A DNA stretch of 64,000 nt from Corynebacterium sp. 13CS0277 (GTDB taxonomy: Bacteria; Actinomycetota; Actinomycetes; Mycobacteriales; Mycobacteriaceae), in contig NZ_PPDL01000009.1 of assembly GCF_002994655.1 (NCBI RefSeq), positions 62,001-126,000 on the forward strand, written 5' to 3'. Every line of letters begins with the position of its first letter. The stretch's first letter is position 1. Both the position numbers and the translations under genes were made by a program. This document shows, one piece after another, positions 1-64,000 of the stretch. The notes below the pieces were generated by a model, which was given only the letters and a program-made list of their open reading frames with translations, searched no databases and was not told where the DNA came from.

Positions 1-569
1 ATGGGCGCGTTGTTGAACTCGCGGGAGATCTCGTCCTTGATCTGGCGGTTCACGTAGAAGGTGCCGGTGGGGGTTTCCCAGCCGGGGGCACCAGAAGAAA
101 TCGGCACGGCGCCGTAGGTGACGTTACCGTGGCCGTCCTGCAGCCAGGAGCGCTCGCCCTTGAGGTCAATGCAGGCCCGGGCCCAGGCGGGGCAGGGGCC
201 CTTGTCGAAGGCGGCGCGCTCGGCGGCGACGCGGGCTTCCTCGGCGGCGCGCTCAGCGGCGATGCGCTCAGCTTCGGCGCGCTCGCGGGCGGCGCGGATC
301 TCTGCTTCCTTCTCGGCGATGACGCCGGGGAACAGGCCGTTGACGGCACCGTCGACGGCGTTCTTGGCGCCCTGGGCCAGCTCGGGCGGGAGGCCGCCGG
401 CGGCGTTGTGGAGGGCGTTGCGGGTATCCCATGCGCCCTGGCGCAGGTCGATGCCGGGGACGCTGGAGCCACCGACGGGCTGGGCGTGGGCGGCCGCGGG
501 CTGGGCGACGGTGACGGCGGCAGCGCAGGCCACGACGGCCGCCAGTCGGCGTGCAGAGTTTCGGAACAT
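1..569 (-). CDS. L,D-transpeptidase family protein (C-terminus beyond window edge)
   Basis: A secreted enzyme expected to form 3-3 cross-links in, or attach proteins to, peptidoglycan. Only the first 189 residues are in the window. The start ATG is followed by a signal peptide (about residues 1-30, ending in an Ala-rich stretch), then an Ala/Glu/Arg-rich helical segment (about 75-110) that looks like a coiled-coil stalk. The start of a YkuD-like domain follows, recognisable by TYGAVPISSG and the ETPTGTFYV motif typical of that fold. The catalytic His/Cys motif would lie past the edge and cannot be checked. The gene sits downstream of map in the same direction. Family assignment is good; the precise role is inferred. 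Confidence 0.8.
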   Translation of the reverse strand, partial: MFRNSARRLAAVVACAAAVTVAQPAAAHAQPVGGSSVPGIDLRQGAWDTRNALHNAAGGLPPELAQGAKNAVDGAVNGLFPGVIAEKEAEIRAARERAEAERIAAERAAEEARVAAERAAFDKGPCPAWARACIDLKGERSWLQDGHGNVTYGAVPISSGAPGWETPTGTFYVNRQIKDEISREFNNAP

Positions 570-633
570 GCCTAGCAGTATATGCCCGGGGGATGCTGAC
601 AAAGCAACTACGTCATCCACAGGCGGGCACCTC

Positions 634-652
634 GGGCGCGCGCGGCGCGCCC
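634..652 (-). terminator. possible hairpin terminator after map
   Basis: A perfect 8-bp stem (GGGCGCGC/GCGCGCCC) with a 3-nt loop lies about 92 nt past the map stop codon. No T-run follows, so it is only a weak candidate for an intrinsic terminator. Confidence 0.25.
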
Positions 653-743
653 GGTGTGCACCTCCGAGCCAGCCACACCCACCGGCATGCCAGCTGCGGC
701 GTGCCCGCAGCGGGCGTGCCCCGCCGGGAGGCGAAACGTGCTG

Positions 744-1553
744 CTAGAACTCGTGACCCACAGGGCGGGGGGTGAGGATCCGGGGGCCGCCGGCGGTAGC
801 GGCGACGGTGTGCTCCCAGTGGGAGGCCCAGGAGCCATCAAGGGTGACGACCGTCCAGTCGTCTTCCAGCACGGCGGAGTCCTCGGTGCCGAGGGTGAGC
901 ATCGGTTCGATGGCGAGCACGCTGCCCTCCTGGATGACGGGACCGCGGCCGGGCTTGCCCTCGTTGGCGAGGTAGGGCTCCTCGTGCATGGTGCGGCCGA
1001 TGCCGTGGCCGCCGTAGCCGTCAACGATGCCGAGCTGCACCCCGAACTTCTGCTCCGCTTTCCGGGTGGCGACCTCGAGGGCGTGGGACACGTCAGTGAG
1101 CCGGTTCCCGGGAACCATGGCCTTCAGGCCCTCCATGAGCACCCAGGCGGTGGCGTCGTTGAGGGCACGGGCATCCTCGGCGAGGGTGCCGACCCCGAAG
1201 GTCCAGGCACTGTCGCCAACCCACCCGTCGAGGGTGGCGCCACAGTCGATGGACACCAGGTCGCCTTCGGCAAGGACGACGTCGGCGGTGGGGATGCCGT
1301 GCACGATCACTTCGTTGACGCTGGCGCACACGGAGGCCGGGAACCCCTCGTAGCCGAGGAAGGTGGGGATGGCGCCCGCGTCACGAATCGTCGCCTCCGC
1401 GATCGCGTCGAGCTCTTTGAGGCTCACGCCGGGCCGTGCAGCGTCACGCACGTTGACCAGAGCTTGGCCCACGATGCGGCCGGCGGCCTCCATCGCGTCG
1501 AGTTCCTGGGGCGTCTTGGCGGGGATCATTTTGTGCTTTTTGCGGAAACCCAT
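744..1553 (-). CDS. map: methionine aminopeptidase, type I
   Basis: Removes the N-terminal Met from nascent proteins in the cytoplasm, using a dinuclear metal centre. The 269 residues match the usual type I length. The product begins [21 protein letters not shown], the short N-terminus usual in actinobacterial copies, so this ATG was preferred to a TTG further upstream. Metal-ligand regions are visible: the HGIP motif, the [19 protein letters not shown] segment with its paired Asp residues, [13 protein letters not shown], and the EPML and WEHT motifs near the C-terminus. It follows adk, as is common at the secY-adk-map locus, but a 380-bp gap separates the two, so it may have its own promoter. 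Confidence 0.95.
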
Positions 1554-1933
1554 GGCGTGGAGTAATTCACCGTCTTCTCTAGATGGGGTGGGCAAGGGGG
1601 AAAACAAGGGGATACACGGAGCAACCTCAGGGTGCGTGGCGGGGACCGTGACGGCCCCTCACACCCCGGCCCCATTGATGGGTGCCACCCTACGCGCACC
1701 CGCCGGGCAACGGGCCACACGCCACAGCAAGCCAGGCGCGCCCGCGCGGGCGACACACCGTGAAAGACGCCGACAGGCCCAGCACCGCACGCACGCACCG
1801 GGGCGCGGGTGGGGTGTGGGCCTGAGGGGAAGTCTTTTTTCTCATGCAGGAGGCCACGGGCACGGGTGCGTGCCTGTGTGGCCGGGGTGCGGGAACACAC
1901 AACTGGGTTCCCGTCGTGGGCGGCGTGCGGCGC
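1554..1933. other. intergenic region adk-map
   Basis: 380 bp with no convincing gene. The part just upstream of map (about 1587-1619) is purine-rich on the plus strand, so a map leader transcript would be pyrimidine-rich there. No clear promoter or terminator was recognised. Confidence 0.5.
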
Positions 1934-2482
1934 TTAGAGCGCCTGCAGCGCCTCCATGGTGCGCTTGTTGATGTCCTCGACGGAATCCTCAGCGACGATG
2001 GTGATGAGCTGGTCGACGTAGTGGTCGATCAGCGGGGCCGTCTCGTCACGGTAGACGTGCAGGCGGGTGCGGATGGTGTCCTCGTTGTCGTCGGCACGAC
2101 CGCGGGCCAGCATGCGCTCCACGACGATGTCTTCGCCGACGCGGAACTCCACCACAGCGTCCAAAGACGCATCCTGCTTCGCGAGGATCTCCTTGAGCAG
2201 CTCGGCCTGCTCCACGGTGCGGGGGAAGCCGTCGAGGAGGAAGCCGTTCTTGGCATCGTCCTCGTTCAGGCGGGCCTCCACCATGCGGGCGGTCACATCG
2301 GTCGGCACCAGCTTGCCGGCGTCGATGTACTGCTTGGCTTCCACGCCGAGCGGGGTGCCCTCACCAATGTTCGCGCGGAACAGGTCACCGGTGGAGATGT
2401 GCGGCACGCCCAGCTTCTCGGAGAGGATGGCGGCCTGGGTGCCCTTGCCGGCACCGGGGGGACCAAGGAGGACGAGTCTCAT
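1934..2482 (-). CDS. adk: adenylate kinase
   Basis: Catalyses ATP + AMP = 2 ADP in the cytoplasm. The 182-residue product begins [16 protein letters not shown], with the P-loop GPPGAGKGT at about residues 7-15. It has the AMP-binding STGDLFR segment, the DGFPRT motif, and a short LID ([15 protein letters not shown]) without zinc-finger cysteines, the form usual in actinobacteria. Its ATG overlaps the secY stop codon as ATGA, so the two genes are translationally coupled. Confidence 0.97.
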
Positions 2483-3804
2483 TTGAGGAACCCTTCGTAG
2501 TTACTTTGCAACAGCTGGCTTTCGATCTGCTTGACCGTGGTCAGCGCCACGGACACCAGAATCAGGATTGCGGTGCCGCCGAAGGCGCGCAGCGCACCGC
2601 CGCCCGCACCGGCAATACCGAAGTCCATCATGATGTTCGGCAGAACAGCGATGATGCCGAGGTAGAGGGCGCCGACGAACAGGAGGCGGTTCATGACGTA
2701 GCCCAGGTACTGGGCGGTCGGGCGGCCGGGGCGGATGCCCGGGATGAAGCCGCCGTACTTCTTCATGTTATCGGCCTGCTCGTTCGGATCGTACTGAACC
2801 GAGACGTAGAAGTAGGAGAAGAAGATGATCAGCACGAAGTACAGCACAATGTACTGCCAGCTGGAGGGCGCCTGCAGGTACTGGATGACGTTGCGCTGCC
2901 ACCAGTTGTCGCCCATCTGCTGGGAGCCGGAGTTGATGATCTGGGTGATGAGCACCGGCACGTAGATGAGGGAGGACGCGAAGATCACCGGGATGACGCC
3001 ACCCTGGTTGACCTTGAGCGGCAGGTAGGTGGAGGTGCCACCGTACTGGCGGCGACCGACCATGCGCTTGGCGTACTGCACCGGAATACGGCGCTGACCC
3101 TGCTCAATGAAGACCACGCCGACGACCAAGATGAGGACCGCGACGACAACGGCAGCGAAGACGACGCCGCCGCTAGACTCCAGCACCTGCATGCCCTGGG
3201 AGGGCATACGGGTGGCGATACCCGCGAAGATCAGCAGCGACATGCCGTTGCCGATGCCGCGCTCGGTGATAAGCTCACCAATCCACATCACCAGCACCGC
3301 GCCGGCGGTCATGGTGAGGACGATGATGACGAGGTCGAAGATGGACCGGTCGGCCTTGAGCACGGACACGCCGTTGCCCAGCAGCTGGCCACGGTCAGCC
3401 AGAGCCACAATGCCGGAGGACTGCAGCAGCGCCAGCGCGATGGTGAGGTACCGGGTGTACTGCATCATCTTCGCCTGACCGGACTGCCCCTCCTTCTTCA
3501 ATTCCTCGAAGCGGGGAATCACCACGGTGAGCAGCTGCACAATAATCGAGGCCGTAATGTACGGCATGATGCCGATCGCGAAGATACTCAGCTGCAGCAG
3601 CGCACCGCCGGAGAACAGGTTCACCATCGAGTAGATGTTGGACCCGTCAGCGGTGGCGCTCTTCAGCGCCTGCATGACGGTCGAGTAATCGACGCCCGGG
3701 GTGGGGATCTGGGTACCGATGCGGTACAGCACGATCATGGCGATCGTGAACAGGATCTTCTTTCTCAGATCCGCGTCTTTAAAGACGGAAACAATGGCGG
3801 ACAC
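2479..3804 (-). CDS. secY: preprotein translocase subunit SecY
   Basis: Channel subunit of the SecYEG translocon in the cytoplasmic membrane. The 441-residue product matches the usual length and has about ten hydrophobic segments. Family motifs include [14 protein letters not shown] near the N-terminus, [27 protein letters not shown] and the cytoplasmic-loop segment [13 protein letters not shown]. The start is a GTG with an AGGAGG ribosome-binding site five bases upstream; the family N-terminus ([16 protein letters not shown]) begins exactly there, so longer upstream frames were rejected. It heads the secY-adk pair and is separated from rplO by 5 kb of unrelated genes. Confidence 0.97.
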
Positions 3805-3914
3805 ATATCCTCCTGCGGCCCTGCGCGGCCGCCTGTGGTCTCGCGCAGGGTGAGAAATGGTGGACAGCCAAACCTGAATGGATACAGTTGGCCGGTCATT
3901 ACAACGTTCCCAAC

Positions 3915-4628
3915 CTACCAGGGTGTCGACAGATTGGCTAGACGAGACCAGGCCCCACCTGTACGCCACCACACCAGTGCGCCGACCGCGAGAGCACCAA
4001 GAGCCCAGGCAACAGACCACGGATCGAACCACGGGTCCGTCCCGGCATGGTAGGTGTACGGCATGCCGCGGCCGCTGGGAACGACATAGCAGAGGCCGAC
4101 ACAGCCGGCAATCACGAGGGCCGCGGCAGCACTCCCCCACACGCGCCCCAACAGCGGGATGAGGATCAAAGCGCACCCCATGGTGAACACAGTGTTGCTC
4201 ACCAGCTGCTCGAGGTGCACCCACCCCTTCTCATAGATATTGGCTGCCACAAACCCCTTGCGCAGCCGGTGGGAATGCACCACCACACCGATGGCCAGCA
4301 CAAAGACTGCGGCCTGGCCCAGCAGGACCACGACGAGGTTGCCCCACCGCGCAGCGGGGCGCGCAAGGTCGTATTCCCGCAGCCGCGGCACACTGACGGC
4401 CGCGACGCCGATCGCGGCGGCGGACAGCACGAGCCCGGAGCCGTACCACAAAATCCGGTACGTGTTGTGCCCGAGAGTAAAAGTCAGTGGCCCTAAGGCA
4501 AAGCTCAACACCGCGGCGAGGACGACAATGAACAGGAGCTGCGCCCAGGGGAACACCGTGAGCGGCGGCCAGAGCCGAGCCGTGCGCGGGACACCACTCT
4601 GAGGTGTGGGATGTGCGGTGACACTCAT
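3915..4628 (-). CDS. polytopic membrane protein of an ABC transporter cluster
   Basis: Unknown 237-residue membrane protein. Hydrophobic stretches suggest about six transmembrane segments, with the first after about 25 residues. A conserved family was not recognised. The start ATG overlaps the stop of the preceding permease gene as ATGA, and that gene in turn overlaps an ABC ATPase gene. The most likely role is therefore a second membrane component or accessory protein of that transporter. It ends 110 bp before secY and is not part of the ribosomal operon by content. Confidence 0.7.
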   Translation of the reverse strand: MSVTAHPTPQSGVPRTARLWPPLTVFPWAQLLFIVVLAAVLSFALGPLTFTLGHNTYRILWYGSGLVLSAAAIGVAAVSVPRLREYDLARPAARWGNLVVVLLGQAAVFVLAIGVVVHSHRLRKGFVAANIYEKGWVHLEQLVSNTVFTMGCALILIPLLGRVWGSAAAALVIAGCVGLCYVVPSGRGMPYTYHAGTDPWFDPWSVAWALGALAVGALVWWRTGGAWSRLANLSTPW

Positions 4629-5914
4629 CGGACTGTTGCCACCTCCGAGTCGGCGATCGTACACCCGCGCAGCTGCTCACCGCGGTTGTGAACACTGTCG
4701 AGGACACGCTCACCGTCGGTTCCCGCGGGGACGTCCTCGCCTGTGGACAATGCAAGCAAAGCACTCATCACCCGGGCGTTGGCAGTGGGCTCCTCACCCA
4801 CCAGCGCGGCGTAGCAGGCGTCCCTGCCCGTCACCTCATTCACGAGCACCTCGAGGGGGCCACGCGCATGCCGCTCAATACTGACGAAAGACACAGGCCG
4901 CTCCTCAGCGCCGGGAACCCCACCGCTGATCAGCGCGTAGCTCGCCAGCGTGCGGGGTGCCGACAGCGCCTCCGGGCCGATCACATCCGCCAGCCGGTTC
5001 ACGCTCTCGACCTCGCGACGCACGAGAAGCTCGTCGGCCCGAGGCCCACACACTTTCACGGGCACCGTCGACGCGTCGCGGCAGACAACCTTCACATCGG
5101 TAGCGGTCGCCTGCACCCCAACAAGAGGCAGGGCAAGCGCGACGAGCGCGCCGACCACGGCACCAATCAGCGGCACCCGCGGGCCCTTGGTGTAGGAATC
5201 ACCGACGCTGAAAGCAGCCCACATGCAGCAGGCAGCGAGGGCAGCCGACACGCCAAACTTCAGCGCTACGCTGGGCCCACCCATGGCACTACTGACAGCG
5301 AACGTGGGGCCGACCAAGCCGAGGATCCACAGCGCAGTGACGCTTGAGCTATAGCAAGCCACTGTGGCCACAACGACAGCGCCGGCCGCGGCGACAACGA
5401 AGGCGGGGAATTTCACACGCGCTGACAGCACCCCAAGCAGCGTGCCGAAACCAGCTGCGAGGAGCACAAATCCGCTACTCCGAGCGATGAGGCCAACCAG
5501 CCACCAGGGATCAGCGAGGCCCTGCGACCACAGTGGGACGACGGCGACGACGGAGATCACCAGGACGCTCACAACGGCGGGGACGAGGATGCTCGCCGCC
5601 GCAGCCCCGATTCGTTGCGCCACGCTCCACCGGGCGGCAGGCAAGGCCAACAAAGACCCCGGTGCCAGTGTGCTCACGCTGAGCGTTATGCACAGCTGCA
5701 TGACAACCGCCACAATGGTCGTGGCGTACATCACCGTGGTGTCCGCCTGTCCCCAGGTCCGATTGTCGTACGGCAGGCCCATCAGCTGCCATACCGTGAA
5801 CCCAAGGACACCGAGGACACTCAGCACAAGGAACGTGCCCGCCGGCGGCAGCGCCGCTGGTGGAAGAATCCGCCGGGAGGACGGCGTGGAGTGGTGTCGT
5901 CGTGCCCCACTCAT
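4625..5914 (-). CDS. ABC transporter permease with extracytoplasmic C-terminal domain
   Basis: A 429-residue membrane protein. The first about 260 residues contain roughly eight hydrophobic segments. The last about 160 residues (from VCRDASTVPVKVCGPRADEL onward) are hydrophilic with four Cys residues and probably lie outside the membrane, possibly disulfide-bonded. The start overlaps the stop of the ABC ATPase gene by four bases and the stop overlaps the next membrane gene by four bases, so all three are almost certainly co-translated. The ATPase partner suggests an ABC-2-like export or membrane-remodelling role; the substrate is unknown. The permease call rests on context more than on sequence motifs. 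Confidence 0.7.
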   Translation of the reverse strand: MSGARRHHSTPSSRRILPPAALPPAGTFLVLSVLGVLGFTVWQLMGLPYDNRTWGQADTTVMYATTIVAVVMQLCITLSVSTLAPGSLLALPAARWSVAQRIGAAAASILVPAVVSVLVISVVAVVPLWSQGLADPWWLVGLIARSSGFVLLAAGFGTLLGVLSARVKFPAFVVAAAGAVVVATVACYSSSVTALWILGLVGPTFAVSSAMGGPSVALKFGVSAALAACCMWAAFSVGDSYTKGPRVPLIGAVVGALVALALPLVGVQATATDVKVVCRDASTVPVKVCGPRADELLVRREVESVNRLADVIGPEALSAPRTLASYALISGGVPGAEERPVSFVSIERHARGPLEVLVNEVTGRDACYAALVGEEPTANARVMSALLALSTGEDVPAGTDGERVLDSVHNRGEQLRGCTIADSEVATVR

Positions 5915-6666
5915 AGCACGTGGCTTCCGACGATGGTCGAGTAGTACGTCTCGAAACGCGTCGCGAGGCTATCCCCACCGGAATCGGGGATCCGACTGGA
6001 CAGCTCGTCGAAAGTTCCCCGGAACTTCAACACACCGGCAGACAGCACGGTCAGCGAAGCTCCAAGCATCGTGACGTCTTCCGTGAGGTGGGTCGACATG
6101 AGCACGCAGTGCCGCTCCCCCAGCGCGGAGATGAGGTGACGCATCTGCAAGCGCGCCTGCGGGTCAAGGCCCACGGTCGGCTCATCAAGCAGCAACACTG
6201 CCGGATCACCGACCAATGCGGTCGCGAAACCGACCCGTCGAAGTTGGCCACCAGAAAGCTCACCGATGCGGGAGCCGAACCGGTCGGCAAGCTCGACCCG
6301 CTCCAGCGCATCCATCACCTGGGCGTCACGCTGGGCACGGGGAACACCCTGCGACCACGCAACATACCCCAACACGTCGGCCACGCGATGCCTGTGGGGC
6401 AACCTGATGTGCTGCGGAACGAGACCGACGAGGGTGCGGTACTCGTCGATGCGGGACTTCGTCAGCGGCACTGAATTGATCTGCACAGCACCGGACGTCG
6501 CCGGCAACAGGCTCGCAATGATGGACATCAGCGTGGTTTTGCCACTACCGTTAGGCCCAATCAGCGCGTGGACCCCCACAGGATAGGTGGCCGTGAAGCT
6601 GCGGAGAACTTCACGAGACTGACCGCCCCTTGAAAAGGTTTTGGATACTCGGTCAAGGTCGAGCAC
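5911..6666 (-). CDS. ABC transporter ATP-binding protein
   Basis: A 251-residue cytoplasmic ATPase that drives the transporter encoded directly downstream. Walker A GPNGSGKTT, a Q-loop region (LVGLVPQHIRLP), signature LSGGQLRRV, Walker B VLLLDEPTVGLD and the switch His (STHLTED) are all present. The start is a GTG (VLDLDRVSKTF...) preceded by a purine-rich GAGAGGGGAG; upstream in-frame starts lack this. First gene of a three-gene unit linked by ATGA overlaps. The drug- or peptide-export type of ATPase domain fits best. Confidence 0.9.
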   Translation of the reverse strand: MLDLDRVSKTFSRGGQSREVLRSFTATYPVGVHALIGPNGSGKTTLMSIIASLLPATSGAVQINSVPLTKSRIDEYRTLVGLVPQHIRLPHRHRVADVLGYVAWSQGVPRAQRDAQVMDALERVELADRFGSRIGELSGGQLRRVGFATALVGDPAVLLLDEPTVGLDPQARLQMRHLISALGERHCVLMSTHLTEDVTMLGASLTVLSAGVLKFRGTFDELSSRIPDSGGDSLATRFETYYSTIVGSHVL

Positions 6667-6891
6667 GTGCTCTCCCCTCTCGGTTGATCTGGCGGCCGGC
6701 GGCCGACACACGTGGGCGTAGGCCCACCGTGGAATGGCAAGTCCTCACGGACTTCCCGCCCCAGAGGCGGTGATGTCTTCACCGCGACCATGACCTTCAT
6801 TGTGGCCTGGGCGGCGGGTGATGACAATGCAACCCGAACTCTCTGGCCACCGCAAGGGTTTCCGCAGAAGCGAGACGCCGATCACAGATGC

Positions 6892-6919
6892 GGGGGTGGG
6901 GCTCAGCACCCCCACCCCA
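6892..6919 (-). terminator. possible GC-rich hairpin after the lipocalin gene
   Basis: G-rich and C-rich runs (around gcgggggtgggg and cacccccacccc on the plus strand) can pair 31-58 nt downstream of the lipocalin stop. The pairing register is ambiguous and there is no T-run. Confidence 0.25.
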
Positions 6920-6949
6920 CGCTATTCACACGTTTCCAGAGCGATAAAC

Positions 6950-7609
6950 CTACAGTTCAGCCAGGCTGCGGAAATGCTGTAACCCGCCATCCTGGGGACT
7001 GGTGACGAAAAGCATGGGATTCCACCCGGCGGCGGCGATCGCGGGGCGGAGTGTGTCGCGCAACGTCGCCTCGCTGACGTCCGGCGTCCGGGAGAGAACG
7101 AAGCCACTGAGGCCGTTCGGGGAGCCGATCACCATGAGCGTCTTTTCGGCGTTGCGGTAGCGCACCTGGTAGTTGGCCGGGCCGTCGATGTTCTGGAAGG
7201 GGATGTCGTTGAATGCGACGCGGAGCTCGTTGTTGTTTTCCGCGCCGGTGAGCCGCGCACGCCCGTTGATGACAGAGGCGCCACCGAACCAGTCGGTGCA
7301 GGCGTTGCGCACACTGATCATCTCGGGGCTGAGCACCTCGTACGTGGCGGTCGTGTTCTTCGCGCACTGGAGGTTGAAGGGGGTGGGGATGGCGGCGACT
7401 TGGTACCAGGTGCCGCGGAGTTCCTCGAGGGAATCAATGCGGGGCATCTCGAGGCCAGCGGGCGCGCTCGAGCCAAAGTTGGCGGTAGACGACAGGTCCG
7501 CGGTGGGCACGCCAGTGAAGCCTTGGTCTTGCGCGGCAGCAGGTGCCGCAAGCCCCAGTGCCAGTGCACCGGTGGCAAGAATGGGCAGAAGGGTGGGGAA
7601 AACTCGCAT
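6950..7609 (-). CDS. secreted lipocalin (Blc-like)
   Basis: A 219-residue exported protein with a signal peptide (about residues 1-26, ending APAAAQ). The mature part carries the lipocalin N-terminal signature LRGTWYQVAAIPTPF with GTW at 66-68. Two cysteines (82 and 104) and the later GFVLSRTPD segment also match bacterial lipocalins of the Blc type. Such proteins bind small hydrophobic ligands; the ligand here is unknown. The ATG was chosen because the signal peptide starts there and GGGTGGGC-like purine sequence precedes it. A diverged paralogue lies just upstream in the same orientation, so the pair looks like a tandem duplication. Confidence 0.85.
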   Translation of the reverse strand: MRVFPTLLPILATGALALGLAAPAAAQDQGFTGVPTADLSSTANFGSSAPAGLEMPRIDSLEELRGTWYQVAAIPTPFNLQCAKNTTATYEVLSPEMISVRNACTDWFGGASVINGRARLTGAENNNELRVAFNDIPFQNIDGPANYQVRYRNAEKTLMVIGSPNGLSGFVLSRTPDVSEATLRDTLRPAIAAAGWNPMLFVTSPQDGGLQHFRSLAEL

Positions 7610-7703
7610 GTCGCCCACCCTACCGGAGTATCCCACCCCTGAAGAGGCAAGGACCTGCGGGCATGCGCTTGCACGCGGGCTTCTCCCCCAGCGCCGTGGG
7701 GCG

Positions 7704-8312
7704 CTAGAGCACGCAGACCGGCAGCGGCGCCGGGCCGCCCGGCTGCGGGGTGGCGATGAACTGGCAGGGGTTCCACCCGGCGTAGGTTGCGGCGGGCACG
7801 ATTTCCCGTTGCCAGCGCACGCTGTCAAGCACGGGGGTGCGGGAGTACACGGCGGCACTGCGCCCATCGCTGCTGGCGAGAATCATCAGCTTGCCGTCTT
7901 CCTCCGAGCGGAACACCAGGTGGTAGGGGGTGGCGGGCCCCTGATTCCACCTGACCTCGAAGCGCTTGTGGTCGTCCGGGGTGAGGTCGTCCATTGCGCC
8001 CACCGTGGTGCTGCGCTGACCGGTGATGGAGGTACAGGCGCGGGTCCACGTACCCGCAGTCTCGCTCGTCGACTCCTGGGTGAGGGTCGCGTCCGCGAAG
8101 CAGTCGAGGAGATCCTTGGTGGCCAGGGCGGCGACCTGGTACCAGGTCCCATCCTGGTAGTCGGGGTGGGTGATTCCGCCGTTCATCACCGGCGGGATGT
8201 TGGGGCCAGGCGCGCTGGAGGAGGCGGGCGCGGCGATGGCCGGGACGGAGAGGGACACGGTGAGCGCGGCGGCGGCAGCAACTGCGGCGACGGCGCGGAG
8301 GTGAGTACGCAT
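7704..8312 (-). CDS. secreted lipocalin-like protein
   Basis: A 202-residue protein with a typical signal peptide (Arg near the N-terminus, hydrophobic core, cleavage after about AIAAPA). It contains DGTWYQVAAL at residues 54-63, matching the first-strand motif of the neighbouring lipocalin, and the later AAVYSRTPVLDS and YAGWNPCQFIATPQ segments align with FVLSRTPDVSEA and AAGWNPMLFVTSPQ there. It is clearly a diverged paralogue. The core between these motifs is less conserved and has extra cysteines (including one in the C-terminal PVCVL), so ligand specificity is probably different. 94 bp separate the two genes. Confidence 0.75.
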   Translation of the reverse strand: MRTHLRAVAAVAAAAALTVSLSVPAIAAPASSSAPGPNIPPVMNGGITHPDYQDGTWYQVAALATKDLLDCFADATLTQESTSETAGTWTRACTSITGQRSTTVGAMDDLTPDDHKRFEVRWNQGPATPYHLVFRSEEDGKLMILASSDGRSAAVYSRTPVLDSVRWQREIVPAATYAGWNPCQFIATPQPGGPAPLPVCVL

Positions 8313-8901
8313 GGCCCCAACCTAGCCGCACTCGCGGCGCCGCGCAGGACACTGCGGCGAACGATCCGAGGAACACATTCCCCCGGCCGCATCTTTGCCC
8401 CGAGGAACCACGGCCCAACAACCGCAGGGTGCGCCGCCCCACCAGAGGACCCTGCCACCTCCCCCACGCGTGAGCCAGTGGGATTGAGGACCGTGCCGAC
8501 CGCATGCGCTCTTTCCGCAGGCAGACGACACACTAGTGTCGGCCACATGGTCGCGGAACCGAAGCACACATCCGCACGGATCAGGAGCCCACAGCACTAC
8601 ACACGTGGTCACGCACGGTGGCAACAGAGCCGCACAAACTCACCACGGACGTGATGTGCGCGTGATGGAATCGTCGCCGCAGCGTGACCGTGTTGTGCCC
8701 GTCTCGCAACCGGATTGTTCCCACATCGCAACCTCGGCACACGGGGCGACAGCGCCACTGCGGCGGCGCGGGTGCCGGGTACAGCGGGGTCGACCCCGCG
8801 CAGCACAAAGGCACCAGCCCGCTCCCCTTTTTCGGGGAGTCGGTGGCTGGTGCCTGAAGTGTGTGCGGCGATGGGCGCTCGCCGCGGGCGCGAAGAAAAA
8901 G
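8313..8901. other. intergenic region rplO-lipocalin pair
   Basis: 589 bp without a convincing gene. It holds the rplO terminator hairpin near its right end. Upstream of the lipocalin-like gene no confident promoter could be assigned. Confidence 0.5.
8809..8855 (-). terminator. intrinsic terminator of the rpsH-rplO operon
   Basis: An outer 11-bp stem (AGGCACCAGCC/GGCTGGTGCCT) encloses a second stem (CTCCCC/GGGGAG) with an A-rich loop on the transcribed strand. It begins 47 nt after the rplO stop; the minus-strand RNA continues with UUUGUG after the stem. Confidence 0.65.
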
Positions 8902-9351
8902 TTACTTCACGGCGGTGATGGTGCCGCCGGCAGCTTCAATCTTCTCCTTGGCGGAGCCGGAGAACTTCTGCGCGGTCACGTTGACCTTGACAGAGATCTC
9001 GCCGGTGCCGAGGACCTTGACCGGCTGGTTCTTGCGAACCAGGCCGGCGGCCACGAGAGCGGCAACGTCGACGTCGCCACCCTGCGGGAAGGCCTTGTTC
9101 AGGTCGGCAACGTTGACGACCTGGTAGTAGACCTTGGCGGGGTTCTTGAAGCCCTTGAGCTTCGGCAGACGCATGTGCAGCGGCATCTGGCCACCCTCGA
9201 AAGCAGCGGAAACCTGCTTACGAGCCTTGGTGCCCTTGGTACCGCGACCAGCGGTCTTACCCTTGGAGGCCTCACCGCGACCGACGCGGGTCTTGGCCTT
9301 GTTTGCGCCCGGAGCCGGGCGCAGGTCGTGGAGCTTAATGGGTTCGCTCAT
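8902..9351 (-). CDS. rplO: 50S ribosomal protein L15
   Basis: A 149-residue large-subunit protein, full length for actinobacteria. It begins [20 protein letters not shown] and has the basic, Gly-rich [19 protein letters not shown] region that reaches into the rRNA, and the conserved [18 protein letters not shown] motif. It is the last gene of the six-gene rpsH-rplO unit, eight bases after rpmD, and is followed by a hairpin terminator. Confidence 0.98.
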
Positions 9352-9358
9352 GTTTTAC

Positions 9359-9544
9359 CTACTCCCCCGCTACTTCTTCAACGACGACCATGTGGCGCAC
9401 CACGTTGATCATGCCGCGCACCTCGGGGGTGTCGGGGCGGACCACGGAGTGGCGAATGCGCTTGAGGCCGAGGCTGCGCAGCGAGTCCTTCTGGTTCTGC
9501 TTAGCACCAACGGTGCCCTTGAGCTGAGTGATCTTCAGGGCCAT
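9359..9544 (-). CDS. rpmD: 50S ribosomal protein L30
   Basis: A 61-residue large-subunit protein with the typical sequence [20 protein letters not shown] and the [23 protein letters not shown] core. Placed between rpsE and rplO with gaps of 6 and 7 bases, as in the standard order. Confidence 0.98.
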
Positions 9545-9550
9545 GAGTGT

Positions 9551-10180
9551 TTAAGCCTCCTGACCTGCGCGTGCGCGCAGCATACGGGCCGGAGCGACCT
9601 CTTCGATGGTCTTGCCGCGGCGGGCGGCGACCTCTTCGGGGCGCTGCAGCTGCTTCAGGCCGGCCACGGTGGCGTGGACGACGTTGATAGCGTTGTCGGA
9701 GCCCAGCGACTTGCAGAGGATGTCCTGCACGCCGGCGCACTCGAGCACGGGGCGGGCGGCGCCGCCGGCGATGACACCGGTACCGGGGGCTGCCGGGCGC
9801 ATCATGACGATGCCCGCAGCGGCCTCACCCTGGACCGGGTGGGTGATGGTGCCACCGACCATGGGGACGCGGAAGAAGTTCTTGCGAGCCTCTTCGGCAC
9901 CCTTCTGGATAGCGGCGGGAACTTCCTTGGCCTTGCCGTAGCCGACGCCGACCATGCCTTCGCCGTCACCGACGATGACGAGGGCGGTGAAGCTGAAGCG
10001 ACGGCCACCCTTGACCACCTTGGAAACGCGGTTGATGGTCACGACGCGCTCGATGTACTGCGAGCGCTCGTCCTGCTGCTGGTTGCGGCGGTCGTCGCGG
10101 CCGCGGCCGCGACGCTCGTTGCGGTTGTCCTTGTTGTTGTCGGCGGTGCGTCCGCCGTCACGCCGTTCACGTCCCGGCAT
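9551..10180 (-). CDS. rpsE: 30S ribosomal protein S5
   Basis: A 209-residue small-subunit protein involved in decoding fidelity and mRNA unwinding at the entry channel. The first about 38 residues are a charged Arg/Asp/Asn-rich extension common in actinobacteria. The core begins at [21 protein letters not shown] and includes [19 protein letters not shown] and the [20 protein letters not shown] region. The lysines and arginines around VVKGGRRF, the usual sites of spectinomycin-related changes, look normal. Confidence 0.98.
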
Positions 10181-10220
10181 TACGCGATCCTTCCGTAAAT
10201 GTTCTTGGCTGCGGTGATCA

Positions 10221-10622
10221 TTAGAACTTCAGACCACCTTCGCGGGCGGCGTCAGCCAGAGCGGCGACGCGACCGTGGTACTTGTAGCCCGCACGGTCGA
10301 AGACGATCGTCTCGATGCCGGCAGCCTTGGCGCGCTCAGCAATGAGCTGACCGACCTTAGCAGCCTTGGCCTTCTTGTCGCCCTCGAGTGCGCGCACGTC
10401 GGCTTCCATGGTGGAAGCAGCGGCCAGAGTGTGGCCCTTCAGGTCGTCGATGACCTGGACGTGCATGTGGCGGGAGGTGCGGTGCACGACGAGACGCGGG
10501 GTCTCGGCGGTGCCACGCATGCTCTTGCGGATGCGGAAGTGACGGCGGGCGCGTGCAACGCGACGGCGCGTGGAGATGTCCTTGCCGATGGGCAGGCGCT
10601 TGGATTCTGCAGTGTTGCTCAT
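10221..10622 (-). CDS. rplR: 50S ribosomal protein L18
   Basis: A 133-residue 5S rRNA-binding protein. It has the [20 protein letters not shown] basic segment, the [19 protein letters not shown] strand and the [21 protein letters not shown]-terminus. Its ATG shares one base with the rplF stop codon (TAATG), which implies coupling. Confidence 0.98.
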
Positions 10623-11158
10623 TACTTACCCGTCTTTCCGACCTTGCGGCGGATCTGCTCACCCTCGTAGCGGATGCCCTTACCCTTGTAGGGGTCATCC
10701 TTGCGCAAACGGCGGATGATAGCGGCGATCTGGCCGACCTTCTGCTTGTCGATACCCGAAACAGAGAGCTTCGTGGTGCCATCCACCGCGAAGGTGATGC
10801 CTTCCGGAGCCTCAATGAGGATCGGGTGAGAGTAACCCAGGGAGAACTCGAGGTCCTTGCCCTTGGCCTGCACACGGTAACCGACACCGAAGATTTCCAT
10901 CTTGATGGTGTAGCCCTCGGTGACACCAACAACCATGTTGTTGATCAGGGAGCGGGACAGGCCGTGCAGTGCACGGTTCTTACGAGCATCGTCCGGGCGG
11001 GTGACAACGATCTCGTTGTCTTCCACGGCGACGGTGATCGGGGCGGGAACGTCGAGGTTCAGGGAGCCCTTCGGGCCCTTGACGTCAACGTGCTGGCCGT
11101 CAACCTTGACCTCCACACCGGAGGGGATGACGACGGGGTTCTTACCGATACGCGACAT
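10622..11158 (-). CDS. rplF: 50S ribosomal protein L6
   Basis: A 178-residue large-subunit protein starting [17 protein letters not shown]. It contains two similar alpha/beta domains and ends with the [19 protein letters not shown] motif near the factor-binding site. Normal length and no unusual features. 17 bp after rpsH. Confidence 0.98.
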
Positions 11159-11175
11159 ATCTTTACAAACCTCCC

Positions 11176-11574
11176 TTACCAGACGTAGGCGAGGACTTCT
11201 CCGCCTACACCCTTCTCGTGAGCCTGGCGGTCGGTCAGCAGACCCTGGGACGTGGAGATGATCGCCACGCCCAGGCCACCGAGGACCTGCGGCAGGTTGG
11301 TGGACTTGGCGTACACGCGGAGACCCGGCTTGGAGACACGACGCACACCAGAGATGGAGCGCGTGCGGTCAGCAGCGTACTTGAGGTTGATGGTCAGGGT
11401 CTTGCCGACCTTGGCATCCTCAACGGTGTAATCAGCGATGTAACCCTCGGACTTCAAGATGGAGGCGATGTTGACCTTCAGCTTGGAGGAGGGCATGGAC
11501 ACGGAGTCGTGGTACGCGTTGTTAGCGTTGCGCACGCGCGACAGCATGTCGGCAATGGGATCAGTCATGGTCAT
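11176..11574 (-). CDS. rpsH: 30S ribosomal protein S8
   Basis: A 132-residue central-domain 16S rRNA-binding protein. The start was placed at [18 protein letters not shown], the family N-terminus; the frame stays open further upstream but that part has no homology. The C-terminal [12 protein letters not shown]...GGEVLAYVW is typical. It is the first gene of this six-gene segment. In most bacteria rplE and rpsN lie directly upstream; here the upstream neighbour is an unrelated Cys-rich protein and rplE is 19 kb away. Confidence 0.98.
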
Positions 11575-11898
11575 AGGTTGACCTTGCTGCCTTTCTCGTT
11601 GCGGTTCCTTCTCACCCGGCGTTATCGCCTGTGATTGGCCACTTGACGCCCCCGGCACTCAGTAGTGCGGGAGCTCGCTGCCTCCAAAAAGAGACGGACG
11701 CTAGTGGGCGAGGGGCCTACAACAAAGTAGGTACTTTCGGACATGTGGGATCTGTCGTTGACGCAGGTCACTACGATTATTGGCCGCAGGAACCTGGCGC
11801 GGTGGCCGTGAACGAACACCGCGTGACAGTCCGACGGGCAAGATTATCAGCACGACCACCCACGACGCAACAAGGAGTTCCGCAGGTCACACCGGCGT
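11575..11898. other. leader region upstream of rpsH
   Basis: 324 bp between the Cys-rich protein gene and rpsH. As rpsH is cut off from rplE, a promoter for the ribosomal unit is expected here, but no element could be assigned with confidence. An S8-binding leader structure could exist and was not ruled out. Confidence 0.4.
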
Positions 11899-12435
11899 TC
11901 ACATGTAGGTGATGCCGCCGTACCACCCTTCGCAGTAGTGGCAGGCGTATCCGACCGGGTGCCAGCCACACACTCGCGTCGTCTCGCACGCCGGGCAGAC
12001 GCACTCGGCCGGGTGATGGCCAGGGGCGGGGACGCACGTGGAGCAGCTGCAGCAGCTGTCGTGGAGGCGGTGATCGCCCCAGTCACGGCGCGGTGCGGGG
12101 CGGACGGTGATGGACCACGTATGCGCTGGTGGCTCGCCCTCTGCGTCCAGGTCACGGCTGAAAAATTGGGCACCAGTGTCCGCGTCGAGAAGCGCCATAT
12201 TGCCGAGGACAGGTTCAAGCCGCCCGCTGGGACCATAGTGGTACAGGGCGAGTCCCGCCTCGCGCAGCGCGGGGTCGCCGGCGACGCGGTGCATGTCCCC
12301 TCTCCCCTCTTTGAGCTGTGCCAGGGCCGCGCGGGTGGCTGAGGGCAGAGAGTCTTCGGGGAGGGTGCCGATGCCGCCGGGGACGAAGGGCACCACCCAT
12401 AGGGTGGGTTTAGTGCACGGTGACATGACCGTCAT
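11899..12435 (-). CDS. hypothetical protein with Cys/His-rich C-terminus
   Basis: A 178-residue protein of unknown function. Residues 1-115 look like an ordinary soluble domain. The last about 55 residues contain ten Cys and several His, with CxxC-like pairs (CSCSTC, ECVCPAC, CHYC), which suggests binding of two or more zinc ions. The start overlaps the end of the PAP2 phosphatase gene by 26 bp; a second ATG nine bases later is equally possible, and neither has a clear ribosome-binding site, so translation probably depends on the upstream gene. It could act as a small regulatory or structural zinc protein; nothing in the context decides. Confidence 0.55.
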   Translation of the reverse strand: MTVMSPCTKPTLWVVPFVPGGIGTLPEDSLPSATRAALAQLKEGRGDMHRVAGDPALREAGLALYHYGPSGRLEPVLGNMALLDADTGAQFFSRDLDAEGEPPAHTWSITVRPAPRRDWGDHRLHDSCCSCSTCVPAPGHHPAECVCPACETTRVCGWHPVGYACHYCEGWYGGITYM

Positions 12436-13741
12436 CGCCGATGGTGACGGAGGCTGTCATCGCCTTGGCGAGGTTGAGGCGCTGCCAGGAGCCGCGGCTG
12501 CCCTGGTCGTCGAGCGGCAGGCCAGCGGGCAGTGCGGTGGCGGCGAGCACCTGGCGGCGCTGCTCCCAGGTGAGGGTGGGGTGCGCCCCGAGCAGCAAGT
12601 CGGGGGCGGCCTGGGGGACGATCATCGGCGCGTCTGTTGCGCCGGTCGTGCCGTCGGCAGTCCACCCGTAGGTGGCGCGCGCCGTGTACTCGCCGACGGG
12701 GTCGGCGCTGTAGGCGTGGCCGGCGGCGGCCTGGGCGGCCACGCAGTGGGCGAAGGTGTCGCCGCAGCGCCAGGACAGCTCGGCGCGGATTTCTTCCGCC
12801 GCGGCCTGGAGGTTGGCGCGCATCTTCGGGTCGTTCCACCGGTCGGCGGCCGCCGCGGTGCCGGTCATGCGGCCGGCGATGACGTCGAGCGGGTAGTGCA
12901 CGCCCATGACGACGCGGTTGTAGCCGGCTTCGCTGCCGCGGGCGAGGAACTGCGGCCCCAGCTCGGGGAGCATGACGGCGAGCAGCGTCGTGGTCCAGGT
13001 GGCCTGGTTCGTGTGCCCGGAGGGGAAGGACTTGGAGCTCAAGTACAGCTGCCGGTCGGGCACCTCGTAGCGGTGGATGCGCTCCGGGGCGGCGACGAAG
13101 GGGCGGGGGTTTTTGTAGATTTCCTTCTCGACGAACATCGAGGAGGCGACGCCGCCGGCGCGGGCGAACCAGCCGCCGCCCAGCAGCATTTCCGTCTTCG
13201 GCAGCCGGTGTTCAGCCAGCGCGGCCCGCACGTGGGGGGCGAGGTCCTCACCGAAGGCGTCGGCGAACGCCCCGAGCAGGCCATCCTGGTCGGCTTTGGC
13301 GTCCTGCTGTGCCCGCGCCACAAGCGCCGGGTTGTCGGCCGCCGCGTTGTTGATGGCGACGACGGTGTCAAGGTTGCGGGCCATCACCGCCGGGTTGTGG
13401 CGCAGCCCCTCGTAGCCGGCGATGACGTCCGTGTAGATGCCCCAGGAGTGGGAGGAGACATCGGAGACGTAGCCGACGTAGTCCGCGAGGCCGAAACGCT
13501 GCGGCACGGGCGCGCCCGGGTGGTAGACGGGCTCGTGCTGCCCGGGGGCCACCGCGGGCAGCGTCGGCAGGCGATCGGCCGCGGCCACGGGCGCCACCCC
13601 CGCCAGCACCCCGACCCCACACAGCGGGGCAGCGAGCAGCCCGGCGACGCGCACCGCCCGGGTGCGGCGGGGTTCAGTCGCCTGCGCGGCGGGGGCACGG
13701 TGGGTGGCGGGGTGTGGTGCGGTGGCGCGTCGGTGCATCAT
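12410..13741 (-). CDS. secreted PAP2-family phosphatase (class A acid phosphatase type)
   Basis: A 443-residue exported phosphatase. A long basic n-region precedes the signal-peptide core (about residues 33-53, ending APVAAA). The three PAP2 active-site motifs are present in order: KEIYKNPRPF, SFPSGHTN and NRVVMGVHYPLDVIAGR, containing the conserved Lys/Arg-Pro, Ser-Gly-His and Arg...His...Asp residues. The class A enzymes act outside the membrane on phosphomonoesters; the natural substrate here is unknown. The C-terminal 150 residues after the catalytic core are extra compared with minimal PAP2 enzymes. Two adjacent ATGs start the gene; the upstream ATG at 13750 is an alternative. Confidence 0.85.
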   Translation of the reverse strand: MMHRRATAPHPATHRAPAAQATEPRRTRAVRVAGLLAAPLCGVGVLAGVAPVAAADRLPTLPAVAPGQHEPVYHPGAPVPQRFGLADYVGYVSDVSSHSWGIYTDVIAGYEGLRHNPAVMARNLDTVVAINNAAADNPALVARAQQDAKADQDGLLGAFADAFGEDLAPHVRAALAEHRLPKTEMLLGGGWFARAGGVASSMFVEKEIYKNPRPFVAAPERIHRYEVPDRQLYLSSKSFPSGHTNQATWTTTLLAVMLPELGPQFLARGSEAGYNRVVMGVHYPLDVIAGRMTGTAAAADRWNDPKMRANLQAAAEEIRAELSWRCGDTFAHCVAAQAAAGHAYSADPVGEYTARATYGWTADGTTGATDAPMIVPQAAPDLLLGAHPTLTWEQRRQVLAATALPAGLPLDDQGSRGSWQRLNLAKAMTASVTIGDDGHVTVH

Positions 13742-13830
13742 GCCGCCCATCCTACGGCCCACCCCCGCCGCAGCCACGCAGCCCACCCCAAGAACGTGTC
13801 CTTCCCCCGAGTCCCCTCCCCCGCGGCGCC

Positions 13831-14700
13831 CTAGCGCGCGGCCTCCGGGTGAGCACCCTGCATGCGGGTGAGCAGCTCGCCCGCGGCCTCAGTGATGGCG
13901 GCGTTCATCTGCTCGTCGCTGGCCGTGCCCACGCCATCACCGGACTGGGGGCCATAGTCACCGAAGGCGGCGTGATTGGCCTCCGGGATCTCCACCATGA
14001 GGGCGCCCGCCGGCAGCGTGTCCCGGTGGTCGGCGACCTTCGCCGGGGTGCTCAAGCCGTCCTGTCCGCCGCTGAGGCTCAGCACCGGCACCTGCGCTTC
14101 GCTGAGATCGTTGGTGCAGTAGGAGGCGAAGAGCACCAGGCCGGCCTGCTCCGGGGCCAGCATGCAGGCCCGCACCCCGCCGAGGGAGTGGCCGCCGACG
14201 AGCCACTGCCGTACCTCAGCCGCGTCACCGGTGAACGCGTCGATGCCCCGCAGGTCAAACAGCGCCAGGTTGAGCGTGGGCTTCGCGATGACCACGGTCA
14301 TGTGGTGGTCGGTGACCAGGTCCGCCAGGCGGGCCGCGTAGGCCGCGGCCTCGACCTTCGCCCCCGGGTAGAACACCAGGCCCGGCACGTCGGGGTGGAC
14401 GCCGTCGGCGGGGGTGAGGGTGATGGCGGCCTCGTCCTCCGCCCAGCTGATGGCGGGGTTGGCGCGCACGGCGGCCAGGGGTTGTTCCTCCGCGGCCATG
14501 ACACCGGTTTTCGCCCACACCACCAGGCCAACAACAGCGGCGAGGAGAAGCGCGAGCAGCACCAGCAGCACCCGCAGGGCAATCCGCCGCCAGCGCCGAC
14601 GCGGGCGCGGGGCACCGGCACCGCCGGTGGGGTGGTCTGCAGGCGTGGCCGGGCCGGGCGTGGCCTTATCGGGCATCGCCTCGTGGCTGTGAGCGTTCAT
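13831..14700 (-). CDS. membrane-anchored alpha/beta hydrolase
   Basis: A 289-residue protein. The first about 37 residues are polar and Pro/Ala-rich, a single membrane helix (about 38-62) follows, and the rest is an alpha/beta hydrolase domain outside the membrane. The nucleophile elbow is GGHSLGG, and late ANHAAFG supplies a plausible catalytic His, with an Asp near SGGQDGLS. This is the compact hydrolase type often annotated as an alpha/beta hydrolase of the dienelactone-hydrolase-like group; the substrate is unknown. The start is the ATG preceded by GGAAGGGAACCCC. It follows the antiporter gene by 175 bp. Confidence 0.8.
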   Translation of the reverse strand: MNAHSHEAMPDKATPGPATPADHPTGGAGAPRPRRRWRRIALRVLLVLLALLLAAVVGLVVWAKTGVMAAEEQPLAAVRANPAISWAEDEAAITLTPADGVHPDVPGLVFYPGAKVEAAAYAARLADLVTDHHMTVVIAKPTLNLALFDLRGIDAFTGDAAEVRQWLVGGHSLGGVRACMLAPEQAGLVLFASYCTNDLSEAQVPVLSLSGGQDGLSTPAKVADHRDTLPAGALMVEIPEANHAAFGDYGPQSGDGVGTASDEQMNAAITEAAGELLTRMQGAHPEAAR

Positions 14701-14875
14701 GGGGTTCCCTTCCGACGTGCCGCTGCCGCGCACCTGCGGCAGCCAGCGCCCCGCCCCGCAGCACCTTGTCTCTCAGGGGGTGCGGCCGGGCGGGCGTGTG
14801 TGCGTGACAGTCTAACCCCGCCACACCTCCGCGCGGCGCGCGTCGTCGCACCTGCACGGGGCACCGCGCGTGGCC

Positions 14876-16117
14876 TCACGGGTGGTGGGCCGCCGCTGGC
14901 TTCGGTGTAGCGCCGGGGCTGCGGCGTAGCACCTGGTCCGCCAGCAGCGGGAACACGAGCACCGTGACTGCCCCGGCGGCGACCAGGATGCTGCCCTGCT
15001 CGTCGGTCATGAGCCCGGTGGTGGTGGCGACCTCGGTGACGGCGACGATAATCGGCAGGCCAACCGCGGCATACAGTGCGAGCGCCACCGTCTCCTGGGG
15101 GTTGAGCGCGTCACTGGCGCTGCTGCGGCGCAGCCGCTCAAGCAGGTAGACGGGCACCCCACGCACGAGGAGCATGAGGCCCGCGAAGAGCAGCACGGTC
15201 GCCCAGTTGTGGGCGACGACGCGGGCGTCGATGCCCATGCCGCTGGTGACGAAGAAGACGGGGATGAGGAAGCTGAAGCCCAACACTTGGAGCTTGGATT
15301 CGAAGATGTCTTTCGCCTCCGGGTGCAGGCCCACCAGCCGGCCGATGAGCAGGCCTGCGGCGAATGCCCCGAGCACCACGTCGAGGTGCAGCACACTGGT
15401 GAGCGCCATCAAGCTCATGAGCACCCACATGCTGAACCGCAGCCCGGTCTGCGCGGTGGTGTTCACCCCGGACACCATGGCCCGCCCCACCCAGGGCACG
15501 GTGCGGAACACGTGCGCCGGCAGGTACACCACGAAGCCTGCGAGCAGCGCGAATGCGAGGAGCACCACGGCGGATTTCCAGGGGGCGCGGGCCGACAGCA
15601 GCAGCGTCATCGCGATGATCGGCCCGAGTTCCCCGACCGCGCCGTGCCGGAGCGCCATCGCCCCCAGCGGGGTGCCTACCCGGCCAGCGTCCTTGAGGAT
15701 GGGCAGCAGGGTTCCCAGCGCCGTCGATGTCGTCGCGATCCCCAGCGCGATGGCGGCCTGCAGGTTGCCGGCGGACAGCCAGAACCCCACCCCGATGCCG
15801 AGGATGAGGCACACCAGGTAGGTGAGGCGGGCGTGCTTGCCGGCGGCATCGGCAAGGTCTTCCATGTTGATTTCCACGCCGGCGATGAAGAACAGCAAAC
15901 CCAGCCCGATTTCCCGGACGAAGCTCACCCCGGCGGACAGCTCCGCGAGGTGCAGCACGCTGGGGCCGATCACCACCCCGAGGAGCAGCAGCCACACGAC
16001 GTCGGGGACTTTCCGCCGGGTCGCGGACGCAAGGATGGGGGCCAGGAGTGCCGCGCCGGCAATCCACCACGCGGAGAGCAAGTCCGAGTGGCTAAGGAGG
16101 TCATGGAGTGCGGGCAT
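14876..16117 (-). CDS. cation/proton antiporter (CPA2, KefB/GerN type)
   Basis: A 413-residue membrane protein with about twelve hydrophobic segments and no C-terminal TrkA domain. The family core is visible: LLLLGVVIGPS, the GLLFFIAGVEINMEDL region, ATTSTALGTLLPILKD with the helix break, and VLGAFAAGLLIGRL. It would exchange K+ or Na+ for protons at the cytoplasmic membrane; which cation cannot be told. The ATG follows AGGTGG with a suitable gap. It stands apart from the ABC importer upstream, with a strong hairpin between them. Confidence 0.85.
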   Translation of the reverse strand: MPALHDLLSHSDLLSAWWIAGAALLAPILASATRRKVPDVVWLLLLGVVIGPSVLHLAELSAGVSFVREIGLGLLFFIAGVEINMEDLADAAGKHARLTYLVCLILGIGVGFWLSAGNLQAAIALGIATTSTALGTLLPILKDAGRVGTPLGAMALRHGAVGELGPIIAMTLLLSARAPWKSAVVLLAFALLAGFVVYLPAHVFRTVPWVGRAMVSGVNTTAQTGLRFSMWVLMSLMALTSVLHLDVVLGAFAAGLLIGRLVGLHPEAKDIFESKLQVLGFSFLIPVFFVTSGMGIDARVVAHNWATVLLFAGLMLLVRGVPVYLLERLRRSSASDALNPQETVALALYAAVGLPIIVAVTEVATTTGLMTDEQGSILVAAGAVTVLVFPLLADQVLRRSPGATPKPAAAHHP

Positions 16118-16433
16118 CGTGGTTCCACCTGTCGCTGGGGTGTGGTGATCGTGGGGCAGCCGGCGTGGGTGCAACGCACCCACCACCACTGTGCAAGGTA
16201 CTCCCTTCCCCACCCCGGCCCCCAGCGCAACCACCAGCACAGCCCCACCGTCTGCTCCCCGACGCCGCCGAGCAGCGCGGCCCACTCCCCCACGCCAGTG
16301 GGTGCCGACCACGGATATGCCGCGACCGCGCACCCGACGGGCGTGTCGGGGTGCGCGGTCGCAGGAGCCGGGCGCAGCCGTGGTGGGCTGGACCGGTGTT
16401 TTTCAGCCTCCCGCCCGCATGCCTGCCCGACTC
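16118..16433. other. intergenic region ABC importer-antiporter
   Basis: 316 bp. Besides the large hairpin at 16322-16362 there is a second perfect stem (GTGGGTGC/GCACCCAC, loop AAC) at 16165-16183, near the antiporter start. No gene seen. Confidence 0.5.
16322..16362 (-). terminator. hairpin after the sugar-type ABC operon
   Basis: A 17-bp stem with a single bulged G and a 6-nt loop (left arm 16322-16338, right arm 16345-16362), starting about 72 nt past the ATPase stop codon. No T-run, but the stem is very stable. Confidence 0.5.
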
Positions 16434-17243
16434 TTAGTGGCCGAGCTCGTGGCTGAGGGTGTCGAGTTCCCCACCGCCGGCCATCTGCAGGGTGAGCTCC
16501 TCCAGGGTGACCTCGTCGCGGGGTGCCGCCAAGGTCTGCTGGCCCAGCTTGAGGATGGTGAAGTAGTCGCCCACGAGGTGCGCGTGGTGCGGGTTGTGGG
16601 TGATGAGCACGACGGCGATGCCGCGGGCGCGGGCTTCGGCCACATACCGCAGCACCATGCCGGACTGCTTGACGCCGAGGGCGGCGGTGGGTTCGTCGAG
16701 GATGACGACCCGGGCGCCGAAGAAGATGGCGCGGGCGATGGCGACGACCTGGCGCTGCCCGCCGGAGAGGTGGCGGACCTGCACGTCAATGTCGGGGATG
16801 TCGATGCCAAGGCCGGTGAGTTGTTCCCGGCACAGGGAGCGCATCTTCTGAATCTTCAGCCGCCCAAACGGCGGGCTGACGAGCTCTTGGCCGAGGAAGA
16901 AGTTGCGCCACACCGGCATCGTCGGCACGACAGCCAGGTCCTGATACACGGTGGCGATGCCGGCTTTCAGCGCGCCGGCGGGGTCCTTGAGGCGGGTGAC
17001 CTCACCGTCGATGAGGACCTCCCCGGAGGTCGGTTCGTGGAGCCCGGAGAGCACCTTAATGAGCGTCGATTTGCCGGCGCCGTTGTCGCCGAGGATGCAG
17101 GTGACGGTGCCGGGGCGGATCGCCAGGTTGATGTCCTGCAGGGCGTCGAAGTGCCCGTAGGACTTGGAGACGTGCCGCAGCTCCACGATGGGGGTGCCTG
17201 TGGCATCCGCCGTGGTGGCGGTGGTGGTGTCGGTGGCAGTCAT
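16434..17243 (-). CDS. sugar-type ABC importer, ATP-binding protein
   Basis: A 269-residue single-domain ATPase of the ribose/fructose/inositol importer class. Walker A GDNGAGKST, signature LSGGQRQVV, Walker B RVVILDEPTAALG and the switch His in ITHNPHHAH are present. Unlike RbsA or XylG it has one ATPase domain, not two. The first about 18 residues are Thr/Ala-rich and unlike the family. The ATG overlaps the permease stop codon (TAATG). Energises the permease encoded upstream. Confidence 0.9.
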   Translation of the reverse strand: MTATDTTTATTADATGTPIVELRHVSKSYGHFDALQDINLAIRPGTVTCILGDNGAGKSTLIKVLSGLHEPTSGEVLIDGEVTRLKDPAGALKAGIATVYQDLAVVPTMPVWRNFFLGQELVSPPFGRLKIQKMRSLCREQLTGLGIDIPDIDVQVRHLSGGQRQVVAIARAIFFGARVVILDEPTAALGVKQSGMVLRYVAEARARGIAVVLITHNPHHAHLVGDYFTILKLGQQTLAAPRDEVTLEELTLQMAGGGELDTLSHELGH

Positions 17244-18310
17244 TAGCGCTTCTCCGTCCACTTGCCGACCTGGGTGTTCGTCAGCACCGCGAAGAGCAGC
17301 ATGATGCCGAGGAAGAACTTGAACCAGTCGGGGTTCCAGCCGGCGTAGACGATGCCCTGGTTGGTCATGCCGAAGATGAGGGCACCGATCGCGGTGCCGA
17401 CGGCGGTGCCTTTACCGCCGGTGAGGGCGCAGCCGCCGATGACGGCGGCGATGATGTAGAGGAACTCGTTGCCCACACCCTGGCCGGCCTGGATGGAGTC
17501 AAAAGCGAAGAGGTTGTGCATGCCCACGAACCAGGCGGCGAAGCCGACGAACATGAACAGGTAGATCTTCACCCGGCGGACCGGCACGCCGACAGCGTGG
17601 GCGGCGTTTTTGTCGCCGCCGACGGCGAAGACCCAGTTACCGAAGCGGGTTTGGTACAGCATGAACGAGGCGATGCCGACGAAGAGCAGCCACCACAGGA
17701 TGGTGACTTTGAAGGTGACGCCGCCAATGGTGAAGGAGGAGGCGAAGACTGCGCGGGCGGAGTCGAAGCCCGCCATGTCGGAGATCACCGGGGTGGCCAC
17801 CGCGCCGGTGACGATCTTCGTGATGGCGAGGTTCAAGCCCTGGAGGCTGAGGAACGCCGAGAGGGTGATGAGGAAGCTGGGGATGCCGGTGCGGGTGACG
17901 AGGAAGCCGTTGAGGGCACCGATGCCAAGCGCCATGACGAGGGACACAACAACACCCACCCAGGAGTTGAAGTGGCCGTTGTAGTTGATCATCGTCGCGG
18001 CGAGCGCCGCGGTCGTCACGGCGACACCGCTGGACAGGTCGAACTCGTCGCCGATCATGAGCATGCCGACGGCGAGCGCCATGATGCCCATGGTGGAGGA
18101 GGCGTAGAGCACGGTGGCCAGGGCATCCATGCTGCGGAAGGGTGGGGCGACGACCATGAAGAGGGCGAAAATGAGCACCGCGCCGAGGAAGGAGGCGAGC
18201 TCCGGGCGGCGGATGATTTTGCCCCAGAGGGTGCGTTCTTTGGCCCGCCGGTCACCGGTGGGGGTGGGCGTGGCGCCGGCCAGCGCCACGGGCGAGGGAT
18301 GCTCGCTCAT
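17243..18310 (-). CDS. sugar-type ABC importer, permease
   Basis: A 355-residue membrane protein of the RbsC/FrcC family, with about ten hydrophobic segments after a 40-residue polar N-terminus. The family motifs are clear: GEFDLSSG-like GDEFDLSSGVAV, GALNGFLVTRTGIPSFLITL, and YIIAAVIGGCALTGGKGTAVGT. It forms the membrane channel of the importer with the ATPase downstream and the binding protein upstream, both linked by overlaps (TAATG and ATGA). Confidence 0.92.
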   Translation of the reverse strand: MSEHPSPVALAGATPTPTGDRRAKERTLWGKIIRRPELASFLGAVLIFALFMVVAPPFRSMDALATVLYASSTMGIMALAVGMLMIGDEFDLSSGVAVTTAALAATMINYNGHFNSWVGVVVSLVMALGIGALNGFLVTRTGIPSFLITLSAFLSLQGLNLAITKIVTGAVATPVISDMAGFDSARAVFASSFTIGGVTFKVTILWWLLFVGIASFMLYQTRFGNWVFAVGGDKNAAHAVGVPVRRVKIYLFMFVGFAAWFVGMHNLFAFDSIQAGQGVGNEFLYIIAAVIGGCALTGGKGTAVGTAIGALIFGMTNQGIVYAGWNPDWFKFFLGIMLLFAVLTNTQVGKWTEKR

Positions 18311-19350
18311 CGAAGTCCCTTCTTCGCTGCGTCTTCAATCTTGTCTACGTTAGCAGCGTCAACGAACGCGGGCCCGGTGTAGACGGGGCGGCCGCCGCCG
18401 ACGGTGGAGCCGTTGCGCATCGCCAGCCACAGGGAATCGACCGCGAGGTAGCCCTGCACGTAGGGCTGCTGGTCGACGGCGAAGACAATGTCGCCGCGCT
18501 TGATGGCCTCGACGAGTTCGGCGTTGGTGTCGAAGGTGGCGACCTTCGCGGCGCTGCCGGCGTCCCGCACGGAGTTCACGGCGGCGAGCCCGACGGGGGC
18601 GACGAGGCTCATGACGAAGTCAACGTCGCGGTCTTGGGAGAGTTTCGCCTGGATGGTGGAGGTGACGGCGGTGAGGTCCTGGCCGTTGACGTAGAGGATC
18701 TCGGTGGCCGCCCCCGCGCCCTGCTTCACACCCTCGCAGCGCGCCTCCTGGGAGGAGTTGCCCTGCTCGTGGATGACGCAGAGCACCTTCTTCGCGCCTT
18801 CCTCCTTCAGCCTTTGCCCGGCGAGGGTGCCGGCGACGGTTTCGTCCTGGCCGAAGAAACCCGTCAGCCCGTAGGCGTCGTAGTCGTTCATGCCGGCGTT
18901 GAGGCCGACGACGGGGATGCCGGCCTCCACGGCACGGGCGGCGGCGGGGCCGACGGCCTGCGCGTTCGGCAGGGTGACAGCGATGCCGTCGACGCGGGCG
19001 TCGATGGCGGACTGTACGAGGTTGGCCTGGTTGGGTGCCTGCGGGTCGGAGGAGTAGCGCAGCTCAATGTTGTCTTTCTTGGCGGCGTCCTCCGCGCCCT
19101 TGCGCACCAGGTCCCAGAAGGTATCGCCGGGGGCGCCGTGGCTAACCATGGCGACGACGGCGCGGGGGGTGTCCGCCTGGCCGGCGGCACCTGCGGCCGC
19201 ACCCTCGACGGGGGCGCCGCCGGTGGGGCTGCACACGGAGCAGCCGGCGAGGAGTGCGGCGGCGGCCGTCACGACGGCGGCGAGTCCGAGGCCCCGGCCG
19301 CGGCGGGCGGGGGCCAACACATGATTCTGGGCATCACTATTGCTAGACAC
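18307..19350 (-). CDS. sugar-type ABC importer, substrate-binding lipoprotein
   Basis: A 347-residue lipoprotein of the periplasmic-binding-protein type I fold (Peripla_BP_4). The lipobox is LLAGC with Cys37. The mature domain starts AVVAMVSHGAPGDTFWDLVRKG and includes DGIAVTLPNAQA and AGIPVVGLNAG. The type of protein suggests a pentose, hexose or inositol ligand but the residues seen do not settle it. Starts with GTG; no better ATG exists before the signal peptide. First gene of the binding protein-permease-ATPase operon. Confidence 0.9.
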   Translation of the reverse strand: MSSNSDAQNHVLAPARRGRGLGLAAVVTAAAALLAGCSVCSPTGGAPVEGAAAGAAGQADTPRAVVAMVSHGAPGDTFWDLVRKGAEDAAKKDNIELRYSSDPQAPNQANLVQSAIDARVDGIAVTLPNAQAVGPAAARAVEAGIPVVGLNAGMNDYDAYGLTGFFGQDETVAGTLAGQRLKEEGAKKVLCVIHEQGNSSQEARCEGVKQGAGAATEILYVNGQDLTAVTSTIQAKLSQDRDVDFVMSLVAPVGLAAVNSVRDAGSAAKVATFDTNAELVEAIKRGDIVFAVDQQPYVQGYLAVDSLWLAMRNGSTVGGGRPVYTGPAFVDAANVDKIEDAAKKGLR

Positions 19351-19804
19351 CCCATCAATTCAACGCAACCTGGGTGCAAAGGTCAAGGGTTTGGGCGACA
19401 ATCGCCCCAGTTTCCTTCCACCCCGCTACCCCCGCTGTGGGCGCGGTGAGCGCCCGGTATGCCCACCCCGCTCGGGTGGGGTGGGCTGCCCCACACCACT
19501 CCCGCCCGGGGGCCACAGCACCCCACTCCGGGCAGCAAGAGTGCTGCTCAGAGGGGTGGGAGCCGAGGGGCGCCAGCCCTGGCTGCTCCCCGGCGACGTG
19601 TCCACCGTCTGTGGCTGCGCCGGGGGCGTTGTCCTGCGGGCCGGGCACCCCCGCCGCACTGGTCCCCGCAGGTGGTCTGACGTTACCCCCGCGGGGTCGT
19701 CCGTTGTGGCCTGGCCACCACTGGGTGCACCCCCGCCCGCGGGCGGGGGTGGCAGGGTGTGCGGCGACTGTGAGCCAGCACATGTGGCACCAGGGGCTGC
19801 TGCC
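19351..19804. other. intergenic region with GC palindromes
   Basis: 454 bp between the efflux operon (ending at 19805) and the importer operon (starting at 19350). It should contain the importer promoter and the end of the efflux transcript. Apart from palindromes no site could be named. No convincing gene. Confidence 0.5.
19728..19751. repeat. perfect 24-bp GC palindrome
   Basis: Two exact 12-base arms with no loop (CACCCCCGCCCG / CGGGCGGGGGTG). It lies 54 nt past the end of the MacB-type permease gene and might end that transcript or be a protein-binding site. Confidence 0.4.
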
Positions 19805-21094
19805 CTACTCGTAGCGCAGCGCCTCGATGGGGTTGAGCTTCGCGGCCTTGTTCGCCGGGTAGTAGCCGAAGAACAGGCCGATGCCGATGGAGAACGCGAG
19901 CGCAACCACCACGCCGAGCAGCGGCGGGAACACGAGCACGCCCATCGCCAGGCCGCCGCCGGTGCCGATGATGCCGCCCAGCAGCACGCCGATGACGCCG
20001 CCGAAGAAGCAGATGATCATGGCCTCGACGACGAACTGGGTGCGGATCGCGCCGCGGGTGGCACCCAGTGCCTTGCGGACGCCGATTTCGCGGGTGCGTT
20101 CCGTGACGGTCACCAGCATGATGTTCATGATGCCGATGCCGCCGACGAGCAGGGAGATGCCGGCGATGAAGGAGATGACCATGCTCACGGTGGTGAGAAC
20201 CTTGTTGATCTGGCCGAGTTCGTTGGAGAAGTCCTGCGCCTTGGCCTGCACGTCCGGGTCGTTCGCCCAGGTGGTATCGAGGAAGGCCTGCAGGTCGGCG
20301 GCGAACGCCGCCTCATCGTCCTTATTCGCGGCGCGCAGCGTCATCGAATCAAACACGGGGGCCTTGCCGAGGACCTCGAAGCCGGCGGTGTAGGGAACGT
20401 AGAAGTTCTTCTCCTCGTAGCTGCCGATGAGTCCGCCTTCCGGCGGGGCGAGGATGCCGACGATTTCGAATTCGCCGGAGCCTTTGCCGTCGAACTCCAC
20501 CAGGGAGCCCAGCGCTTTCTGCGGGTCGCCGTCAAACATGTCGGTGAGCAGCACGTTGGGGATGACGGTCACCGCCTTCGTGCCAAAGACGTCCGCTTCG
20601 GTGAGGCCGCGACCGTAGGCAATCTTGTCGCTGGTGAGCTCCAGGTAGTCGGCGTTGACGCTCTTCATGGTGACCTGCTGCGGGCGGCCCACGAGGGCGC
20701 CGGCCGCACTCACGGCGGTGAGCTCGCCACTGTCGAAGGTGTCCGCGCCGAGGGAGATCCCGGCCACGCGGGGGCCGAAGTATTCGCGGGCGTGCTCCAC
20801 GATGTCCTCGGTGATCTTCGAGGAGTCATCGAAGGTGTCGACCATTTGGTAGGAGGCAGAGGAGTTCAAGTCCGCGTCGTCGCCGCTGGCGCGGCCCACG
20901 AGCCGCACCTGCAGGTCGTTGATGCCCAGCCCGGCGAGCTGTTCGGAGGTTTGTTTCTTCAACCCGGCGCCGAGGGTGAGGATCGCGATGACGGAGGCGA
21001 TGCCGATAATGACGCCGAGCAGCGTGAGGAAGGAGCGCATCTTGTTCGAGCGCAGGCTCGCCCACGCCAGGGCTACTGCTTCAGCAATACTCAT
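19805..21094 (-). CDS. MacB/YknZ-type ABC transporter permease
   Basis: A 429-residue protein with the MacB layout: one membrane helix near the N-terminus (about 18-45), a large extracytoplasmic domain (about 46-290) and three C-terminal helices. Family motifs are SLRSNKMRSFLTLLGVIIGIASVIAIL at the start and the MNIMLVTVTERTREIGVRKALGA segment, with GYYPANKAAKLNPIEALRYE at the end. Works with the ATPase and adaptor encoded upstream to move a substrate (drug, peptide or lipid) from the membrane outward. Three bases after the ATPase gene. Confidence 0.92.
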   Translation of the reverse strand: MSIAEAVALAWASLRSNKMRSFLTLLGVIIGIASVIAILTLGAGLKKQTSEQLAGLGINDLQVRLVGRASGDDADLNSSASYQMVDTFDDSSKITEDIVEHAREYFGPRVAGISLGADTFDSGELTAVSAAGALVGRPQQVTMKSVNADYLELTSDKIAYGRGLTEADVFGTKAVTVIPNVLLTDMFDGDPQKALGSLVEFDGKGSGEFEIVGILAPPEGGLIGSYEEKNFYVPYTAGFEVLGKAPVFDSMTLRAANKDDEAAFAADLQAFLDTTWANDPDVQAKAQDFSNELGQINKVLTTVSMVISFIAGISLLVGGIGIMNIMLVTVTERTREIGVRKALGATRGAIRTQFVVEAMIICFFGGVIGVLLGGIIGTGGGLAMGVLVFPPLLGVVVALAFSIGIGLFFGYYPANKAAKLNPIEALRYE

Positions 21095-21097
21095 GTG

Positions 21098-21892
21098 TCA
21101 GCTCCCCTGGGTGCCAGTGTGGGACCCCACCTGGGCCTGCACGGCCGGGGGCAGGGTGAGGCCGGGCAGCAGCGCGCCTTCGACGCGCCCGTCGACCATG
21201 GTGATGATGCGGCCGGTTTCTTCCGCCAATTCCGGGTTGTGGGTGATGAACACGATGGTGGCCCCCATGTCACGGTTGAGGGTGTGGAAGAGGTCCATCA
21301 CCATCCGGCCCGTCTGGGAGTCGAGCGCACCGGTCGGCTCATCCGCGAGCAGCAGCGCGGGCGAGTTCGCGAGCGCCCGGGCGATCGCCACACGCTGCTT
21401 CTGCCCGCCGGACAGTTCGTTGGGCAGGTGCTTGCGGCGGTCCGCCATGCCGACCAGGTCGAGGAGTTCCTCGGCGCGGGCGCGGCGCTGTTTCGCCGGG
21501 ACACCTGCGTACATGAGCGGCATCTCGACGTTTTTGGTGGCGTCGATGCGGCCAATCAAGTTGAAGTTTTGGAACACGAACCCGATCATTTGGGAGCGGT
21601 AGTGCGCGAGCTCATCGTCGTCGGCGGCGAACATGTCTTTGCCTTCGAGGAAGTAGCTGCCGGCATCACCCCGGTCGAGGAGACCGATGATGTTCATGAG
21701 CGTGGATTTGCCGGAGCCGGAGGCACCGACGATGGAGACGAATTCGCCGGCGGCGACGTCGAGGTCGACCCCGGGCAGGATGGTCAGTTCGTTTTCGGTG
21801 CCGACGTTGAAGGTGCGGGTAATGCCGCGCATCGTCACCAGTGCGTCCTGCTGCGGGGAGCTGGTGTGGGTGGGGGGAGATGTCGAAGTCAC
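21098..21892 (-). CDS. MacB/YknY-type ABC transporter ATP-binding protein
   Basis: A 264-residue ATPase of the LolD/MacB class. Walker A GASGSGKST, VFQNFNL Q-loop, signature LSGGQKQRV, Walker B LLLADEPTGALD and the switch His in ITHNPEL are complete. The start is a GTG following AAAGGACG; the first about 18 residues are Ser/Thr/Pro-rich. The about 25-residue C-terminal tail after the ATPase core is also unusual in being Pro/Gly/Ser-rich. Middle gene of an adaptor-ATPase-permease operon. Confidence 0.92.
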   Translation of the reverse strand: MTSTSPPTHTSSPQQDALVTMRGITRTFNVGTENELTILPGVDLDVAAGEFVSIVGASGSGKSTLMNIIGLLDRGDAGSYFLEGKDMFAADDDELAHYRSQMIGFVFQNFNLIGRIDATKNVEMPLMYAGVPAKQRRARAEELLDLVGMADRRKHLPNELSGGQKQRVAIARALANSPALLLADEPTGALDSQTGRMVMDLFHTLNRDMGATIVFITHNPELAEETGRIITMVDGRVEGALLPGLTLPPAVQAQVGSHTGTQGS

Positions 21893-21992
21893 GGTGGGTG
21901 AAACGTCCTTTTCTCGACGTCGAGGGGCGCCGACGAGGAGGGGTGCGGTCAGGGGGCGGCGACGCCCGGTGCGTGAGTGTTCCCGGGGGCGT

Positions 21993-23651
21993 TTAAGGCT
22001 GTGCGGGTTCGGCGTCGAGCGGGGGCAGCGTCACGGGCGTGCCCGCCAGCGGCTTGGCGCTGGTGGCGTTGGTGAGCACGATGTCGCCGGCGCCGAGGCC
22101 GGCAGTGATGGCGACTTCGGTGTCGTTGCCCTCGCCGAGGGTGACGTCGCGGGCTTCGACGAGGGTGTGGCCGTCGCGCTCCACGGCGACGTAGACGACC
22201 GGGTGCTCGCCGTCGGTGTCGATGGCGGTGCGGGGCACCGCGAGCACATCCTTCGCGCTGGAGGTGATGATGCGCAGCTTGGCGCTGCCGCCCAGCCGGA
22301 GGCCCTCGGGGGAGCCGTCGATGGTGATCTCGACGGGGAACTGGGCTTTCTTCGCCTCGGCGGTGCCTTCGCCGGTGGGCTTGGCGGCGACGGTGCTCAC
22401 CTTATGAACGGTGCCGGTGAATTCCTTCGCCCCAGTCGACGGGGTGGTGAAGGTGACTTTCTGGCCGGGCTTGACGCCGGCGGCGTCGGATTCCCGCAGA
22501 GTGGCGGTGATCTTCAGCTGCTTGTCGTCGGCGATGGTGAGCAGGGTTCCGGTGGCGGGCTTGCCTTGTTCGGCGACGACCTCGGTGACGACGCCGCCCA
22601 GGGGTGCGGTGACGGTGGAGCGGTTGATGTCCATCTTCAGGCCTTCGGTGCCTGCGCCGCTGACGGTGCGGGTGATGTTGGCGTTGCGCTCAGCCTGGTC
22701 GACGGCGGTCGCGCGGGTGGCGAGCTGCTGCTGCACGCTGAGTTCTGCGGCCTGGTAGGCGCGGTCGGCGTCGTTTTTCGCGGCGAAGGCGGCAGCCACG
22801 CTGCGCTGCGCGTCCGCGAGCGACTTGTCCACCTCGGCGAGGGCGTCAGTGTAGGCGGCCTGCTGCTTGGCGAGGTTGTCGACGGCCTGGTCCATGCCGT
22901 TGGCGGATTCGAGGTTCGCCAGCGTGTCGGTGATGTTGACGGGGATGCGCGCGGCACCGGCCTCTTCCGTGCCGGCGAGTGCCGTCGCCAGCGTCTGGTT
23001 GGCGGCGCGACCGGCGGCAATACCGGCGCTGATGACCTGGTTGCGGGCGTCATCGACGGCCGCGGCACCCGCCACGAGCTGCTGGTTGCGGCCCAGCTGG
23101 GCGCGCTGCTGCGCGAAGTCGAAGTTCTGCTGCGCCTCCGTGAACGCCTCCTCGGCCTGCCGCTGCGCGGCGGCCGCCGAGTTGAGCTCCGCGTTGAGGC
23201 CCGCGTCCAGGGTGGCGCGCAGCTGGTTGTACTGGTTCTGCGCGTCCTCGACCTGGTTCATCGCCCCGGTCAGGCTCTGGGCTTCGGAGGCGAGTTTTTG
23301 GTCGAGTTCCTGCTGCAGGTTGGAGACGTCGATGCGGGCGACCTCCTGGCCGGGGCCCACCCGGTCGCCGACGGCGACGTTGAGGGCCTCCACCGGGCCG
23401 CTCAAGGTGGTGAAGAGGGTGACGCTGCGGGCGGACTCGATGGTGCCGTTGGCGGGGATACGGCTGGCCACGTCCTTCTGGCCGACGACCCGCACGTCGC
23501 TCGCGAGCAGCGCGGGCGCCGAGTCGCCCGTCAGGGCGTAGAACCCGCCGCCGCCGAGCAGCAGCAGCGCGGCAGCACCAGCGGCGATGAGGGCACCTTT
23601 GCGGCGCGGTTTCTTCGTGCGGGACGAAGCGGAGGAGGAAGCATCGGACAT
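21993..23651 (-). CDS. MacA/YknX-type membrane-fusion (adaptor) protein
   Basis: A 552-residue HlyD-family protein. An N-terminal membrane helix (about 20-40) is followed by a lipoyl/barrel-sandwich half (VTLFTTLSGPVEALNVAVGDRVGPGQ), then a very long Ala/Gln-rich helical hairpin (about 110-330), the second half-motif (VTAPLGGVVTEVVAEQGKPA) and beta-barrel domains. The hairpin is longer than in typical YknX. In Gram-positive bacteria such adaptors assist a MacB-type permease, here encoded downstream. The ATG follows AAGGGTG. Confidence 0.9.
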   Translation of the reverse strand: MSDASSSASSRTKKPRRKGALIAAGAAALLLLGGGGFYALTGDSAPALLASDVRVVGQKDVASRIPANGTIESARSVTLFTTLSGPVEALNVAVGDRVGPGQEVARIDVSNLQQELDQKLASEAQSLTGAMNQVEDAQNQYNQLRATLDAGLNAELNSAAAAQRQAEEAFTEAQQNFDFAQQRAQLGRNQQLVAGAAAVDDARNQVISAGIAAGRAANQTLATALAGTEEAGAARIPVNITDTLANLESANGMDQAVDNLAKQQAAYTDALAEVDKSLADAQRSVAAAFAAKNDADRAYQAAELSVQQQLATRATAVDQAERNANITRTVSGAGTEGLKMDINRSTVTAPLGGVVTEVVAEQGKPATGTLLTIADDKQLKITATLRESDAAGVKPGQKVTFTTPSTGAKEFTGTVHKVSTVAAKPTGEGTAEAKKAQFPVEITIDGSPEGLRLGGSAKLRIITSSAKDVLAVPRTAIDTDGEHPVVYVAVERDGHTLVEARDVTLGEGNDTEVAITAGLGAGDIVLTNATSAKPLAGTPVTLPPLDAEPAQP

Positions 23652-23983
23652 AGGAACACCCTTGGGGGAAGGAAACTCATCATGCGCGCGGTCACCTGCG
23701 CACGAACATCAGGACGACAACACGACAGCCGTCACGCCCCTGCGCGGCACAGGGCACAGGGCACAGGGCCGGCGGCGTGGGGGTGACGGGTCGTGGGATG
23801 ACCTCCACTTAAGCACCACCACTCACCCCGCCGCAACCCCTAGGGGCAATCCCCCACCCCCTATGAGCAGCAGAAATTACCTCCCGCAGCGCCGTGGGCA
23901 GCGTCACCCGCACCGGCCGTGCGGGTTTCTCCCCCACCCCTGTGGGAGACTCCCCTACCCCCGCGGGGTGCACCCTGGGTATG
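23652..23983. other. intergenic region ATP-grasp gene-efflux operon
   Basis: 332 bp. Holds a short tandem repeat (23746-23766), a CCCCTAGGGG palindrome (23837-23846) and several GC-rich inverted repeats near the ATP-grasp stop. A TAATTT near 23874-23879 (minus strand) could be a -10 box for the efflux operon, but no -35 is evident. Confidence 0.4.
23746..23766. repeat. three 7-bp tandem repeats (GGCACAG)
   Basis: Three exact copies of GGCACAG in a row in the upstream region of the efflux operon. Possibly a slippage product; no function seen. Confidence 0.5.
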
Positions 23984-25153
23984 TCAGGGGGCGGCGTAGT
24001 CGATGCGGATGTGCGCGAGCGCCCGGTCGAGCACCACCTGCGGGTCCTGCCCGCCGGTGGCCCGGGCGACGAGGCAGCCGATGCGGCCGGTGGAGTCCGT
24101 GGCCGTGGCGATCGTGTCCCCGGGGGCCAGGTCCACGCTGCCGGCAATGATGCCGGGGCTGCGCAGCGCCTCCTGCACCCCGTGGATGTGTGCCACGGTG
24201 CCGGGCCGGGCGGTGAGATAACGGACCGCGGCCCGCACTCCCTGCTGTTGACCAGGGAATGGTGGCGTAGGCACGCCCGCCGCGGCGGCGACGAGGGGGC
24301 GGAAGATGTTGTCGCCGTGGACTGCGCTGACGAGGAGGTGGATGAAATCCCCGCCGGGGCGGACGTGGGCCTCCCCGAGGATGATCCGCCCGTCCGGGGT
24401 CACCCAGCCTTCGGCGTGGACGATGCCGGCCCGCAGGCCCCAGGCGCTCACCGCGCGGCGCAGCGCCGCAACAATGGCGGCCTCACTGGCGGCGACCCGC
24501 CGGGCGGGGTACTCGTGGCCGAGCTCGACGATGCCCGCGGCATCGAGGTGTTTGTCGGTGACGCCGAAGACGGTGAGCTGCCCGTCGTGGAGGAAACCTT
24601 CCACGGAGAATTCCTGCCCCTCCACGAAGCTTTCGACGAAGGAGCCGGGGGTGGCGGCGAGTGCCCGGCGGGCGCCGGCGGCGTCGTGGTGGATGCTCAC
24701 CCCGCGGCTGCCGGATCCTTCCACGGGTTTCACCACCCAGGGGCCGGGTACGTCCTCCGGGGCGTGGCCGGTCAACGGCTGGTCGAGCCCTGCGGCCCGC
24801 AGGACTGCGCGCGCCCGGTCTTTTTTACGGATGCAGGCGACGGCATCCGGGTCGTTGCCGCGCGGGTCGAGCCGTGCCGTATCGAGGGTGTGGTCTTCCC
24901 GGAAGCACACGTACCCCAGGTCGCCGGCGGGCAGCGGCGCGCAGGACCCGCCGCCGGCGACGGCGGCACGCACCGCATCGCTGCTGAGCTCCACGAGGCG
25001 GACGCCAAGGTCCGCGGCGGCGGCCCGCAGCATCCCGAGCTGGTGTTGGCCGTGGGCCATGCGGGGCTGCGCGCCGACGACGACCACGGTGCGGGGCCCG
25101 GTCGGGGGTGCGCCCGTGGGCGCACCGGGTGCGGGCGTCGGGTGGGTACTCAT
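23984..25153 (-). CDS. single-module ATP-grasp ligase
   Basis: A 389-residue cytoplasmic enzyme of the ATP-grasp superfamily, most like the L-amino-acid ligase/carbamoyl-phosphate-synthase-like type. Visible active-site elements: VVKPVEGSGSRG (Lys142 and the Gly-rich loop 146-151), a second nucleotide-binding region FVEGQEFSVEGF, HAEG with Glu248, and GEAHVRPGGDF with Glu261 and Arg265 as metal and phosphate ligands. It would activate a carboxylate as acyl-phosphate and join it to an amine. The ATG was chosen for GGAG just upstream. 50 bp after the two-module ligase, so it is almost certainly in the same operon. Substrates are unknown. Confidence 0.8.
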   Translation of the reverse strand: MSTHPTPAPGAPTGAPPTGPRTVVVVGAQPRMAHGQHQLGMLRAAAADLGVRLVELSSDAVRAAVAGGGSCAPLPAGDLGYVCFREDHTLDTARLDPRGNDPDAVACIRKKDRARAVLRAAGLDQPLTGHAPEDVPGPWVVKPVEGSGSRGVSIHHDAAGARRALAATPGSFVESFVEGQEFSVEGFLHDGQLTVFGVTDKHLDAAGIVELGHEYPARRVAASEAAIVAALRRAVSAWGLRAGIVHAEGWVTPDGRIILGEAHVRPGGDFIHLLVSAVHGDNIFRPLVAAAAGVPTPPFPGQQQGVRAAVRYLTARPGTVAHIHGVQEALRSPGIIAGSVDLAPGDTIATATDSTGRIGCLVARATGGQDPQVVLDRALAHIRIDYAAP

Positions 25154-25203
25154 TGCTCCAATCCTCCTCGGGTGGGTGGTGCTGACAGTGCCGCGGCGAC
25201 AGC

Positions 25204-27705
25204 TCACGGGGTAGCGGCTGCGGGGGTATCGCTGTCGACGACGATGTCGACGGCGCGGAGCCGCGCCACCTCCTCCGCCAGCTCCTCGTGGCTGCCCGCC
25301 ACGAGGATGACTTCCGCGATGATGGGGCTGATGGTGTCTGCGGGCGGCTGCGTGATGCGGTCACCGGGGTGGGCGTGGTGGATCACCTCCACGATGGCGG
25401 GGCTCGGCGGCAGGGGGCCGACGCTCCGGAGCACCCCGGTCTCCGCCGTGTGGAGCTTGACGGTGGCGGCGACATAGCCGTCGCGGGGGCGCGCCCCGCT
25501 GGGGGTGCTACCGGTAGCGATGCGGATGACGTCCTCGGCAAAGGACACCCCCGTCGTCAGGGGCACGAGGTGGGAGGCGATGAAGTCGCCGCCGGGGCGG
25601 GCGGCGATCTCCACGAGGCGGACCCTACGATCGGGAGTGCGGAAGAACTCCAGGTGGAAGGCGCAGTTGTCGATGCCGGTGGCCCGCACCGTGGTCTCCA
25701 CGAGTGGCCACACGTCCTGCTCAATGCCGGGTGTTGCGGAGGGAAACACCTGGCCGATTTCGAGCCGGTGGACCGGCTCGGTCGTCTTATCCGTCACTCC
25801 GAGCAGGTGGATGCGGCCGTCTGCGACGTAGCCTTCGGCGGAGTGCTCCGTGCCGGTGAGGAGTTCCTCGATCACCATCGGCCCCGGCCATGCGGCCCAG
25901 GCGGCGCGGGCGTCCGCCGGCGAGTCGACGAGGTGGAAGCCCCGGGAGCCGGACGAGTCCACCGGTTTCATCACACAGGGGTACGCCCACGCGGCATCGC
26001 CCAGGATCTTATCCAGCGTGTCGGCGCTGTCCACGAGGCGGCAATCCGGCACTGCCTCGGGGTCGAGTGCGCGGACCGCTTGACGCATGGCGTACTTGTT
26101 GCGTGCCTTGTGGGCGGCCTCCGGCGTAGGCCCGGGCAGGCCACGCTCGTGGGCGACGCGGGCCACCATGGCGACGTCGCGGTCGCTGAAGGTGACGACC
26201 CCGCGGATGTCGTAGCGGCGCTCCAGGTCTGCGAGGGCAGCCCGCACAGCCTCCGCATCGGCAGTATCAACGCGCACGACGTCGACTACACCGGCGGGCT
26301 GCGTCGCCCCGTCGGTGAGCAGCACCGCGCCCGGGTGCGCGGCGAATGCTTCCCCGTATTCCACGGGGGTGCGGCGGTGGTTGAAGTACACCACCACCTC
26401 GGTGCTCGTGCTGAATCGCACCCCGGCGGCCAGGCGAAAGGCCTCGGCAGCGCTGTCGGCCTCCACGAAGCCGGCCCGCTCCCAGGAGGAGGTCACCGGC
26501 CGCAGCACCGTCCCCGGCTGGGCGGTGATGACCGCCCGCCCGGAGGGGTCGTGGACTGCGGTGACGATGCCGGGCGGGCCGAAGAGGAAACGGATGGCGG
26601 CCTCCCCGTCGGCTGTGCGGGGCAGGTCGACGGGCAGCCCGCACAGGGCCCGGGCCCACGCCTCGTAGAGGTTGAATCCCCACGCCCGGCTGATGAGCCG
26701 GGCGATGCGGTCGCCCGGCGGGCGGCCGGCGCACTCCACGGGGGTCGTGCCAATGAATTCGGCGTGGAGCAGCACCGTGGAGTGCTGGTCCGCGAGCTGC
26801 AGCGCATCAATCAGGTGCCGCATGGCGGCCTCCACCTCCGGGTAGGTGCGCGCCACGGTGTGCCCGAGTTCCACGACCCCGGCGGTGGTTTTCTCCGTGA
26901 CGTTCATCCAGCGGGGCGTGCCGTCGATGACGAGGCATTCGACGGAGTACTCCTGCCCGGTGAGGAGCTCTTCACACATGTAGGTGCCGTGGGTGTCGCG
27001 GGAGGCGTCCTGCAGCGGCTCCGCCGCGGAGGTGGTGTGCTCCCAGGCGGCCGGGATGTCCTCCGGGGTGTGGATGAGGGACACCCCCACACTGGCCTGC
27101 CGGTCCGCCGGCTTGAGCACGCAGGGCGGGGGCAGCAGGTCGTCGACGCTGTGCACCTGCACCCACCGTGGACCGCCGACGTGCGTACGGAACTGCAGCT
27201 TGTTGGTCAGCGCGCCCACGGTCGCCGCGGCCTGCGCGGCAGTAGCCTGGGTCTCTGCCAGCACGCCGGGGGCCACGCACCGCAGGCCGAGTAGTGCTGC
27301 CAGGGTGTTGGCGGGGGCCACGGCGTACTCGAGCCCGGGGAGCACCGCAGCCACCGCGGTCCCCCGGCCGGCGTCGGGGTACTCCTCCCGCAGCTGCGCG
27401 GCCAAGCGGCGGACGTCGGTGTCGTCGCGCTGGTACTCGCACCACATCCACCGCTCAATGAGGTCGAGCCCCTGGCTGCGCGCCGCTAACCCCTTCTTGG
27501 TGAACAAGGCTTCTTCTTCGGCGACGATGACCCGGAACGGGGTGTCGGCCGCCTGCAGCATCTCGAGGGCTTCGTGGTTGTACCCGAGCATGACCACGAG
27601 CAACGGATCAGACCCCGCAGCCGAGGCAGCACCAGATGCAGCAGTGGGCATGGCAGTGGACGCGGGGGACGCCCCGGCACTGGTGGGTGTGGTGGGAGGA
27701 CACAT
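25204..27705 (-). CDS. two-module ATP-grasp ligase
   Basis: An 833-residue protein with two complete ATP-grasp modules in tandem. Module 1 (about 35-435) has LKPADRQASVGVS (Lys198), CEELLTGQEYSVE, HAEF (Glu316) and VECAGRPPGDRI (Glu324, Arg328). Module 2 (about 435-833) has MKPVDSSGSRGF (Lys580), EELLTGTEHSAEG, HLEF (Glu686) and VEIAARPGGDFI (Glu699, Arg703). Metal-binding Glu and Lys residues are kept in both, so both may be active. Known relatives make dipeptides or short peptides (BacD-like L-amino-acid ligases). The ATG has CAGGAG upstream; a longer frame upstream has no such site. The first about 32 residues are a Pro/Thr/Ala/Ser-rich tail. Confidence 0.82.
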   Translation of the reverse strand: MCPPTTPTSAGASPASTAMPTAASGAASAAGSDPLLVVMLGYNHEALEMLQAADTPFRVIVAEEEALFTKKGLAARSQGLDLIERWMWCEYQRDDTDVRRLAAQLREEYPDAGRGTAVAAVLPGLEYAVAPANTLAALLGLRCVAPGVLAETQATAAQAAATVGALTNKLQFRTHVGGPRWVQVHSVDDLLPPPCVLKPADRQASVGVSLIHTPEDIPAAWEHTTSAAEPLQDASRDTHGTYMCEELLTGQEYSVECLVIDGTPRWMNVTEKTTAGVVELGHTVARTYPEVEAAMRHLIDALQLADQHSTVLLHAEFIGTTPVECAGRPPGDRIARLISRAWGFNLYEAWARALCGLPVDLPRTADGEAAIRFLFGPPGIVTAVHDPSGRAVITAQPGTVLRPVTSSWERAGFVEADSAAEAFRLAAGVRFSTSTEVVVYFNHRRTPVEYGEAFAAHPGAVLLTDGATQPAGVVDVVRVDTADAEAVRAALADLERRYDIRGVVTFSDRDVAMVARVAHERGLPGPTPEAAHKARNKYAMRQAVRALDPEAVPDCRLVDSADTLDKILGDAAWAYPCVMKPVDSSGSRGFHLVDSPADARAAWAAWPGPMVIEELLTGTEHSAEGYVADGRIHLLGVTDKTTEPVHRLEIGQVFPSATPGIEQDVWPLVETTVRATGIDNCAFHLEFFRTPDRRVRLVEIAARPGGDFIASHLVPLTTGVSFAEDVIRIATGSTPSGARPRDGYVAATVKLHTAETGVLRSVGPLPPSPAIVEVIHHAHPGDRITQPPADTISPIIAEVILVAGSHEELAEEVARLRAVDIVVDSDTPAAATP

Positions 27706-27760
27706 CAAGCAACAACTCCTGTGATGAACGACTGCGAAGGCACGGGCGCGCACAGCCGCG

Positions 27761-27812
27761 GGCGGAAGAAGGAAGTTAAGAAGAGGAAAAGAGGTAAAGA
27801 CGACGACGGCGG
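27761..27812 (-). promoter_or_regulatory. pyrimidine-rich leader before the two-module ligase
   Basis: On the transcribed strand this stretch is almost only C and T, 56-108 nt before the start codon. One of several such tracts in the window; possibly a Rho-loading or other regulatory leader. Confidence 0.35.
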
Positions 27813-27895
27813 TTACCGCGCGTGACGCCACTGTGACGCAAGGTGCGTGCGGCGTACGCGCTTGTCCGGCTACCGGTGACAGAAGAGGCGGCTGC

Positions 27896-29047
27896 TTAGG
27901 CGGGTGCCTGCACCGCCAAGGATCGTCGACCCACCAGCGCTGCGACGAGGAGGAGAGCGACGCAGCCGGCCGCAATCCACACCGGGAGGACCGCCACACC
28001 GAGGGCCATGCCGGTGCCTTCCCCGAGGGCGACCACCAGCTGGCGGCCCTGGACGGCACTCATGGACGTCGGGAACGGCATCGACAGCATGGTGGCGTCG
28101 ACCATGGGGATGAACAAGGCCTCCGCGAAGGAAAACACGACGATGGCGATGAAGGGCTGCACCGCAATGAGGAGCACCGCGAGGACGAACACCAGTGGGG
28201 AGGCGAGCAGCTGGTAGCCGTGGCTGATACCCCGGGCGCGCGCCCGCGAAGAGACGGCCGTCGCGACGGGTTGCAGCACGATGACCGCGATCGCATTAAT
28301 TGCGTACACCGCGCCCCGCAGCAGCGGATTGTCGTAGGCGTCGTGCACCGCGACCGCGATGGAGGAGAACAGCTGCCCGTAGAGGATGTAGCCGGCGAAC
28401 ACGGCCGCAGCGACCGCGAGGACCGCCCGCGAGCGGAACGACCCCAACACATCCCGCACGAACGACGGTCGCGTCTGGCTGGGGGTGGGGCGGGCGTGGG
28501 TGCCCAGCACGAGCACCGGAACGGCTGCCGCGAGCAGGTAGCAGCAGCCCGCGCCGAGGAAAATGACCGATTGGCCGTGGCCGAAGACGATGTTGCCCAC
28601 GACGGGCCCGACGCCGGCCGCCACGTTGACCGCGACGTTGATAGCACTGAACACCGCGAGCTTGGCGTCCGCGTCAGGCACAGTGTCAGCCACGTACAGC
28701 CGCACGGCGGAGCCGTTGCAGTTGATACCCGCGCCGGCGAGCATCAACGCCACCACGACAACTACTGCGGGGACGTCCATGCTGAGCAGCAGGAAGGAGC
28801 ATCCGGCGAGCAGTAGGCCGACGGTCATCGACCAGGCGTAGGGCACCCGGGACAACACCGAGCCCAGCAGCAGCACACTGGCGCGCACGGACACCCCGAA
28901 GGCTGCCAGCGCACATGCCGAGTACACAGGGCCGTAGCTGTCCGGCAGCCACACCGCGAGCAGCGGCATGATGGCGAAGTAGCCCAGGTGTGACAGGAAG
29001 TAGTCCGCGACGAAGGCGCGGGTGGTGCGGGCACGCAGCGTGGCCAT
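27896..29047 (-). CDS. MFS transporter (candidate peptide exporter)
   Basis: A 383-residue membrane protein with about twelve hydrophobic segments and the two-halves layout of the major facilitator superfamily. It resembles the exporter group that travels with ATP-grasp ligase genes (for example BacE with BacD in bacilysin producers); this comparison is from context and general features, not from a diagnostic motif. It lies 190 bp upstream of the two-module ligase in the same direction, so export of the ligase product, and self-protection, are the likely roles. The ATG follows AGAAGGAGGGCGG. Confidence 0.8.
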   Translation of the reverse strand: MATLRARTTRAFVADYFLSHLGYFAIMPLLAVWLPDSYGPVYSACALAAFGVSVRASVLLLGSVLSRVPYAWSMTVGLLLAGCSFLLLSMDVPAVVVVVALMLAGAGINCNGSAVRLYVADTVPDADAKLAVFSAINVAVNVAAGVGPVVGNIVFGHGQSVIFLGAGCCYLLAAAVPVLVLGTHARPTPSQTRPSFVRDVLGSFRSRAVLAVAAAVFAGYILYGQLFSSIAVAVHDAYDNPLLRGAVYAINAIAVIVLQPVATAVSSRARARGISHGYQLLASPLVFVLAVLLIAVQPFIAIVVFSFAEALFIPMVDATMLSMPFPTSMSAVQGRQLVVALGEGTGMALGVAVLPVWIAAGCVALLLVAALVGRRSLAVQAPA

Positions 29048-29395
29048 CCGCCCTCCTTCTGTCGTGTGCGGCGCGGGGCAGCTCGTCGCACGCGCCGTGT
29101 CGTCGTCTGTGCGGACCTGCCGAACGGACCAGGACCGGACAATATTGTGACCAAGCTATCACCAGCCCATAGAGACCCACAACACACACCAATCGGCAGC
29201 CGGCCACCCTCACAGCACACTGTTCCCCACATCAGATGTGCAGCCAGCACGGACGAGGAGTTTCCCCGCACGCCACCCCAGAGGCACAGCCCACGCGAAG
29301 GCGCACCCCACCCCCACGCGCTACCCCCATCTGGGGGCGCAGGGTGCACACACGACCGGTGTCCGCCCCGCACCCTCGCAGAAAACAGCCGACGA
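29048..29395. other. intergenic region upstream of the MFS gene
   Basis: 348 bp. Should contain the promoter of the transporter-ligase operon. A palindrome at 29139-29148 is the only distinct element. A small CCCCC/GGGGG hairpin near 29324-29337 lies 59-72 nt past the lipoprotein stop and may end that transcript. Confidence 0.45.
29139..29148. promoter_or_regulatory. candidate operator palindrome ACAATATTGT
   Basis: A perfect 10-bp AT-rich palindrome, set in GGAC...GACC, in an otherwise GC-rich stretch about 92-101 bp upstream of the MFS start. Could be a repressor site for the transporter-ligase operon. Confidence 0.3.
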
Positions 29396-30157
29396 CTAGA
29401 CGAGCTTGAGGAAGTAGCTGCTCTGCACCACGTCGCCTACCCGCAGATCGGACTCGGGCGCGAAATCGTAGCCGACAGTGACGACGAGGTACTCCACCTC
29501 GGCGGGCACCGCAACGTGGAAGCTGGTGTTGCACGCATCGAATTCCGCGCGTTGCGGATCCTGGCCCAGCATCTCCACGAAGGCGGGTGCGCTCTCACCG
29601 GGGGTGGGGCGCTCAGCAAAGCCGAAGAGGGTGGCCTCCGCAATGGCATAGCGGGCGCGAGAGGCAAGGCTGAAGACCTCGGCGCGGGGCACTTCCGCCC
29701 AGCGGGGCGAGGACGAATCATCACGATCCAGCTCAGTCCCCCACTCGACGACGTCAGCCACGACGGGTGCGGCATCCCCCACCCGCAGGCCGGGCACCGC
29801 ATCCGTCCATGCGGGATCCACCGCACTGGCGGACTCCTCCCCTTGCGCGCACTCGGCGAAGTTCTCCGCCGCCGTCACGTCGGCGAGCATCTCGCCACCC
29901 CAATCGCGATCGAGTGGGTTCATCGGTTCAGCCTCCCATTCTGGGCCACCACCGGCCCCTGGTGCGTAGATCGTGCCCCCGGGCGGCGTCGGCAAGAGTT
30001 CCGCGTAGGCGCAGCCAGAAACCGTGGCAACACAGCAGAGTGCTGCCACCACGCCCAGCATCCGCCGCGACGCACCCGTACGCGTACCCGACGCCGGGCG
30101 CCGGCTGCATGCGTCAGCGGGCAGAGGTTCACCGGGGAAGAATTCATAGGTCGCCAC
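29396..30157 (-). CDS. hypothetical lipoprotein
   Basis: A 253-residue protein not recognised as a known family. A basic n-region and hydrophobic core end in the lipobox VSGC (Cys49), so the mature protein is expected to be lipid-anchored outside the membrane. The mature part is acidic and Pro/Ala-rich at first, then has alpha/beta-like segments (VSFHVAVP-like region and VEYLVVTVGYDF). The GTG start chosen has GGAAAGG about 11 bases upstream; an earlier GTG four codons before lies directly on that sequence. It stands between the ligase cluster and rplE with gaps on both sides. Confidence 0.65.
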   Translation of the reverse strand: MATYEFFPGEPLPADACSRRPASGTRTGASRRMLGVVAALCCVATVSGCAYAELLPTPPGGTIYAPGAGGGPEWEAEPMNPLDRDWGGEMLADVTAAENFAECAQGEESASAVDPAWTDAVPGLRVGDAAPVVADVVEWGTELDRDDSSSPRWAEVPRAEVFSLASRARYAIAEATLFGFAERPTPGESAPAFVEMLGQDPQRAEFDACNTSFHVAVPAEVEYLVVTVGYDFAPESDLRVGDVVQSSYFLKLV

Positions 30158-30470
30158 GGCGGGATTCACCTTTCCAGTGGGCTCGCCCCACAGGCCGCAT
30201 CGTCGACCGCCTGCGAGGTCAGCGCGGTGGCGCTGACGCCGCACACTCTAACACCACCCCTCGCCTGCTCCCCACGCGCGAGGGACCCGCCACCCCCGCC
30301 GCTTCCCCCTTGAACCTGCCCGAACGCGCCGGCGTACTACCCCACGTGCCACGCCACGCACGCAACGCCCCGCCCCTCGCGCCAACACACCCCAGGCACG
30401 ACGAAACCCCGGCGCACACTGTGCAGCCGGGGCCGAATCTCCTCACCTCATGGGGTGAGTGACGAAGTAT
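30158..30470. other. intergenic region rplE-lipoprotein
   Basis: 313 bp. Contains the rplE terminator and, next to the stop codon, a second small stem (CTCACC/GGTGAG, 30443-30459). No gene seen. Confidence 0.5.
30404..30432 (-). terminator. intrinsic terminator of rplN-rplX-rplE
   Basis: Stem CCCCGGC-GCAC / GTGC-a-GCCGGGG with one bulged base and a 3-nt loop, followed on the minus strand by TTTCG. It starts about 38 nt after the rplE stop codon. Confidence 0.6.
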
Positions 30471-31025
30471 TTACTTCTTGAAGGGGAAGCCCAGCTCGCG
30501 GAGCAGCGCACGACCCTCATCGTCGTTGGTGGCGGTGGTGACCACGGTGATGTCCATACCGCGCGGACGATCAACCTTGTCCACGTCGATTTCGTAGAAC
30601 ATGGTCTGCTCGTTCAGGCCGAAGGTGTAGTTACCGTGGCCGTCGAACTGCTGATCAGACAGGCCGCGGAAGTCACGAATACGCGGGAGAGCGACAGTCA
30701 GGAGACGGTCGAGGAACTCCCACATGCGGTCGCCACGCAGGGTGACGCGGGCGCCGATCGGCATGCCCTCACGCAGCTTGAAGTTAGCGATGGACTTCTT
30801 CGCGCGACGCATCTGCGGCTTCTGACCGGTGATGAGGGTCAGGTCCTCGAGTGCGCCGTTGATGAGCTTGGAGTCGCGGGCAGCGTCGCCGACACCCATG
30901 TTGACGACGACCTTGGTCACGCCGGGGATCTGCATGACGTTGTCGTAGCCGAACTCTTTGTTGAGGTTCGCGCGGATTTCCTCGCGGTAGCGGGTCTTCA
31001 GACGCGGAGTGTAGTTCTCGCTCAT
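30471..31025 (-). CDS. rplE: 50S ribosomal protein L5
   Basis: A 184-residue 5S rRNA-binding protein. Begins [17 protein letters not shown]; this ATG is the family start, one base after the rplX stop. Typical segments: [41 protein letters not shown], and the C-terminal [19 protein letters not shown]. It is the last gene of this three-gene segment and is followed by a terminator, confirming that the cluster ends here. rpsN (S14), usually next, is absent. Confidence 0.98.
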
Positions 31026-31026
31026 G

Positions 31027-31341
31027 TTAGATGTCCTTCCCGTTGCGGCGGGAGATACGAACGCGCTTGCCGTTCTCATCCACACGGTAGCCCACGCGGG
31101 TGGGGTTGCCGTCGGAGTCCAGAACCATCACGTTCGACACGTGGATGGGGGCTTCCTGGGTCACGATGCCGCCGGACTCAGCGCCACGCTCGGGGGCGGA
31201 GTTGGCAACGTGCTTCTTGATGCGGTTCACACCTTCGACGAGGACCTTCTCGGTCTTCGGGAACGCCTGAATGACCTTACCCTTAGCACCCTTGTCCGGG
31301 CCGGAGATGACGAGGACCATATCGCCCTTGTGGATCTTCAT
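31027..31341 (-). CDS. rplX: 50S ribosomal protein L24
   Basis: A 104-residue assembly-initiator protein with the KOW motif near the N-terminus ([21 protein letters not shown]). Its start follows the rplN stop without a gap, so the two are coupled. Normal length. Confidence 0.98.
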
Positions 31342-31710
31342 TTAGATAACCTCCGGTGCCAGCGAAACGATCTTCATGAACTTCTTGTCGCGAAGCTCAC
31401 GAGCGACGGGGCCGAAGATACGGGTGCCCTTGGGCTCGTTGTCGTTCTTGATGATGACGGCAGCGTTCTCGTCGAAGCGGATGTAGGAGCCGTCGGCACG
31501 ACGGGTTTCCTTCTTCGCGCGAACGACGACAGCCTTGACGATCTCGCCAGCCTTGACGTTGCCGCCCGGGGTGGCTTCCTTCACGGTGGCGACGATGACG
31601 TCACCGATACCAGCGAAGCGTCGGGTGGAGCCGCCGAGAACGCGGATGCACAGAATCTCTCGTGCACCAGTGTTGTCGGCAACCCGCAGACGCGATTCCT
31701 GCTGAATCAT
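31342..31710 (-). CDS. rplN: 50S ribosomal protein L14
   Basis: A 122-residue large-subunit protein with the typical [20 protein letters not shown] start and the [18 protein letters not shown] end. First gene of the rplN-rplX-rplE segment; the ATG has AGGAG upstream. The 620-bp region upstream, next to a gene on the other strand, must hold its promoter. Confidence 0.98.
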
Positions 31711-32332
31711 GGGTCTCCTGACCTGGTGGTTGTATGCGCGTCAGATTTCCGTCCTGAACACGCGCGGTCTTGAAAACGTTGGCCTCAACAACTCCGCCGC
31801 AGCGGCACCGGACAGATACGACCGCACACTCACGGTGTGGGGTGTGCCGGAGGGTCTCGCGCGGGGTGCCGGAAACTGCACGCACCACGCGACCTGTTGG
31901 AAGCAACCCAAGCATTAAACCACTTGCGCACCTGCCGAGCAACCCGGCCGAGCAGCATCACAGCCCGGCACCCGCCAGGTCACACCGCACCCACAGACCT
32001 CCACTCCCCCACTCATCGCCGCAGGTGCATACGGCTGCGCGCCCGCTTGTAGGCCGCTAGGGTGGGTGCCACGACAACCGCTGTCGCTTTTCGCAGACGG
32101 TGGTCGCCACGGCAGCGCCGGTGGCGGTTGGTTCCCAGCTGACTGGCGGTGCCCATCGCTCATGTCACTGGTGGCGCCCATCGCTGCGGTGTCGTTATCG
32201 TGCACCATCCCCGTGTTGATCTTGTCGATCTTCTTCCCCCCTTCTATGGAGGTATCACCATGTTCCCCCCCGCATCCCACTCCCGGGCCCGCGCGGCCCG
32301 CGACTGACCGCCCCGCCGACAGGAGTGACGCG
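31711..32332. other. divergent intergenic region rplN / membrane protein
   Basis: 622 bp. Must hold the rplN promoter (minus) and probably that of the membrane protein gene (plus). A TTGTTG lies about 75 nt before rplN but no matching -10 was found. The right end carries a short ORF with a strong ribosome-binding site (32260-32307). Confidence 0.45.
32260..32307 (+). CDS. short ORF (15 codons), possible leader peptide
   Basis: ATG seven bases after GGAGG, encoding MFPPASHSRARAARD. No family expected at this length. Its ribosome-binding site is better than that of the main gene downstream. It may be translated as a leader; or the match may be chance. Confidence 0.3.
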   Translation: MFPPASHSRARAARD

Positions 32333-32362
32333 ATGAGGCACAGTATGACCCCGCCCCTGTAG
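32333..32362 (+). pseudogene. in-frame ATG with strong RBS stopped by TAG: cut-off 5' end or leader of the next gene
   Basis: ATG eight bases after AGGAG, encoding MRHSMTPPL and then TAG. The reading frame is the same as that of the membrane protein gene, which goes on three codons later from a GTG. Either the true start has been lost by a nonsense change, or this is a short coupled leader. Confidence 0.4.
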
Positions 32363-32371
32363 GGCCTGGGC

Positions 32372-34021
32372 GTGGCCCTGCTGTTGGCGGTGTACCTGCA
32401 GACCGCGGGCGACGTAGTGCCGGCAGTGTGGACGCTGCTGTCCGGGGTGCCGACGGCACTGGCGGCGCTCTCGCTGGGCTGGGTGGCTGACCGCTGGGCC
32501 CGCGCACGCGGCTACGTGGCCGTCATGTGGGCGGCGATCAGCCTCGTGGTGGTCGGTCTGGTGGGCAGCGTGTTTGTCACTGGCGGTCTGCCGTTCTTCA
32601 CCATCGGTGTGGCCTTGGCGTTCACGACGCTGCTTCTGCCACTGTCCCGTCGGGTGCTGCTCCTCCTCGGCTGCGGGGTGCTCATCGTGTGGGCGCTCAC
32701 CGCACTGGGCGACGCCTCGGTGATGAGTAACGTGGCGAACCTGTTCCAGCTGGACACCTCGGCGCAGAACTACGGCCACACGACCTGGCTGGCACTGATG
32801 CCGGCGGGCGTGGTGCTGTCCCGGGGGTTGCTCCCCGGTGTGGGGGCCGGTCGTGACGCCGGCGACGCGGACGAGGCTGAGCATTCCGCATCGTCCGCCA
32901 CCGGCACGTCGGTGGAGGACCCTGCGGCGTGGTCGCGCTTCGCCCGCTGGGCGGTGCCGCTCGGCGTGGTGGCCGTGGCCGCGAAGGCGGGCCTGCTGCT
33001 GACCTCCGCCGGTGCGAGCGTGGCGGCCAGTACCGGCTTCCAGCGCCTCGCGGAGGCATTCCACTCCACCCCGTATGGCTACGCCCGCGGTTTCGTCGCC
33101 TACCTGCCCGGGAGCGGTGGCGTGCCGGATCTTGTTCTTGAGGGAGCAATTGCCCTCGGCGTGCTGGGAGTAGCTGCGGCACTCCTGGCGCGCACGCCTC
33201 GCCGCACTGCGCCATCCGCCGACGCCGCGGACGGGGAGAATCCCCCGACGCGGCCGCTGCTGGTGCAGGTCGGCGCGATGGCCGCCTCCTTGTTCGTGCT
33301 GCACACCATCATCGTGCAGGCCGTCATCGCGTTGACGCCCAACGACCTGGTTCTCAACTCCGAGGGTGTCGTGGTTGCCAACTCCGAGGATGTCAGCGTG
33401 CAGGAGCCCATCGACCCCGTCTGGTACTACACCGACGACGAGGATGCCGCGCTGGAGAACTCCCAGTACGAGCAGTTCCTGGGGCTGCTGCGGCAGCGGC
33501 TGGACGCCATTCCCGCGCACGACATGACGCCGAAGGAGATGGCCGTGGTGCTGTCTCTCGGGCAGCGCACCGTGGCGACCGCAAACACCTGGATGGACAC
33601 CATCGAAACCCCCGTGCCGAATGATCTCACCGCCGTCGATGGTCTTCCCACCCTCGCGGAACAGACCCGTGAGGAGCTGCTCGCAGCGAAAGACTTGAGG
33701 GAGGTGCTCGCCATTGGCGAGCGCGCGGAGCGCAGCACCTACGACCTGGTGGGCGCCTATTGGCGCGCCCACGGCCGCCCCGATCTGGCGGACGTGTACA
33801 CCTCCTCGGGGGATCCTGCCGCCGACTATGAGGCCACCGCGTACCCCGCGGCCGCCGCCGCTGGCCCGGGTGTGGCCTGGTGGCGGTTCTTCGTCGACGC
33901 AGCCCTGCTGCTGGTGGTGGCGTGGGTGGCCCGTGCCCGCGCACTGCGCGGCCCTCTGGAGGCCCTGTGCGCCCGCATCACCCCGCGCAGCAGCACCCCC
34001 GGCGCCGACGCAGAGATATAG
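32372..34021 (+). CDS. polytopic membrane protein with extracytoplasmic domain (paralogue of the gene at 45333)
   Basis: A 549-residue protein of unknown family. Layout: four or five hydrophobic segments (1-160), an acidic Ala/Ser-rich cytoplasmic linker (about 160-185), two or three more segments around the motif GYARGFVAYLPGSGG (236-250), a segment near 290-310, a large hydrophilic domain (about 315-495), and one last membrane helix (about 500-525). The product encoded at 45333 has the same layout and motif, so they form a paralogous pair. The GTG start has AGGG seven bases upstream, but a much better ATG start 39 bases earlier runs into an in-frame TAG, so the N-terminus is uncertain. Confidence 0.65.
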   Translation: MALLLAVYLQTAGDVVPAVWTLLSGVPTALAALSLGWVADRWARARGYVAVMWAAISLVVVGLVGSVFVTGGLPFFTIGVALAFTTLLLPLSRRVLLLLGCGVLIVWALTALGDASVMSNVANLFQLDTSAQNYGHTTWLALMPAGVVLSRGLLPGVGAGRDAGDADEAEHSASSATGTSVEDPAAWSRFARWAVPLGVVAVAAKAGLLLTSAGASVAASTGFQRLAEAFHSTPYGYARGFVAYLPGSGGVPDLVLEGAIALGVLGVAAALLARTPRRTAPSADAADGENPPTRPLLVQVGAMAASLFVLHTIIVQAVIALTPNDLVLNSEGVVVANSEDVSVQEPIDPVWYYTDDEDAALENSQYEQFLGLLRQRLDAIPAHDMTPKEMAVVLSLGQRTVATANTWMDTIETPVPNDLTAVDGLPTLAEQTREELLAAKDLREVLAIGERAERSTYDLVGAYWRAHGRPDLADVYTSSGDPAADYEATAYPAAAAAGPGVAWWRFFVDAALLLVVAWVARARALRGPLEALCARITPRSSTPGADAEI

Positions 34022-34035
34022 ATACAGCCCCGAGA

Positions 34036-34074
34036 CCGACAGGTACGTCAGATAAGTACTGCCGACAGATACGT
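34036..34074. repeat. two 13-bp direct repeats, period 26
   Basis: CCGACAGGTACGT and CCGACAGATACGT differ at one base and start 26 bp apart, just past the membrane protein stop codon. Function unknown. Confidence 0.45.
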
Positions 34075-34228
34075 ACTCACATACTTCAGTATCGAGCCAG
34101 CTTCGAGCAGACTCGCAGCGGCTTCGCAGCGAACCCCCGCAGCACAGACCTCCCGCACAGGCGAACGCGAAGAGGAAAGAGGAAGAGGCACCCCCTCACG
34201 CGAGGAAGCGACAGCGCCAGCCGTTTCA

Positions 34229-34260
34229 GGCCCCGCACTCCCCCGTGGAGACGCGGGGCC
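34229..34260. terminator. possible bidirectional hairpin
   Basis: Perfect 8-bp stem GGCCCCGC/GCGGGGCC with a 16-nt loop between the convergent genes. No T-run on either strand. Confidence 0.3.
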
Positions 34261-34383
34261 GTGGGCTTTCTGGCTGAAGCCCCGCGCGTGCACGCCCACC
34301 TGCCCACTCACGAGTCATCCTGCACTCCTGTCATGCCGGCCCCTCGTGTCACGACGACACAACGCCGCACCATCCATAACCCG

Positions 34384-35721
34384 TTAGGGTGCTGCATCCT
34401 CCCCGGCGGCGTCGGCGTCCACATCCTCGTCGGCTCGCGCGACGGCTGGCACGTCCGGCTGCTCCGGGAGTGCGCGCACCGGGCGGGCAGGGGCCTCGGG
34501 CTCGGGGCGCGGGCCGCGCCCACCAGTGCTCTCCTGCGGGTCACCCCCGGCCTGCGGGCCGTCCCCGGGTGGGAGTGGCTCGTTCTGGGGCTGCGGGCGC
34601 TGGACACCGCCGGCTGTTGCGGGGTCCTGTGGTGCGGGGTCAGTCCCCGGCCCAGGAGCAGTGCCCGGCACGGGGCCAGTGCCGCCGACACCCGGGGTGG
34701 TCCCGGGGTCCCCGGGATTGGGATTTCCGGGACTGGAGTCCGGTGCGGGTGTTGGCTCCACGGTGGGCACCGTCTCCTGGGCGGGCGACTGGGTCGTCGT
34801 GGTGTCCACGTCAGCCCAGGGATCGTCATCGTCGGCCGGGGTGGGTGTCGGCACGGCCGTCGGCGGCGCGGGCGTCGTCGCCCACGGGCTGGTTGCCCAC
34901 GCGCTCGTCGTCGGGGTGGCGGCACCTGGGGTGGCGGCAGGGGTTGCCGGTGTCGTGGCCACGGTGGGCCCGCCCGGGCGGGCCGGGGTCTGACCCGTCC
35001 CCTGGCTGTGGCCGGGGTTGTGCGGGCGGGCTTCGCACCATGCCGTCCAGCCGGTCGTCCCATCCGTGAACAGGGTCGCCCCCGGGGATTCCCCGCCGCG
35101 AGGGGAATTGAGGCAGCGCTCAATGACCTTGCCGACGAGGACTTGGGGTGCGGCGTGGGGATTGCTGCCGACGATGCCGATGGGGCCGTCGGCGGTCGGG
35201 GTGCGGACCGCCGACCGTGCGGGTTCTTCGGCGCTGGTGGGCCGGGCGGGTTCCGTTGCTGCCGCAGGATCGTGGACGGGTTCCCACACGCCACAGCCGT
35301 GGGATCGGAACGCCACATCACTTGCCAGGAGTGTCACCACGACGGGCTGGGTGCCGTCGCCGCGGGCCACAATATTATCGACGCCGTCATCCGCGGCCCC
35401 GAGGCGTTCCCAGTGGCAGTCCCCTAAGGGCTGTGCTGCCTGGTAGGTGCCGACGGGGATTTCAGCACCCACCCGGTAGGTTCCTTCCCCGAACACGGTG
35501 TCTTCACGGGCGCTCGTGCTGACTCCCGGGGCGGACGCCCCTGTCGATGTTCCCCCACCCCCGCAGGCACTGAGCACCCCGCCCAGGGCGCACAGCCCCA
35601 CCGCCACGCCCGTGCGCAGTGCGAACACCCGCAGGGTGTGCGCACCCCCTGCATGCGCCCGCAGGACAGCAGCACCCGGCACAACGTGGGGCGTGGGGGA
35701 AGACGAGGAAGAAGAAGTCAC
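34384..35721 (-). CDS. lipoprotein with GTYRVG-type domain and Pro/Thr-rich tail (paralogue of 42007)
   Basis: A 445-residue lipoprotein of unknown function. Lipobox LSAC with Cys53 after an unusually long N-terminus. A compact domain follows: GEGTYRVGAEIPVGTYQAA, a Cys-containing CHWERLG, and FRSHGCGVWEPV. A second block (ADGPIGIVGSN to GATLFTDGTTGWTAWC) comes later. Both blocks recur in the lipoprotein encoded at 42007. The last about 190 residues are Pro/Thr/Ala/Gly-rich and probably disordered, like a cell-wall-spanning tail; it is absent from the paralogue. The GTG start follows AGGAATT. Confidence 0.7.
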   Translation of the reverse strand: MTSSSSSSPTPHVVPGAAVLRAHAGGAHTLRVFALRTGVAVGLCALGGVLSACGGGGTSTGASAPGVSTSAREDTVFGEGTYRVGAEIPVGTYQAAQPLGDCHWERLGAADDGVDNIVARGDGTQPVVVTLLASDVAFRSHGCGVWEPVHDPAAATEPARPTSAEEPARSAVRTPTADGPIGIVGSNPHAAPQVLVGKVIERCLNSPRGGESPGATLFTDGTTGWTAWCEARPHNPGHSQGTGQTPARPGGPTVATTPATPAATPGAATPTTSAWATSPWATTPAPPTAVPTPTPADDDDPWADVDTTTTQSPAQETVPTVEPTPAPDSSPGNPNPGDPGTTPGVGGTGPVPGTAPGPGTDPAPQDPATAGGVQRPQPQNEPLPPGDGPQAGGDPQESTGGRGPRPEPEAPARPVRALPEQPDVPAVARADEDVDADAAGEDAAP

Positions 35722-36514
35722 AACGGGCGGAATTCCTGGACTAGCGAGGACGGTGTGCGGACGCGACCACACCCCCGGCGGGCGAAACCCCGGCACGGGC
35801 ACCCCGGCAGTGAAGCACGACCGGTGTGTGAAGGTGCCTAGGGCGGGTGTGGTGGCCTGTGTGCGCAGTCTATGTGCTCTTCGGGTGTCCTTGCTACCCC
35901 TCACGCCCACGCAGCACCCACCGGACGACTATCAACGGCGACGCAGGAACACCACCCCGAGCAGCACCACCACCCCACACAACAGCGCGAACGTACTCCC
36001 AACACCGCCCACGACACCACGGCCCGCAGCGCCGTGTGCACACCCCCGATCCCCGGGGAGGCTTCAGGCTCCTGGTGTATTGCAACTCCTCGCCGTGCGG
36101 TCCCGCGGGGGCGCTGCACGTCTGGGGCCCGGGGGATACGACATCACGCGCCGTTGTGACGCGCGGGGATTCCTTGCGGCACCACACCGGCTCACACATC
36201 CCCCAACCGGGGGTAGAAAAGGCCTTTTCCCACGTGCTGTCCCACACACTGTTGACAGGCTCTGAGCACATCGTTAGCTTGTCAAACACGCCACCCACGG
36301 GGCAACGTCACCGTCACACACGTGCCTCGTGGCGGATCGAGTAGTCGGCCGGACCACGCACGCCGTGATCACGCGAAGCCAATTGTTGTCTCCTCCGCTG
36401 TGGTGGCCATCTATGGCTGTGCGGATGGCCCGATGCTGGGTGCACTGCGCAGTCAGGCGGCACGAATCACGCGTGCCGGCGTAGTTCTGACCACCGTTAT
36501 GATGCTGAGGAATT
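35722..36514. other. intergenic region with a plus-strand promoter
   Basis: 793 bp. Contains a perfect palindrome GAAAAGGCCTTTTC (36216-36229) and a good promoter at 36252-36280. No convincing gene. The stretch 36281-36514 may be a long leader of the small membrane protein or a separate small RNA. Confidence 0.5.
36252..36280 (+). promoter_or_regulatory. promoter TTGACA-17-TAGCTT
   Basis: A perfect -35 hexamer, 17-bp spacer and a TANNNT -10. The -35 (TTGACA) is mirrored by TGTCAA just after the -10, so an operator dyad may overlap the promoter. The next gene on this strand starts 235 bp downstream. Confidence 0.5.
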
Positions 36515-36790
36515 GTGGGTAGTCTCTTCTTTCCCATCGTCATCATGGGGTGCGGCACCGTGCTGTGCGCCACTGCGGTACCGGCCGCCCGTAGCGGCCG
36601 TGGAGACCACCCTTTGGTTAATCGCCACTCCACAGCGGCCGCCTGGTGGTTTGCTCTCGGAACGGTTGCCTATGGAGCCTCCGCCACCGCACTCATCCTG
36701 TCATTCCCGCAGGCAGTGGCGATCGGCTGCGGATTTCTTGGCTTCATCGCCTGTCTCGGCGGCTCCTTCCCCACGGAGAGAGACTCGTGA
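36515..36790 (+). CDS. small membrane protein
   Basis: A 91-residue protein with about three hydrophobic segments (3-22, 42-62, 66-84) and a charged tail TERDS. No family recognised. GTG start with GAGG five bases upstream. Its stop lies 111 bp before the converging HEPN-motif gene. Confidence 0.5.
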   Translation: MGSLFFPIVIMGCGTVLCATAVPAARSGRGDHPLVNRHSTAAAWWFALGTVAYGASATALILSFPQAVAIGCGFLGFIACLGGSFPTERDS

Positions 36791-36901
36791 CGTGCAGGAC
36801 TCGCCACAGCGCGCTGCGCGAGGCGCTGACACCTCTTTTTCTTTCACGGGGTCGTCATCACGGGGTGTGCGCCCCTCCCCGGGGCACAGCGAGGCGCAGC
36901 A

Positions 36902-37849
36902 CTAGCGCAGGAACTCCTGCAGGTCGTGGTGGACCTTGGCCCAGCTGGTGTGGGGCACGGAGTCGGCGGCGCGGGTTTCCATCGCGATGGCCGCGCCCAT
37001 CCAGGCAGTAATGGGGCGGGCGGCGTCGACGACTTTGTGCCAGCCACTCTCCTTCCCCAGGTGCCGCACCGCATCCAGGTAGGAGGGGTCCCCGCCGCTG
37101 TTGAGGTGGGTGAAGGCGTTGCGGAAGTGCACGACCTCAAGGAAGTTCTCCCAGTACGCCAGGCGCACAGGTCCTGCCTGCGCGCCGAAGGCATCGCTGA
37201 GGATTTTCGTCGCTTCCGCAGAGCGCCCCGGCCACCCGGCGAGAGCATCGACCAGCCCTAGCAGGCGCACGAGGACCGCGCCGAGGGCGATTTCGTTGCG
37301 TTGCTCGTGGGGCAGCTCCGCGAGGAACAGGATGTGGCTGGTGAGTTGGTGGTAGGCGCAGGCAATGGTGTCGTCCGGGTAGTCGAGCGCCCAGTGGACG
37401 ACCATGTCGCCGGTAGAGCGGTGGGCTTGGCCGGCGAGGCTCCAGCCGATGATGGCCGGAGTGATGGCCGCCCGCTGGTCCTCAGGGAGGGTGATTCCCT
37501 CGGCGGCAAGTGCATCCCAGGTCGTGGCACGCACCCGGCCCTGGAGTTTCTTGGAGGGGTAGTTACGGGCGTGCCCGGCCAGCACCCACGCCGCCAGGCG
37601 GGTGTGCTCCTCCCCGCAGAGGAGCAGCTCGTGGTCGTCCCCCGGGCGGCCGGCCCGGTGCCGGGCGTGGGCCGCCCGGTAGGCCTCGGCCACAGCCCCC
37701 GGCCCGGCGAGGTGTTCGTCGACGGCGCGCAGGCGCCGCGCACTCACGCCGCGCAGGGGCTGCTTATCCAGCTCCTCGTAGAGTGCCGCCAGCGCGAGCG
37801 CTGCGAACGTCGGCGTCGGCGTAAAACGACGGTTCAGTGCGTCGGCCAC
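36902..37849 (-). CDS. HEPN-motif protein (candidate RNase of a two-gene system)
   Basis: A 315-residue, largely helical protein. Near the C-terminal third it has FLEVVHFRNAFTHLNSGG, with Arg243-Asn-(x3)-His248, which matches the Rx4-6H active-site motif of HEPN ribonucleases. These are common in toxin-antitoxin and anti-phage systems. The rest was not recognised. The GTG start has GGGAGGAG six bases upstream and lies 16 bp inside the end of the gene before it, so the two are translationally coupled. HEPN assignment rests on one short motif in a helical context; a structure prediction would decide. Confidence 0.5.
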   Translation of the reverse strand: MADALNRRFTPTPTFAALALAALYEELDKQPLRGVSARRLRAVDEHLAGPGAVAEAYRAAHARHRAGRPGDDHELLLCGEEHTRLAAWVLAGHARNYPSKKLQGRVRATTWDALAAEGITLPEDQRAAITPAIIGWSLAGQAHRSTGDMVVHWALDYPDDTIACAYHQLTSHILFLAELPHEQRNEIALGAVLVRLLGLVDALAGWPGRSAEATKILSDAFGAQAGPVRLAYWENFLEVVHFRNAFTHLNSGGDPSYLDAVRHLGKESGWHKVVDAARPITAWMGAAIAMETRAADSVPHTSWAKVHHDLQEFLR

Positions 37850-39369
37850 AGCAGCTCCTCCCATCGGGCCCACGCGTCCGCCCCGGGCAGGCCGTGCCCG
37901 CTGTGTGCACCGTGCGCGCCCTGCGCCAGGCGCTCCTCAGCGCTTCCCCGCAGCAGCTGATCGGCGGGCAGTTCCTCCAGGGCGGGCGGGATAGCGATCG
38001 CCTGCAGCAGTGCCGCATGCTGGGCAACACTGCCCTGTGGGTGGGGCGCCGTCGCCCCAGCCACGAGGTGGGATCCTCGTGGGGAGTTCACCCACGCCCA
38101 CACCCGTTGCAGGATCACCTGCGGCCCGCGCAGGCAGAGGAAGTGCCGGGAGAATTTTCTCCCCGCATCCGCCGTCGTCACGAGGTGCGCAACGGGCCGG
38201 GGCCCGCCGGCCACCATGAGGTCGCCTGGGGCCACCCCGGGGCCGCGGGCAGGCGCCGGCGGCGACGCGGCGCCTGCTGCGGCAGCGGGCGTCGAGGAGC
38301 TGGTGGGCGCGCTGGGGGCGACCACGAGGTAGGCGGGCCCGGCGTAGCTATCCCGCTGGGAGACAATCCGCCCCGTGCCGGGCTCAACTTCCCCCGGGAG
38401 GATAACGTCGTCGCCCGCACGCACGCTGCTGGTGGGGCGCAGGTTCGTCAGCATGCTTGGATACTCGCCGCCGGTGGCGTCCAGGGGGTGGTCAAAGCGC
38501 CGCACGAGCTGCACCAAGGGCACTGCGGGCGCACCCCACTGGGGTGCAGGCAGTACTGCATCTTCCCCGCCCCAGGCCGGCCGCGCCGTTGCGGAGGCCG
38601 GCACGGGGGCCTGGGCCGGCAGACCTACCGGGACCTGCGCAGGCGTCCGGGCCTGGACCTGCGCCCCGCCGGAGTCACGGGCCGCATCGCCCACACCTTC
38701 GGGCGCGCTGCCATCACTGGGGTCGGCGGCGCATGCCTCTTGGGCGTCCTCCAGGGCCGCGGCGATCGCGCGGTTGAGGGTCTTCTCCCCCACCGGCAGC
38801 GTGCCGGCCACCACCCCGAACGCCGCATCGGGGTCCTGCGCCATCGCTGCTGCGGCAGCCGCACGGGCCCGGGGTGCCGACCGTGAAGCCTCCCAGGCGC
38901 GGCGATACGCCACCGCCGCCCGGTCGGCGAGCGCATGGCGCGCCAGGGTGGTGCTCCGGAGCTGCCCCGGCACCCACCAGCCGCCCCAGCGGGGCGGGGC
39001 CGGGGTGGCGGCACACTCTGTCAGGCCGCTGCCCGCCACCCACCAGCCGCCCTGGGAATCGACGACCGCGTGGCGGCGGGTACCGAACAGGTCCCGCGCC
39101 TCGTCCAGCAGGACCAACTCCCGCCCGCCGGGGACACTGCCGTTGGCGACGACGACAACAATCCCGGGGATGAGCGCCCCGGACCAGTCGACACCCCACC
39201 CCACGAGATACTCCGGCAGGGGAGCCACCGACTGCGAGCCGGCAGCCGCAGCGGGATCCTCACCGGCGCCGTGCGCGGTGACGGCAGCAAAACCCGCGTC
39301 GCGCAGCGCCGCCGCAGCCTGAGCGACGAGCGGCGAGTGGGGCAGGTCAGGAAGCAGGGAATCACACAT
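37834..39369 (-). CDS. hypothetical protein with specificity-subunit-like C-terminal part
   Basis: A 511-residue protein of unknown family. Residues 1-215 look like a soluble domain with a Trp-rich patch (GWGVDWSGALIPG, GGWWVPGQL). A Pro/Ala/Gln-rich linker (about 215-270) leads to a C-terminal part in which VRAGDDVILPG, GDLMVAGGP (382-390), WAWVNSPRG (424-432) and AIAIPPALEELP (457-468) occur in the order and spacing seen in type I restriction S-subunit target-recognition domains. No methyltransferase or helicase motif is seen. No clear ribosome-binding site precedes the ATG. Overlaps the HEPN-motif gene by 16 bp; they probably act together. Confidence 0.5.
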   Translation of the reverse strand: MCDSLLPDLPHSPLVAQAAAALRDAGFAAVTAHGAGEDPAAAAGSQSVAPLPEYLVGWGVDWSGALIPGIVVVVANGSVPGGRELVLLDEARDLFGTRRHAVVDSQGGWWVAGSGLTECAATPAPPRWGGWWVPGQLRSTTLARHALADRAAVAYRRAWEASRSAPRARAAAAAAMAQDPDAAFGVVAGTLPVGEKTLNRAIAAALEDAQEACAADPSDGSAPEGVGDAARDSGGAQVQARTPAQVPVGLPAQAPVPASATARPAWGGEDAVLPAPQWGAPAVPLVQLVRRFDHPLDATGGEYPSMLTNLRPTSSVRAGDDVILPGEVEPGTGRIVSQRDSYAGPAYLVVAPSAPTSSSTPAAAAGAASPPAPARGPGVAPGDLMVAGGPRPVAHLVTTADAGRKFSRHFLCLRGPQVILQRVWAWVNSPRGSHLVAGATAPHPQGSVAQHAALLQAIAIPPALEELPADQLLRGSAEERLAQGAHGAHSGHGLPGADAWARWEELLWPTH

Positions 39370-39597
39370 AGCAACACCACGATGGCGCGAGTGGCACACG
39401 CACGGGACAACAAGACGACAAAAAAGACGAGGACAACCGGCGGAGATGCGGCTGTGCTTGCGAGCATAGCCACCCGGCCGTGCGGCTCGGGCCGCGGCCA
39501 CACCCCCGCCGCCTCCCACACCCCCGGACCACAGCAAGCTCCCCAAGGCCTGGATCACATGGGACGCCCCACGGGCGGCGGGGGCAGCAGTGGGGGT

Positions 39598-39613
39598 ATA
39601 CCGCCCCCGGTAT
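39598..39613. promoter_or_regulatory. candidate CsoR/CstR-type operator
   Basis: ATACCGCCCCCGGTAT: two 6-bp arms (ATACCG/CGGTAT) around a C-rich centre, as in operators of the CsoR family (copper, persulfide or formaldehyde sensors). It ends 26 bp before the start codon of the DUF2892-like gene. Confidence 0.45.
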
Positions 39614-39639
39614 CCGGCGGGCGGGGTTATCGTCAAGAT

Positions 39640-39852
39640 ATGAACACCAATGAATCCACCCTTGACCGTATCGTTCGCGCCGTCATCGCCCTCGCCGCAG
39701 GCGGCGGGGCACTGGCAACCTCCGGGGCAGTGTCCATCGTGCTGTGGGTGGTGGCCGCCATCATGGCTGTCACCGCCGCGATCGGATTCTGCCCCCTGTA
39801 CCGCGTGTTCGGAATCAGCACCTGCCCGGTGAAGACCCGCAACCTCAAGTAG
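39640..39852 (+). CDS. DUF2892-like small membrane protein
   Basis: A 70-residue protein: MNTNESTLDRIVRAVIALAA..., a second hydrophobic segment, and GFCPLYRVFGISTCPVK at the end. The FCPLY...G.STC signature and length fit the DUF2892 (YgaP-C-like) family, often found beside rhodanese and persulfide-handling genes. Two membrane helices. The CsoR-type palindrome just upstream fits sulfur- or metal-responsive control, although no rhodanese gene is nearby. Confidence 0.8.
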   Translation: MNTNESTLDRIVRAVIALAAGGGALATSGAVSIVLWVVAAIMAVTAAIGFCPLYRVFGISTCPVKTRNLK

Positions 39853-39917
39853 GGCGCACAGCGCTCTCAGCAGCACTGTCACACGCCCATCGGTGCGGCG
39901 GGAACACCCGCCCCTTT

Positions 39918-39962
39918 TCTGCCCCCACCAGACCCCGCCACGCAGACTGTTGTGGGGGCAGA
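39918..39962. terminator. hairpin after the DUF2892-like gene
   Basis: An 11-bp perfect stem (TCTGCCCCCAC/GTGGGGGCAGA) with a 23-nt loop, 66 nt past the stop codon. Not followed by a T-run. Confidence 0.4.
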
Positions 39963-40091
39963 TTCGTAGGCCCAGAGCCCCTGATTTAAAAAAATTTACA
40001 GAAAAAATCCCCCTGATGCGCAGGAAAGACGCCGATAGCTGACAACAAATTTAGCCCGCACGGGTAGCGAGACCAACCAACCTTCGTTACG

Positions 40092-40175
40092 GTGGGGGAT
40101 GTCCCCACAGCCTCAGGGTCATGAAAGCTGGCTTAAGCCTGAAAACACCATTCAGGCTTGAGCGCTCGACGCTCC
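40092..40175 (+). promoter_or_regulatory. structured leader with three stem-loops
   Basis: Three stems in succession before the 31-codon ORF: GTGGGG/CCCCAC (40092-40108), a perfect 9-bp AAGCCTGAA/TTCAGGCTT with a 7-nt loop (40135-40159), and GAGCG/CGCTC (40161-40175). The last ends about 8 nt before the ribosome-binding site. May control translation. Confidence 0.4.
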
Positions 40176-40196
40176 AGCGACCGAAGGAAGTGAGAT

Positions 40197-40292
40197 ATGT
40201 TTTCTCCCCGTATCCAGGCGCGACTCGTCGCAGTAATGGCGATTTCCGCGCTGCCCTTTGACAGGATCGCAGGTGCAGGCAATGGCTGCTAA
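40197..40292 (+). CDS. 31-residue peptide, hydrophobic centre
   Basis: Short ORF with GAAGGAAG at a good distance from its ATG. The peptide is MFSPRIQARLVAVMAISALP... with a hydrophobic centre and basic N-terminus, ending in Cys. It overlaps the start of the next gene by 11 bp. Could be a small membrane peptide, a type I toxin-like peptide, or a coupling leader. Length makes it uncertain. Confidence 0.4.
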   Translation: MFSPRIQARLVAVMAISALPFDRIAGAGNGC

Positions 40293-40533
40293 GGATAACG
40301 CCAACCTCACCTCCACTACACAACGCCGCAGGATTCGCGTTTTGCCGGCCTGGACAATCGTCGCCGCATGGATCTTCTGCATTATCGTGGAATACATCAT
40401 GCGCTATTCAGGCGTCGATCGCACGGGAGTGTTGAGCTTCTTTCAGAATCCCGGATCGTGGGGCCTGTGCATGGTGACGCTGCAGCAGATTGCAGCGCGT
40501 AAGCAAGCTCGTGAAGCTGCAGAGCAAGAATAA
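40282..40533 (+). CDS. small membrane protein
   Basis: An 83-residue protein: a polar, basic N-terminus (to about residue 22), one strong membrane helix around PAWTIVAAWIFCIIVEYIM, a middle segment with SFFQNPGSWGLCMV, and a basic/acidic tail. No family recognised. The ATG overlaps the end of the preceding 31-codon ORF, so it is probably translated by coupling. Codon use is less GC-rich than in neighbouring genes, suggesting later arrival. Confidence 0.5.
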   Translation: MAAKDNANLTSTTQRRRIRVLPAWTIVAAWIFCIIVEYIMRYSGVDRTGVLSFFQNPGSWGLCMVTLQQIAARKQAREAAEQE

Positions 40534-40814
40534 TGAGCAACGTCCAGCGGCCCATTCCCCCGACAATCAAATGATCACAAACGGGTGGCAACTCTCATCA
40601 TCTCGATGCGATGCCGCCCGTTTTTGCGCGCCCACAATGAACGATCTCCAGGCTGCTCTTCCGCAGAGTACACCCCGGACAAAAGCCTTACCCACCAGCA
40701 GCGGAAGCGATCTCACGCACTGAGCGCCAGAGGCATGCCATGTGAGCGAAGCACAGTGCGCGGGGGTGGTGATTGTGTCCGCGGGCTGGGGTGCGCGCAT
40801 TAGGGTGGGTAGAT

Positions 40815-41921
40815 GTGGATCCGAAAAACCGCCTCAATGACAACGAAGCCCGTGTGAACTCCAACATTGATCGGGTGCGTGCGCGTCCCCTGCCGTTGAA
40901 GGACACGCATGTGACCTTGGCGCACGGCTCTGGGGGTAAGGCCTCCGCCGCGCTCGTGGAGCACGTCTTCATGGACGCCTACGGCAACGAGGTGCTGCAG
41001 CAGGCCGGGGATTCTGGCGTGCTGCCGATGAGTGCTTTCGGCGCCGCCCCGGGGGACAAGTTGGCGATGTCGACGGATTCCTACGTGGTCAACCCGGTGG
41101 AGTTCCCCGGCGGCACCATCGGCGAACTCGCCGTCAACGGCACCGTGAATGATCTGGCAATGGCGGGCGCGGTGCCGAAATTCCTCACTGCTGGTTTCGT
41201 GCTGGAGGAGGGCCTCGACATGGAGCTGCTGCGGCGCATCGTGGCGAGCATGCGGGCCGCCGCCGACGCCGCCGGGGTGCAGATCGTCGCCGGTGACACG
41301 AAGGTCGTGCCGCGGGGCGCGGCCGACAAGCTGTACATCACCACCGCCGGCATCGGCCACATTCCCGCCGAGCGCTCAATCGCCCCGGAGCACGTCACCG
41401 CCGGGGATGTGGTGCTGCTGTCGGGCCCGATTGCGGACCACGGGATGGCTGTCATGATGGCCCGCGGGGATCTCGCGATCGCCGCCCCCATTGAATCCGA
41501 TACGCGGGCGCTCAACGGCGCCGTGGAGGCACTGCTGGCGGCCGCGCCGCACACCCGCTGGATGCGGGACGCGACCCGCGGCGGGGTGGCCACCGTCTGC
41601 AACGAGTTGGCGCGCGCCACCGGTATGGCTGTGGTCCTCCACGACGAGCAGATCCCGGTGCGGGAACTCACCCGTGCGGCCTGCGACATTTTGGGCATTG
41701 ACCCCCTCTACGTCGCCAACGAGGGCACCTTCCTCGCCGTCGTCCCCGCCGACGAGGCCGATGCCGCGCTGGCAGCCCTACGGGCGCACGGCGCCCCGGA
41801 GGCCACCCTGTGCGGCCGGGTGGAGGAGCAGCCCGCCAACTCGGTGGTGCTGGTCACCGGCTTCGGCGGGACCCGCATGGTGGACATGCTCGTCGGCGAC
41901 CCGCTGCCCCGCATCTGCTAG
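40815..41921 (+). CDS. hypE: hydrogenase maturation factor HypE (orphan)
   Basis: A 368-residue AIR-synthase-fold protein. HypE dehydrates the carbamoyl group on its own C-terminal Cys to give the cyanide ligand for [NiFe] hydrogenase. All hallmarks are here: THVTLAHGSGGKAS start, STDSYVVNPVEFPGGTIGELAVNGTVNDLAMAGA-type core, and a C-terminal PRIC with Cys368. The GTG start with GGGTGGG upstream gives a normal length. No hypF, hypC, hypD, hypA/B or hydrogenase gene is near. Either those are elsewhere, or the protein has another role here. Confidence 0.92.
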   Translation: MDPKNRLNDNEARVNSNIDRVRARPLPLKDTHVTLAHGSGGKASAALVEHVFMDAYGNEVLQQAGDSGVLPMSAFGAAPGDKLAMSTDSYVVNPVEFPGGTIGELAVNGTVNDLAMAGAVPKFLTAGFVLEEGLDMELLRRIVASMRAAADAAGVQIVAGDTKVVPRGAADKLYITTAGIGHIPAERSIAPEHVTAGDVVLLSGPIADHGMAVMMARGDLAIAAPIESDTRALNGAVEALLAAAPHTRWMRDATRGGVATVCNELARATGMAVVLHDEQIPVRELTRAACDILGIDPLYVANEGTFLAVVPADEADAALAALRAHGAPEATLCGRVEEQPANSVVLVTGFGGTRMVDMLVGDPLPRIC

Positions 41922-42006
41922 GCGGGGTGAAGGAGGAAACACACGGCAGCAACCCACCACCGCTTGGTAGTCCGCGCAGCGTTCACAACCTCGCGAGGAA
42001 ATACAC

Positions 42007-42861
42007 CTAGTAGTCGCCGTACTCCTCCCCGGTGCCGGCCCCACCCGTGGTGGCATCGACTGTCTCGACGGCACCCGCCCCGACGGTGCCCGTGCCGCCA
42101 CTGGGCGCCGGCGGCACGTACTCGGCCGCGCACTCGGCAGTCCAGCCCGTGGTGCCGTCGGTAAACAACGTGGTGCCGGGCTGGTACGACAGGGGGTCGG
42201 TGGTCGACAGGCAGCTGGCGATCCGCTTGCCGTCGAGCACGTGGGGTGTCTCCCGATACGGGTCACCGGTGAAACCCACCGGCCCGTCGGCACCCGCCTG
42301 CTGAGCGGGGGTGGCGGGTGCCTGCGGGGTGAGCTGCTTCTGCGGGGATGGCTGCTGTGGCTGCGGGGTAGTACTCGCCGCGGCACTCACGGCTGCACTG
42401 GCGGCAGCGCTGGCGTTGTCGCCTTCGTCGAGCAGTTCCCAGGTGCCGCAGCCGCGGCTGGTGAACCCGTGATCGCTCGGCAGGATGGTGACAATGGCTG
42501 TGCCTTGGGCATTGTCGTTAGCGATGATGTCCTCAAACGCGCCGGTGAATCCGCTGAGGCGCTCCCAGTAGCAGCTCTCCCCGGCGTGTGCGGCACGGTA
42601 GGTGCCGGGCGCAATGTCGTCGCCGACACGGTGGGTGCCGGCCCCGAACGTCACCGGCGCGGACTCCGAGGCGGACTGGGTGACCACGGTGGTGCTGGGC
42701 GCGGAGTCGGCACTGTCGTGGGCGCAGCCCACGCTGAGCAGCGCCACCCCCACCAGTGCTGCACCGCGCACTGCCCGGCGCGCGGTGTGGGCCTGGTGCG
42801 GGGCACGCCCGCGGGAATACGCGCCTGACGGCGTGGGGTTGTTGTCAAAGGTCGTCGTCAT
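42007..42861 (-). CDS. lipoprotein with GTYRVG-type domain (paralogue of 34384)
   Basis: A 284-residue lipoprotein. Lipobox SVGC with Cys46 after a long basic n-region. GAGTHRVGDDIAPGTYRAA, CYWERLSGF and FTSRGCGTWELL match the first domain of the lipoprotein at 34384, and ADGPVGFTGD with GTTLFTDGTTGWTAEC matches the second block. A Ser/Ala/Pro/Gln-rich spacer lies between them. The Pro/Thr-rich wall-spanning tail of the paralogue is missing. Function unknown. Two in-frame ATGs lie 15 bp apart because of a tandem duplication; the downstream one was chosen. Confidence 0.7.
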   Translation of the reverse strand: MTTTFDNNPTPSGAYSRGRAPHQAHTARRAVRGAALVGVALLSVGCAHDSADSAPSTTVVTQSASESAPVTFGAGTHRVGDDIAPGTYRAAHAGESCYWERLSGFTGAFEDIIANDNAQGTAIVTILPSDHGFTSRGCGTWELLDEGDNASAAASAAVSAAASTTPQPQQPSPQKQLTPQAPATPAQQAGADGPVGFTGDPYRETPHVLDGKRIASCLSTTDPLSYQPGTTLFTDGTTGWTAECAAEYVPPAPSGGTGTVGAGAVETVDATTGGAGTGEEYGDY

Positions 42862-42884
42862 AGGTGTTCTCGTCATAGGTGTTC
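42855..42884. repeat. perfect 15-bp tandem duplication carrying the start codon
   Basis: Two exact copies of TCGTCATAGGTGTTC (plus strand). Each contains an ATG of the lipoprotein gene on the minus strand; as 15 is a multiple of three, both starts are in frame. Confidence 0.75.
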
Positions 42885-43526
42885 ACTGTAGGCGGGGTGC
42901 TGCACAGCTGCTATCCACCCAGTCGATGCGCGGCGACCAGTGCGCCCGCCTTCGCCTTGTCGACGTGCGTCCCGGTTGGTGGGCATCCCCTGTGAAGGGA
43001 TACAATTCCGGAACAGTTATCGCAGCACACAGCCCTGTTTATGCCCCCCTCATCAAGCGTCACACGCGGCGGGTGGGTGCGGGTGCTGCGGTACCGGATG
43101 GGAGTAGCCCGCCGGGTGGGATGATCCCGCCCGGCGCCACTGCGCTACCTGCGGCGTGAGGGACACCTCCCGCGCGGCGGGACCTGGGCTGCGAAAAGAT
43201 CGTGCTGCTGAGTGCGACCATGCTGTGGCCGTGCCCTCGCGGGGCGCCCCTGTGGTGTGCCATCGTCGCGAGTTGCCCCGTGTCGCCCTGTGTCTCTGCT
43301 CGTTCTTTTCCCGGGCGTTGAGTCGCGGTCGCGCGCGGTGCGTCGTCGCACACGTCTGCTCTCTTCCTCTCTCCTTCTCCGCTCTTCTTCGCGCCGCGTT
43401 CCGCGCGCGGGTCTTTTCTTCTTTTTCTCCCCTTCTTCGTTTCCCCCCTTTTTTGTTGTGTTCTTCTCCCCCGCCGCCAGGCACCACCTCCTTTTCGTGG
43501 TGTGCCGGGGGCCGATGTGAAAGCCG
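42885..43526. other. divergent intergenic region
   Basis: 642 bp between the lipoprotein gene (minus) and the LtrA-like gene (plus). The right part is a strongly pyrimidine-rich leader (43354-43492). A promoter is expected but was not identified. No convincing gene. Confidence 0.5.
43354..43492 (+). promoter_or_regulatory. long pyrimidine tract before the LtrA-like gene
   Basis: About 140 bases that are overwhelmingly C and T on the plus strand, with runs such as CTTTTCTTCTTTTTCTCC. It ends about 35 nt before the start codon. Possible Rho-loading site or regulatory leader. Confidence 0.4.
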
Positions 43527-44738
43527 GTGCTCATTCCCGTGTCTTCTCTCCTGCGCCCGATGATGGCGCGCGACCCCAACGAGTCTGGCCGCACCGCCAG
43601 CGTGCTGGAACTGTTCTTTGATCTGGTGTTCGTCATTGCGGTGGGCCGCGCCGCCGGCGAACTGCACCACGGCATTGCCCACGGGCATGCGGCCCACGCA
43701 CTCGGGGTGTACGCCCTGATGTTCTTCGGCATTTGGTGGGCGTGGATGAACTTCACCTGGTTCGCCACCTCCTTTGATGTCGACGACTGGCTGTACCGTG
43801 TGCTCACGTTCGTGCAGATGCTCGGCGTGTTGGTGTTTGCGGCCGGCATGGCCAGCTTCGGCGAGGGCAATCTGCGGATCATCCTGCTGGGCTATGTCAT
43901 CATGCGTGTGGCGTTGGTGTCCCAGTGGTGGCGGGCCTCCCGCAACGCCACCGGTGAGGTGAAGGCCGCGACCCAGGTCTACGTGGTGGGCACCGCGGTG
44001 GTGCAGTGCGGGTGGGCACTGTTGGCGTTCGCCGCCCCGGAGCAGATGGTCGTGCCGCTGTACGTGCTGTTGCTGCTCGCGGAGCTGGTGGTGCCGATGC
44101 TCGCGGAGAGCAAGGGCTCCACCCCGTGGCACCCGCACCACATTGCGGAGCGCTATGGCCTGTTCACCATCATCCTGCTCGGCGAGTCGCTGCTCGCGAG
44201 CGCGAATGCGATTTTTAACCTCGTCGAGGACGGGGAGCACCCCTCGGCCCTGATCGGCCTGGCCCTGGTGGCGTTCGTCATGGCGGCGATGTTGTTCTGG
44301 GTGTACTTCTACCCGCCGCACCACAGCAACATCACCCAGTCGGCGCGGACGTCCGCGCTCTACAGCTATGGGCACTACTTCATCTTCGCCGCCGCGGGCG
44401 CCCTGGCCGCCGGCATGGAGGTGCAGTTGGATCTGCTGGATCATGCCGCCCACGTCGATCATGTCGTGGCGAATGCGGCGATCACCGGCCCTGTGGCCAC
44501 GTTCCTGGTGGTGACGTGGCTGGTGGCGATGCGCCGGCATGTGCCCCGCCTCGTGTCGGGCGCCACGCTGGCAGGCGCGGTCGTGATTGTGGCGGCAACG
44601 TTCCTGCCGTACGCGATGCTGATCACGGCGGTGACGCTGGTGGCGGTCGTGGTGGTCATTATTCGCTGCCCGCTGACCAACGCCCACGGCCACGGCGCCG
44701 CCGCGGAAGCACCCGCGACCGCACCCGCCGCCGAGTAG
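43527..44738 (+). CDS. LtrA family (low-temperature requirement A) membrane protein
   Basis: A 403-residue membrane protein with about ten hydrophobic segments. The LtrA family signature RTASVLELFFDLVFVIAVGRAAGEL is at the start, followed by FFGIWWAWMNFTWFATSFD and, in the second half, HIAERYGLFTIILLGES. The biochemical role of the family is not known. The start is uncertain: a GTG with GAAAG upstream was taken, but an ATG-ATG pair 33 bases later matches the family start better. Confidence 0.88.
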   Translation: MLIPVSSLLRPMMARDPNESGRTASVLELFFDLVFVIAVGRAAGELHHGIAHGHAAHALGVYALMFFGIWWAWMNFTWFATSFDVDDWLYRVLTFVQMLGVLVFAAGMASFGEGNLRIILLGYVIMRVALVSQWWRASRNATGEVKAATQVYVVGTAVVQCGWALLAFAAPEQMVVPLYVLLLLAELVVPMLAESKGSTPWHPHHIAERYGLFTIILLGESLLASANAIFNLVEDGEHPSALIGLALVAFVMAAMLFWVYFYPPHHSNITQSARTSALYSYGHYFIFAAAGALAAGMEVQLDLLDHAAHVDHVVANAAITGPVATFLVVTWLVAMRRHVPRLVSGATLAGAVVIVAATFLPYAMLITAVTLVAVVVVIIRCPLTNAHGHGAAAEAPATAPAAE

Positions 44739-44779
44739 CGCCCCCACTCCCCCACCCGCTTCAGACAAGGAGAGACACG

Positions 44780-45121
44780 ATGACTGCAGACTCGCCGCAC
44801 ACGTCCGCACCCCACCCGACCGCCGCCCCGGCAGCCGCCACGACGTCGTTCTTTGTCTCCGCCCGGCCGGCCATGGTGGGGGTCATGGTGGGGGTCGCCG
44901 TGTTCCTGGTGGGCGCCCTGGCCCTGGGCTCTGAGAAAGGCACCATGGCGGCCGTGGTGCAGTTCTCTTTGGCTGCGGGCATGCTGTCCAGTGGGGCGCT
45001 CAGCACGAAGGCGGCCCGCCGAGGCAATCCGCAGCCTGCTGCAGTGTTGTGGCTCAACGCAGCACTGTCCACCGTCCTGGTGTACCTCGCCGCAGGCTGG
45101 GCGGTCTTCCACCTGCTCTAA
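44780..45121 (+). CDS. small membrane protein
   Basis: A 113-residue protein with a Pro/Thr/Ala-rich first 25 residues and three hydrophobic segments. No family recognised. Excellent AAGGAGAGACACG ribosome-binding site. It follows the LtrA-like gene by 41 bp in the same direction and is probably co-transcribed. Confidence 0.7.
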   Translation: MTADSPHTSAPHPTAAPAAATTSFFVSARPAMVGVMVGVAVFLVGALALGSEKGTMAAVVQFSLAAGMLSSGALSTKAARRGNPQPAAVLWLNAALSTVLVYLAAGWAVFHLL

Positions 45122-45332
45122 GCGGTGGTGCCAGCACCCCACGGCACCCCCGGATCGGGGGTAGCTAGGTGCGGCGATGGGCGGGGTGACGCGCCCTTAT
45201 GACACCATCGGCCACAGCAACCGAACACGACTCCCTCCTCGTGTGGTGCCTGCTGAGCCCGGCCCTCATGCTGTGTGCTCAGGCGCTGGTGCGTACGTCA
45301 CGGGGTGGGGGTTGCCCTTGAGGGAGGCTCCC

Positions 45333-46889
45333 ATGGCTACTGGCTCCACCACCCACACTCTTCGCATTCTGCTGGGATGCTCACTGCTGCTGGCATGCGT
45401 CGTGCAGGTGCTAGGTCCCAGCGTCAGCGGGCTGCGGCTGCTTCTCGCGGGGATTCCGCTGACGATGCTGGCGCTGCTGCTGGGCATCCACATGGAGCTG
45501 ACGTTCCGCACTGCGGGCCCGCTGCGGGTGGTGGGGCTGGGCTTTGTGCTGCTGGCGTTGGGGTACGTCATCGACGACAGCAGCCCGGCCGCGTGGATAT
45601 TCACCACTTTCGGCACAGCGCTGGCTGTGTGCGCGCCTCTATTGTGGGCGCCGACTGCGCTGGTGTGGGTGGCGGTGGTACTGCTGGCTGCGGGGGATGT
45701 GCTCGGCATCCTCCCTACTCCGCAGCAGGCGGTGTTCCTCCCGATCAGTGTGCTGCCCCTGTTTGAGCGCGCCGGCTGGTTGGTGCTCGTCGCTTTCGGG
45801 ATGCTGGCGGGGCGCGCGATCCCACAACAGGCTGAGCCTGCTGAGTCCGCTGAGTCCGCTGAGTCCGCTGAGTCTTCTGACGCTGCGTCCCCCTCCCGGG
45901 GCCGCCGCCTGCTGGGTGTGCTGGTGGCAGTGGGCGTCGTCGCGCTCGGGGTGCGGGTGTACCTGTTCGGTTTCGGTGGTGGCGAAGCCCTGGCCACAGC
46001 AGTGGCGTTCCTATTCGACGGCGATTCCTACGGTTTCGTCAACGGCGCGCTGGCGTTCGTGCCGCTGTCCGGCGGGTGGCCGGATCTGCTCCTCCGGGGT
46101 GCGATAGCCGCCGGGCTGCTCAGCGGGCTGGCACTCATGCCGTGGCGGGCTCGTCTCCTGCGTCCCCTCAGCGGCTTCGTAGCCGCCTGCGGCGCCATGG
46201 TGGTCTCCGTGGCGGTCGTGCATGCGGCCGTGCTGGCGGCAGCATACGACGAGACGGCCACCGCCCCGCAGGCGAAGGTCTACCAGGACGTGTCCTCGAC
46301 TGTGCCTGCGGCGGCGGAGACGCAGCTGTTTGCGCTGCGGGATGCCCTCCTGGCGGACCCGCAGTGGCAGGCGGACGACACGGAAGCGCTCATCCGGCTG
46401 CTCAACATGCCGGCGCAGTTGCTGGCCGCCCACAGCATGGTGGAGGAGTCCTCCCTTGAACTGCCCAGTCCTACCCCCGCCGGCGTCGAGGAAGGGGAGG
46501 AACCTATCCCTGGGCTTATGGTGTTCGCCCAGCAGGTGCGCGCCCGCCTTGCGGCGGCCACCACCTTCGAGGACCTCGGCCAGCTCGACGAGGACATTGA
46601 TGACTTCCTCGCGGACGCACTCGCTGATTCCACCCTGCCGCAGGGAATGCCCCCGGTCGACGAGGATGACCCCGCAGCCGACATCATTGCGGCCTACCGC
46701 ACGAACCCCTGGCCGGCGGACACGCTGACGCTGGGGGTGCTTCCCGGGTGGGCGCTGGCACTCGACGCGACAGCTATCGTTGGCTGGGTGCTGCTGTGGT
46801 GGCGGGGGCTGCGCAGCACTCCCCTACAGTGGCTGCAGCGCCGCACCGCCACATGGTGGCGCCAGCCCTCGCCCTCAGTGACGTCCTGA
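45333..46889 (+). CDS. polytopic membrane protein with extracytoplasmic domain (paralogue of 32372)
   Basis: A 518-residue protein of unknown family. Layout: five or six hydrophobic segments (1-160), a linker with repeated Ala-Glu-Ser triplets (167-181), further segments around SYGFVNGALAFVPLSGG (232-248), an acidic hydrophilic domain (about 300-460) and a last helix (about 475-495). The order and the central motif match the product encoded at 32372. The ATG with AGGGAGG upstream was chosen; here the N-terminus is intact, unlike in the paralogue. Ends 59 bp before the converging kdpE. Confidence 0.7.
   Translation: MATGSTTHTLRILLGCSLLLACVVQVLGPSVSGLRLLLAGIPLTMLALLLGIHMELTFRTAGPLRVVGLGFVLLALGYVIDDSSPAAWIFTTFGTALAVCAPLLWAPTALVWVAVVLLAAGDVLGILPTPQQAVFLPISVLPLFERAGWLVLVAFGMLAGRAIPQQAEPAESAESAESAESSDAASPSRGRRLLGVLVAVGVVALGVRVYLFGFGGGEALATAVAFLFDGDSYGFVNGALAFVPLSGGWPDLLLRGAIAAGLLSGLALMPWRARLLRPLSGFVAACGAMVVSVAVVHAAVLAAAYDETATAPQAKVYQDVSSTVPAAAETQLFALRDALLADPQWQADDTEALIRLLNMPAQLLAAHSMVEESSLELPSPTPAGVEEGEEPIPGLMVFAQQVRARLAAATTFEDLGQLDEDIDDFLADALADSTLPQGMPPVDEDDPAADIIAAYRTNPWPADTLTLGVLPGWALALDATAIVGWVLLWWRGLRSTPLQWLQRRTATWWRQPSPSVTS
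45831..45875 (+). repeat. five 9-bp in-frame repeats (Ala-Glu-Ser/Pro)
   Basis: Units of GCTGAGTCC or one-base variants, five times, encoding AEP followed by four AES triplets in the cytoplasmic linker of the membrane protein. A likely site of length change. Confidence 0.8.
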
Positions 46890-46948
46890 CACACAGCTTC
46901 CACCGCTGCGCCACGCCCCGTGGGCCCACGCCCCTGTGCGGCATCGTC

Positions 46949-47668
46949 TCAGAGTTCGAAGCGATAGCCGGTGCCCGGCACCGTGAGAATGTGGGCCGGG
47001 TTTTTCGGGTCTCGTTCCAGCTTGTGCCGCAGCTGGGAGATGTAGACCCGCAGGTAGTTGGTTTCCCGGTTGTAGTTGTCGCCCCACACAGCGTGGAGGA
47101 GATCCAATTTGCTCACCATGCGTCCCCGGTGACGCAAAAGGTAAGTGACGATATCCCACTGGTTGGGTGACAGGCGCACCGGTGCGCCGTCGCGGTACAC
47201 CGCACCGGCAGCGAGATCGAAGCGCAGCCACCCATCATGGGTACTGATCTGGGCGGCGCCCTCGCCGGCGGGGGCGGACCGTCGCCGCAGCGCCGCCCGC
47301 ACGCGGGCGAGGAGTTCGCCCATGGCAAAGGGTTTGGTGACGTAGTCGTCGGCACCGCTGTCAAGAGCTTCGATTTTGCCTGCTTGTTCGTGCCGGGCGG
47401 AGACCACGATGATGGGCACGTCGGACCAGCCGCGGGTGCCGCGCAGCACCCCCAGCCCGCTGGTATCGGGCAGCCCAAGGTCCAGCAGCACCAGGTCGGG
47501 TGCCCAGTCGGAGACGTCGACGAGGGCTTGGGTGGCGCTGGTGGCGACCCGGGTGGCATAAGAGCGGGCTTTGAGATTAATGGCGATTGCCTGCGCGAGG
47601 GCAGTGTCGTCTTCGACGATGAGAATGCGGGTGGCGGTGGATGCGGTGGTGTCGCTGGGGCTACCCAT
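46949..47668 (-). CDS. kdpE: response regulator KdpE
   Basis: A 239-residue OmpR-type regulator. Receiver domain with phospho-acceptor Asp63 in DLVLLDLGLPD, the usual acidic pair EDD near the N-terminus and Lys in YVTKPF; C-terminal winged helix ending YISQLRHKLERDP...TVPGTGYRFEL. It would be phosphorylated by KdpD and activate kdp transcription at low potassium or turgor stress. The ATG overlaps the kdpD stop by 8 bp. Last gene of the kdp series. Confidence 0.95.
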   Translation of the reverse strand: MGSPSDTTASTATRILIVEDDTALAQAIAINLKARSYATRVATSATQALVDVSDWAPDLVLLDLGLPDTSGLGVLRGTRGWSDVPIIVVSARHEQAGKIEALDSGADDYVTKPFAMGELLARVRAALRRRSAPAGEGAAQISTHDGWLRFDLAAGAVYRDGAPVRLSPNQWDIVTYLLRHRGRMVSKLDLLHAVWGDNYNRETNYLRVYISQLRHKLERDPKNPAHILTVPGTGYRFEL

Positions 47669-50315
47669 GGGTGGTGCTCTCCTGGGTGTCGGCGGGTGCT
47701 GCGGGGAGGGTGATGATGAAGGTGGCGCCGCCGCCGGGGGTGGGTTCGTAGCCCAGGCTACCGCCCATCGCTTCCACGAAGCCTTGGGCGACCGCCAACC
47801 CCAATCCGAGGCCTTGGTTGCCGTGGTCGCCGAGGCGTTGGAAGGGCACGAAGAGATCCTCCACTTTGTCGGGCGGTACTCCCGGACCGTGGTCACTGAT
47901 CCGCAGGGCCACCTCGGCACCCGGGGTGCAGGTGGCGGTGATGTGCACCGGGGAGGCGGGCGCATAGAGCCGGGCGTTGATGAGCAGGTTCGCCAGCACT
48001 CGTTGCATAAGGCCGGCATCGCCGATGACCTCCGGGCAGTCATCGGGGATGTCTGTTGTGGTGTGAGCAGCGGCTTCGGGCAGTTCGGCGACGGTGGCGT
48101 CCACCACGTCGGCGACGCGCAAGGGGGTTTGGCTGACTGTGACGGCGTGGGAGTTGACCCGGGACATGTCCAGCAGGTTGCCGACGACGGTGTCGAGGCG
48201 GTCGGTGGATTGCTCAATCATGGCCACCAATTGGCGGCGCGTGTCCTCGCCGAGGTCGACGTCGTCGAGGGTGAGGGAACTGACGGCCGCTTTGATACCG
48301 GCCAAAGGGGTGCGCAGGTCGTGGCTGACGGCGGTCAGCAGCGCCGTGCCGACCCGGTTACCGGCTTCCAGGGCGGCGGTCGCGCGCCGCATCGCGTCGA
48401 TGTCTTCCCGCGCCAGGAGGGTGGCGATACGGCCCCCGTGGGCCTCCATAATGGTGAGGTCTTCGGGGGTAAGCTCCCGGCCGGCGTCCCACACCACCAG
48501 CCGAAGTTCCTCCGACAGGGGGATGCGGGCCCGCCCGGGGGCGGCGGGCTCCGCATCAACCAGCGCCCCATCGCCGGCACTGGAGGCGACGGTGAACCAC
48601 TTCTTCCGCTCCGCGGCATAGCGTTGCAAGTCCACCCTGCCCAGGGCGAAGGTTTCCCGCAGCCGGCGCAGCAATCCCGTCATGTCGTCACCGCCGCGCA
48701 GCACCCCTGTCGCCAGATCAGTGAGGACCACGGCTTGTTGTTGGGCGCGACGCGCCTGCCGGCCGCGCCGCTCCGCGAGGTCGACGACGAGGGACACAGC
48801 GACCGCGATGACGAGGAACAGCAGCAACGCGACAATGTTTTCCGGGTCCGTCATGTTGAACGTGTGGGTGGGTTCGGTGAAAAACCAGTTCGCCAGGAGG
48901 CTGCCGCTGAGCACCGCGACGATGGCGGGCCTGAGTCCTGCGGCCATGACGATGAGCACGACGAGCGTGAGGTATCCCAGCAGGATGGGGGCGAAGAAGT
49001 CCGGGGTGGGGTTGAGCGCCAGCACCCCGGCGGTGAGTAGCGGTGGGCCGGCCGTTGCCGCCGCCCAGCCACCGAGGGTGCGGTGCCGGCTCAGCGGCAT
49101 ACCGCGCCGTAAGTACCGCCACGGGCGGCGCGGGGTGTGCTCGGCGGCGGTGGACACGATGTGCACGTCGATGCCTTTGCCCGCCTGGTCGATGATGCGG
49201 CGGCTGGTGCGCGCCGAAGGCGAAAAACGCCCGATGCCCGCCGTGCCGATGAGCAGCTGGGAGGCGTTGACACTCGTCGCGAAGTCAATGAGCGTGTCGG
49301 CCACGTCGCTGCCGAGCACGATCCGCCACTCGCCTTGGAGTTCCTCGGTGAGTTGCTGCAGCCGCGCCAGGGTCTGCGGCGCCTGGTAGCGCAGCCCATC
49401 ATCAACGGCAATGTGCACGACGATGAGTTCGCGCCCGGCCTGGCGGCCGGCGATGCGCGCGCCACGCCGGATGAGCATGTCACTGTCGGCACCACCGTCG
49501 ACGGCGACGACGATGCGTTCCCGGGTGGGCCAGTGCTCAGTGATGTCCTCCCGCTGGCGGTAGGCGTCGAGGCCTTCCTCCACCTTGTCGGCGAGCCACA
49601 GCAGGCTCAGCTCGCGCAGGGCGGTCAGGTTGCCCAGGCGGAAATAGTTCGCCAGGGCCGCTTCGGCGCGCACCGCATCGTAGATGTCGCCGCGGGACAG
49701 CCGGATCCGCAGCGCATCGGGGGTGAGATCGACAAGCACCACATCGTCGGCGTCGCGCAGCACCTGGTCGGGCACGGTTTCCCGCTGGCGGGTGCCGGTC
49801 ACAGCGGCGACGACGTCGTTGAGGGACTCCAGGTGCTGGATATTGACGGTGGAGATGACGTCAATGCCGGCGTCCAGCAGCGTGTAGACGTCCTGCCAGC
49901 GCTTGGTGTGGGGTTCGGTGTCCTCCCCCGGGTCCGCAGGGGTGGCGGGTGCGGCAACGATAGTGTGGGCGAGCTCGTCGACGAGGGCGACCCGGGGCGC
50001 GCGGCGGAGGATGTCGGCGACATCCATGTCCTCAAACGTCGCGCCCTTGTGCTGCACCGTCAGGCGGGGCACGACAGGGAGACCCTCCACCTGGGCGCGG
50101 GTGCGGGCCCGCCCGTGATCTTCAACGAAACCGACGAGCACATCCACGCCCTGGGCGGCGAGTTCGTGCCCTTCCTGCAGCATGGCGTAGGTTTTGCCGA
50201 CTCCGGGGGCGAATCCGAGGTACACCTTGAGGCTTCCCCGCCGCGTCCCGCGGGCATCTCCTGTGCCTGCCGTCTCGTGTGTGCTCGCAGTTGCTTGCGT
50301 CGCCGTGTGCCCCAC
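47661..50315 (-). CDS. kdpD: sensor histidine kinase KdpD
   Basis: An 884-residue sensor. N-terminal KdpD domain with Walker A GFAPGVGKT (34-42), a universal-stress-protein domain (about 240-370), four membrane helices (about 400-500), a GAF-like region, then the kinase core with SHDLRTP (His665), a normal N-box (NLLINARLYAP) and G-boxes DHGPGVP and GLGLGLA. Senses low K+ and phosphorylates KdpE. The GTG start follows AAGGAACACAAGCAC. It starts 174 bp after kdpC ends. Confidence 0.95.
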   Translation of the reverse strand: MGHTATQATASTHETAGTGDARGTRRGSLKVYLGFAPGVGKTYAMLQEGHELAAQGVDVLVGFVEDHGRARTRAQVEGLPVVPRLTVQHKGATFEDMDVADILRRAPRVALVDELAHTIVAAPATPADPGEDTEPHTKRWQDVYTLLDAGIDVISTVNIQHLESLNDVVAAVTGTRQRETVPDQVLRDADDVVLVDLTPDALRIRLSRGDIYDAVRAEAALANYFRLGNLTALRELSLLWLADKVEEGLDAYRQREDITEHWPTRERIVVAVDGGADSDMLIRRGARIAGRQAGRELIVVHIAVDDGLRYQAPQTLARLQQLTEELQGEWRIVLGSDVADTLIDFATSVNASQLLIGTAGIGRFSPSARTSRRIIDQAGKGIDVHIVSTAAEHTPRRPWRYLRRGMPLSRHRTLGGWAAATAGPPLLTAGVLALNPTPDFFAPILLGYLTLVVLIVMAAGLRPAIVAVLSGSLLANWFFTEPTHTFNMTDPENIVALLLFLVIAVAVSLVVDLAERRGRQARRAQQQAVVLTDLATGVLRGGDDMTGLLRRLRETFALGRVDLQRYAAERKKWFTVASSAGDGALVDAEPAAPGRARIPLSEELRLVVWDAGRELTPEDLTIMEAHGGRIATLLAREDIDAMRRATAALEAGNRVGTALLTAVSHDLRTPLAGIKAAVSSLTLDDVDLGEDTRRQLVAMIEQSTDRLDTVVGNLLDMSRVNSHAVTVSQTPLRVADVVDATVAELPEAAAHTTTDIPDDCPEVIGDAGLMQRVLANLLINARLYAPASPVHITATCTPGAEVALRISDHGPGVPPDKVEDLFVPFQRLGDHGNQGLGLGLAVAQGFVEAMGGSLGYEPTPGGGATFIITLPAAPADTQESTTHG

Positions 50316-50489
50316 GTGCTTGTGTTCCTTACAGCTTGTCTCGTGCCACGGCACCGAAGGAAGGGCGTCTGCTCCCCTTCGGTGCAGCGGCGGGGTGCGC
50401 GACTGCGCACCATCAGTGCTTTCTTTTCTAGCGCGTGTACCCCTGTGCGCGGGCCGTGTGCGGGGGCCTTACGGGGGTAGCACGGTGTG

Positions 50490-51056
50490 TTAATTGGTGG
50501 CCGCGGTGCGCTGAACCGCCAGGTTCAGCAGGAGCACGTTGACGCCGCGGCCTTCGGTGGCGTCGCCGATGAGCTCCAGGAGCTGTTCCTCTGCCACTCC
50601 GGTGGCGCGGGCCACGCGGGGCACCTGCAGTGCCGCGTAGTCCGGGGAGATATGGGGGTCAAGCCCGGAGGCGCTGGCGGTCACGGCGTCCACCGGCACG
50701 GCCGCCGGGTCCTGCAGTCCTTCCTCCGCCATGATGGCGAGCCTGCGGGCATCGACAGTGGCGATGAGCTCCGCATCGGTGAGGGTGAGGTTCGTGGCCC
50801 CGGAGTCCATGGCGTCGTAGCCGGCGGCCGAAGGCCGGGAGTGGAACATGTCCTGACCGGGGAATTCTTGGCCGATGAGCCGGGAGCCGACCACGGTGCC
50901 GGTGTCGTCGGTGACGAAGGACCCGTCGGTCTTCGCCGCGAACGCCCGCCCCACACCCCACATCGCGAAGGGGTACACCACCCCCAGCACGAGGGTGAAC
51001 AGCAGGAGAAACAGTGCGGAGGTGGCCAGGGTACGGCCGAAACGCGGAGGCAACAT
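50490..51056 (-). CDS. kdpC: potassium-transporting ATPase subunit C
   Basis: A 188-residue subunit with one N-terminal membrane helix and an extracytoplasmic domain. Typical motifs: GSRLIGQEF, FHSRPSAAGYDA, TASASGLDPHISP and RVNVLLLNLAL-like GVNVLLLNLAVQ at the end. Acts as catalytic chaperone of KdpB in the K+-importing ATPase. Starts 107 bp after kdpB. Confidence 0.96.
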   Translation of the reverse strand: MLPPRFGRTLATSALFLLLFTLVLGVVYPFAMWGVGRAFAAKTDGSFVTDDTGTVVGSRLIGQEFPGQDMFHSRPSAAGYDAMDSGATNLTLTDAELIATVDARRLAIMAEEGLQDPAAVPVDAVTASASGLDPHISPDYAALQVPRVARATGVAEEQLLELIGDATEGRGVNVLLLNLAVQRTAATN

Positions 51057-51163
51057 GGGTGATGCCCTTCCTTTCGTCGGTGGGTACGTGCACCACGCAC
51101 CCGATCACAGAGGGGGTCCCGCGCCCCGTGGGTGGGGCGCCGGGTGGGGCGGCAGCTGCCGCA

Positions 51164-53239
51164 CTAGAGGGTGAGTACCGCGCTGAGCAGCATGTCGATG
51201 AGTTTGATGCCGAGGAAGGGCACGAGGACCCCTCCGAGGCCAAAGATCGTCAGGTTGCGGCTGAGCAGCTTCGCCGCGCTGCCCGGGGTGTAGCGCACCC
51301 CCTTGAGCGCCAAGGGGATGAGCGCGATGATGATGAGCGCGTTGAAGATCACCGCCGACAGGATCGCCGACTGCGGGGAGTGCAGGTGCATGATGTTGAG
51401 CACCTCCAAGCCGGGGATGGTGGCGACGAACATGGCGGGGATGATGGCGAAGTATTTCGCCACATCGTTGGCGATGGAGAACGTCGTCAGCGCACCACGG
51501 GTGATGAGCAGCTGTTTGCCGATGTCGACGATTTCGATGAGTTTGGTGGGGTCGGAGTCCAGGTCGACCATGTTGCCGGCTTCTTTGGCGGCCATGGTGC
51601 CCGTGTTCATCGCCACGCCGACGTCTGCCTGCGCGAGCGCCGGCGCGTCGTTGGTGCCGTCACCTGTCATGGCGACCATCCGGCCGCCTGCCTGTTCCTT
51701 GCGGATGAGGGCGAGTTTGTCGTCGGGGGTGGCTTCGGCGAGGTAGTCGTCGACACCGGCCTCCGCGGCGATGGCTTTTGCGGTCAGTTCGTTGTCGCCG
51801 GTGACCATGACGGTGCGGATGCCCATCTGCTTCAGGGTGGCGAAGCGCTCCACAATGCCGTCCTTGACGATGTCCTTGAGGTAGATGACGCCCAGCACTT
51901 CTGCCGAGCTCGGAACCCCGGGCAGTGCCGCATAGGGGGTGTCCCCCGGGGTGGTGGGCCCGGTGCGGGCCACCACCAGGGCGGTGCCGCCCCGGGAGCT
52001 CACGTCAACCACGGTGTCGCCGACCTCGCCGGGGACGGTGCCGCCGTAGGTCTCGACGAGAGCGCACATTTCACTCGCCGCCCCCTTGAGCACACAGGAA
52101 CCGTCCGGGAGCGCCACACCGGACATGCGGGTCTGGGCGGTGAAGGGGATGAACGTCGCGTCCCGGAACTTGTCTTCCGGCAGTGCGCCGACAAGTCCCT
52201 CAGCGAGGGTGACGATGGAGCGCCCTTCCGGGGTGTCGTCCGCCAGGGAGGACAGCTGGCAGGCGGTGGCCAGGTCATCGCGGTCGACGCCGGGGGCGGC
52301 GATGATCTCGGCGGCGTGGCGGTCGCCGACGGTGATGGTGCCCGTCTTGTCGAGCAGCAGCGTCGACACGTCACCGGCGGCCTCCACGGCGCGGCCCGAC
52401 ATGGCCAGCACGTTGCGCTGCACCAGGCGGTCCATGCCGGCGATACCGATGGCGGAGAGCAGCGCCCCAATCGTGGTGGGGATGAGGCAGATGAGCAGCG
52501 CGACCAGCATGACGGGGTCCTGGCCGGCACCGACGAACTCCGCGGTCGGCGCGAGCGCCATGACCACGACGAGGAAGATGAGGGTGAGCACGTTGAGCAG
52601 GATCGACAGGGCGATCTCGTTCGGGGTCTTCTTCCGCTCCGCGCCCTCGACGAGGGCAATCATGCGGTCGATGAAGGTCTCCCCCGGTTTGGAGGTCACA
52701 GACACCACGATCGCGTCGCTCAAGACCCGGGTGCCGCCGGTGACCGCACAGCGGTCGCCGCCCGACTCCCGGATCACCGGGGCCGATTCGCCCGTGATGG
52801 CCGACTCGTCGACACTGGCCGCGCCGAGGATGACATCACCATCACCGGGAATGATCTCCCCGGCGGCGACGAGCACCGTATCGCCGGGGCGCAGCTGGTC
52901 GGCGGGGACCTCCTCGACGGTCGGCGACTCCAGGCTCGGCTCGCCCACGATCCTCAAGGCCATGGTGTCGTGGCTGGTGGCGCGCAGGGTCGCCGCCTGG
53001 GCCTGGCCGCGGCCTTCGGCGACCGCTTCAGCCAGGTTGGCGAAGAAGACCGTCAGCCATAGCCACACCGTGATGAGCCAGGTGAACGCACTCGGCGTGA
53101 CGATCGCCAGCACCGCGGTGAACAGGGCACCGACCTCGACGAGGAACATCACGGGGGTGCGGATCATCAGCCGCGGATCAAACTTCTTGCATGCCAGCCA
53201 CAGGGTGGCGGGGCTCAGCAGGCTGGTGGAGTGGGTCAT
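51164..53239 (-). CDS. kdpB: potassium-transporting ATPase ATP-binding subunit
   Basis: A 691-residue P-type ATPase. Phosphorylation site DKTGTIT with Asp297, actuator TGES (149-152), the [16 protein letters not shown] hinge and the membrane segments of the family are all present. It hydrolyses ATP to drive K+ moved through KdpA. The start overlaps the kdpA stop codon (ATGA). Confidence 0.97.
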
Positions 53240-54876
53240 GACAGCACCTCGGTGACGTATTCAGCAACAGGGCCCAGCACCAGGGTGGGCAGGAAAGTCA
53301 GGGCGCTGACGATGAACGCCACACCGACCATGAGGCCGACGAACTGGGGGCGGTGGGTGGGGAGTGTCCCGGCGGTGGGCGGCACGGGCTTTTGTTCCGC
53401 GAGCATGCCCGCCAGTGCCAGCACCATGACGATGGGCAGGAAGCGGCCGAAAAGCATCGCTGCGCCGAGGCTCATGTTGAACCAGGGGGTATCGGCACCG
53501 AAGCCGGCGAAGGCGGAGCCGTTATTGTTCGCCGCGGAGGTGTAGGCGTAAACGATTTCGCTGAGCCCATGGAAGCCGGTGTTGCCCAGGCTGTCAGGGG
53601 TGTCGGGCAGGACGGAGCTTACGGCGACGCCGACGAGCACAATCACCGGCATCACCAGGATGTACAGGCTGGTGGCTTTCATCTCCCGGGCCCCGAGCCT
53701 TTTGCCCAGGTACTCCGGGGTGCGGCCCACCATGAGCCCGGCGATGAACACCGCCAGGATGGCGACCATGAGCATGCCGTAGAGGCCTGAACCGACACCG
53801 CCGGGCGAAATTTCGCCGAGCAGCATGTTGAGGATGAGCATCCCGCCGCCGAGCGGACTGTACGAGGAGTGGAAGGAATCCACCGCGCCCGTCGATGTCA
53901 TCGTCGTCGACACAGCGAAGAACGCAGAGGGAATCACGCCGAAGCGCACCTCCCGGCCCTCCAGGGCGGGGGCACCAGCCGACCAGGAGCTTTCGAGCGA
54001 CAGCACCGCCGCCAGCGACAGCCCATACAGGGTGAGCATCGCGCCCAGCACCGCAAAGCCCTGGCGGGTATCCCCCACCATGCGTCCCAGCGTGCGCGTG
54101 AGCGAGAAGGGAATCACGAGGATGAGGAAGATTTCCAGGCAGTTGGTGAACTGGTTCGGCGACTCGAAGGGGTGGGAGGAGTTCGCGTTGAAGAAACCAC
54201 CGCCGTTGGTGCCGAGTTCCTTGATCACTTCCTGGGAAGCAACGAAGCCACCCGGGATGGTCTGGGCATCGCCCGCCAGCGTGGCAATCGTGGTGGGGGC
54301 GTGCAGGTTCTGAATCACACCCTGGCTCATGAGCAGCACCGCACCAATGACAGCGCCGGGGAGCAGCACCCGGAACACGGTGCGGGTGATATCGACCCAG
54401 AAGTTCCCCAGCCGGCCGTCGGTGGCCTTGGCAGCGAAACCACGGATGAGCGCGATCGCGACGCAAATACCCACTGCCGCGGAGACGAAGTTCTGTACCG
54501 CCAGGCCCATCATCTGCGTGAGCAGGCTCATCGCCTGTTCACCGGAGTAGGACTGCCAGTTGGTGTTGGTGGTGAAGGACACCGCCGTGTTGAAGGCCTG
54601 GTCGGGGCTGACGGAGTCCATCCCGAACGCCAGCGGCAGCCACGGCTGCAGACGCTGCAAGGCGTACACCGCCAGCACGCTGAGCACAGAGAACGCCAGG
54701 ACGCCGGCGGCGTAGACGTTCCACCGTTGGCTGCTGCGCGGGTCAACCCCGGCGAGGCGATAGATGGCGCGCTCCACGGCGCTGTCGTGCTGGTCGCTGT
54801 ACACCCGGGCCATGTAGTTACCGACCGGGATGTAGGCCACTGCGAGGGCGAGGAGCGTGAGAACAACGGGGATCAT
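53236..54876 (-). CDS. kdpA: potassium-transporting ATPase potassium-binding subunit
   Basis: A 546-residue channel-like subunit with about ten membrane helices. Selectivity-filter-like segments are visible: [28 protein letters not shown], and [13 protein letters not shown]. The family start [19 protein letters not shown] and the ATGA overlap with kdpF fix the N-terminus. Binds and passes K+ with high affinity. Confidence 0.97.
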
Positions 54877-54959
54877 GAGAAACGCTCCGGGTTCAACAGG
54901 GCCACGAGGACGTAGATGATGGCGGCCGTGCCGAGCACACCGCCGATGATGAGGCTCAT
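54873..54959 (-). CDS. kdpF: KdpF small subunit
   Basis: A 28-residue single-helix peptide, MSLIIGGVLGTAAIIYVLVA..., ending in LNPERFS, the typical KdpF sequence. It stabilises the KdpABC complex in the membrane. ATGA overlaps with both neighbours: its stop with kdpA and its start with a further small ORF upstream. Confidence 0.9.
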   Translation of the reverse strand: MSLIIGGVLGTAAIIYVLVALLNPERFS

Positions 54960-55042
54960 AGTTTCTCTGCCCCCTTGAGGACAGCGAACACGAGCGCGAA
55001 GCCCACGAGAATCGCGAGCAGGCACACAATGTCGTTCAACAT
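54956..55042 (-). CDS. small membrane peptide at the head of the kdp operon
   Basis: A 28-residue single-helix peptide: MLNDIVCLLAILVGFALVFA followed by VLKGAEKL. It is as long as KdpF but differs in sequence, with a basic rather than PERF-type end. The stop overlaps the kdpF start (ATGA), making this the first of four genes joined by ATGA overlaps. Small ORFs of this kind are, as far as I recall, also seen before kdpF in other actinobacteria; a further small subunit or regulator of the pump is possible. No clear ribosome-binding site. Confidence 0.65.
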   Translation of the reverse strand: MLNDIVCLLAILVGFALVFAVLKGAEKL

Positions 55043-55083
55043 GAGGCCAGTGTGACCCACCGTCGCCCCACCACAGGGGGCCT

Positions 55084-55102
55084 TTAACGCTTTCTTAACA
55101 CC
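55084..55102 (-). promoter_or_regulatory. candidate KdpE box, proximal
   Basis: GGTGTTAAGAAAGCGTTAA: two GTTAA half-sites 11 bp apart, as expected for an OmpR-family dimer, about 42 bp before the first start codon of the kdp operon. The distal site shares all ten repeat bases and the leading GGT. Confidence 0.5.
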
Positions 55103-55221
55103 CCGGACCCGCCCCCATACGGGCACCCCGGACGCGTGACTCCCCCGCCACGAAGACCGTTGCTCCTGCTCTCCGCCGTCGCTGGCGACGCCCTCCCGCC
55201 ATCACCACCACGCATGCAACA

Positions 55222-55240
55222 TTAACCACCTGTTAACACC
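55222..55240 (-). promoter_or_regulatory. candidate KdpE box, distal
   Basis: GGTGTTAACAGGTGGTTAA: same GGTGTTAA-N6-GTTAA arrangement as the proximal site, 138 bp further upstream. It overlaps the last codons and stop codon of the HxlR gene. Confidence 0.4.
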
Positions 55241-55650
55241 TGTGGTGCCACGGACGCCTGCGCGGCGTCGCCGCCGGCGGTGACCGCAGCCCGGTATTCC
55301 TCACCCCAGGCGGCCATCGCATCAAGAATGGGGCGCATGCTGCGCCCCACATCAGTCAGCGAATACTCCACCCGGGGCGGCACCTCAGCGAAGACTTTCC
55401 GGTGCACCAGCCCGAGGCGTTCCATCTCCTTCAAGTTCGCGGTCAGCACCTTCTGGCTGATCCCGGTCACAGTGTGCCGGAGCTCGTTGAAGCGGTAGGT
55501 GCGGCGCAACAGGGTGCGGACGATGAGGATCCGCCACTTGTTGCTCAACAGCCCGACGACGATCTCGACGGGGCACGCGGGGAGGAGCTCCCCGGGAAGT
55601 GCGGGGGTGGGGGAGAAATTTTTCGCCCCAGATTCATCCACAACCTGCAT
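55222..55650 (-). CDS. HxlR-family transcriptional regulator
   Basis: A 142-residue winged-helix protein. The family core is LPACPVEIVVGLLSNKWRILIVRTLL, then RFNELRHTVTGISQKVLTANLKEMERLGLV and VEYSLTDVGRSM. Cys26 is placed like the redox-sensing Cys of YodB/QorR-type members, which respond to quinones, diamide or aldehydes. Divergent to an NAD(P)-binding protein gene, a usual target for such regulators. Its last bases overlap a candidate KdpE box of the kdp operon downstream in the same direction. Confidence 0.9.
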   Translation of the reverse strand: MQVVDESGAKNFSPTPALPGELLPACPVEIVVGLLSNKWRILIVRTLLRRTYRFNELRHTVTGISQKVLTANLKEMERLGLVHRKVFAEVPPRVEYSLTDVGRSMRPILDAMAAWGEEYRAAVTAGGDAAQASVAPQVLTGG

Positions 55651-55663
55651 GGGTTTCCCTTCG

Positions 55664-55701
55664 GTGCCTAGCGGAGAAAAAAGTGCCTACTTGCGAAAAA
55701 A
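55664..55701. promoter_or_regulatory. tandem 19-bp repeat, candidate HxlR operator
   Basis: Two adjoining 19-bp units, GTGCCTAGCGGAGAAAAAA and GTGCCTACTTGCGAAAAAA, with 15 of 19 identical. They begin 14 bp upstream of the HxlR start codon, in the region between the divergent genes. Confidence 0.5.
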
Positions 55702-55797
55702 TACCAGCCGCCGGACGCTGGTGGTGGATGCACGGGCTACCTGCGCCCCACCGGCGGACATGCCGGCGGGCACGCCGGCGGCCACAGCTCCCACACC

Positions 55798-55821
55798 CTG
55801 ACTCTGACTCTCACTCTGACT
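55798..55821 (+). repeat. four hexamer repeats (CTGACT)
   Basis: CTGACT, CTGACT, CTCACT, CTGACT in a row, directly before the AAGGAG of the NAD(P)-binding protein gene. Copy-number change could alter expression. Confidence 0.6.
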
Positions 55822-55835
55822 GCAAGGAGAACCCC

Positions 55836-56540
55836 ATGACCAACTCCCCCACCCCCACCGATGCGACTGCACCGTCCGGTACGTCCGGCACTTCTGGCGC
55901 TGCGGTGACGCCGCTGCGGATCCTTGTCGTCGGGGCCGCCGGACAGGCCGGCCGCCGCATCACCGCCGACGCGCTCTCCCGCGGCCACGCCGTCACCGGC
56001 GTCGTCCGCCGGGATGGTGTCGACCTGGGTGGCGCGCAGGTGCTCCTGCGCGACCTGTTTGACCTGTCGGCCCAGGATGTCGCGGGCGCGGATGTTGTGG
56101 TCGATGCGTTCGGCACCTTCGACCCGGAGCTGCTGCACCAGCACGGCACCTCCCTGGCACACCTGGCGGACCTGGTGGCCGGCACCGACACCCGCCTGAT
56201 CGTCGTCGGCAGCGCCGGCTCCCTGCTCCTCCCCGACGGCACCCGCCTCGTGGACAGCCCCGCCATGCCCGCCCAGTTCAAGCCCCTGGCCACCGCCATG
56301 GCCGACGCCTTCGATGCGCTGCGCGCACGCCAAGACGTGCGCTGGACGTACGTCTCCCCGGCGATTGACTTCCAGCCGGACGGCCCCGCCACGGGCACCT
56401 ACCGGGTGGGCGGGGATGCGCTCATGATGAACGCGGCCGGCGAATCGGTGCTCAGCTACGCGGACTTCGCCACCGCCGTCGTCGACGAGGCGGAGGCCGC
56501 CGCCCACGTCGGTGAACGCATCAGCGTCGTCAGCGTGTAA
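55836..56540 (+). CDS. NAD(P)-binding (NmrA/SDR-like) protein
   Basis: A 234-residue Rossmann protein. After a 27-residue Thr/Ser/Gly/Pro-rich tail comes LRILVVGAAGQAGRRIT with the GxxGxxG motif, then GHAVTGVVRRDG, DLFDLSAQDVAGADVVVDAFG and LIVVGSAGSLLLPDG. It matches the atypical short-chain dehydrogenase/NmrA-like group that responds to redox stress. The ATG follows AAGGAGAACCCC. Probably controlled by the divergent HxlR regulator. Confidence 0.85.
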   Translation: MTNSPTPTDATAPSGTSGTSGAAVTPLRILVVGAAGQAGRRITADALSRGHAVTGVVRRDGVDLGGAQVLLRDLFDLSAQDVAGADVVVDAFGTFDPELLHQHGTSLAHLADLVAGTDTRLIVVGSAGSLLLPDGTRLVDSPAMPAQFKPLATAMADAFDALRARQDVRWTYVSPAIDFQPDGPATGTYRVGGDALMMNAAGESVLSYADFATAVVDEAEAAAHVGERISVVSV

Positions 56541-56551
56541 GTCACCAGCCA

Positions 56552-56580
56552 GCTCACACACCGCCCCGCTCACACACCGC
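56552..56580. repeat. 13-bp direct repeat (GCTCACACACCGC), period 16
   Basis: Two exact copies, followed by more degenerate GCTCAC units to about 56620, between the NAD(P)-binding gene and the TetR gene. Function unknown. Confidence 0.5.
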
Positions 56581-56685
56581 TCCGTTCGCTCACCACCCAG
56601 CTCACTCACCGCCCCACCCCGGGGCACTGCGTGCGCGCACCGCGCATGACCGTGGGGTGGGGTGCTGCGTGCAACAATGGGGGCC

Positions 56686-57303
56686 ATGAAAACCCCCGGC
56701 AGGAAGAGCGACATCCGGGCCGCCGCGATCGCCTTGTTCGCAGAGCGCGGCTACTACGGCACCTCCATGGCGGACATCGCCGACGCGGTCCACATCCGCG
56801 CCTCCAGCCTGTACAACCACGTGCAGTCCAAGCACGAGCTGCTCGCCCACATCATGGTGAGCTGCCAGCAGGATCTTCTCCGGGAGCACGGGGCCGCCAT
56901 GTCGGGGGCGCACACCCCGGCGGAGCAGCTCAGCGCTTCCATGCGCTGCCATGTGCGTTTTCACGCCACCCACCAGCGGGAAGTGTTGGTCACCAACCGG
57001 GAGATCAATAACCTGGAGGACCCGGATCGGACGATGCTCACCCAGCTGCGGCGGGACTATGTGAGCCGCTGGGTGGCCATCCTGGAGCGGGGGCGGGCGG
57101 CCGGGGATTTTGCCATAAGTCACCCGCGGCTCACGAGCTACGCGCTCATCGACATGGGGATGGGTGTGGCCCAGTGGTACAAGGCTGAGGGGCCGGTGCC
57201 CTTGGAGGAGTTGGCGGAGCACTATGTGCGTCTCGCGCGCCGCGCGGTCGCCGCCAAAGAGACCACCGCCCCGGCAGACGGGCTGCCCGAAGAGGACAAC
57301 TGA
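56686..57303 (+). CDS. TetR-family transcriptional regulator
   Basis: A 205-residue regulator. N-terminal helix-turn-helix: KSDIRAAAIALFAERGYYGTSMADIADAVHIRASSLYNHV with the typical GYYGTSM and LYNHV. The C-terminal ligand domain resembles the TetR group linked to fatty-acid and steroid catabolism. It converges on the beta-oxidation operon and may control it; a candidate operator pair lies at 63274-63338. An ATG nine bases upstream is an alternative start. Confidence 0.9.
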   Translation: MKTPGRKSDIRAAAIALFAERGYYGTSMADIADAVHIRASSLYNHVQSKHELLAHIMVSCQQDLLREHGAAMSGAHTPAEQLSASMRCHVRFHATHQREVLVTNREINNLEDPDRTMLTQLRRDYVSRWVAILERGRAAGDFAISHPRLTSYALIDMGMGVAQWYKAEGPVPLEELAEHYVRLARRAVAAKETTAPADGLPEEDN

Positions 57304-57363
57304 CGCTCCGCGCCTGACTCGCCGCGCCACAGGTGTCCTCGGGTGCTGCCCGGCCCTCAGCGG

Positions 57364-57480
57364 CTTCTTTGTCACTGCTTCTTTGTCGCGGCTTTCTGTT
57401 GTCTCTTTTTCAGCCTTCCCTCCCCTGCTCTCTCCTTTCTTTTTCTCTCCTCTTTTCTCTCTACTCTCGTTTTTCCTGCC
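57364..57480 (+). other. pyrimidine tract between convergent genes
   Basis: About 115 bases nearly all C and T on the plus strand, after the TetR stop codon and ending at the stop of the FadN-like gene. No hairpin is apparent; a Rho-dependent end of the tetR transcript would fit. Confidence 0.4.
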
Positions 57481-60015
57481 CTAGTTCTGCAGTGGTTTCC
57501 CCGTCGTGGCCAGGTGCACAGCCCGGGCCAGGTTGTCCTCCTCCAGCAGCAGCGGCGCACACATCCTGTGGGAGGCGGCGGCGAGTTCCTCGTAGGTCGC
57601 CCAGCCGGGGGTTGCGGTCGCGGTGGCGGCATGCGCGGTGAGTACCCCGGCCAATGCGGCCGCGATGCGGGCGTCGGTGCTGCTGCGCGGGGTATCACTG
57701 CCCTGAGCACCACTGTCCGAGGTGTCGGGGTTGTGTGCCGCCCACGCCGCGTCGAGGGGTTCGGCCCCCTGGTACAGGGGGAGGTCCTGAAACTGGGGTG
57801 GGGTGTAGCCGCCGGCGAGGCGTTCCGCCACGGCGATCGCCTCGGGGAGGACGTCGCCGGGGTGGGCGACGATGATGTCCTCCGGCCCCATGAGCCCCGC
57901 GTCGGCGATGGTGTACGCCCCGCGGAGGGTGTTGCCGCTGATGCTCAGGTCGAAGGCTTCCGCCACGAGCGCATCCATGTGGGCCGTGGTAGCGCCGGGG
58001 GTGTGCGCGTGCAGGCGCCGCAGCACCTGGGCGGGCCCCATCCAGCCGGGGAACAGGCCGACCTGCCGCTCCGGGAAGCCGAGGGCACTGTCGGTGTGGA
58101 ACACCGCCGCATCCGTGTGCAGCAGCAGCTCCGCACCACCGCCCAGGGCCACACCGCGGGCGGCCGCGACGACGGGCACGGGGCAGGTCGCCAGGCCGTG
58201 GAAGATTTCCACCCCGCGGCGGAGGAACTGCTCAATGTCCTCACCCCGGCCTGCCTGCGCGGCCGCGATGAGGGTGTGCAGGTCGGCGCCGGCGCAGAAG
58301 GCAGTGGGGTCGTCGTGCGCGAGGACCACTCCCCGGATGCGTCCCTCGTGGGCGAGCCGCACGACCGCCGCCAGCCCGTCGAGGGCCGCCGCGGTCAGCG
58401 ATCCCTTCTTCGTGGTGGCGTGCCACAGCGCAATGCCGCTAGGCAGTCCGATGACCTGGCTGTCGGGGGTGCGAAACAGCACGGGGTTTGCCGCTGCGAG
58501 CTCAGGGATCCGCACCCCCGGGGTGGGGATCTCGTCGACGACGTCGCCGGTGCTGCTGAGCACGCGCCCCGCCGCGGGGTAGAACCCGCCGGCCGCGACG
58601 GCGCGCCGCAGGAGCGCTGGCACCTCCCGGGGCGCCTGCCCACCGGCGGCGTCCCGCTGGAGGTGCTCGGCCACGAGGCGCACGCTGAACTCGCAGCCGT
58701 ACGCATCCGCCAGCGCCAACGGGCCCTGCCGCCAGGAGTAGCCGTGCCGCAGCGCCGCATCAATCTGGTCAACGCTGTCACAGATCTCCTCAGCCACGGC
58801 GGCACAGTAGTAGAGGGTTTCGGCGAAGATGGCGCGAGCATACTCCCCGGCCGCAGACTCCGCCCGCAGCAGTGCCTCCCCACCGGCCGCGCACTCGCGG
58901 GCCACGTCCTCATCCAGGGGTGGGGCTTCAACATACTCGCCGGTGGCGGGGTCGATGACCTCCACCAGGCGGCGGCCGTCCGCGTCCACGCTGCGGCGCA
59001 GCAGCCCCGAGGGTCCCGTACGGCCCGTGAGGCCCCGGGCAATCAGCCCCAGGATCAGCGGGTCGTTGTGCACGGGGAAGCGGTGGTAGGAGTCCTCGGG
59101 CGGCACGGTCTCCATGAAGGAACCCCACACGTCCGGCACGAGCTGCAGGCCAATGTAATCAAACAGGCCGAACACTCCGGTCCGCGGCGTGGTGAACACC
59201 GCCTGGTTGACGGCGTCCGCGACCGTCAGCGGGATCCCCCGGTCCAGTGCGATGCGCGCCGCGGCCGCCATCCACAGGTTGCCCACCCGGTTCGCGATGA
59301 ACCCGGGGGTGTCCCGGCAGCGCAGCGGCACTTTGCCCAACTGGTGGGCGATAACGTCCATGATGCGCTCCACGGTGGGAGCATCAGTCGTCGGCTGGGC
59401 GACAACCTCCACGAGGTTCATCACCCGGGGCGGGTTGAAGAAGTGGGTGACCACCATGCGGCGGGCCAGATCCTCCGGCAGGGTGGCGCTGAGCTGCGCC
59501 AGCGGAATCGTGGAGGTATTCGACGACAGGACTGCCTCAAGGCTCAGGTAGGGGGCGATGCTGTCGTAGAGCCTGGTTTTGACCTCCAGGTTTTCGAACA
59601 CCGCCTCCACCACCCACTGGCAGTCGCGCAGCAACTCCAGGTCGTCCTCGGTGTTGCCGCAGGTGACCTGCTGGGCGAAGGAGGGATGGGTGAATCCGCC
59701 GCGCCGCAGCTGGGTATCCACTCCACGGCGGGCGCGGGCACTGCGATCGGGGCCGTCCTCAGGCATGTCGAGGAGCACGACATCCATGCCACAGCTGGCG
59801 AGCAGAGCGGCAATGCCGGACCCCATGGAGCCCGCCCCGATGACGGCGGCCCGGGTGAATTCCTCCGGGGCGCACCGTGCCCGGCGCGCACCCAGCGGTG
59901 CCACCTCGGCCCCGGTAGTGGTGGCGGCCGGAGCGTTGGTCGGGATGTCGGCCGGGGTGCTGGTTGGGGTGGCGGCCCGATCGGTGATCTGGGTGCTGGT
60001 TGCGGCGGTGGTCAT
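57481..60015 (-). CDS. FadN-type 3-hydroxyacyl-CoA dehydrogenase / enoyl-CoA hydratase
   Basis: An 844-residue bifunctional beta-oxidation enzyme with the dehydrogenase first and the hydratase last, the order of Bacillus FadN and opposite to FadB. Rossmann motif VIGAGSMGSGIA (60-67), the NTSTIP and THFFNPP motifs, GFIANRVGN, and a second dehydrogenase domain follow; the crotonase part has FCAGADLHTL and the VPVVAAARGVALGGGAELLL oxyanion-hole region. A 45-residue Thr/Ala/Pro-rich tail precedes the Rossmann fold. ATG with GGAGG upstream, overlapping the thiolase stop (ATGA). Last gene of the acyl-CoA dehydrogenase-thiolase-FadN series. Confidence 0.9.
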   Translation of the reverse strand: MTTAATSTQITDRAATPTSTPADIPTNAPAATTTGAEVAPLGARRARCAPEEFTRAAVIGAGSMGSGIAALLASCGMDVVLLDMPEDGPDRSARARRGVDTQLRRGGFTHPSFAQQVTCGNTEDDLELLRDCQWVVEAVFENLEVKTRLYDSIAPYLSLEAVLSSNTSTIPLAQLSATLPEDLARRMVVTHFFNPPRVMNLVEVVAQPTTDAPTVERIMDVIAHQLGKVPLRCRDTPGFIANRVGNLWMAAAARIALDRGIPLTVADAVNQAVFTTPRTGVFGLFDYIGLQLVPDVWGSFMETVPPEDSYHRFPVHNDPLILGLIARGLTGRTGPSGLLRRSVDADGRRLVEVIDPATGEYVEAPPLDEDVARECAAGGEALLRAESAAGEYARAIFAETLYYCAAVAEEICDSVDQIDAALRHGYSWRQGPLALADAYGCEFSVRLVAEHLQRDAAGGQAPREVPALLRRAVAAGGFYPAAGRVLSSTGDVVDEIPTPGVRIPELAAANPVLFRTPDSQVIGLPSGIALWHATTKKGSLTAAALDGLAAVVRLAHEGRIRGVVLAHDDPTAFCAGADLHTLIAAAQAGRGEDIEQFLRRGVEIFHGLATCPVPVVAAARGVALGGGAELLLHTDAAVFHTDSALGFPERQVGLFPGWMGPAQVLRRLHAHTPGATTAHMDALVAEAFDLSISGNTLRGAYTIADAGLMGPEDIIVAHPGDVLPEAIAVAERLAGGYTPPQFQDLPLYQGAEPLDAAWAAHNPDTSDSGAQGSDTPRSSTDARIAAALAGVLTAHAATATATPGWATYEELAAASHRMCAPLLLEEDNLARAVHLATTGKPLQN

Positions 60016-61355
60016 GCGTCCTCCTTCGTCGTGGCTGCGGACTCCGCCAGGGATTCCACAATGAGAGCAATGCCCTGGCCGCCGCCGATGCACAGGGTGA
60101 TGAGCCCGTAGCGGCCGCCGGTGTCTTTCAGGTAGTACAGGGCCTTGGTGGTGAGGATCGCCCCGGTGGCACCCACCGGGTGCCCCAGCGCGATCGCCCC
60201 ACCGTGGGGGTTGAGGATCTCCTCGTCGAAGCCGAGCTGCCGGCTCACGGCGAGCGCTTGGGCGGCGAAAGCTTCGTTGGATTCGATGACGTCCATGTCG
60301 TCCAGGGTGAGGCCGGCGGCGGCCAAGGCCTTCGGCACTGCCGCCACGGGCCCGAGCCCCATGTGGGCCGGGTCCACGCCAGCAATGCCGTAGGCGACGA
60401 TGCGGCCCAGCCGCGCCAGGTGCAGCTGCGCGGCGGTATCCTCGCCCGCGAGGACGAGCATGCAGGCCCCGTCGTTGATGCCGGAGGAATTCCCGGCGGT
60501 CACGCTGCCGCCCGGGGTGAACGCGGCCGGCAGTTCGGCGAGGGCTTCCACCGTGGTGGGGCGGGGGTGCTCGTCGGTGTCGATGGTGTGCTCCCGGCCG
60601 CGGCGACGCACTGTCACGGGCACAATCTGCTCCTCGAAGCGGCCCTGGGTGATGGCATCGTGGGCGCGCTGCTGGCTCTGCCACGCGCACGCGTCTTGCT
60701 CCGCGCGGGAAATCCCGTGGGCCTCCGCCACGTTCTCCGCGGTCACCCCCATGTGGCCACTGCCGAACGGGCAGGTCAAAAGACCCGTGAGCCAGTCAGT
60801 GAGCCGCCCATCCCCCATGCGCCGTCCGGCCCGCATACCGTCCACACTGTAGGGAGCCTGCGACATGGTCTCCGCACCACCTGCCAGGGCGATGCGTGCG
60901 GTGCCGGCGGCGATCTCCTGGGCGGCACTGATGATGGCCTGCACCCCGGAGCCGCAGGCCCGGTTGACGTTGAGGGCGGTGGCCGTATCGGGTACTCCGA
61001 TGGCCCGGCCAATCATGCGGGAGGTGTAGAACCCCTGGGGGTTGACGGGGATGATGGTGCCCGCGACGACCGAGTCGACAGCGGCCGGCTCCACCCCCGC
61101 CCGGGCGCACGCCTCGCGGGCGGCGATCGCGCCGAGCTCAGCGGGCGTCAGGGAGGATAGCCCTCCCTGGAAACTGCCGATGGGGGTGCGTGCCGCCGCA
61201 CAGATGACGACACCGACACCGGGCTGCCCGCCGGGCGGACCACCGCCGGGAGCGGCGGCAGGCACAGTGGCCGCAGGGGCAGCAGCGGATGCCGTAGCAG
61301 TGTCAGGGGTGGGGTCGGTGGCGGAGGTGGTGGGGTTGTGCGTGGGTGGGGTCAT
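60012..61355 (-). CDS. acetyl-CoA acyltransferase (thiolase)
   Basis: A 447-residue thiolase. Active-site Cys134 in NVNRACGSGVQA, His392 in GHPVGATG and Cys422 in LCIGGGQG are all in place, as are the substrate-loop segments. The last step of beta-oxidation, releasing acetyl-CoA; 3-oxoadipyl-CoA or acetoacetyl-CoA are possible substrates. An about 45-residue Thr/Ala/Pro/Gly-rich tail before VGVVICAAARTPIG is unusual for the family. GTG-ATG pair at the start; the ATG was taken, with AAGGA upstream. Confidence 0.93.
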   Translation of the reverse strand: MTPPTHNPTTSATDPTPDTATASAAAPAATVPAAAPGGGPPGGQPGVGVVICAAARTPIGSFQGGLSSLTPAELGAIAAREACARAGVEPAAVDSVVAGTIIPVNPQGFYTSRMIGRAIGVPDTATALNVNRACGSGVQAIISAAQEIAAGTARIALAGGAETMSQAPYSVDGMRAGRRMGDGRLTDWLTGLLTCPFGSGHMGVTAENVAEAHGISRAEQDACAWQSQQRAHDAITQGRFEEQIVPVTVRRRGREHTIDTDEHPRPTTVEALAELPAAFTPGGSVTAGNSSGINDGACMLVLAGEDTAAQLHLARLGRIVAYGIAGVDPAHMGLGPVAAVPKALAAAGLTLDDMDVIESNEAFAAQALAVSRQLGFDEEILNPHGGAIALGHPVGATGAILTTKALYYLKDTGGRYGLITLCIGGGQGIALIVESLAESAATTKEDA

Positions 61356-61371
61356 CACGGTGATCCTTCAT

Positions 61372-61466
61372 CGAAGACGGCAGGTGAAGCAGAGAGAAGC
61401 AGAAGTACGAAAAGCAGGGGGACGCAGGAAGAGCGAAGAGCAAGGAAAACAAGGGGACGGAGATAT
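61372..61466 (-). promoter_or_regulatory. pyrimidine-rich leader between acyl-CoA dehydrogenase and thiolase genes
   Basis: On the transcribed strand about 95 bases almost free of purines, in the gap after the acyl-CoA dehydrogenase gene. Possible Rho-loading site, which could lower expression of the two distal genes. Confidence 0.35.
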
Positions 61467-61527
61467 ACAGCGTTCCCGCCGCACACAGCAGGGGCGCGGG
61501 CGCGCCCCTGGCACGCGCGGGGAGTTA

Positions 61528-62784
61528 TTACGCGAACGCGCCCTTGCCGGTGATCGCGCGGCCCACGATGAGCGACTGGATGGTGTCGGTGCCCTCATAG
61601 GTGTGGAGGGTCTCCATGTCCACCATGTGGCGAATCACGTGGTTGTCCAGCAGGATCCCGGAGCCGCCAAGCATGTCGCGGGCATCGGCGGCGATCTCCC
61701 GGGCGGCGCGGGTGTTGTGCACCTTCGCCAAGGCCGCCATCTCCGGGGTGAGTGCACCGGCCGCCTCCAAGTCGGCGAGGCGCCGGCAGTGCAGCGCCAT
61801 GGCGGTCACCTTCTGCAGCTGGTCGGCCAGCCGCTGCTGGATGAGCTGGAAGTGGGCCAGCGGCTTGCCGAACTGGATGCGCTCCGCAGCGTGGGCGAGC
61901 GCAGCCTCGTAGCAGGCAATCCCGTGCCCGAGGGCCATCCACGCCACCCCGGAGCGGGTAGCGGACAGGACGGCAGCCACATCCTTGAAGCTGTGCACCC
62001 CGGGCAGGCGGGCCGAGTCCGGCACCCGGCAGTCCTGCAACGTGATGAGCGACTGGTCGATCGCCCGCAAACAGGCCTTCCCCTGGATGACTTCCGCCGA
62101 GTAGCCGGGGGTGTCCTGCGGGACGAGGAAGCCGTGAATAGCACCCCGGCCACCGGCACCACCGCCGGCACCGGAGTCCTCGGCGACGCGGGCCCACACG
62201 ATGGTGACGTCGCCGGTCGCACCGAAGCCGATCCAGCGCTTCTGCCCGTTGAGCACCCACTCCTGCCCGTCGCGCCGGGCGGAGGTTTCCAGCGACACCG
62301 CGTCGGAGCCGTGGTCGGGTTCCGTCAGTCCGAAGCTGCCGAGCATCTCCGCCCGCGCAAGCGGCCCCAGGTAGGTGGCCTTTTGTTCCGGGGAGCCGTA
62401 GAGGGCGATGGCCCGCATGACGAGGCCCGCCTGGACAGCGATGATGGAGCCCATGGAGCCGTCGCAGCGGGCGACTTCCATCATGACCAGGCCTGCGGCC
62501 AGGGGGCTGAAGGGGGTGAACTCCTCGCACTGAATGCCGTCGTTGAACAGGCCGAGCTCCGCGAGCCGGTTCACGAGCGGCCGTGGGGTCTCGGCGCGCT
62601 CCCAGTAGTCGTTGATGACGGGCAGGCAGTCGTCGGCGAAGCGGGCGGCCTGCGCCCAGGCTTCCAAGTCGGCGCCGCTGACGTCGTCGAACAGGTGGTA
62701 GTAGTCGCTGCGCGGCCCGAGCAGATCCGCCGGGGTGAGCCCGGCAGATGCGGCGGTGGCTGTGCGCGTGGTGGGGGTGTGCAT
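61528..62784 (-). CDS. acyl-CoA dehydrogenase (glutaryl-CoA dehydrogenase-like)
   Basis: A 418-residue flavoprotein. Family segments include CDGSMGSIIAVQAGLVM, LGSFGLTEPDHGSDA, LNGQKRWIGFGATGDVTIVWAR, and ERIQFGKPLAHFQLIQQ. The catalytic base is Glu397 in TYEGTDTI, the position used by glutaryl-CoA-type members. It would start the pathway by oxidising an acyl-CoA, possibly a dicarboxylyl- or short-chain one; decarboxylation is not proved by sequence. ATG with GAGGAG upstream. First gene of the operon; a promoter lies about 450 bp upstream. Confidence 0.92.
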   Translation of the reverse strand: MHTPTTRTATAASAGLTPADLLGPRSDYYHLFDDVSGADLEAWAQAARFADDCLPVINDYWERAETPRPLVNRLAELGLFNDGIQCEEFTPFSPLAAGLVMMEVARCDGSMGSIIAVQAGLVMRAIALYGSPEQKATYLGPLARAEMLGSFGLTEPDHGSDAVSLETSARRDGQEWVLNGQKRWIGFGATGDVTIVWARVAEDSGAGGGAGGRGAIHGFLVPQDTPGYSAEVIQGKACLRAIDQSLITLQDCRVPDSARLPGVHSFKDVAAVLSATRSGVAWMALGHGIACYEAALAHAAERIQFGKPLAHFQLIQQRLADQLQKVTAMALHCRRLADLEAAGALTPEMAALAKVHNTRAAREIAADARDMLGGSGILLDNHVIRHMVDMETLHTYEGTDTIQSLIVGRAITGKGAFA

Positions 62785-62798
62785 GGGGTGCTCCTCAC

Positions 62799-62850
62799 AC
62801 GAAAGAGAAGTAGGGACTGAGGGACAAAAGGTGGGGACAAAGAACCGGGA
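62799..62850 (-). promoter_or_regulatory. pyrimidine-rich leader of the acyl-CoA dehydrogenase gene
   Basis: Strongly C/T-biased on the transcribed strand, 15-66 nt before the start codon. Confidence 0.3.
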
Positions 62851-63234
62851 AGCCACGACCGGGCCACGAAGACCAGATCGCGCACACCGGCCGAGGGGAA
62901 GAAAACAACACGCAGCGGGACGTGGAGGACGTCTACGGACTGCGCCGGGACTCGTCCCCGGCGGTGGGCAGTGGCACATCTGGGGTGCATCACTGCGCTG
63001 CGCGTCGTGTGCTCGTAGGGGCCTGTGTGTTGGCCGCGACCACGGCACCGAGGTGGGGATTGCAGAAGGTGGGCAACTCGCCCGGGGTGCAGTGAGCGCA
63101 CCCGGGGCGGGGTGAGGGCCATCCTGCGCGCCATGTCGATGAGCGGCGGCGGTGGGATGGCCGTGTGTCGTGGAGTGCGGTGATCGCTTGGGCTCCACGA
63201 ACACACCAGGAAACCTAATGACGATTCGCCCCTA

Positions 63235-63263
63235 AATATGCCAGGGGTCACACACCGCGTCAA
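63235..63263 (-). promoter_or_regulatory. promoter TTGACG-17-CATATT of the beta-oxidation operon
   Basis: Good -35 and acceptable -10 with a 17-bp spacer on the minus strand. It implies a leader of about 440 nt before the acyl-CoA dehydrogenase start. Confidence 0.5.
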
Positions 63264-63273
63264 GGGTTTCGGC

Positions 63274-63338
63274 AAATTTTTCCCAATTTTCCTGCATAGA
63301 TGCACCACAGACATGCGTCGCGAAGAAATTTTTCCCAA
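63274..63338. promoter_or_regulatory. paired 13-bp direct repeats, candidate operators
   Basis: AAATTTTTCCCAA occurs exactly at 63274-63286 and again at 63326-63338. The first is 10 bp upstream of the minus -35 and the second about 30 bp upstream of the possible plus -10, so one regulator could govern both directions. Confidence 0.45.
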
Positions 63339-63620
63339 ACTGTGCCCCACAACACACGAATGACTGTTAGCATGGCTGCAACGATGCCGACCGGCACCCG
63401 CACAGCGCAGACACATCCCCTCGGGAATCACGCACCCGCGGCCACCACACGCACCGCGTGTCGCGCTTCCCCCGCACCCCACCCGCCGCACGTGCCAGCT
63501 ACCGCACGTGGCACGGCAGGCACTCGGTGGGCACGCGAGGAGGCCAGCGCCCCGCAGGCAACCAGTGCCCCGATGGAGATTCCCGCCTCGCGTGTGCCGC
63601 CGGCAGACGAGACATGACGA

Positions 63621-63730
63621 TTCACCCCCTTGTCCCTCGACCCTGCCTCTTCTTCACCCTCCCCCACTGTCCCCGTTCTTCCCTTTCGTCCCTCCTTTCT
63701 CCCTCTTCTTCCCCCTGTCGTCCATTTCAT
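63621..63730 (+). promoter_or_regulatory. pyrimidine-rich leader of the CoA-transferase gene
   Basis: About 110 bases almost only C and T on the plus strand, ending some 23 nt before the start codon. Confidence 0.4.
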
Positions 63731-63753
63731 GTCTTTCGAATCGAGGTCTTCCC

Positions 63754-64000
63754 ATGGCACTCAACAAAGTCGTCAGCTCCCTCGACGAGGCGCTTGCCGG
63801 GCTTACTCCCGGCATGACGCTCACCGTCGGCGGCTTCGGCATCTGCGGCAACCCTTTCGTCCTCATCGAGGCGATCGCGGAGCGCAACATCGGCAACCTG
63901 ACGGTGTACTCGAACAACCCGGGCTCCCACCCGGAGCGCGGCGCGCTGGGCTTGGCTCAGCTGGTGGAACGCAAGCTGGTGAGCCGCTTCGGCGGCTCCC
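63754..64000 (+). CDS. CoA-transferase subunit A (ScoA/PcaI type), cut by window edge
   Basis: The first 82 residues of a 3-oxoacid (succinyl-CoA:3-ketoacid or 3-oxoadipate) CoA-transferase alpha subunit. NKVVSSLDEALAGLTPGMTLTVGGFGICGNPFVLIEAI and the NLTVYSNNPG segment are typical; GGFG is part of the CoA-binding loop. Subunit B is expected beyond the edge. Together with the divergent beta-oxidation genes it suggests breakdown of a keto- or dicarboxylic acid. ATG with GAGG ten bases upstream. Confidence 0.9.
   Translation, partial: MALNKVVSSLDEALAGLTPGMTLTVGGFGICGNPFVLIEAIAERNIGNLTVYSNNPGSHPERGALGLAQLVERKLVSRFGGS

What the first reader, a model, noticed from the sequence alone, without database searches (positions are those of the whole stretch)
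23984..29047. Compact MFS plus three-module ATP-grasp locus: possible small-peptide natural product
One transporter and two adjacent ligase genes carry three ATP-grasp modules, each keeping its Lys, the metal-binding Glu pair and the Arg near the C-terminal motif. Established relatives (BacD with BacE, and other L-amino-acid ligases) make and export short peptides. Three modules suggest a product of up to three or four building blocks, or different ligations in sequence. No amino-acid-modifying enzyme is seen next to it, so standard amino acids may be joined. The product and the cluster are not recognised by me as known.
Basis: partly seen in the sequence, partly recalled or inferred. Interest (0 to 1): 0.75.

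Follow-up and report, generated by a model that had tools for sequence, protein, structure and literature searches.

The report
Three-ligase peptide cassette lacking hydrazine enzymes
A Corynebacterium genome carries three ATP-grasp ligase modules with intact catalytic residues beside one transporter gene, a set predicted to build and export a short peptide; the same three modules occur in other actinobacteria beside likely relatives of enzymes reported to make nitrogen-nitrogen bonds, and as no such enzyme was found in this genome its product is likely a plain relative of hydrazine-bearing peptides.

Summary
On the minus strand lie an MFS gene (29047-27896), a double ATP-grasp gene (likely start 27705, 833 aa) and a single one (likely start 25153, 389 aa). 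All three modules keep the Lys, the metal-binding Glu pair and the Arg. By profile and by fold the best solved match is an L-amino-acid ligase (BL00235); one single-sequence search put an entry labelled phosphoribosylglycinamide synthetase first. New here: in a 53-row tree the modules fall into three separate, strongly supported clades, each joining Corynebacterium modules to ligases of other bacteria. The four other loci I found with all three (C. striatum; G579; G747 and G771 of one unnamed genus) also carry a ferredoxin gene and a gene that I assign, by heme-pocket residues, to the KinJ/FzmP family, reported in a 2025 preprint to make hydrazines from nitrite and an amino acid. Two of the four have a broken frame (KinJ in G579, ligase 3 in G747). 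No KinJ relative was found in the window genome. I read the locus as the peptide-assembly and export half of a hydrazine-peptide pathway without its hydrazine arm. Activity and product are untested. New variant of a known kind.

The parts
27896..29047 (-). MFS transporter, 383 aa; predicted exporter of the product
   Evidence: Pfam MFS_1 65.3 bits; homologues beside the same ligases in C. striatum (50%) and Streptomyces ISL-94 (38%); MFS genes like that of ISL-94 beside M1 in G747, G771, G848
25204..27705 (-). fused double L-amino-acid-ligase-like protein (modules M1+M2), 833 aa; ATG 27705 preceded by AGGAG
   Evidence: two PF13535 stretches; start; AlphaFold2 model mean pLDDT 83.2
26413..27705 (-). 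module M1 (about residues 35-431): K198, E316, E324, R328
   Evidence: residues and coordinates; M1 clade of 15 rows, support 100/99
25204..26412 (-). module M2 (about residues 432-825): K580, E686, E699, R703
23984..25153 (-). single L-amino-acid-ligase-like protein (module M3), 389 aa; ATG 25153 preceded by AGGAGG: K142, E248, E261, R265
   Evidence: PF13535 52.4 bits and LAL_C2 57.9 bits; start; M3 clade of 8 rows, 100/99
27706..27895 (-). 190-bp gap between MFS and the double ligase; no clear promoter or terminator
   Evidence: sequence; the scan gives one weak stem here and no more stems in the region than shuffles do

Best explanation
The locus encodes a predicted NRPS-independent short-peptide pathway: three ATP-grasp modules with intact catalytic residues likely join up to four small carboxylic/amino-acid units, and the adjacent MFS protein likely exports the product. 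Shown: gene content, intact residues, three separate ligase clades, and the same ligases together in other genomes. Inferred: each module would activate a carboxylate as an acyl phosphate with ATP-Mg and let an amine attack, as L-amino-acid ligases do; one bond per module gives a tri- or tetrapeptide-sized product. The same ligase set elsewhere sits beside a ferredoxin and a protein assigned here to the KinJ heme family, the kind of pair reported to put a hydrazine on an amino acid. No KinJ relative was found in the window genome, so its product is likely the hydrazine-free relative, made from ordinary amino acids or from a unit supplied by unlinked genes.
Against: No activity or product is shown. 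LAL_C2 of the double protein is below Pfam's cut-off (23.3 against 29.4 bits). In a single-sequence search the double protein finds 4dim, labelled phosphoribosylglycinamide synthetase, first (2.4e-09 against 4.9e-06 for BL00235), and 4dim ranks second for the M2 and M3 profiles. The MFS direction is assumed. Only 2 of 242 Corynebacterium genomes carry the double ligase. Two of the four comparison loci have a broken frame: the G579 KinJ match holds one in-frame TGA and the G747 M3 lies in two frames. C. striatum KinJ has 4 of 8 residues at the exact spacing, the other four only as aligned columns. M1-type ligases are not tied to hydrazine chemistry in general: 14 of 23 M1 loci outside the window showed no hydrazine marker in the fetched stretch.
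Confidence: 0.7

Rival explanations
1. The window strain still makes an N-N-bonded peptide, with the hydrazino unit supplied by genes elsewhere in the genome or taken up.
For: The ligases are intact and group with those beside KinJ-like genes. M1-type ligases also occur beside another gene set that looks hydrazine-forming (N-hydroxylase, cupin, MetRS-like, FAD oxidase) in G856 and G604, so the source of the unit could change.
Against: No KinJ relative in the genome. A MetRS-like query finds one open frame of 613 aa (34% over its best piece), which I take for the housekeeping enzyme. An N-hydroxylase or cupin set was not searched for in the whole genome.
Confidence: 0.1
2. The cassette is a remnant: after loss of the hydrazine arm the ligases are no longer useful and are on the way to decay.
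For: The 4 other loci found with all three modules have the partner genes and this one does not; frames are broken in two of those four, so decay may happen in this family.
Against: Three long intact frames with strong ribosome-binding sites and every catalytic residue kept.
Confidence: 0.1
3. The ligases serve a housekeeping or envelope role (cell-wall peptide, siderophore, osmolyte, purine-type reaction).
For: PRK02186-like and purT-like weak similarity; 4dim, labelled phosphoribosylglycinamide synthetase, is the first hit of the double protein searched alone; the fold is shared with purine enzymes and carboxylases.
Against: Patchy distribution, 2 of 242 in the genus; purT, BacD and DdaF equivalog models far below cut-off; profiles and the M2 fold put an L-amino-acid ligase first.
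Confidence: 0.07
4. The fused double protein works like carbamoyl-phosphate synthetase, two ATP-grasp halves on one tunnelled substrate.
For: Foldseek ranks CPS large chains first over the whole length.
Against: Those alignments have rmsd of about 23-24 A, so only separate domains match; the halves belong to two clades that are separate genes in Streptomyces ISL-94 and G579.
Confidence: 0.03

Closest known systems
BacD/YwfE and BL00235, Bacillus L-amino-acid (dipeptide) ligases
   Same: ATP-grasp fold, catalytic Lys, Glu pair and Arg; BL00235 is the top profile and fold match; MFS gene beside (recalled for bacDE)
   Different: Far below the BacD equivalog cut-off (29.1 against 850 bits); two modules fused plus a third; Asp four residues after the Arg where BacD has Trp332 (mutant named in the 3wo1 title; position from the alignment)
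PnaB/PnaC of phosphonoalamide biosynthesis (PMC11867202, passages read)
   Same: Several free-standing ATP-grasp ligases assemble a short peptide without NRPS
   Different: Two ligases and phosphonoalanine there; three modules here and no phosphonate gene in the cassette. PnaB/PnaC sequences were not compared
KinJ/FzmP/NegJ hydrazine-forming clusters with ATP-grasp ligases (PMC12154649, preprint; abstract, sections 9 and 10, and passages read)
   Same: M1+M2+M3 are found beside ferredoxin and KinJ-like genes in C. striatum, G579, G747, G771; the paper lists Corynebacterium among KinJ genera and notes ATP-grasp genes in many such clusters
   Different: No KinJ relative in the window locus or genome
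Azaserine/s56-p1-type hydrazine synthetase sets (N-hydroxylase, cupin, MetRS-like: recalled; AzaEFG is named in PMC12154649)
   Same: Such a set adjoins M1-type ligases in G856 and G604
   Different: None of it was found in the window

Membership tests
L-amino-acid ligases (ATP-grasp_4 / LAL_C2) | PF13535 match over the curated cut-off in each protein | tested here: met
   97.8 bits with two stretches (double) and 52.4 bits (single), cut-off 27
L-amino-acid ligases (ATP-grasp_4 / LAL_C2) | LAL_C2 C-terminal domain | tested here: inconclusive
   M3 57.9 bits, over 29.4; double protein 23.3, under; the G579 genes for M1, M2, M3 score 70.8, 43.7 and 65
L-amino-acid ligases (ATP-grasp_4 / LAL_C2) | ATP-binding Lys, metal Glu pair, Arg | tested here: met
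   all three modules; 53 of 53 rows
L-amino-acid ligases (ATP-grasp_4 / LAL_C2) | closest to solved L-amino-acid ligases | tested here: met
L-amino-acid ligases (ATP-grasp_4 / LAL_C2) | ATP-dependent ligation of amino acids | not testable with these tools
   needs purified protein
BacD (alanine-anticapsin ligase) | equivalog model NF053745 | tested here: not met
   double protein 29.1 bits against cut-off 850
Dapdiamide A synthase DdaF | equivalog model NF041595 | tested here: not met
   37.3 and 16.8 bits against 840
PurT-type phosphoribosylglycinamide enzymes | equivalog model TIGR01142 | tested here: not met
   double protein 32.4 bits against 502
KinIJ hydrazine-peptide clusters with three ligases | relatives of M1, M2 and M3 from the same clades, together | tested here: met
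KinIJ hydrazine-peptide clusters with three ligases | KinJ heme protein and ferredoxin partner | tested here: not met
   no KinJ relative in the own genome; no ferredoxin or KinJ match in the window at E <= 1e-6

The most novel reading that the evidence does not exclude
Actinobacteria hold a family of hydrazine-bearing peptides built by three dedicated L-amino-acid ligases around a KinIJ-made hydrazino acid. C. striatum makes one, and the window lineage makes its naturally disarmed, N-N-free twin with a fused double ligase. That would give a natural armed/unarmed pair for testing what the hydrazine does.
Probability: 0.4. Interest if true: 0.75.

Novelty: new variant of a known kind. Interest (0 to 1): 0.55.

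Why it matters
ATP-grasp ligases are a simple route to small peptides and are easy to reconstitute. A three-ligase set found together in Corynebacterium and in three genomes of other genera of its class points to a peptide family that my searches did not find described, including in C. striatum, a human-associated species (recalled). The link to the newly described KinJ heme enzymes gives a concrete guess at the unusual building block, and a genome without that arm gives a built-in comparison.

Tried and rejected
Housekeeping ATP-grasp (purT, biotin carboxylase, CPS): disfavoured on equivalog scores and profile/fold matches, although 4dim leads the single-sequence search of the double protein. 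VIA-align rows mostly span residues 433-825, so the fold of M1 was not tested separately. The MacA/MacB-type genes downstream (19805-23651) are not counted in: the adaptor has matches in 20 of 41 genomes searched, own included, and I saw none among the frames beside the C. striatum ligases. The lipoprotein-like gene 29396-30244 matched in 1 of 41 genomes, our own, and is left out. A model of the KinJ-like protein failed (pLDDT 42.6); its family rests on residues, the ferredoxin neighbour and literature. 'M1 means hydrazine' was considered and rejected: of 23 M1 loci outside the window, 5 have KinJ-like, 2 the N-hydroxylase/cupin/MetRS-like set, 1 a MetRS-like gene alone, 1 an N-monooxygenase alone, 14 none; some stretches are short or start at a contig end. 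Only part of the M1 hits were fetched: 6 of the 17 non-own genomes, and 17 of the 28 (2 of these already held). A search of the genus with the M3 alignment gave 7 of 242 genomes at E <= 1e-15; only the window's and C. striatum's are strong. Anti-phage defence models: 0 for 4 proteins. Rfam at gathering cut-off: 0 in the window. Paper searches: ATP-grasp + Corynebacterium + L-amino acid ligase, 0; with MFS and gene cluster, 1, not opened; with glutamate mutase, 0; C. striatum + ATP-grasp, 0; tripeptide + L-amino acid ligase, 6, passages of 3 read: PMC11867202, PMC13185094, PMC6920838; nitrosuccinate lyase + ferredoxin, 0; Corynebacterium + biosynthetic gene cluster, 7, only PMC12154649 opened; fused or tandem ATP-grasp, 2, neither opened; KinJ names, 4, one opened. 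The 53-row tree left out the G747 M3 (two frames), further ligases of L061-L064 and L102-L114, M1 of several loci, and P0005, P0006, P0017, P0018, P0020, P0021, P0025, P0026, P0029-P0031.

Full report
What is there. The window lies in a 3.06-Mb genome of 69 contigs. Its genus contains G051, whose 309,586-base contig agrees in length and locus with the named record NZ_GG667521.1, Corynebacterium striatum ATCC 6940, so the window is taken as Corynebacterium. On the minus strand lie, in order, an MFS gene (29047-27896), a double ATP-grasp gene and a single ATP-grasp gene. The likely starts are ATG 27705 and ATG 25153, each some ten bases after a strong Shine-Dalgarno sequence. Pfam gives ATP-grasp_4 twice in the double protein and once in the single one, LAL_C2 over cut-off in the single one only, and MFS_1. 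The genome has no other PF13535 match at E <= 0.001.

Relatives. Of 242 Corynebacterium genomes, 2 carry the double ligase, the window's and C. striatum's. The C. striatum locus has MFS, double ligase and single ligase in the same order at 47-58% identity, in another chromosomal setting, beside Pks13/AccD-like genes by my reading of the frames. Its double ligase cluster in the protein database stands for 326 sequences (P0002). In Streptomyces sp. ISL-94 MFS, M1 and M2 are separate, end-to-end overlapping genes, followed by a MetRS-like gene well below MetRS equivalog cut-offs; no M3 is seen there, and the contig starts at the MFS gene. A Chloroflexi MAG contig of 7 kb has M2- and M3-like genes side by side. 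In G579, of another family of the same class, M1, M2 and M3 are three genes in a row. In G771 the order is M2, M3, MFS, M1; G747 of the same unnamed genus is alike, with M3 in two frames. A tree of 53 ligases puts M1 (15 rows, 100/99), M2 (11 rows, 100/100) and M3 (8 rows, 100/99) in three separate clades, each joining the Corynebacterium modules to ligases of other bacteria. The double protein thus looks like a fusion of two ligases that are separate elsewhere, and the three tend to be kept together.

The partner genes. In C. striatum a 4Fe-4S ferredoxin (L024 3570-3908) and a 520-aa protein without Pfam or NCBIfam match lie just upstream of the MFS gene. Relatives of both are present in G579, G747 and G771. 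All four loci were found by searching for the ligases, not for this pair. The large protein fits the KinJ/FzmP/NegJ family: the residues reported around the KinJ heme (C468, R497, M498, N501, H504, H541, R551, R570; PMC12154649, section 9) are found at the same spacing, 8 of 8, in five proteins (G579, G353, G534, G342, G747) and 7 of 8 in G771; in C. striatum 4 of 8 are at the exact spacing and the other four fall in the aligned columns, its loop being shorter. G260 and G336 were not scored because the search pattern missed them. The G579 KinJ-like match holds one in-frame TGA, so this copy may be broken or misread; the residues lie in the part after the stop. KinJ with its ferredoxin is reported to reduce nitrite and form a hydrazine, L-Hzs, from aspartate (abstract and passages). 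G771 also carries a nitrosuccinate lyase over its curated cut-off, an FAD protein, and a methylaspartate-mutase E chain with a B12-binding protein; the paper describes CreDE-type enzymes as nitrite sources in some such clusters (section 10). It lists Corynebacterium among KinJ genera and notes ATP-grasp genes in many KinJ clusters; no particular Corynebacterium cluster is named in the text I saw.

The odd one out. The window genome gave no KinJ match (one chance-level hit, E 0.02; 1 of 242 in the genus, C. striatum alone), and no ferredoxin or KinJ match lies in the window. The locus is about 47 kb from the nearer contig end and the assembly is rated 99.99% complete, so a cut-off cluster is unlikely. 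Thus 4 of 4 other loci found with all three modules have the pair and the window does not. A metagenome contig of 28,257 bases seems to hold M2, M3 and KinJ relatives together (P0004, P0010, P0034), judged by equal contig length only.

How it most likely works. Each module would bind ATP-Mg, activate a carboxylate as acyl phosphate and let an amine attack; three modules allow three bonds. The closest worked example is phosphonoalamide biosynthesis, where one ligase makes a dipeptide and a second joins it to phosphonoalanine (PMC11867202, passages). The fused M1M2 and free M3 would then make a tri- or tetrapeptide-sized product for the MFS protein to export. Without KinIJ the unit that would carry a hydrazine is likely replaced by its parent amino acid. 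These steps are inference; product, substrate order and export direction are untested.

How sure and how new. Ligases of this kind and KinJ clusters are known. None of the titles and abstract starts that my searches listed describes the three-ligase set, the fusion or the KinIJ-free branch, but most listed papers were not opened and the library holds open-licence papers only. I file it as a new variant of a known kind.

Noticed in passing
L113 10315-18804 and L114 2676-11192 (G856, G604): M1-type ligase beside a Lys/Orn N-monooxygenase, a cupin, a MetRS-like protein, an FAD oxidase and two more ligases: looks like a second, unrelated hydrazine-synthetase system joined to the same ligase type (families checked in L113 only).
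   Followed up: partly
L032 3910-5535 and L033 11146-12759: MetRS-like gene next to the M2 ligase in Streptomyces ISL-94 and t39; the ISL-94 one is far below MetRS equivalog cut-offs (297 against 551 bits). A repurposed synthetase or a resistance copy.
   Followed up: partly
L025 9042-16776 (G031, another Corynebacterium): A different multi-ligase cluster: FAD-NAD(P) protein, three single-module ATP-grasp genes, a polysaccharide-deacetylase-like protein and an MFS gene.
   Followed up: partly
L095-L098: KinJ-like and ferredoxin clusters in which none of the three ligases was matched, with close CreE- and nitrosuccinate-lyase relatives in L097 and L098 and more distant lyases in all four.
   Followed up: no
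L060 about 4069-6066 (G579): The KinJ-like match is interrupted by one in-frame TGA; broken copy or sequencing error, left as it is.
   Followed up: no
L031 4634-12466 (Streptomyces sp. SID3343): PEP-mutase-family gene, aminotransferase, ligase, methylaspartate mutase E chain, M2-type ligase and MFS together: a possible phosphonopeptide cluster.
   Followed up: partly
window 29396-30244: Lipoprotein-like gene matched in 1 of 41 genomes searched, our own; no family match.
   Followed up: partly
window 19805-23651: MacA/MacB-type exporter genes downstream; adaptor matches in 20 of 41 genomes, own included.
   Followed up: partly
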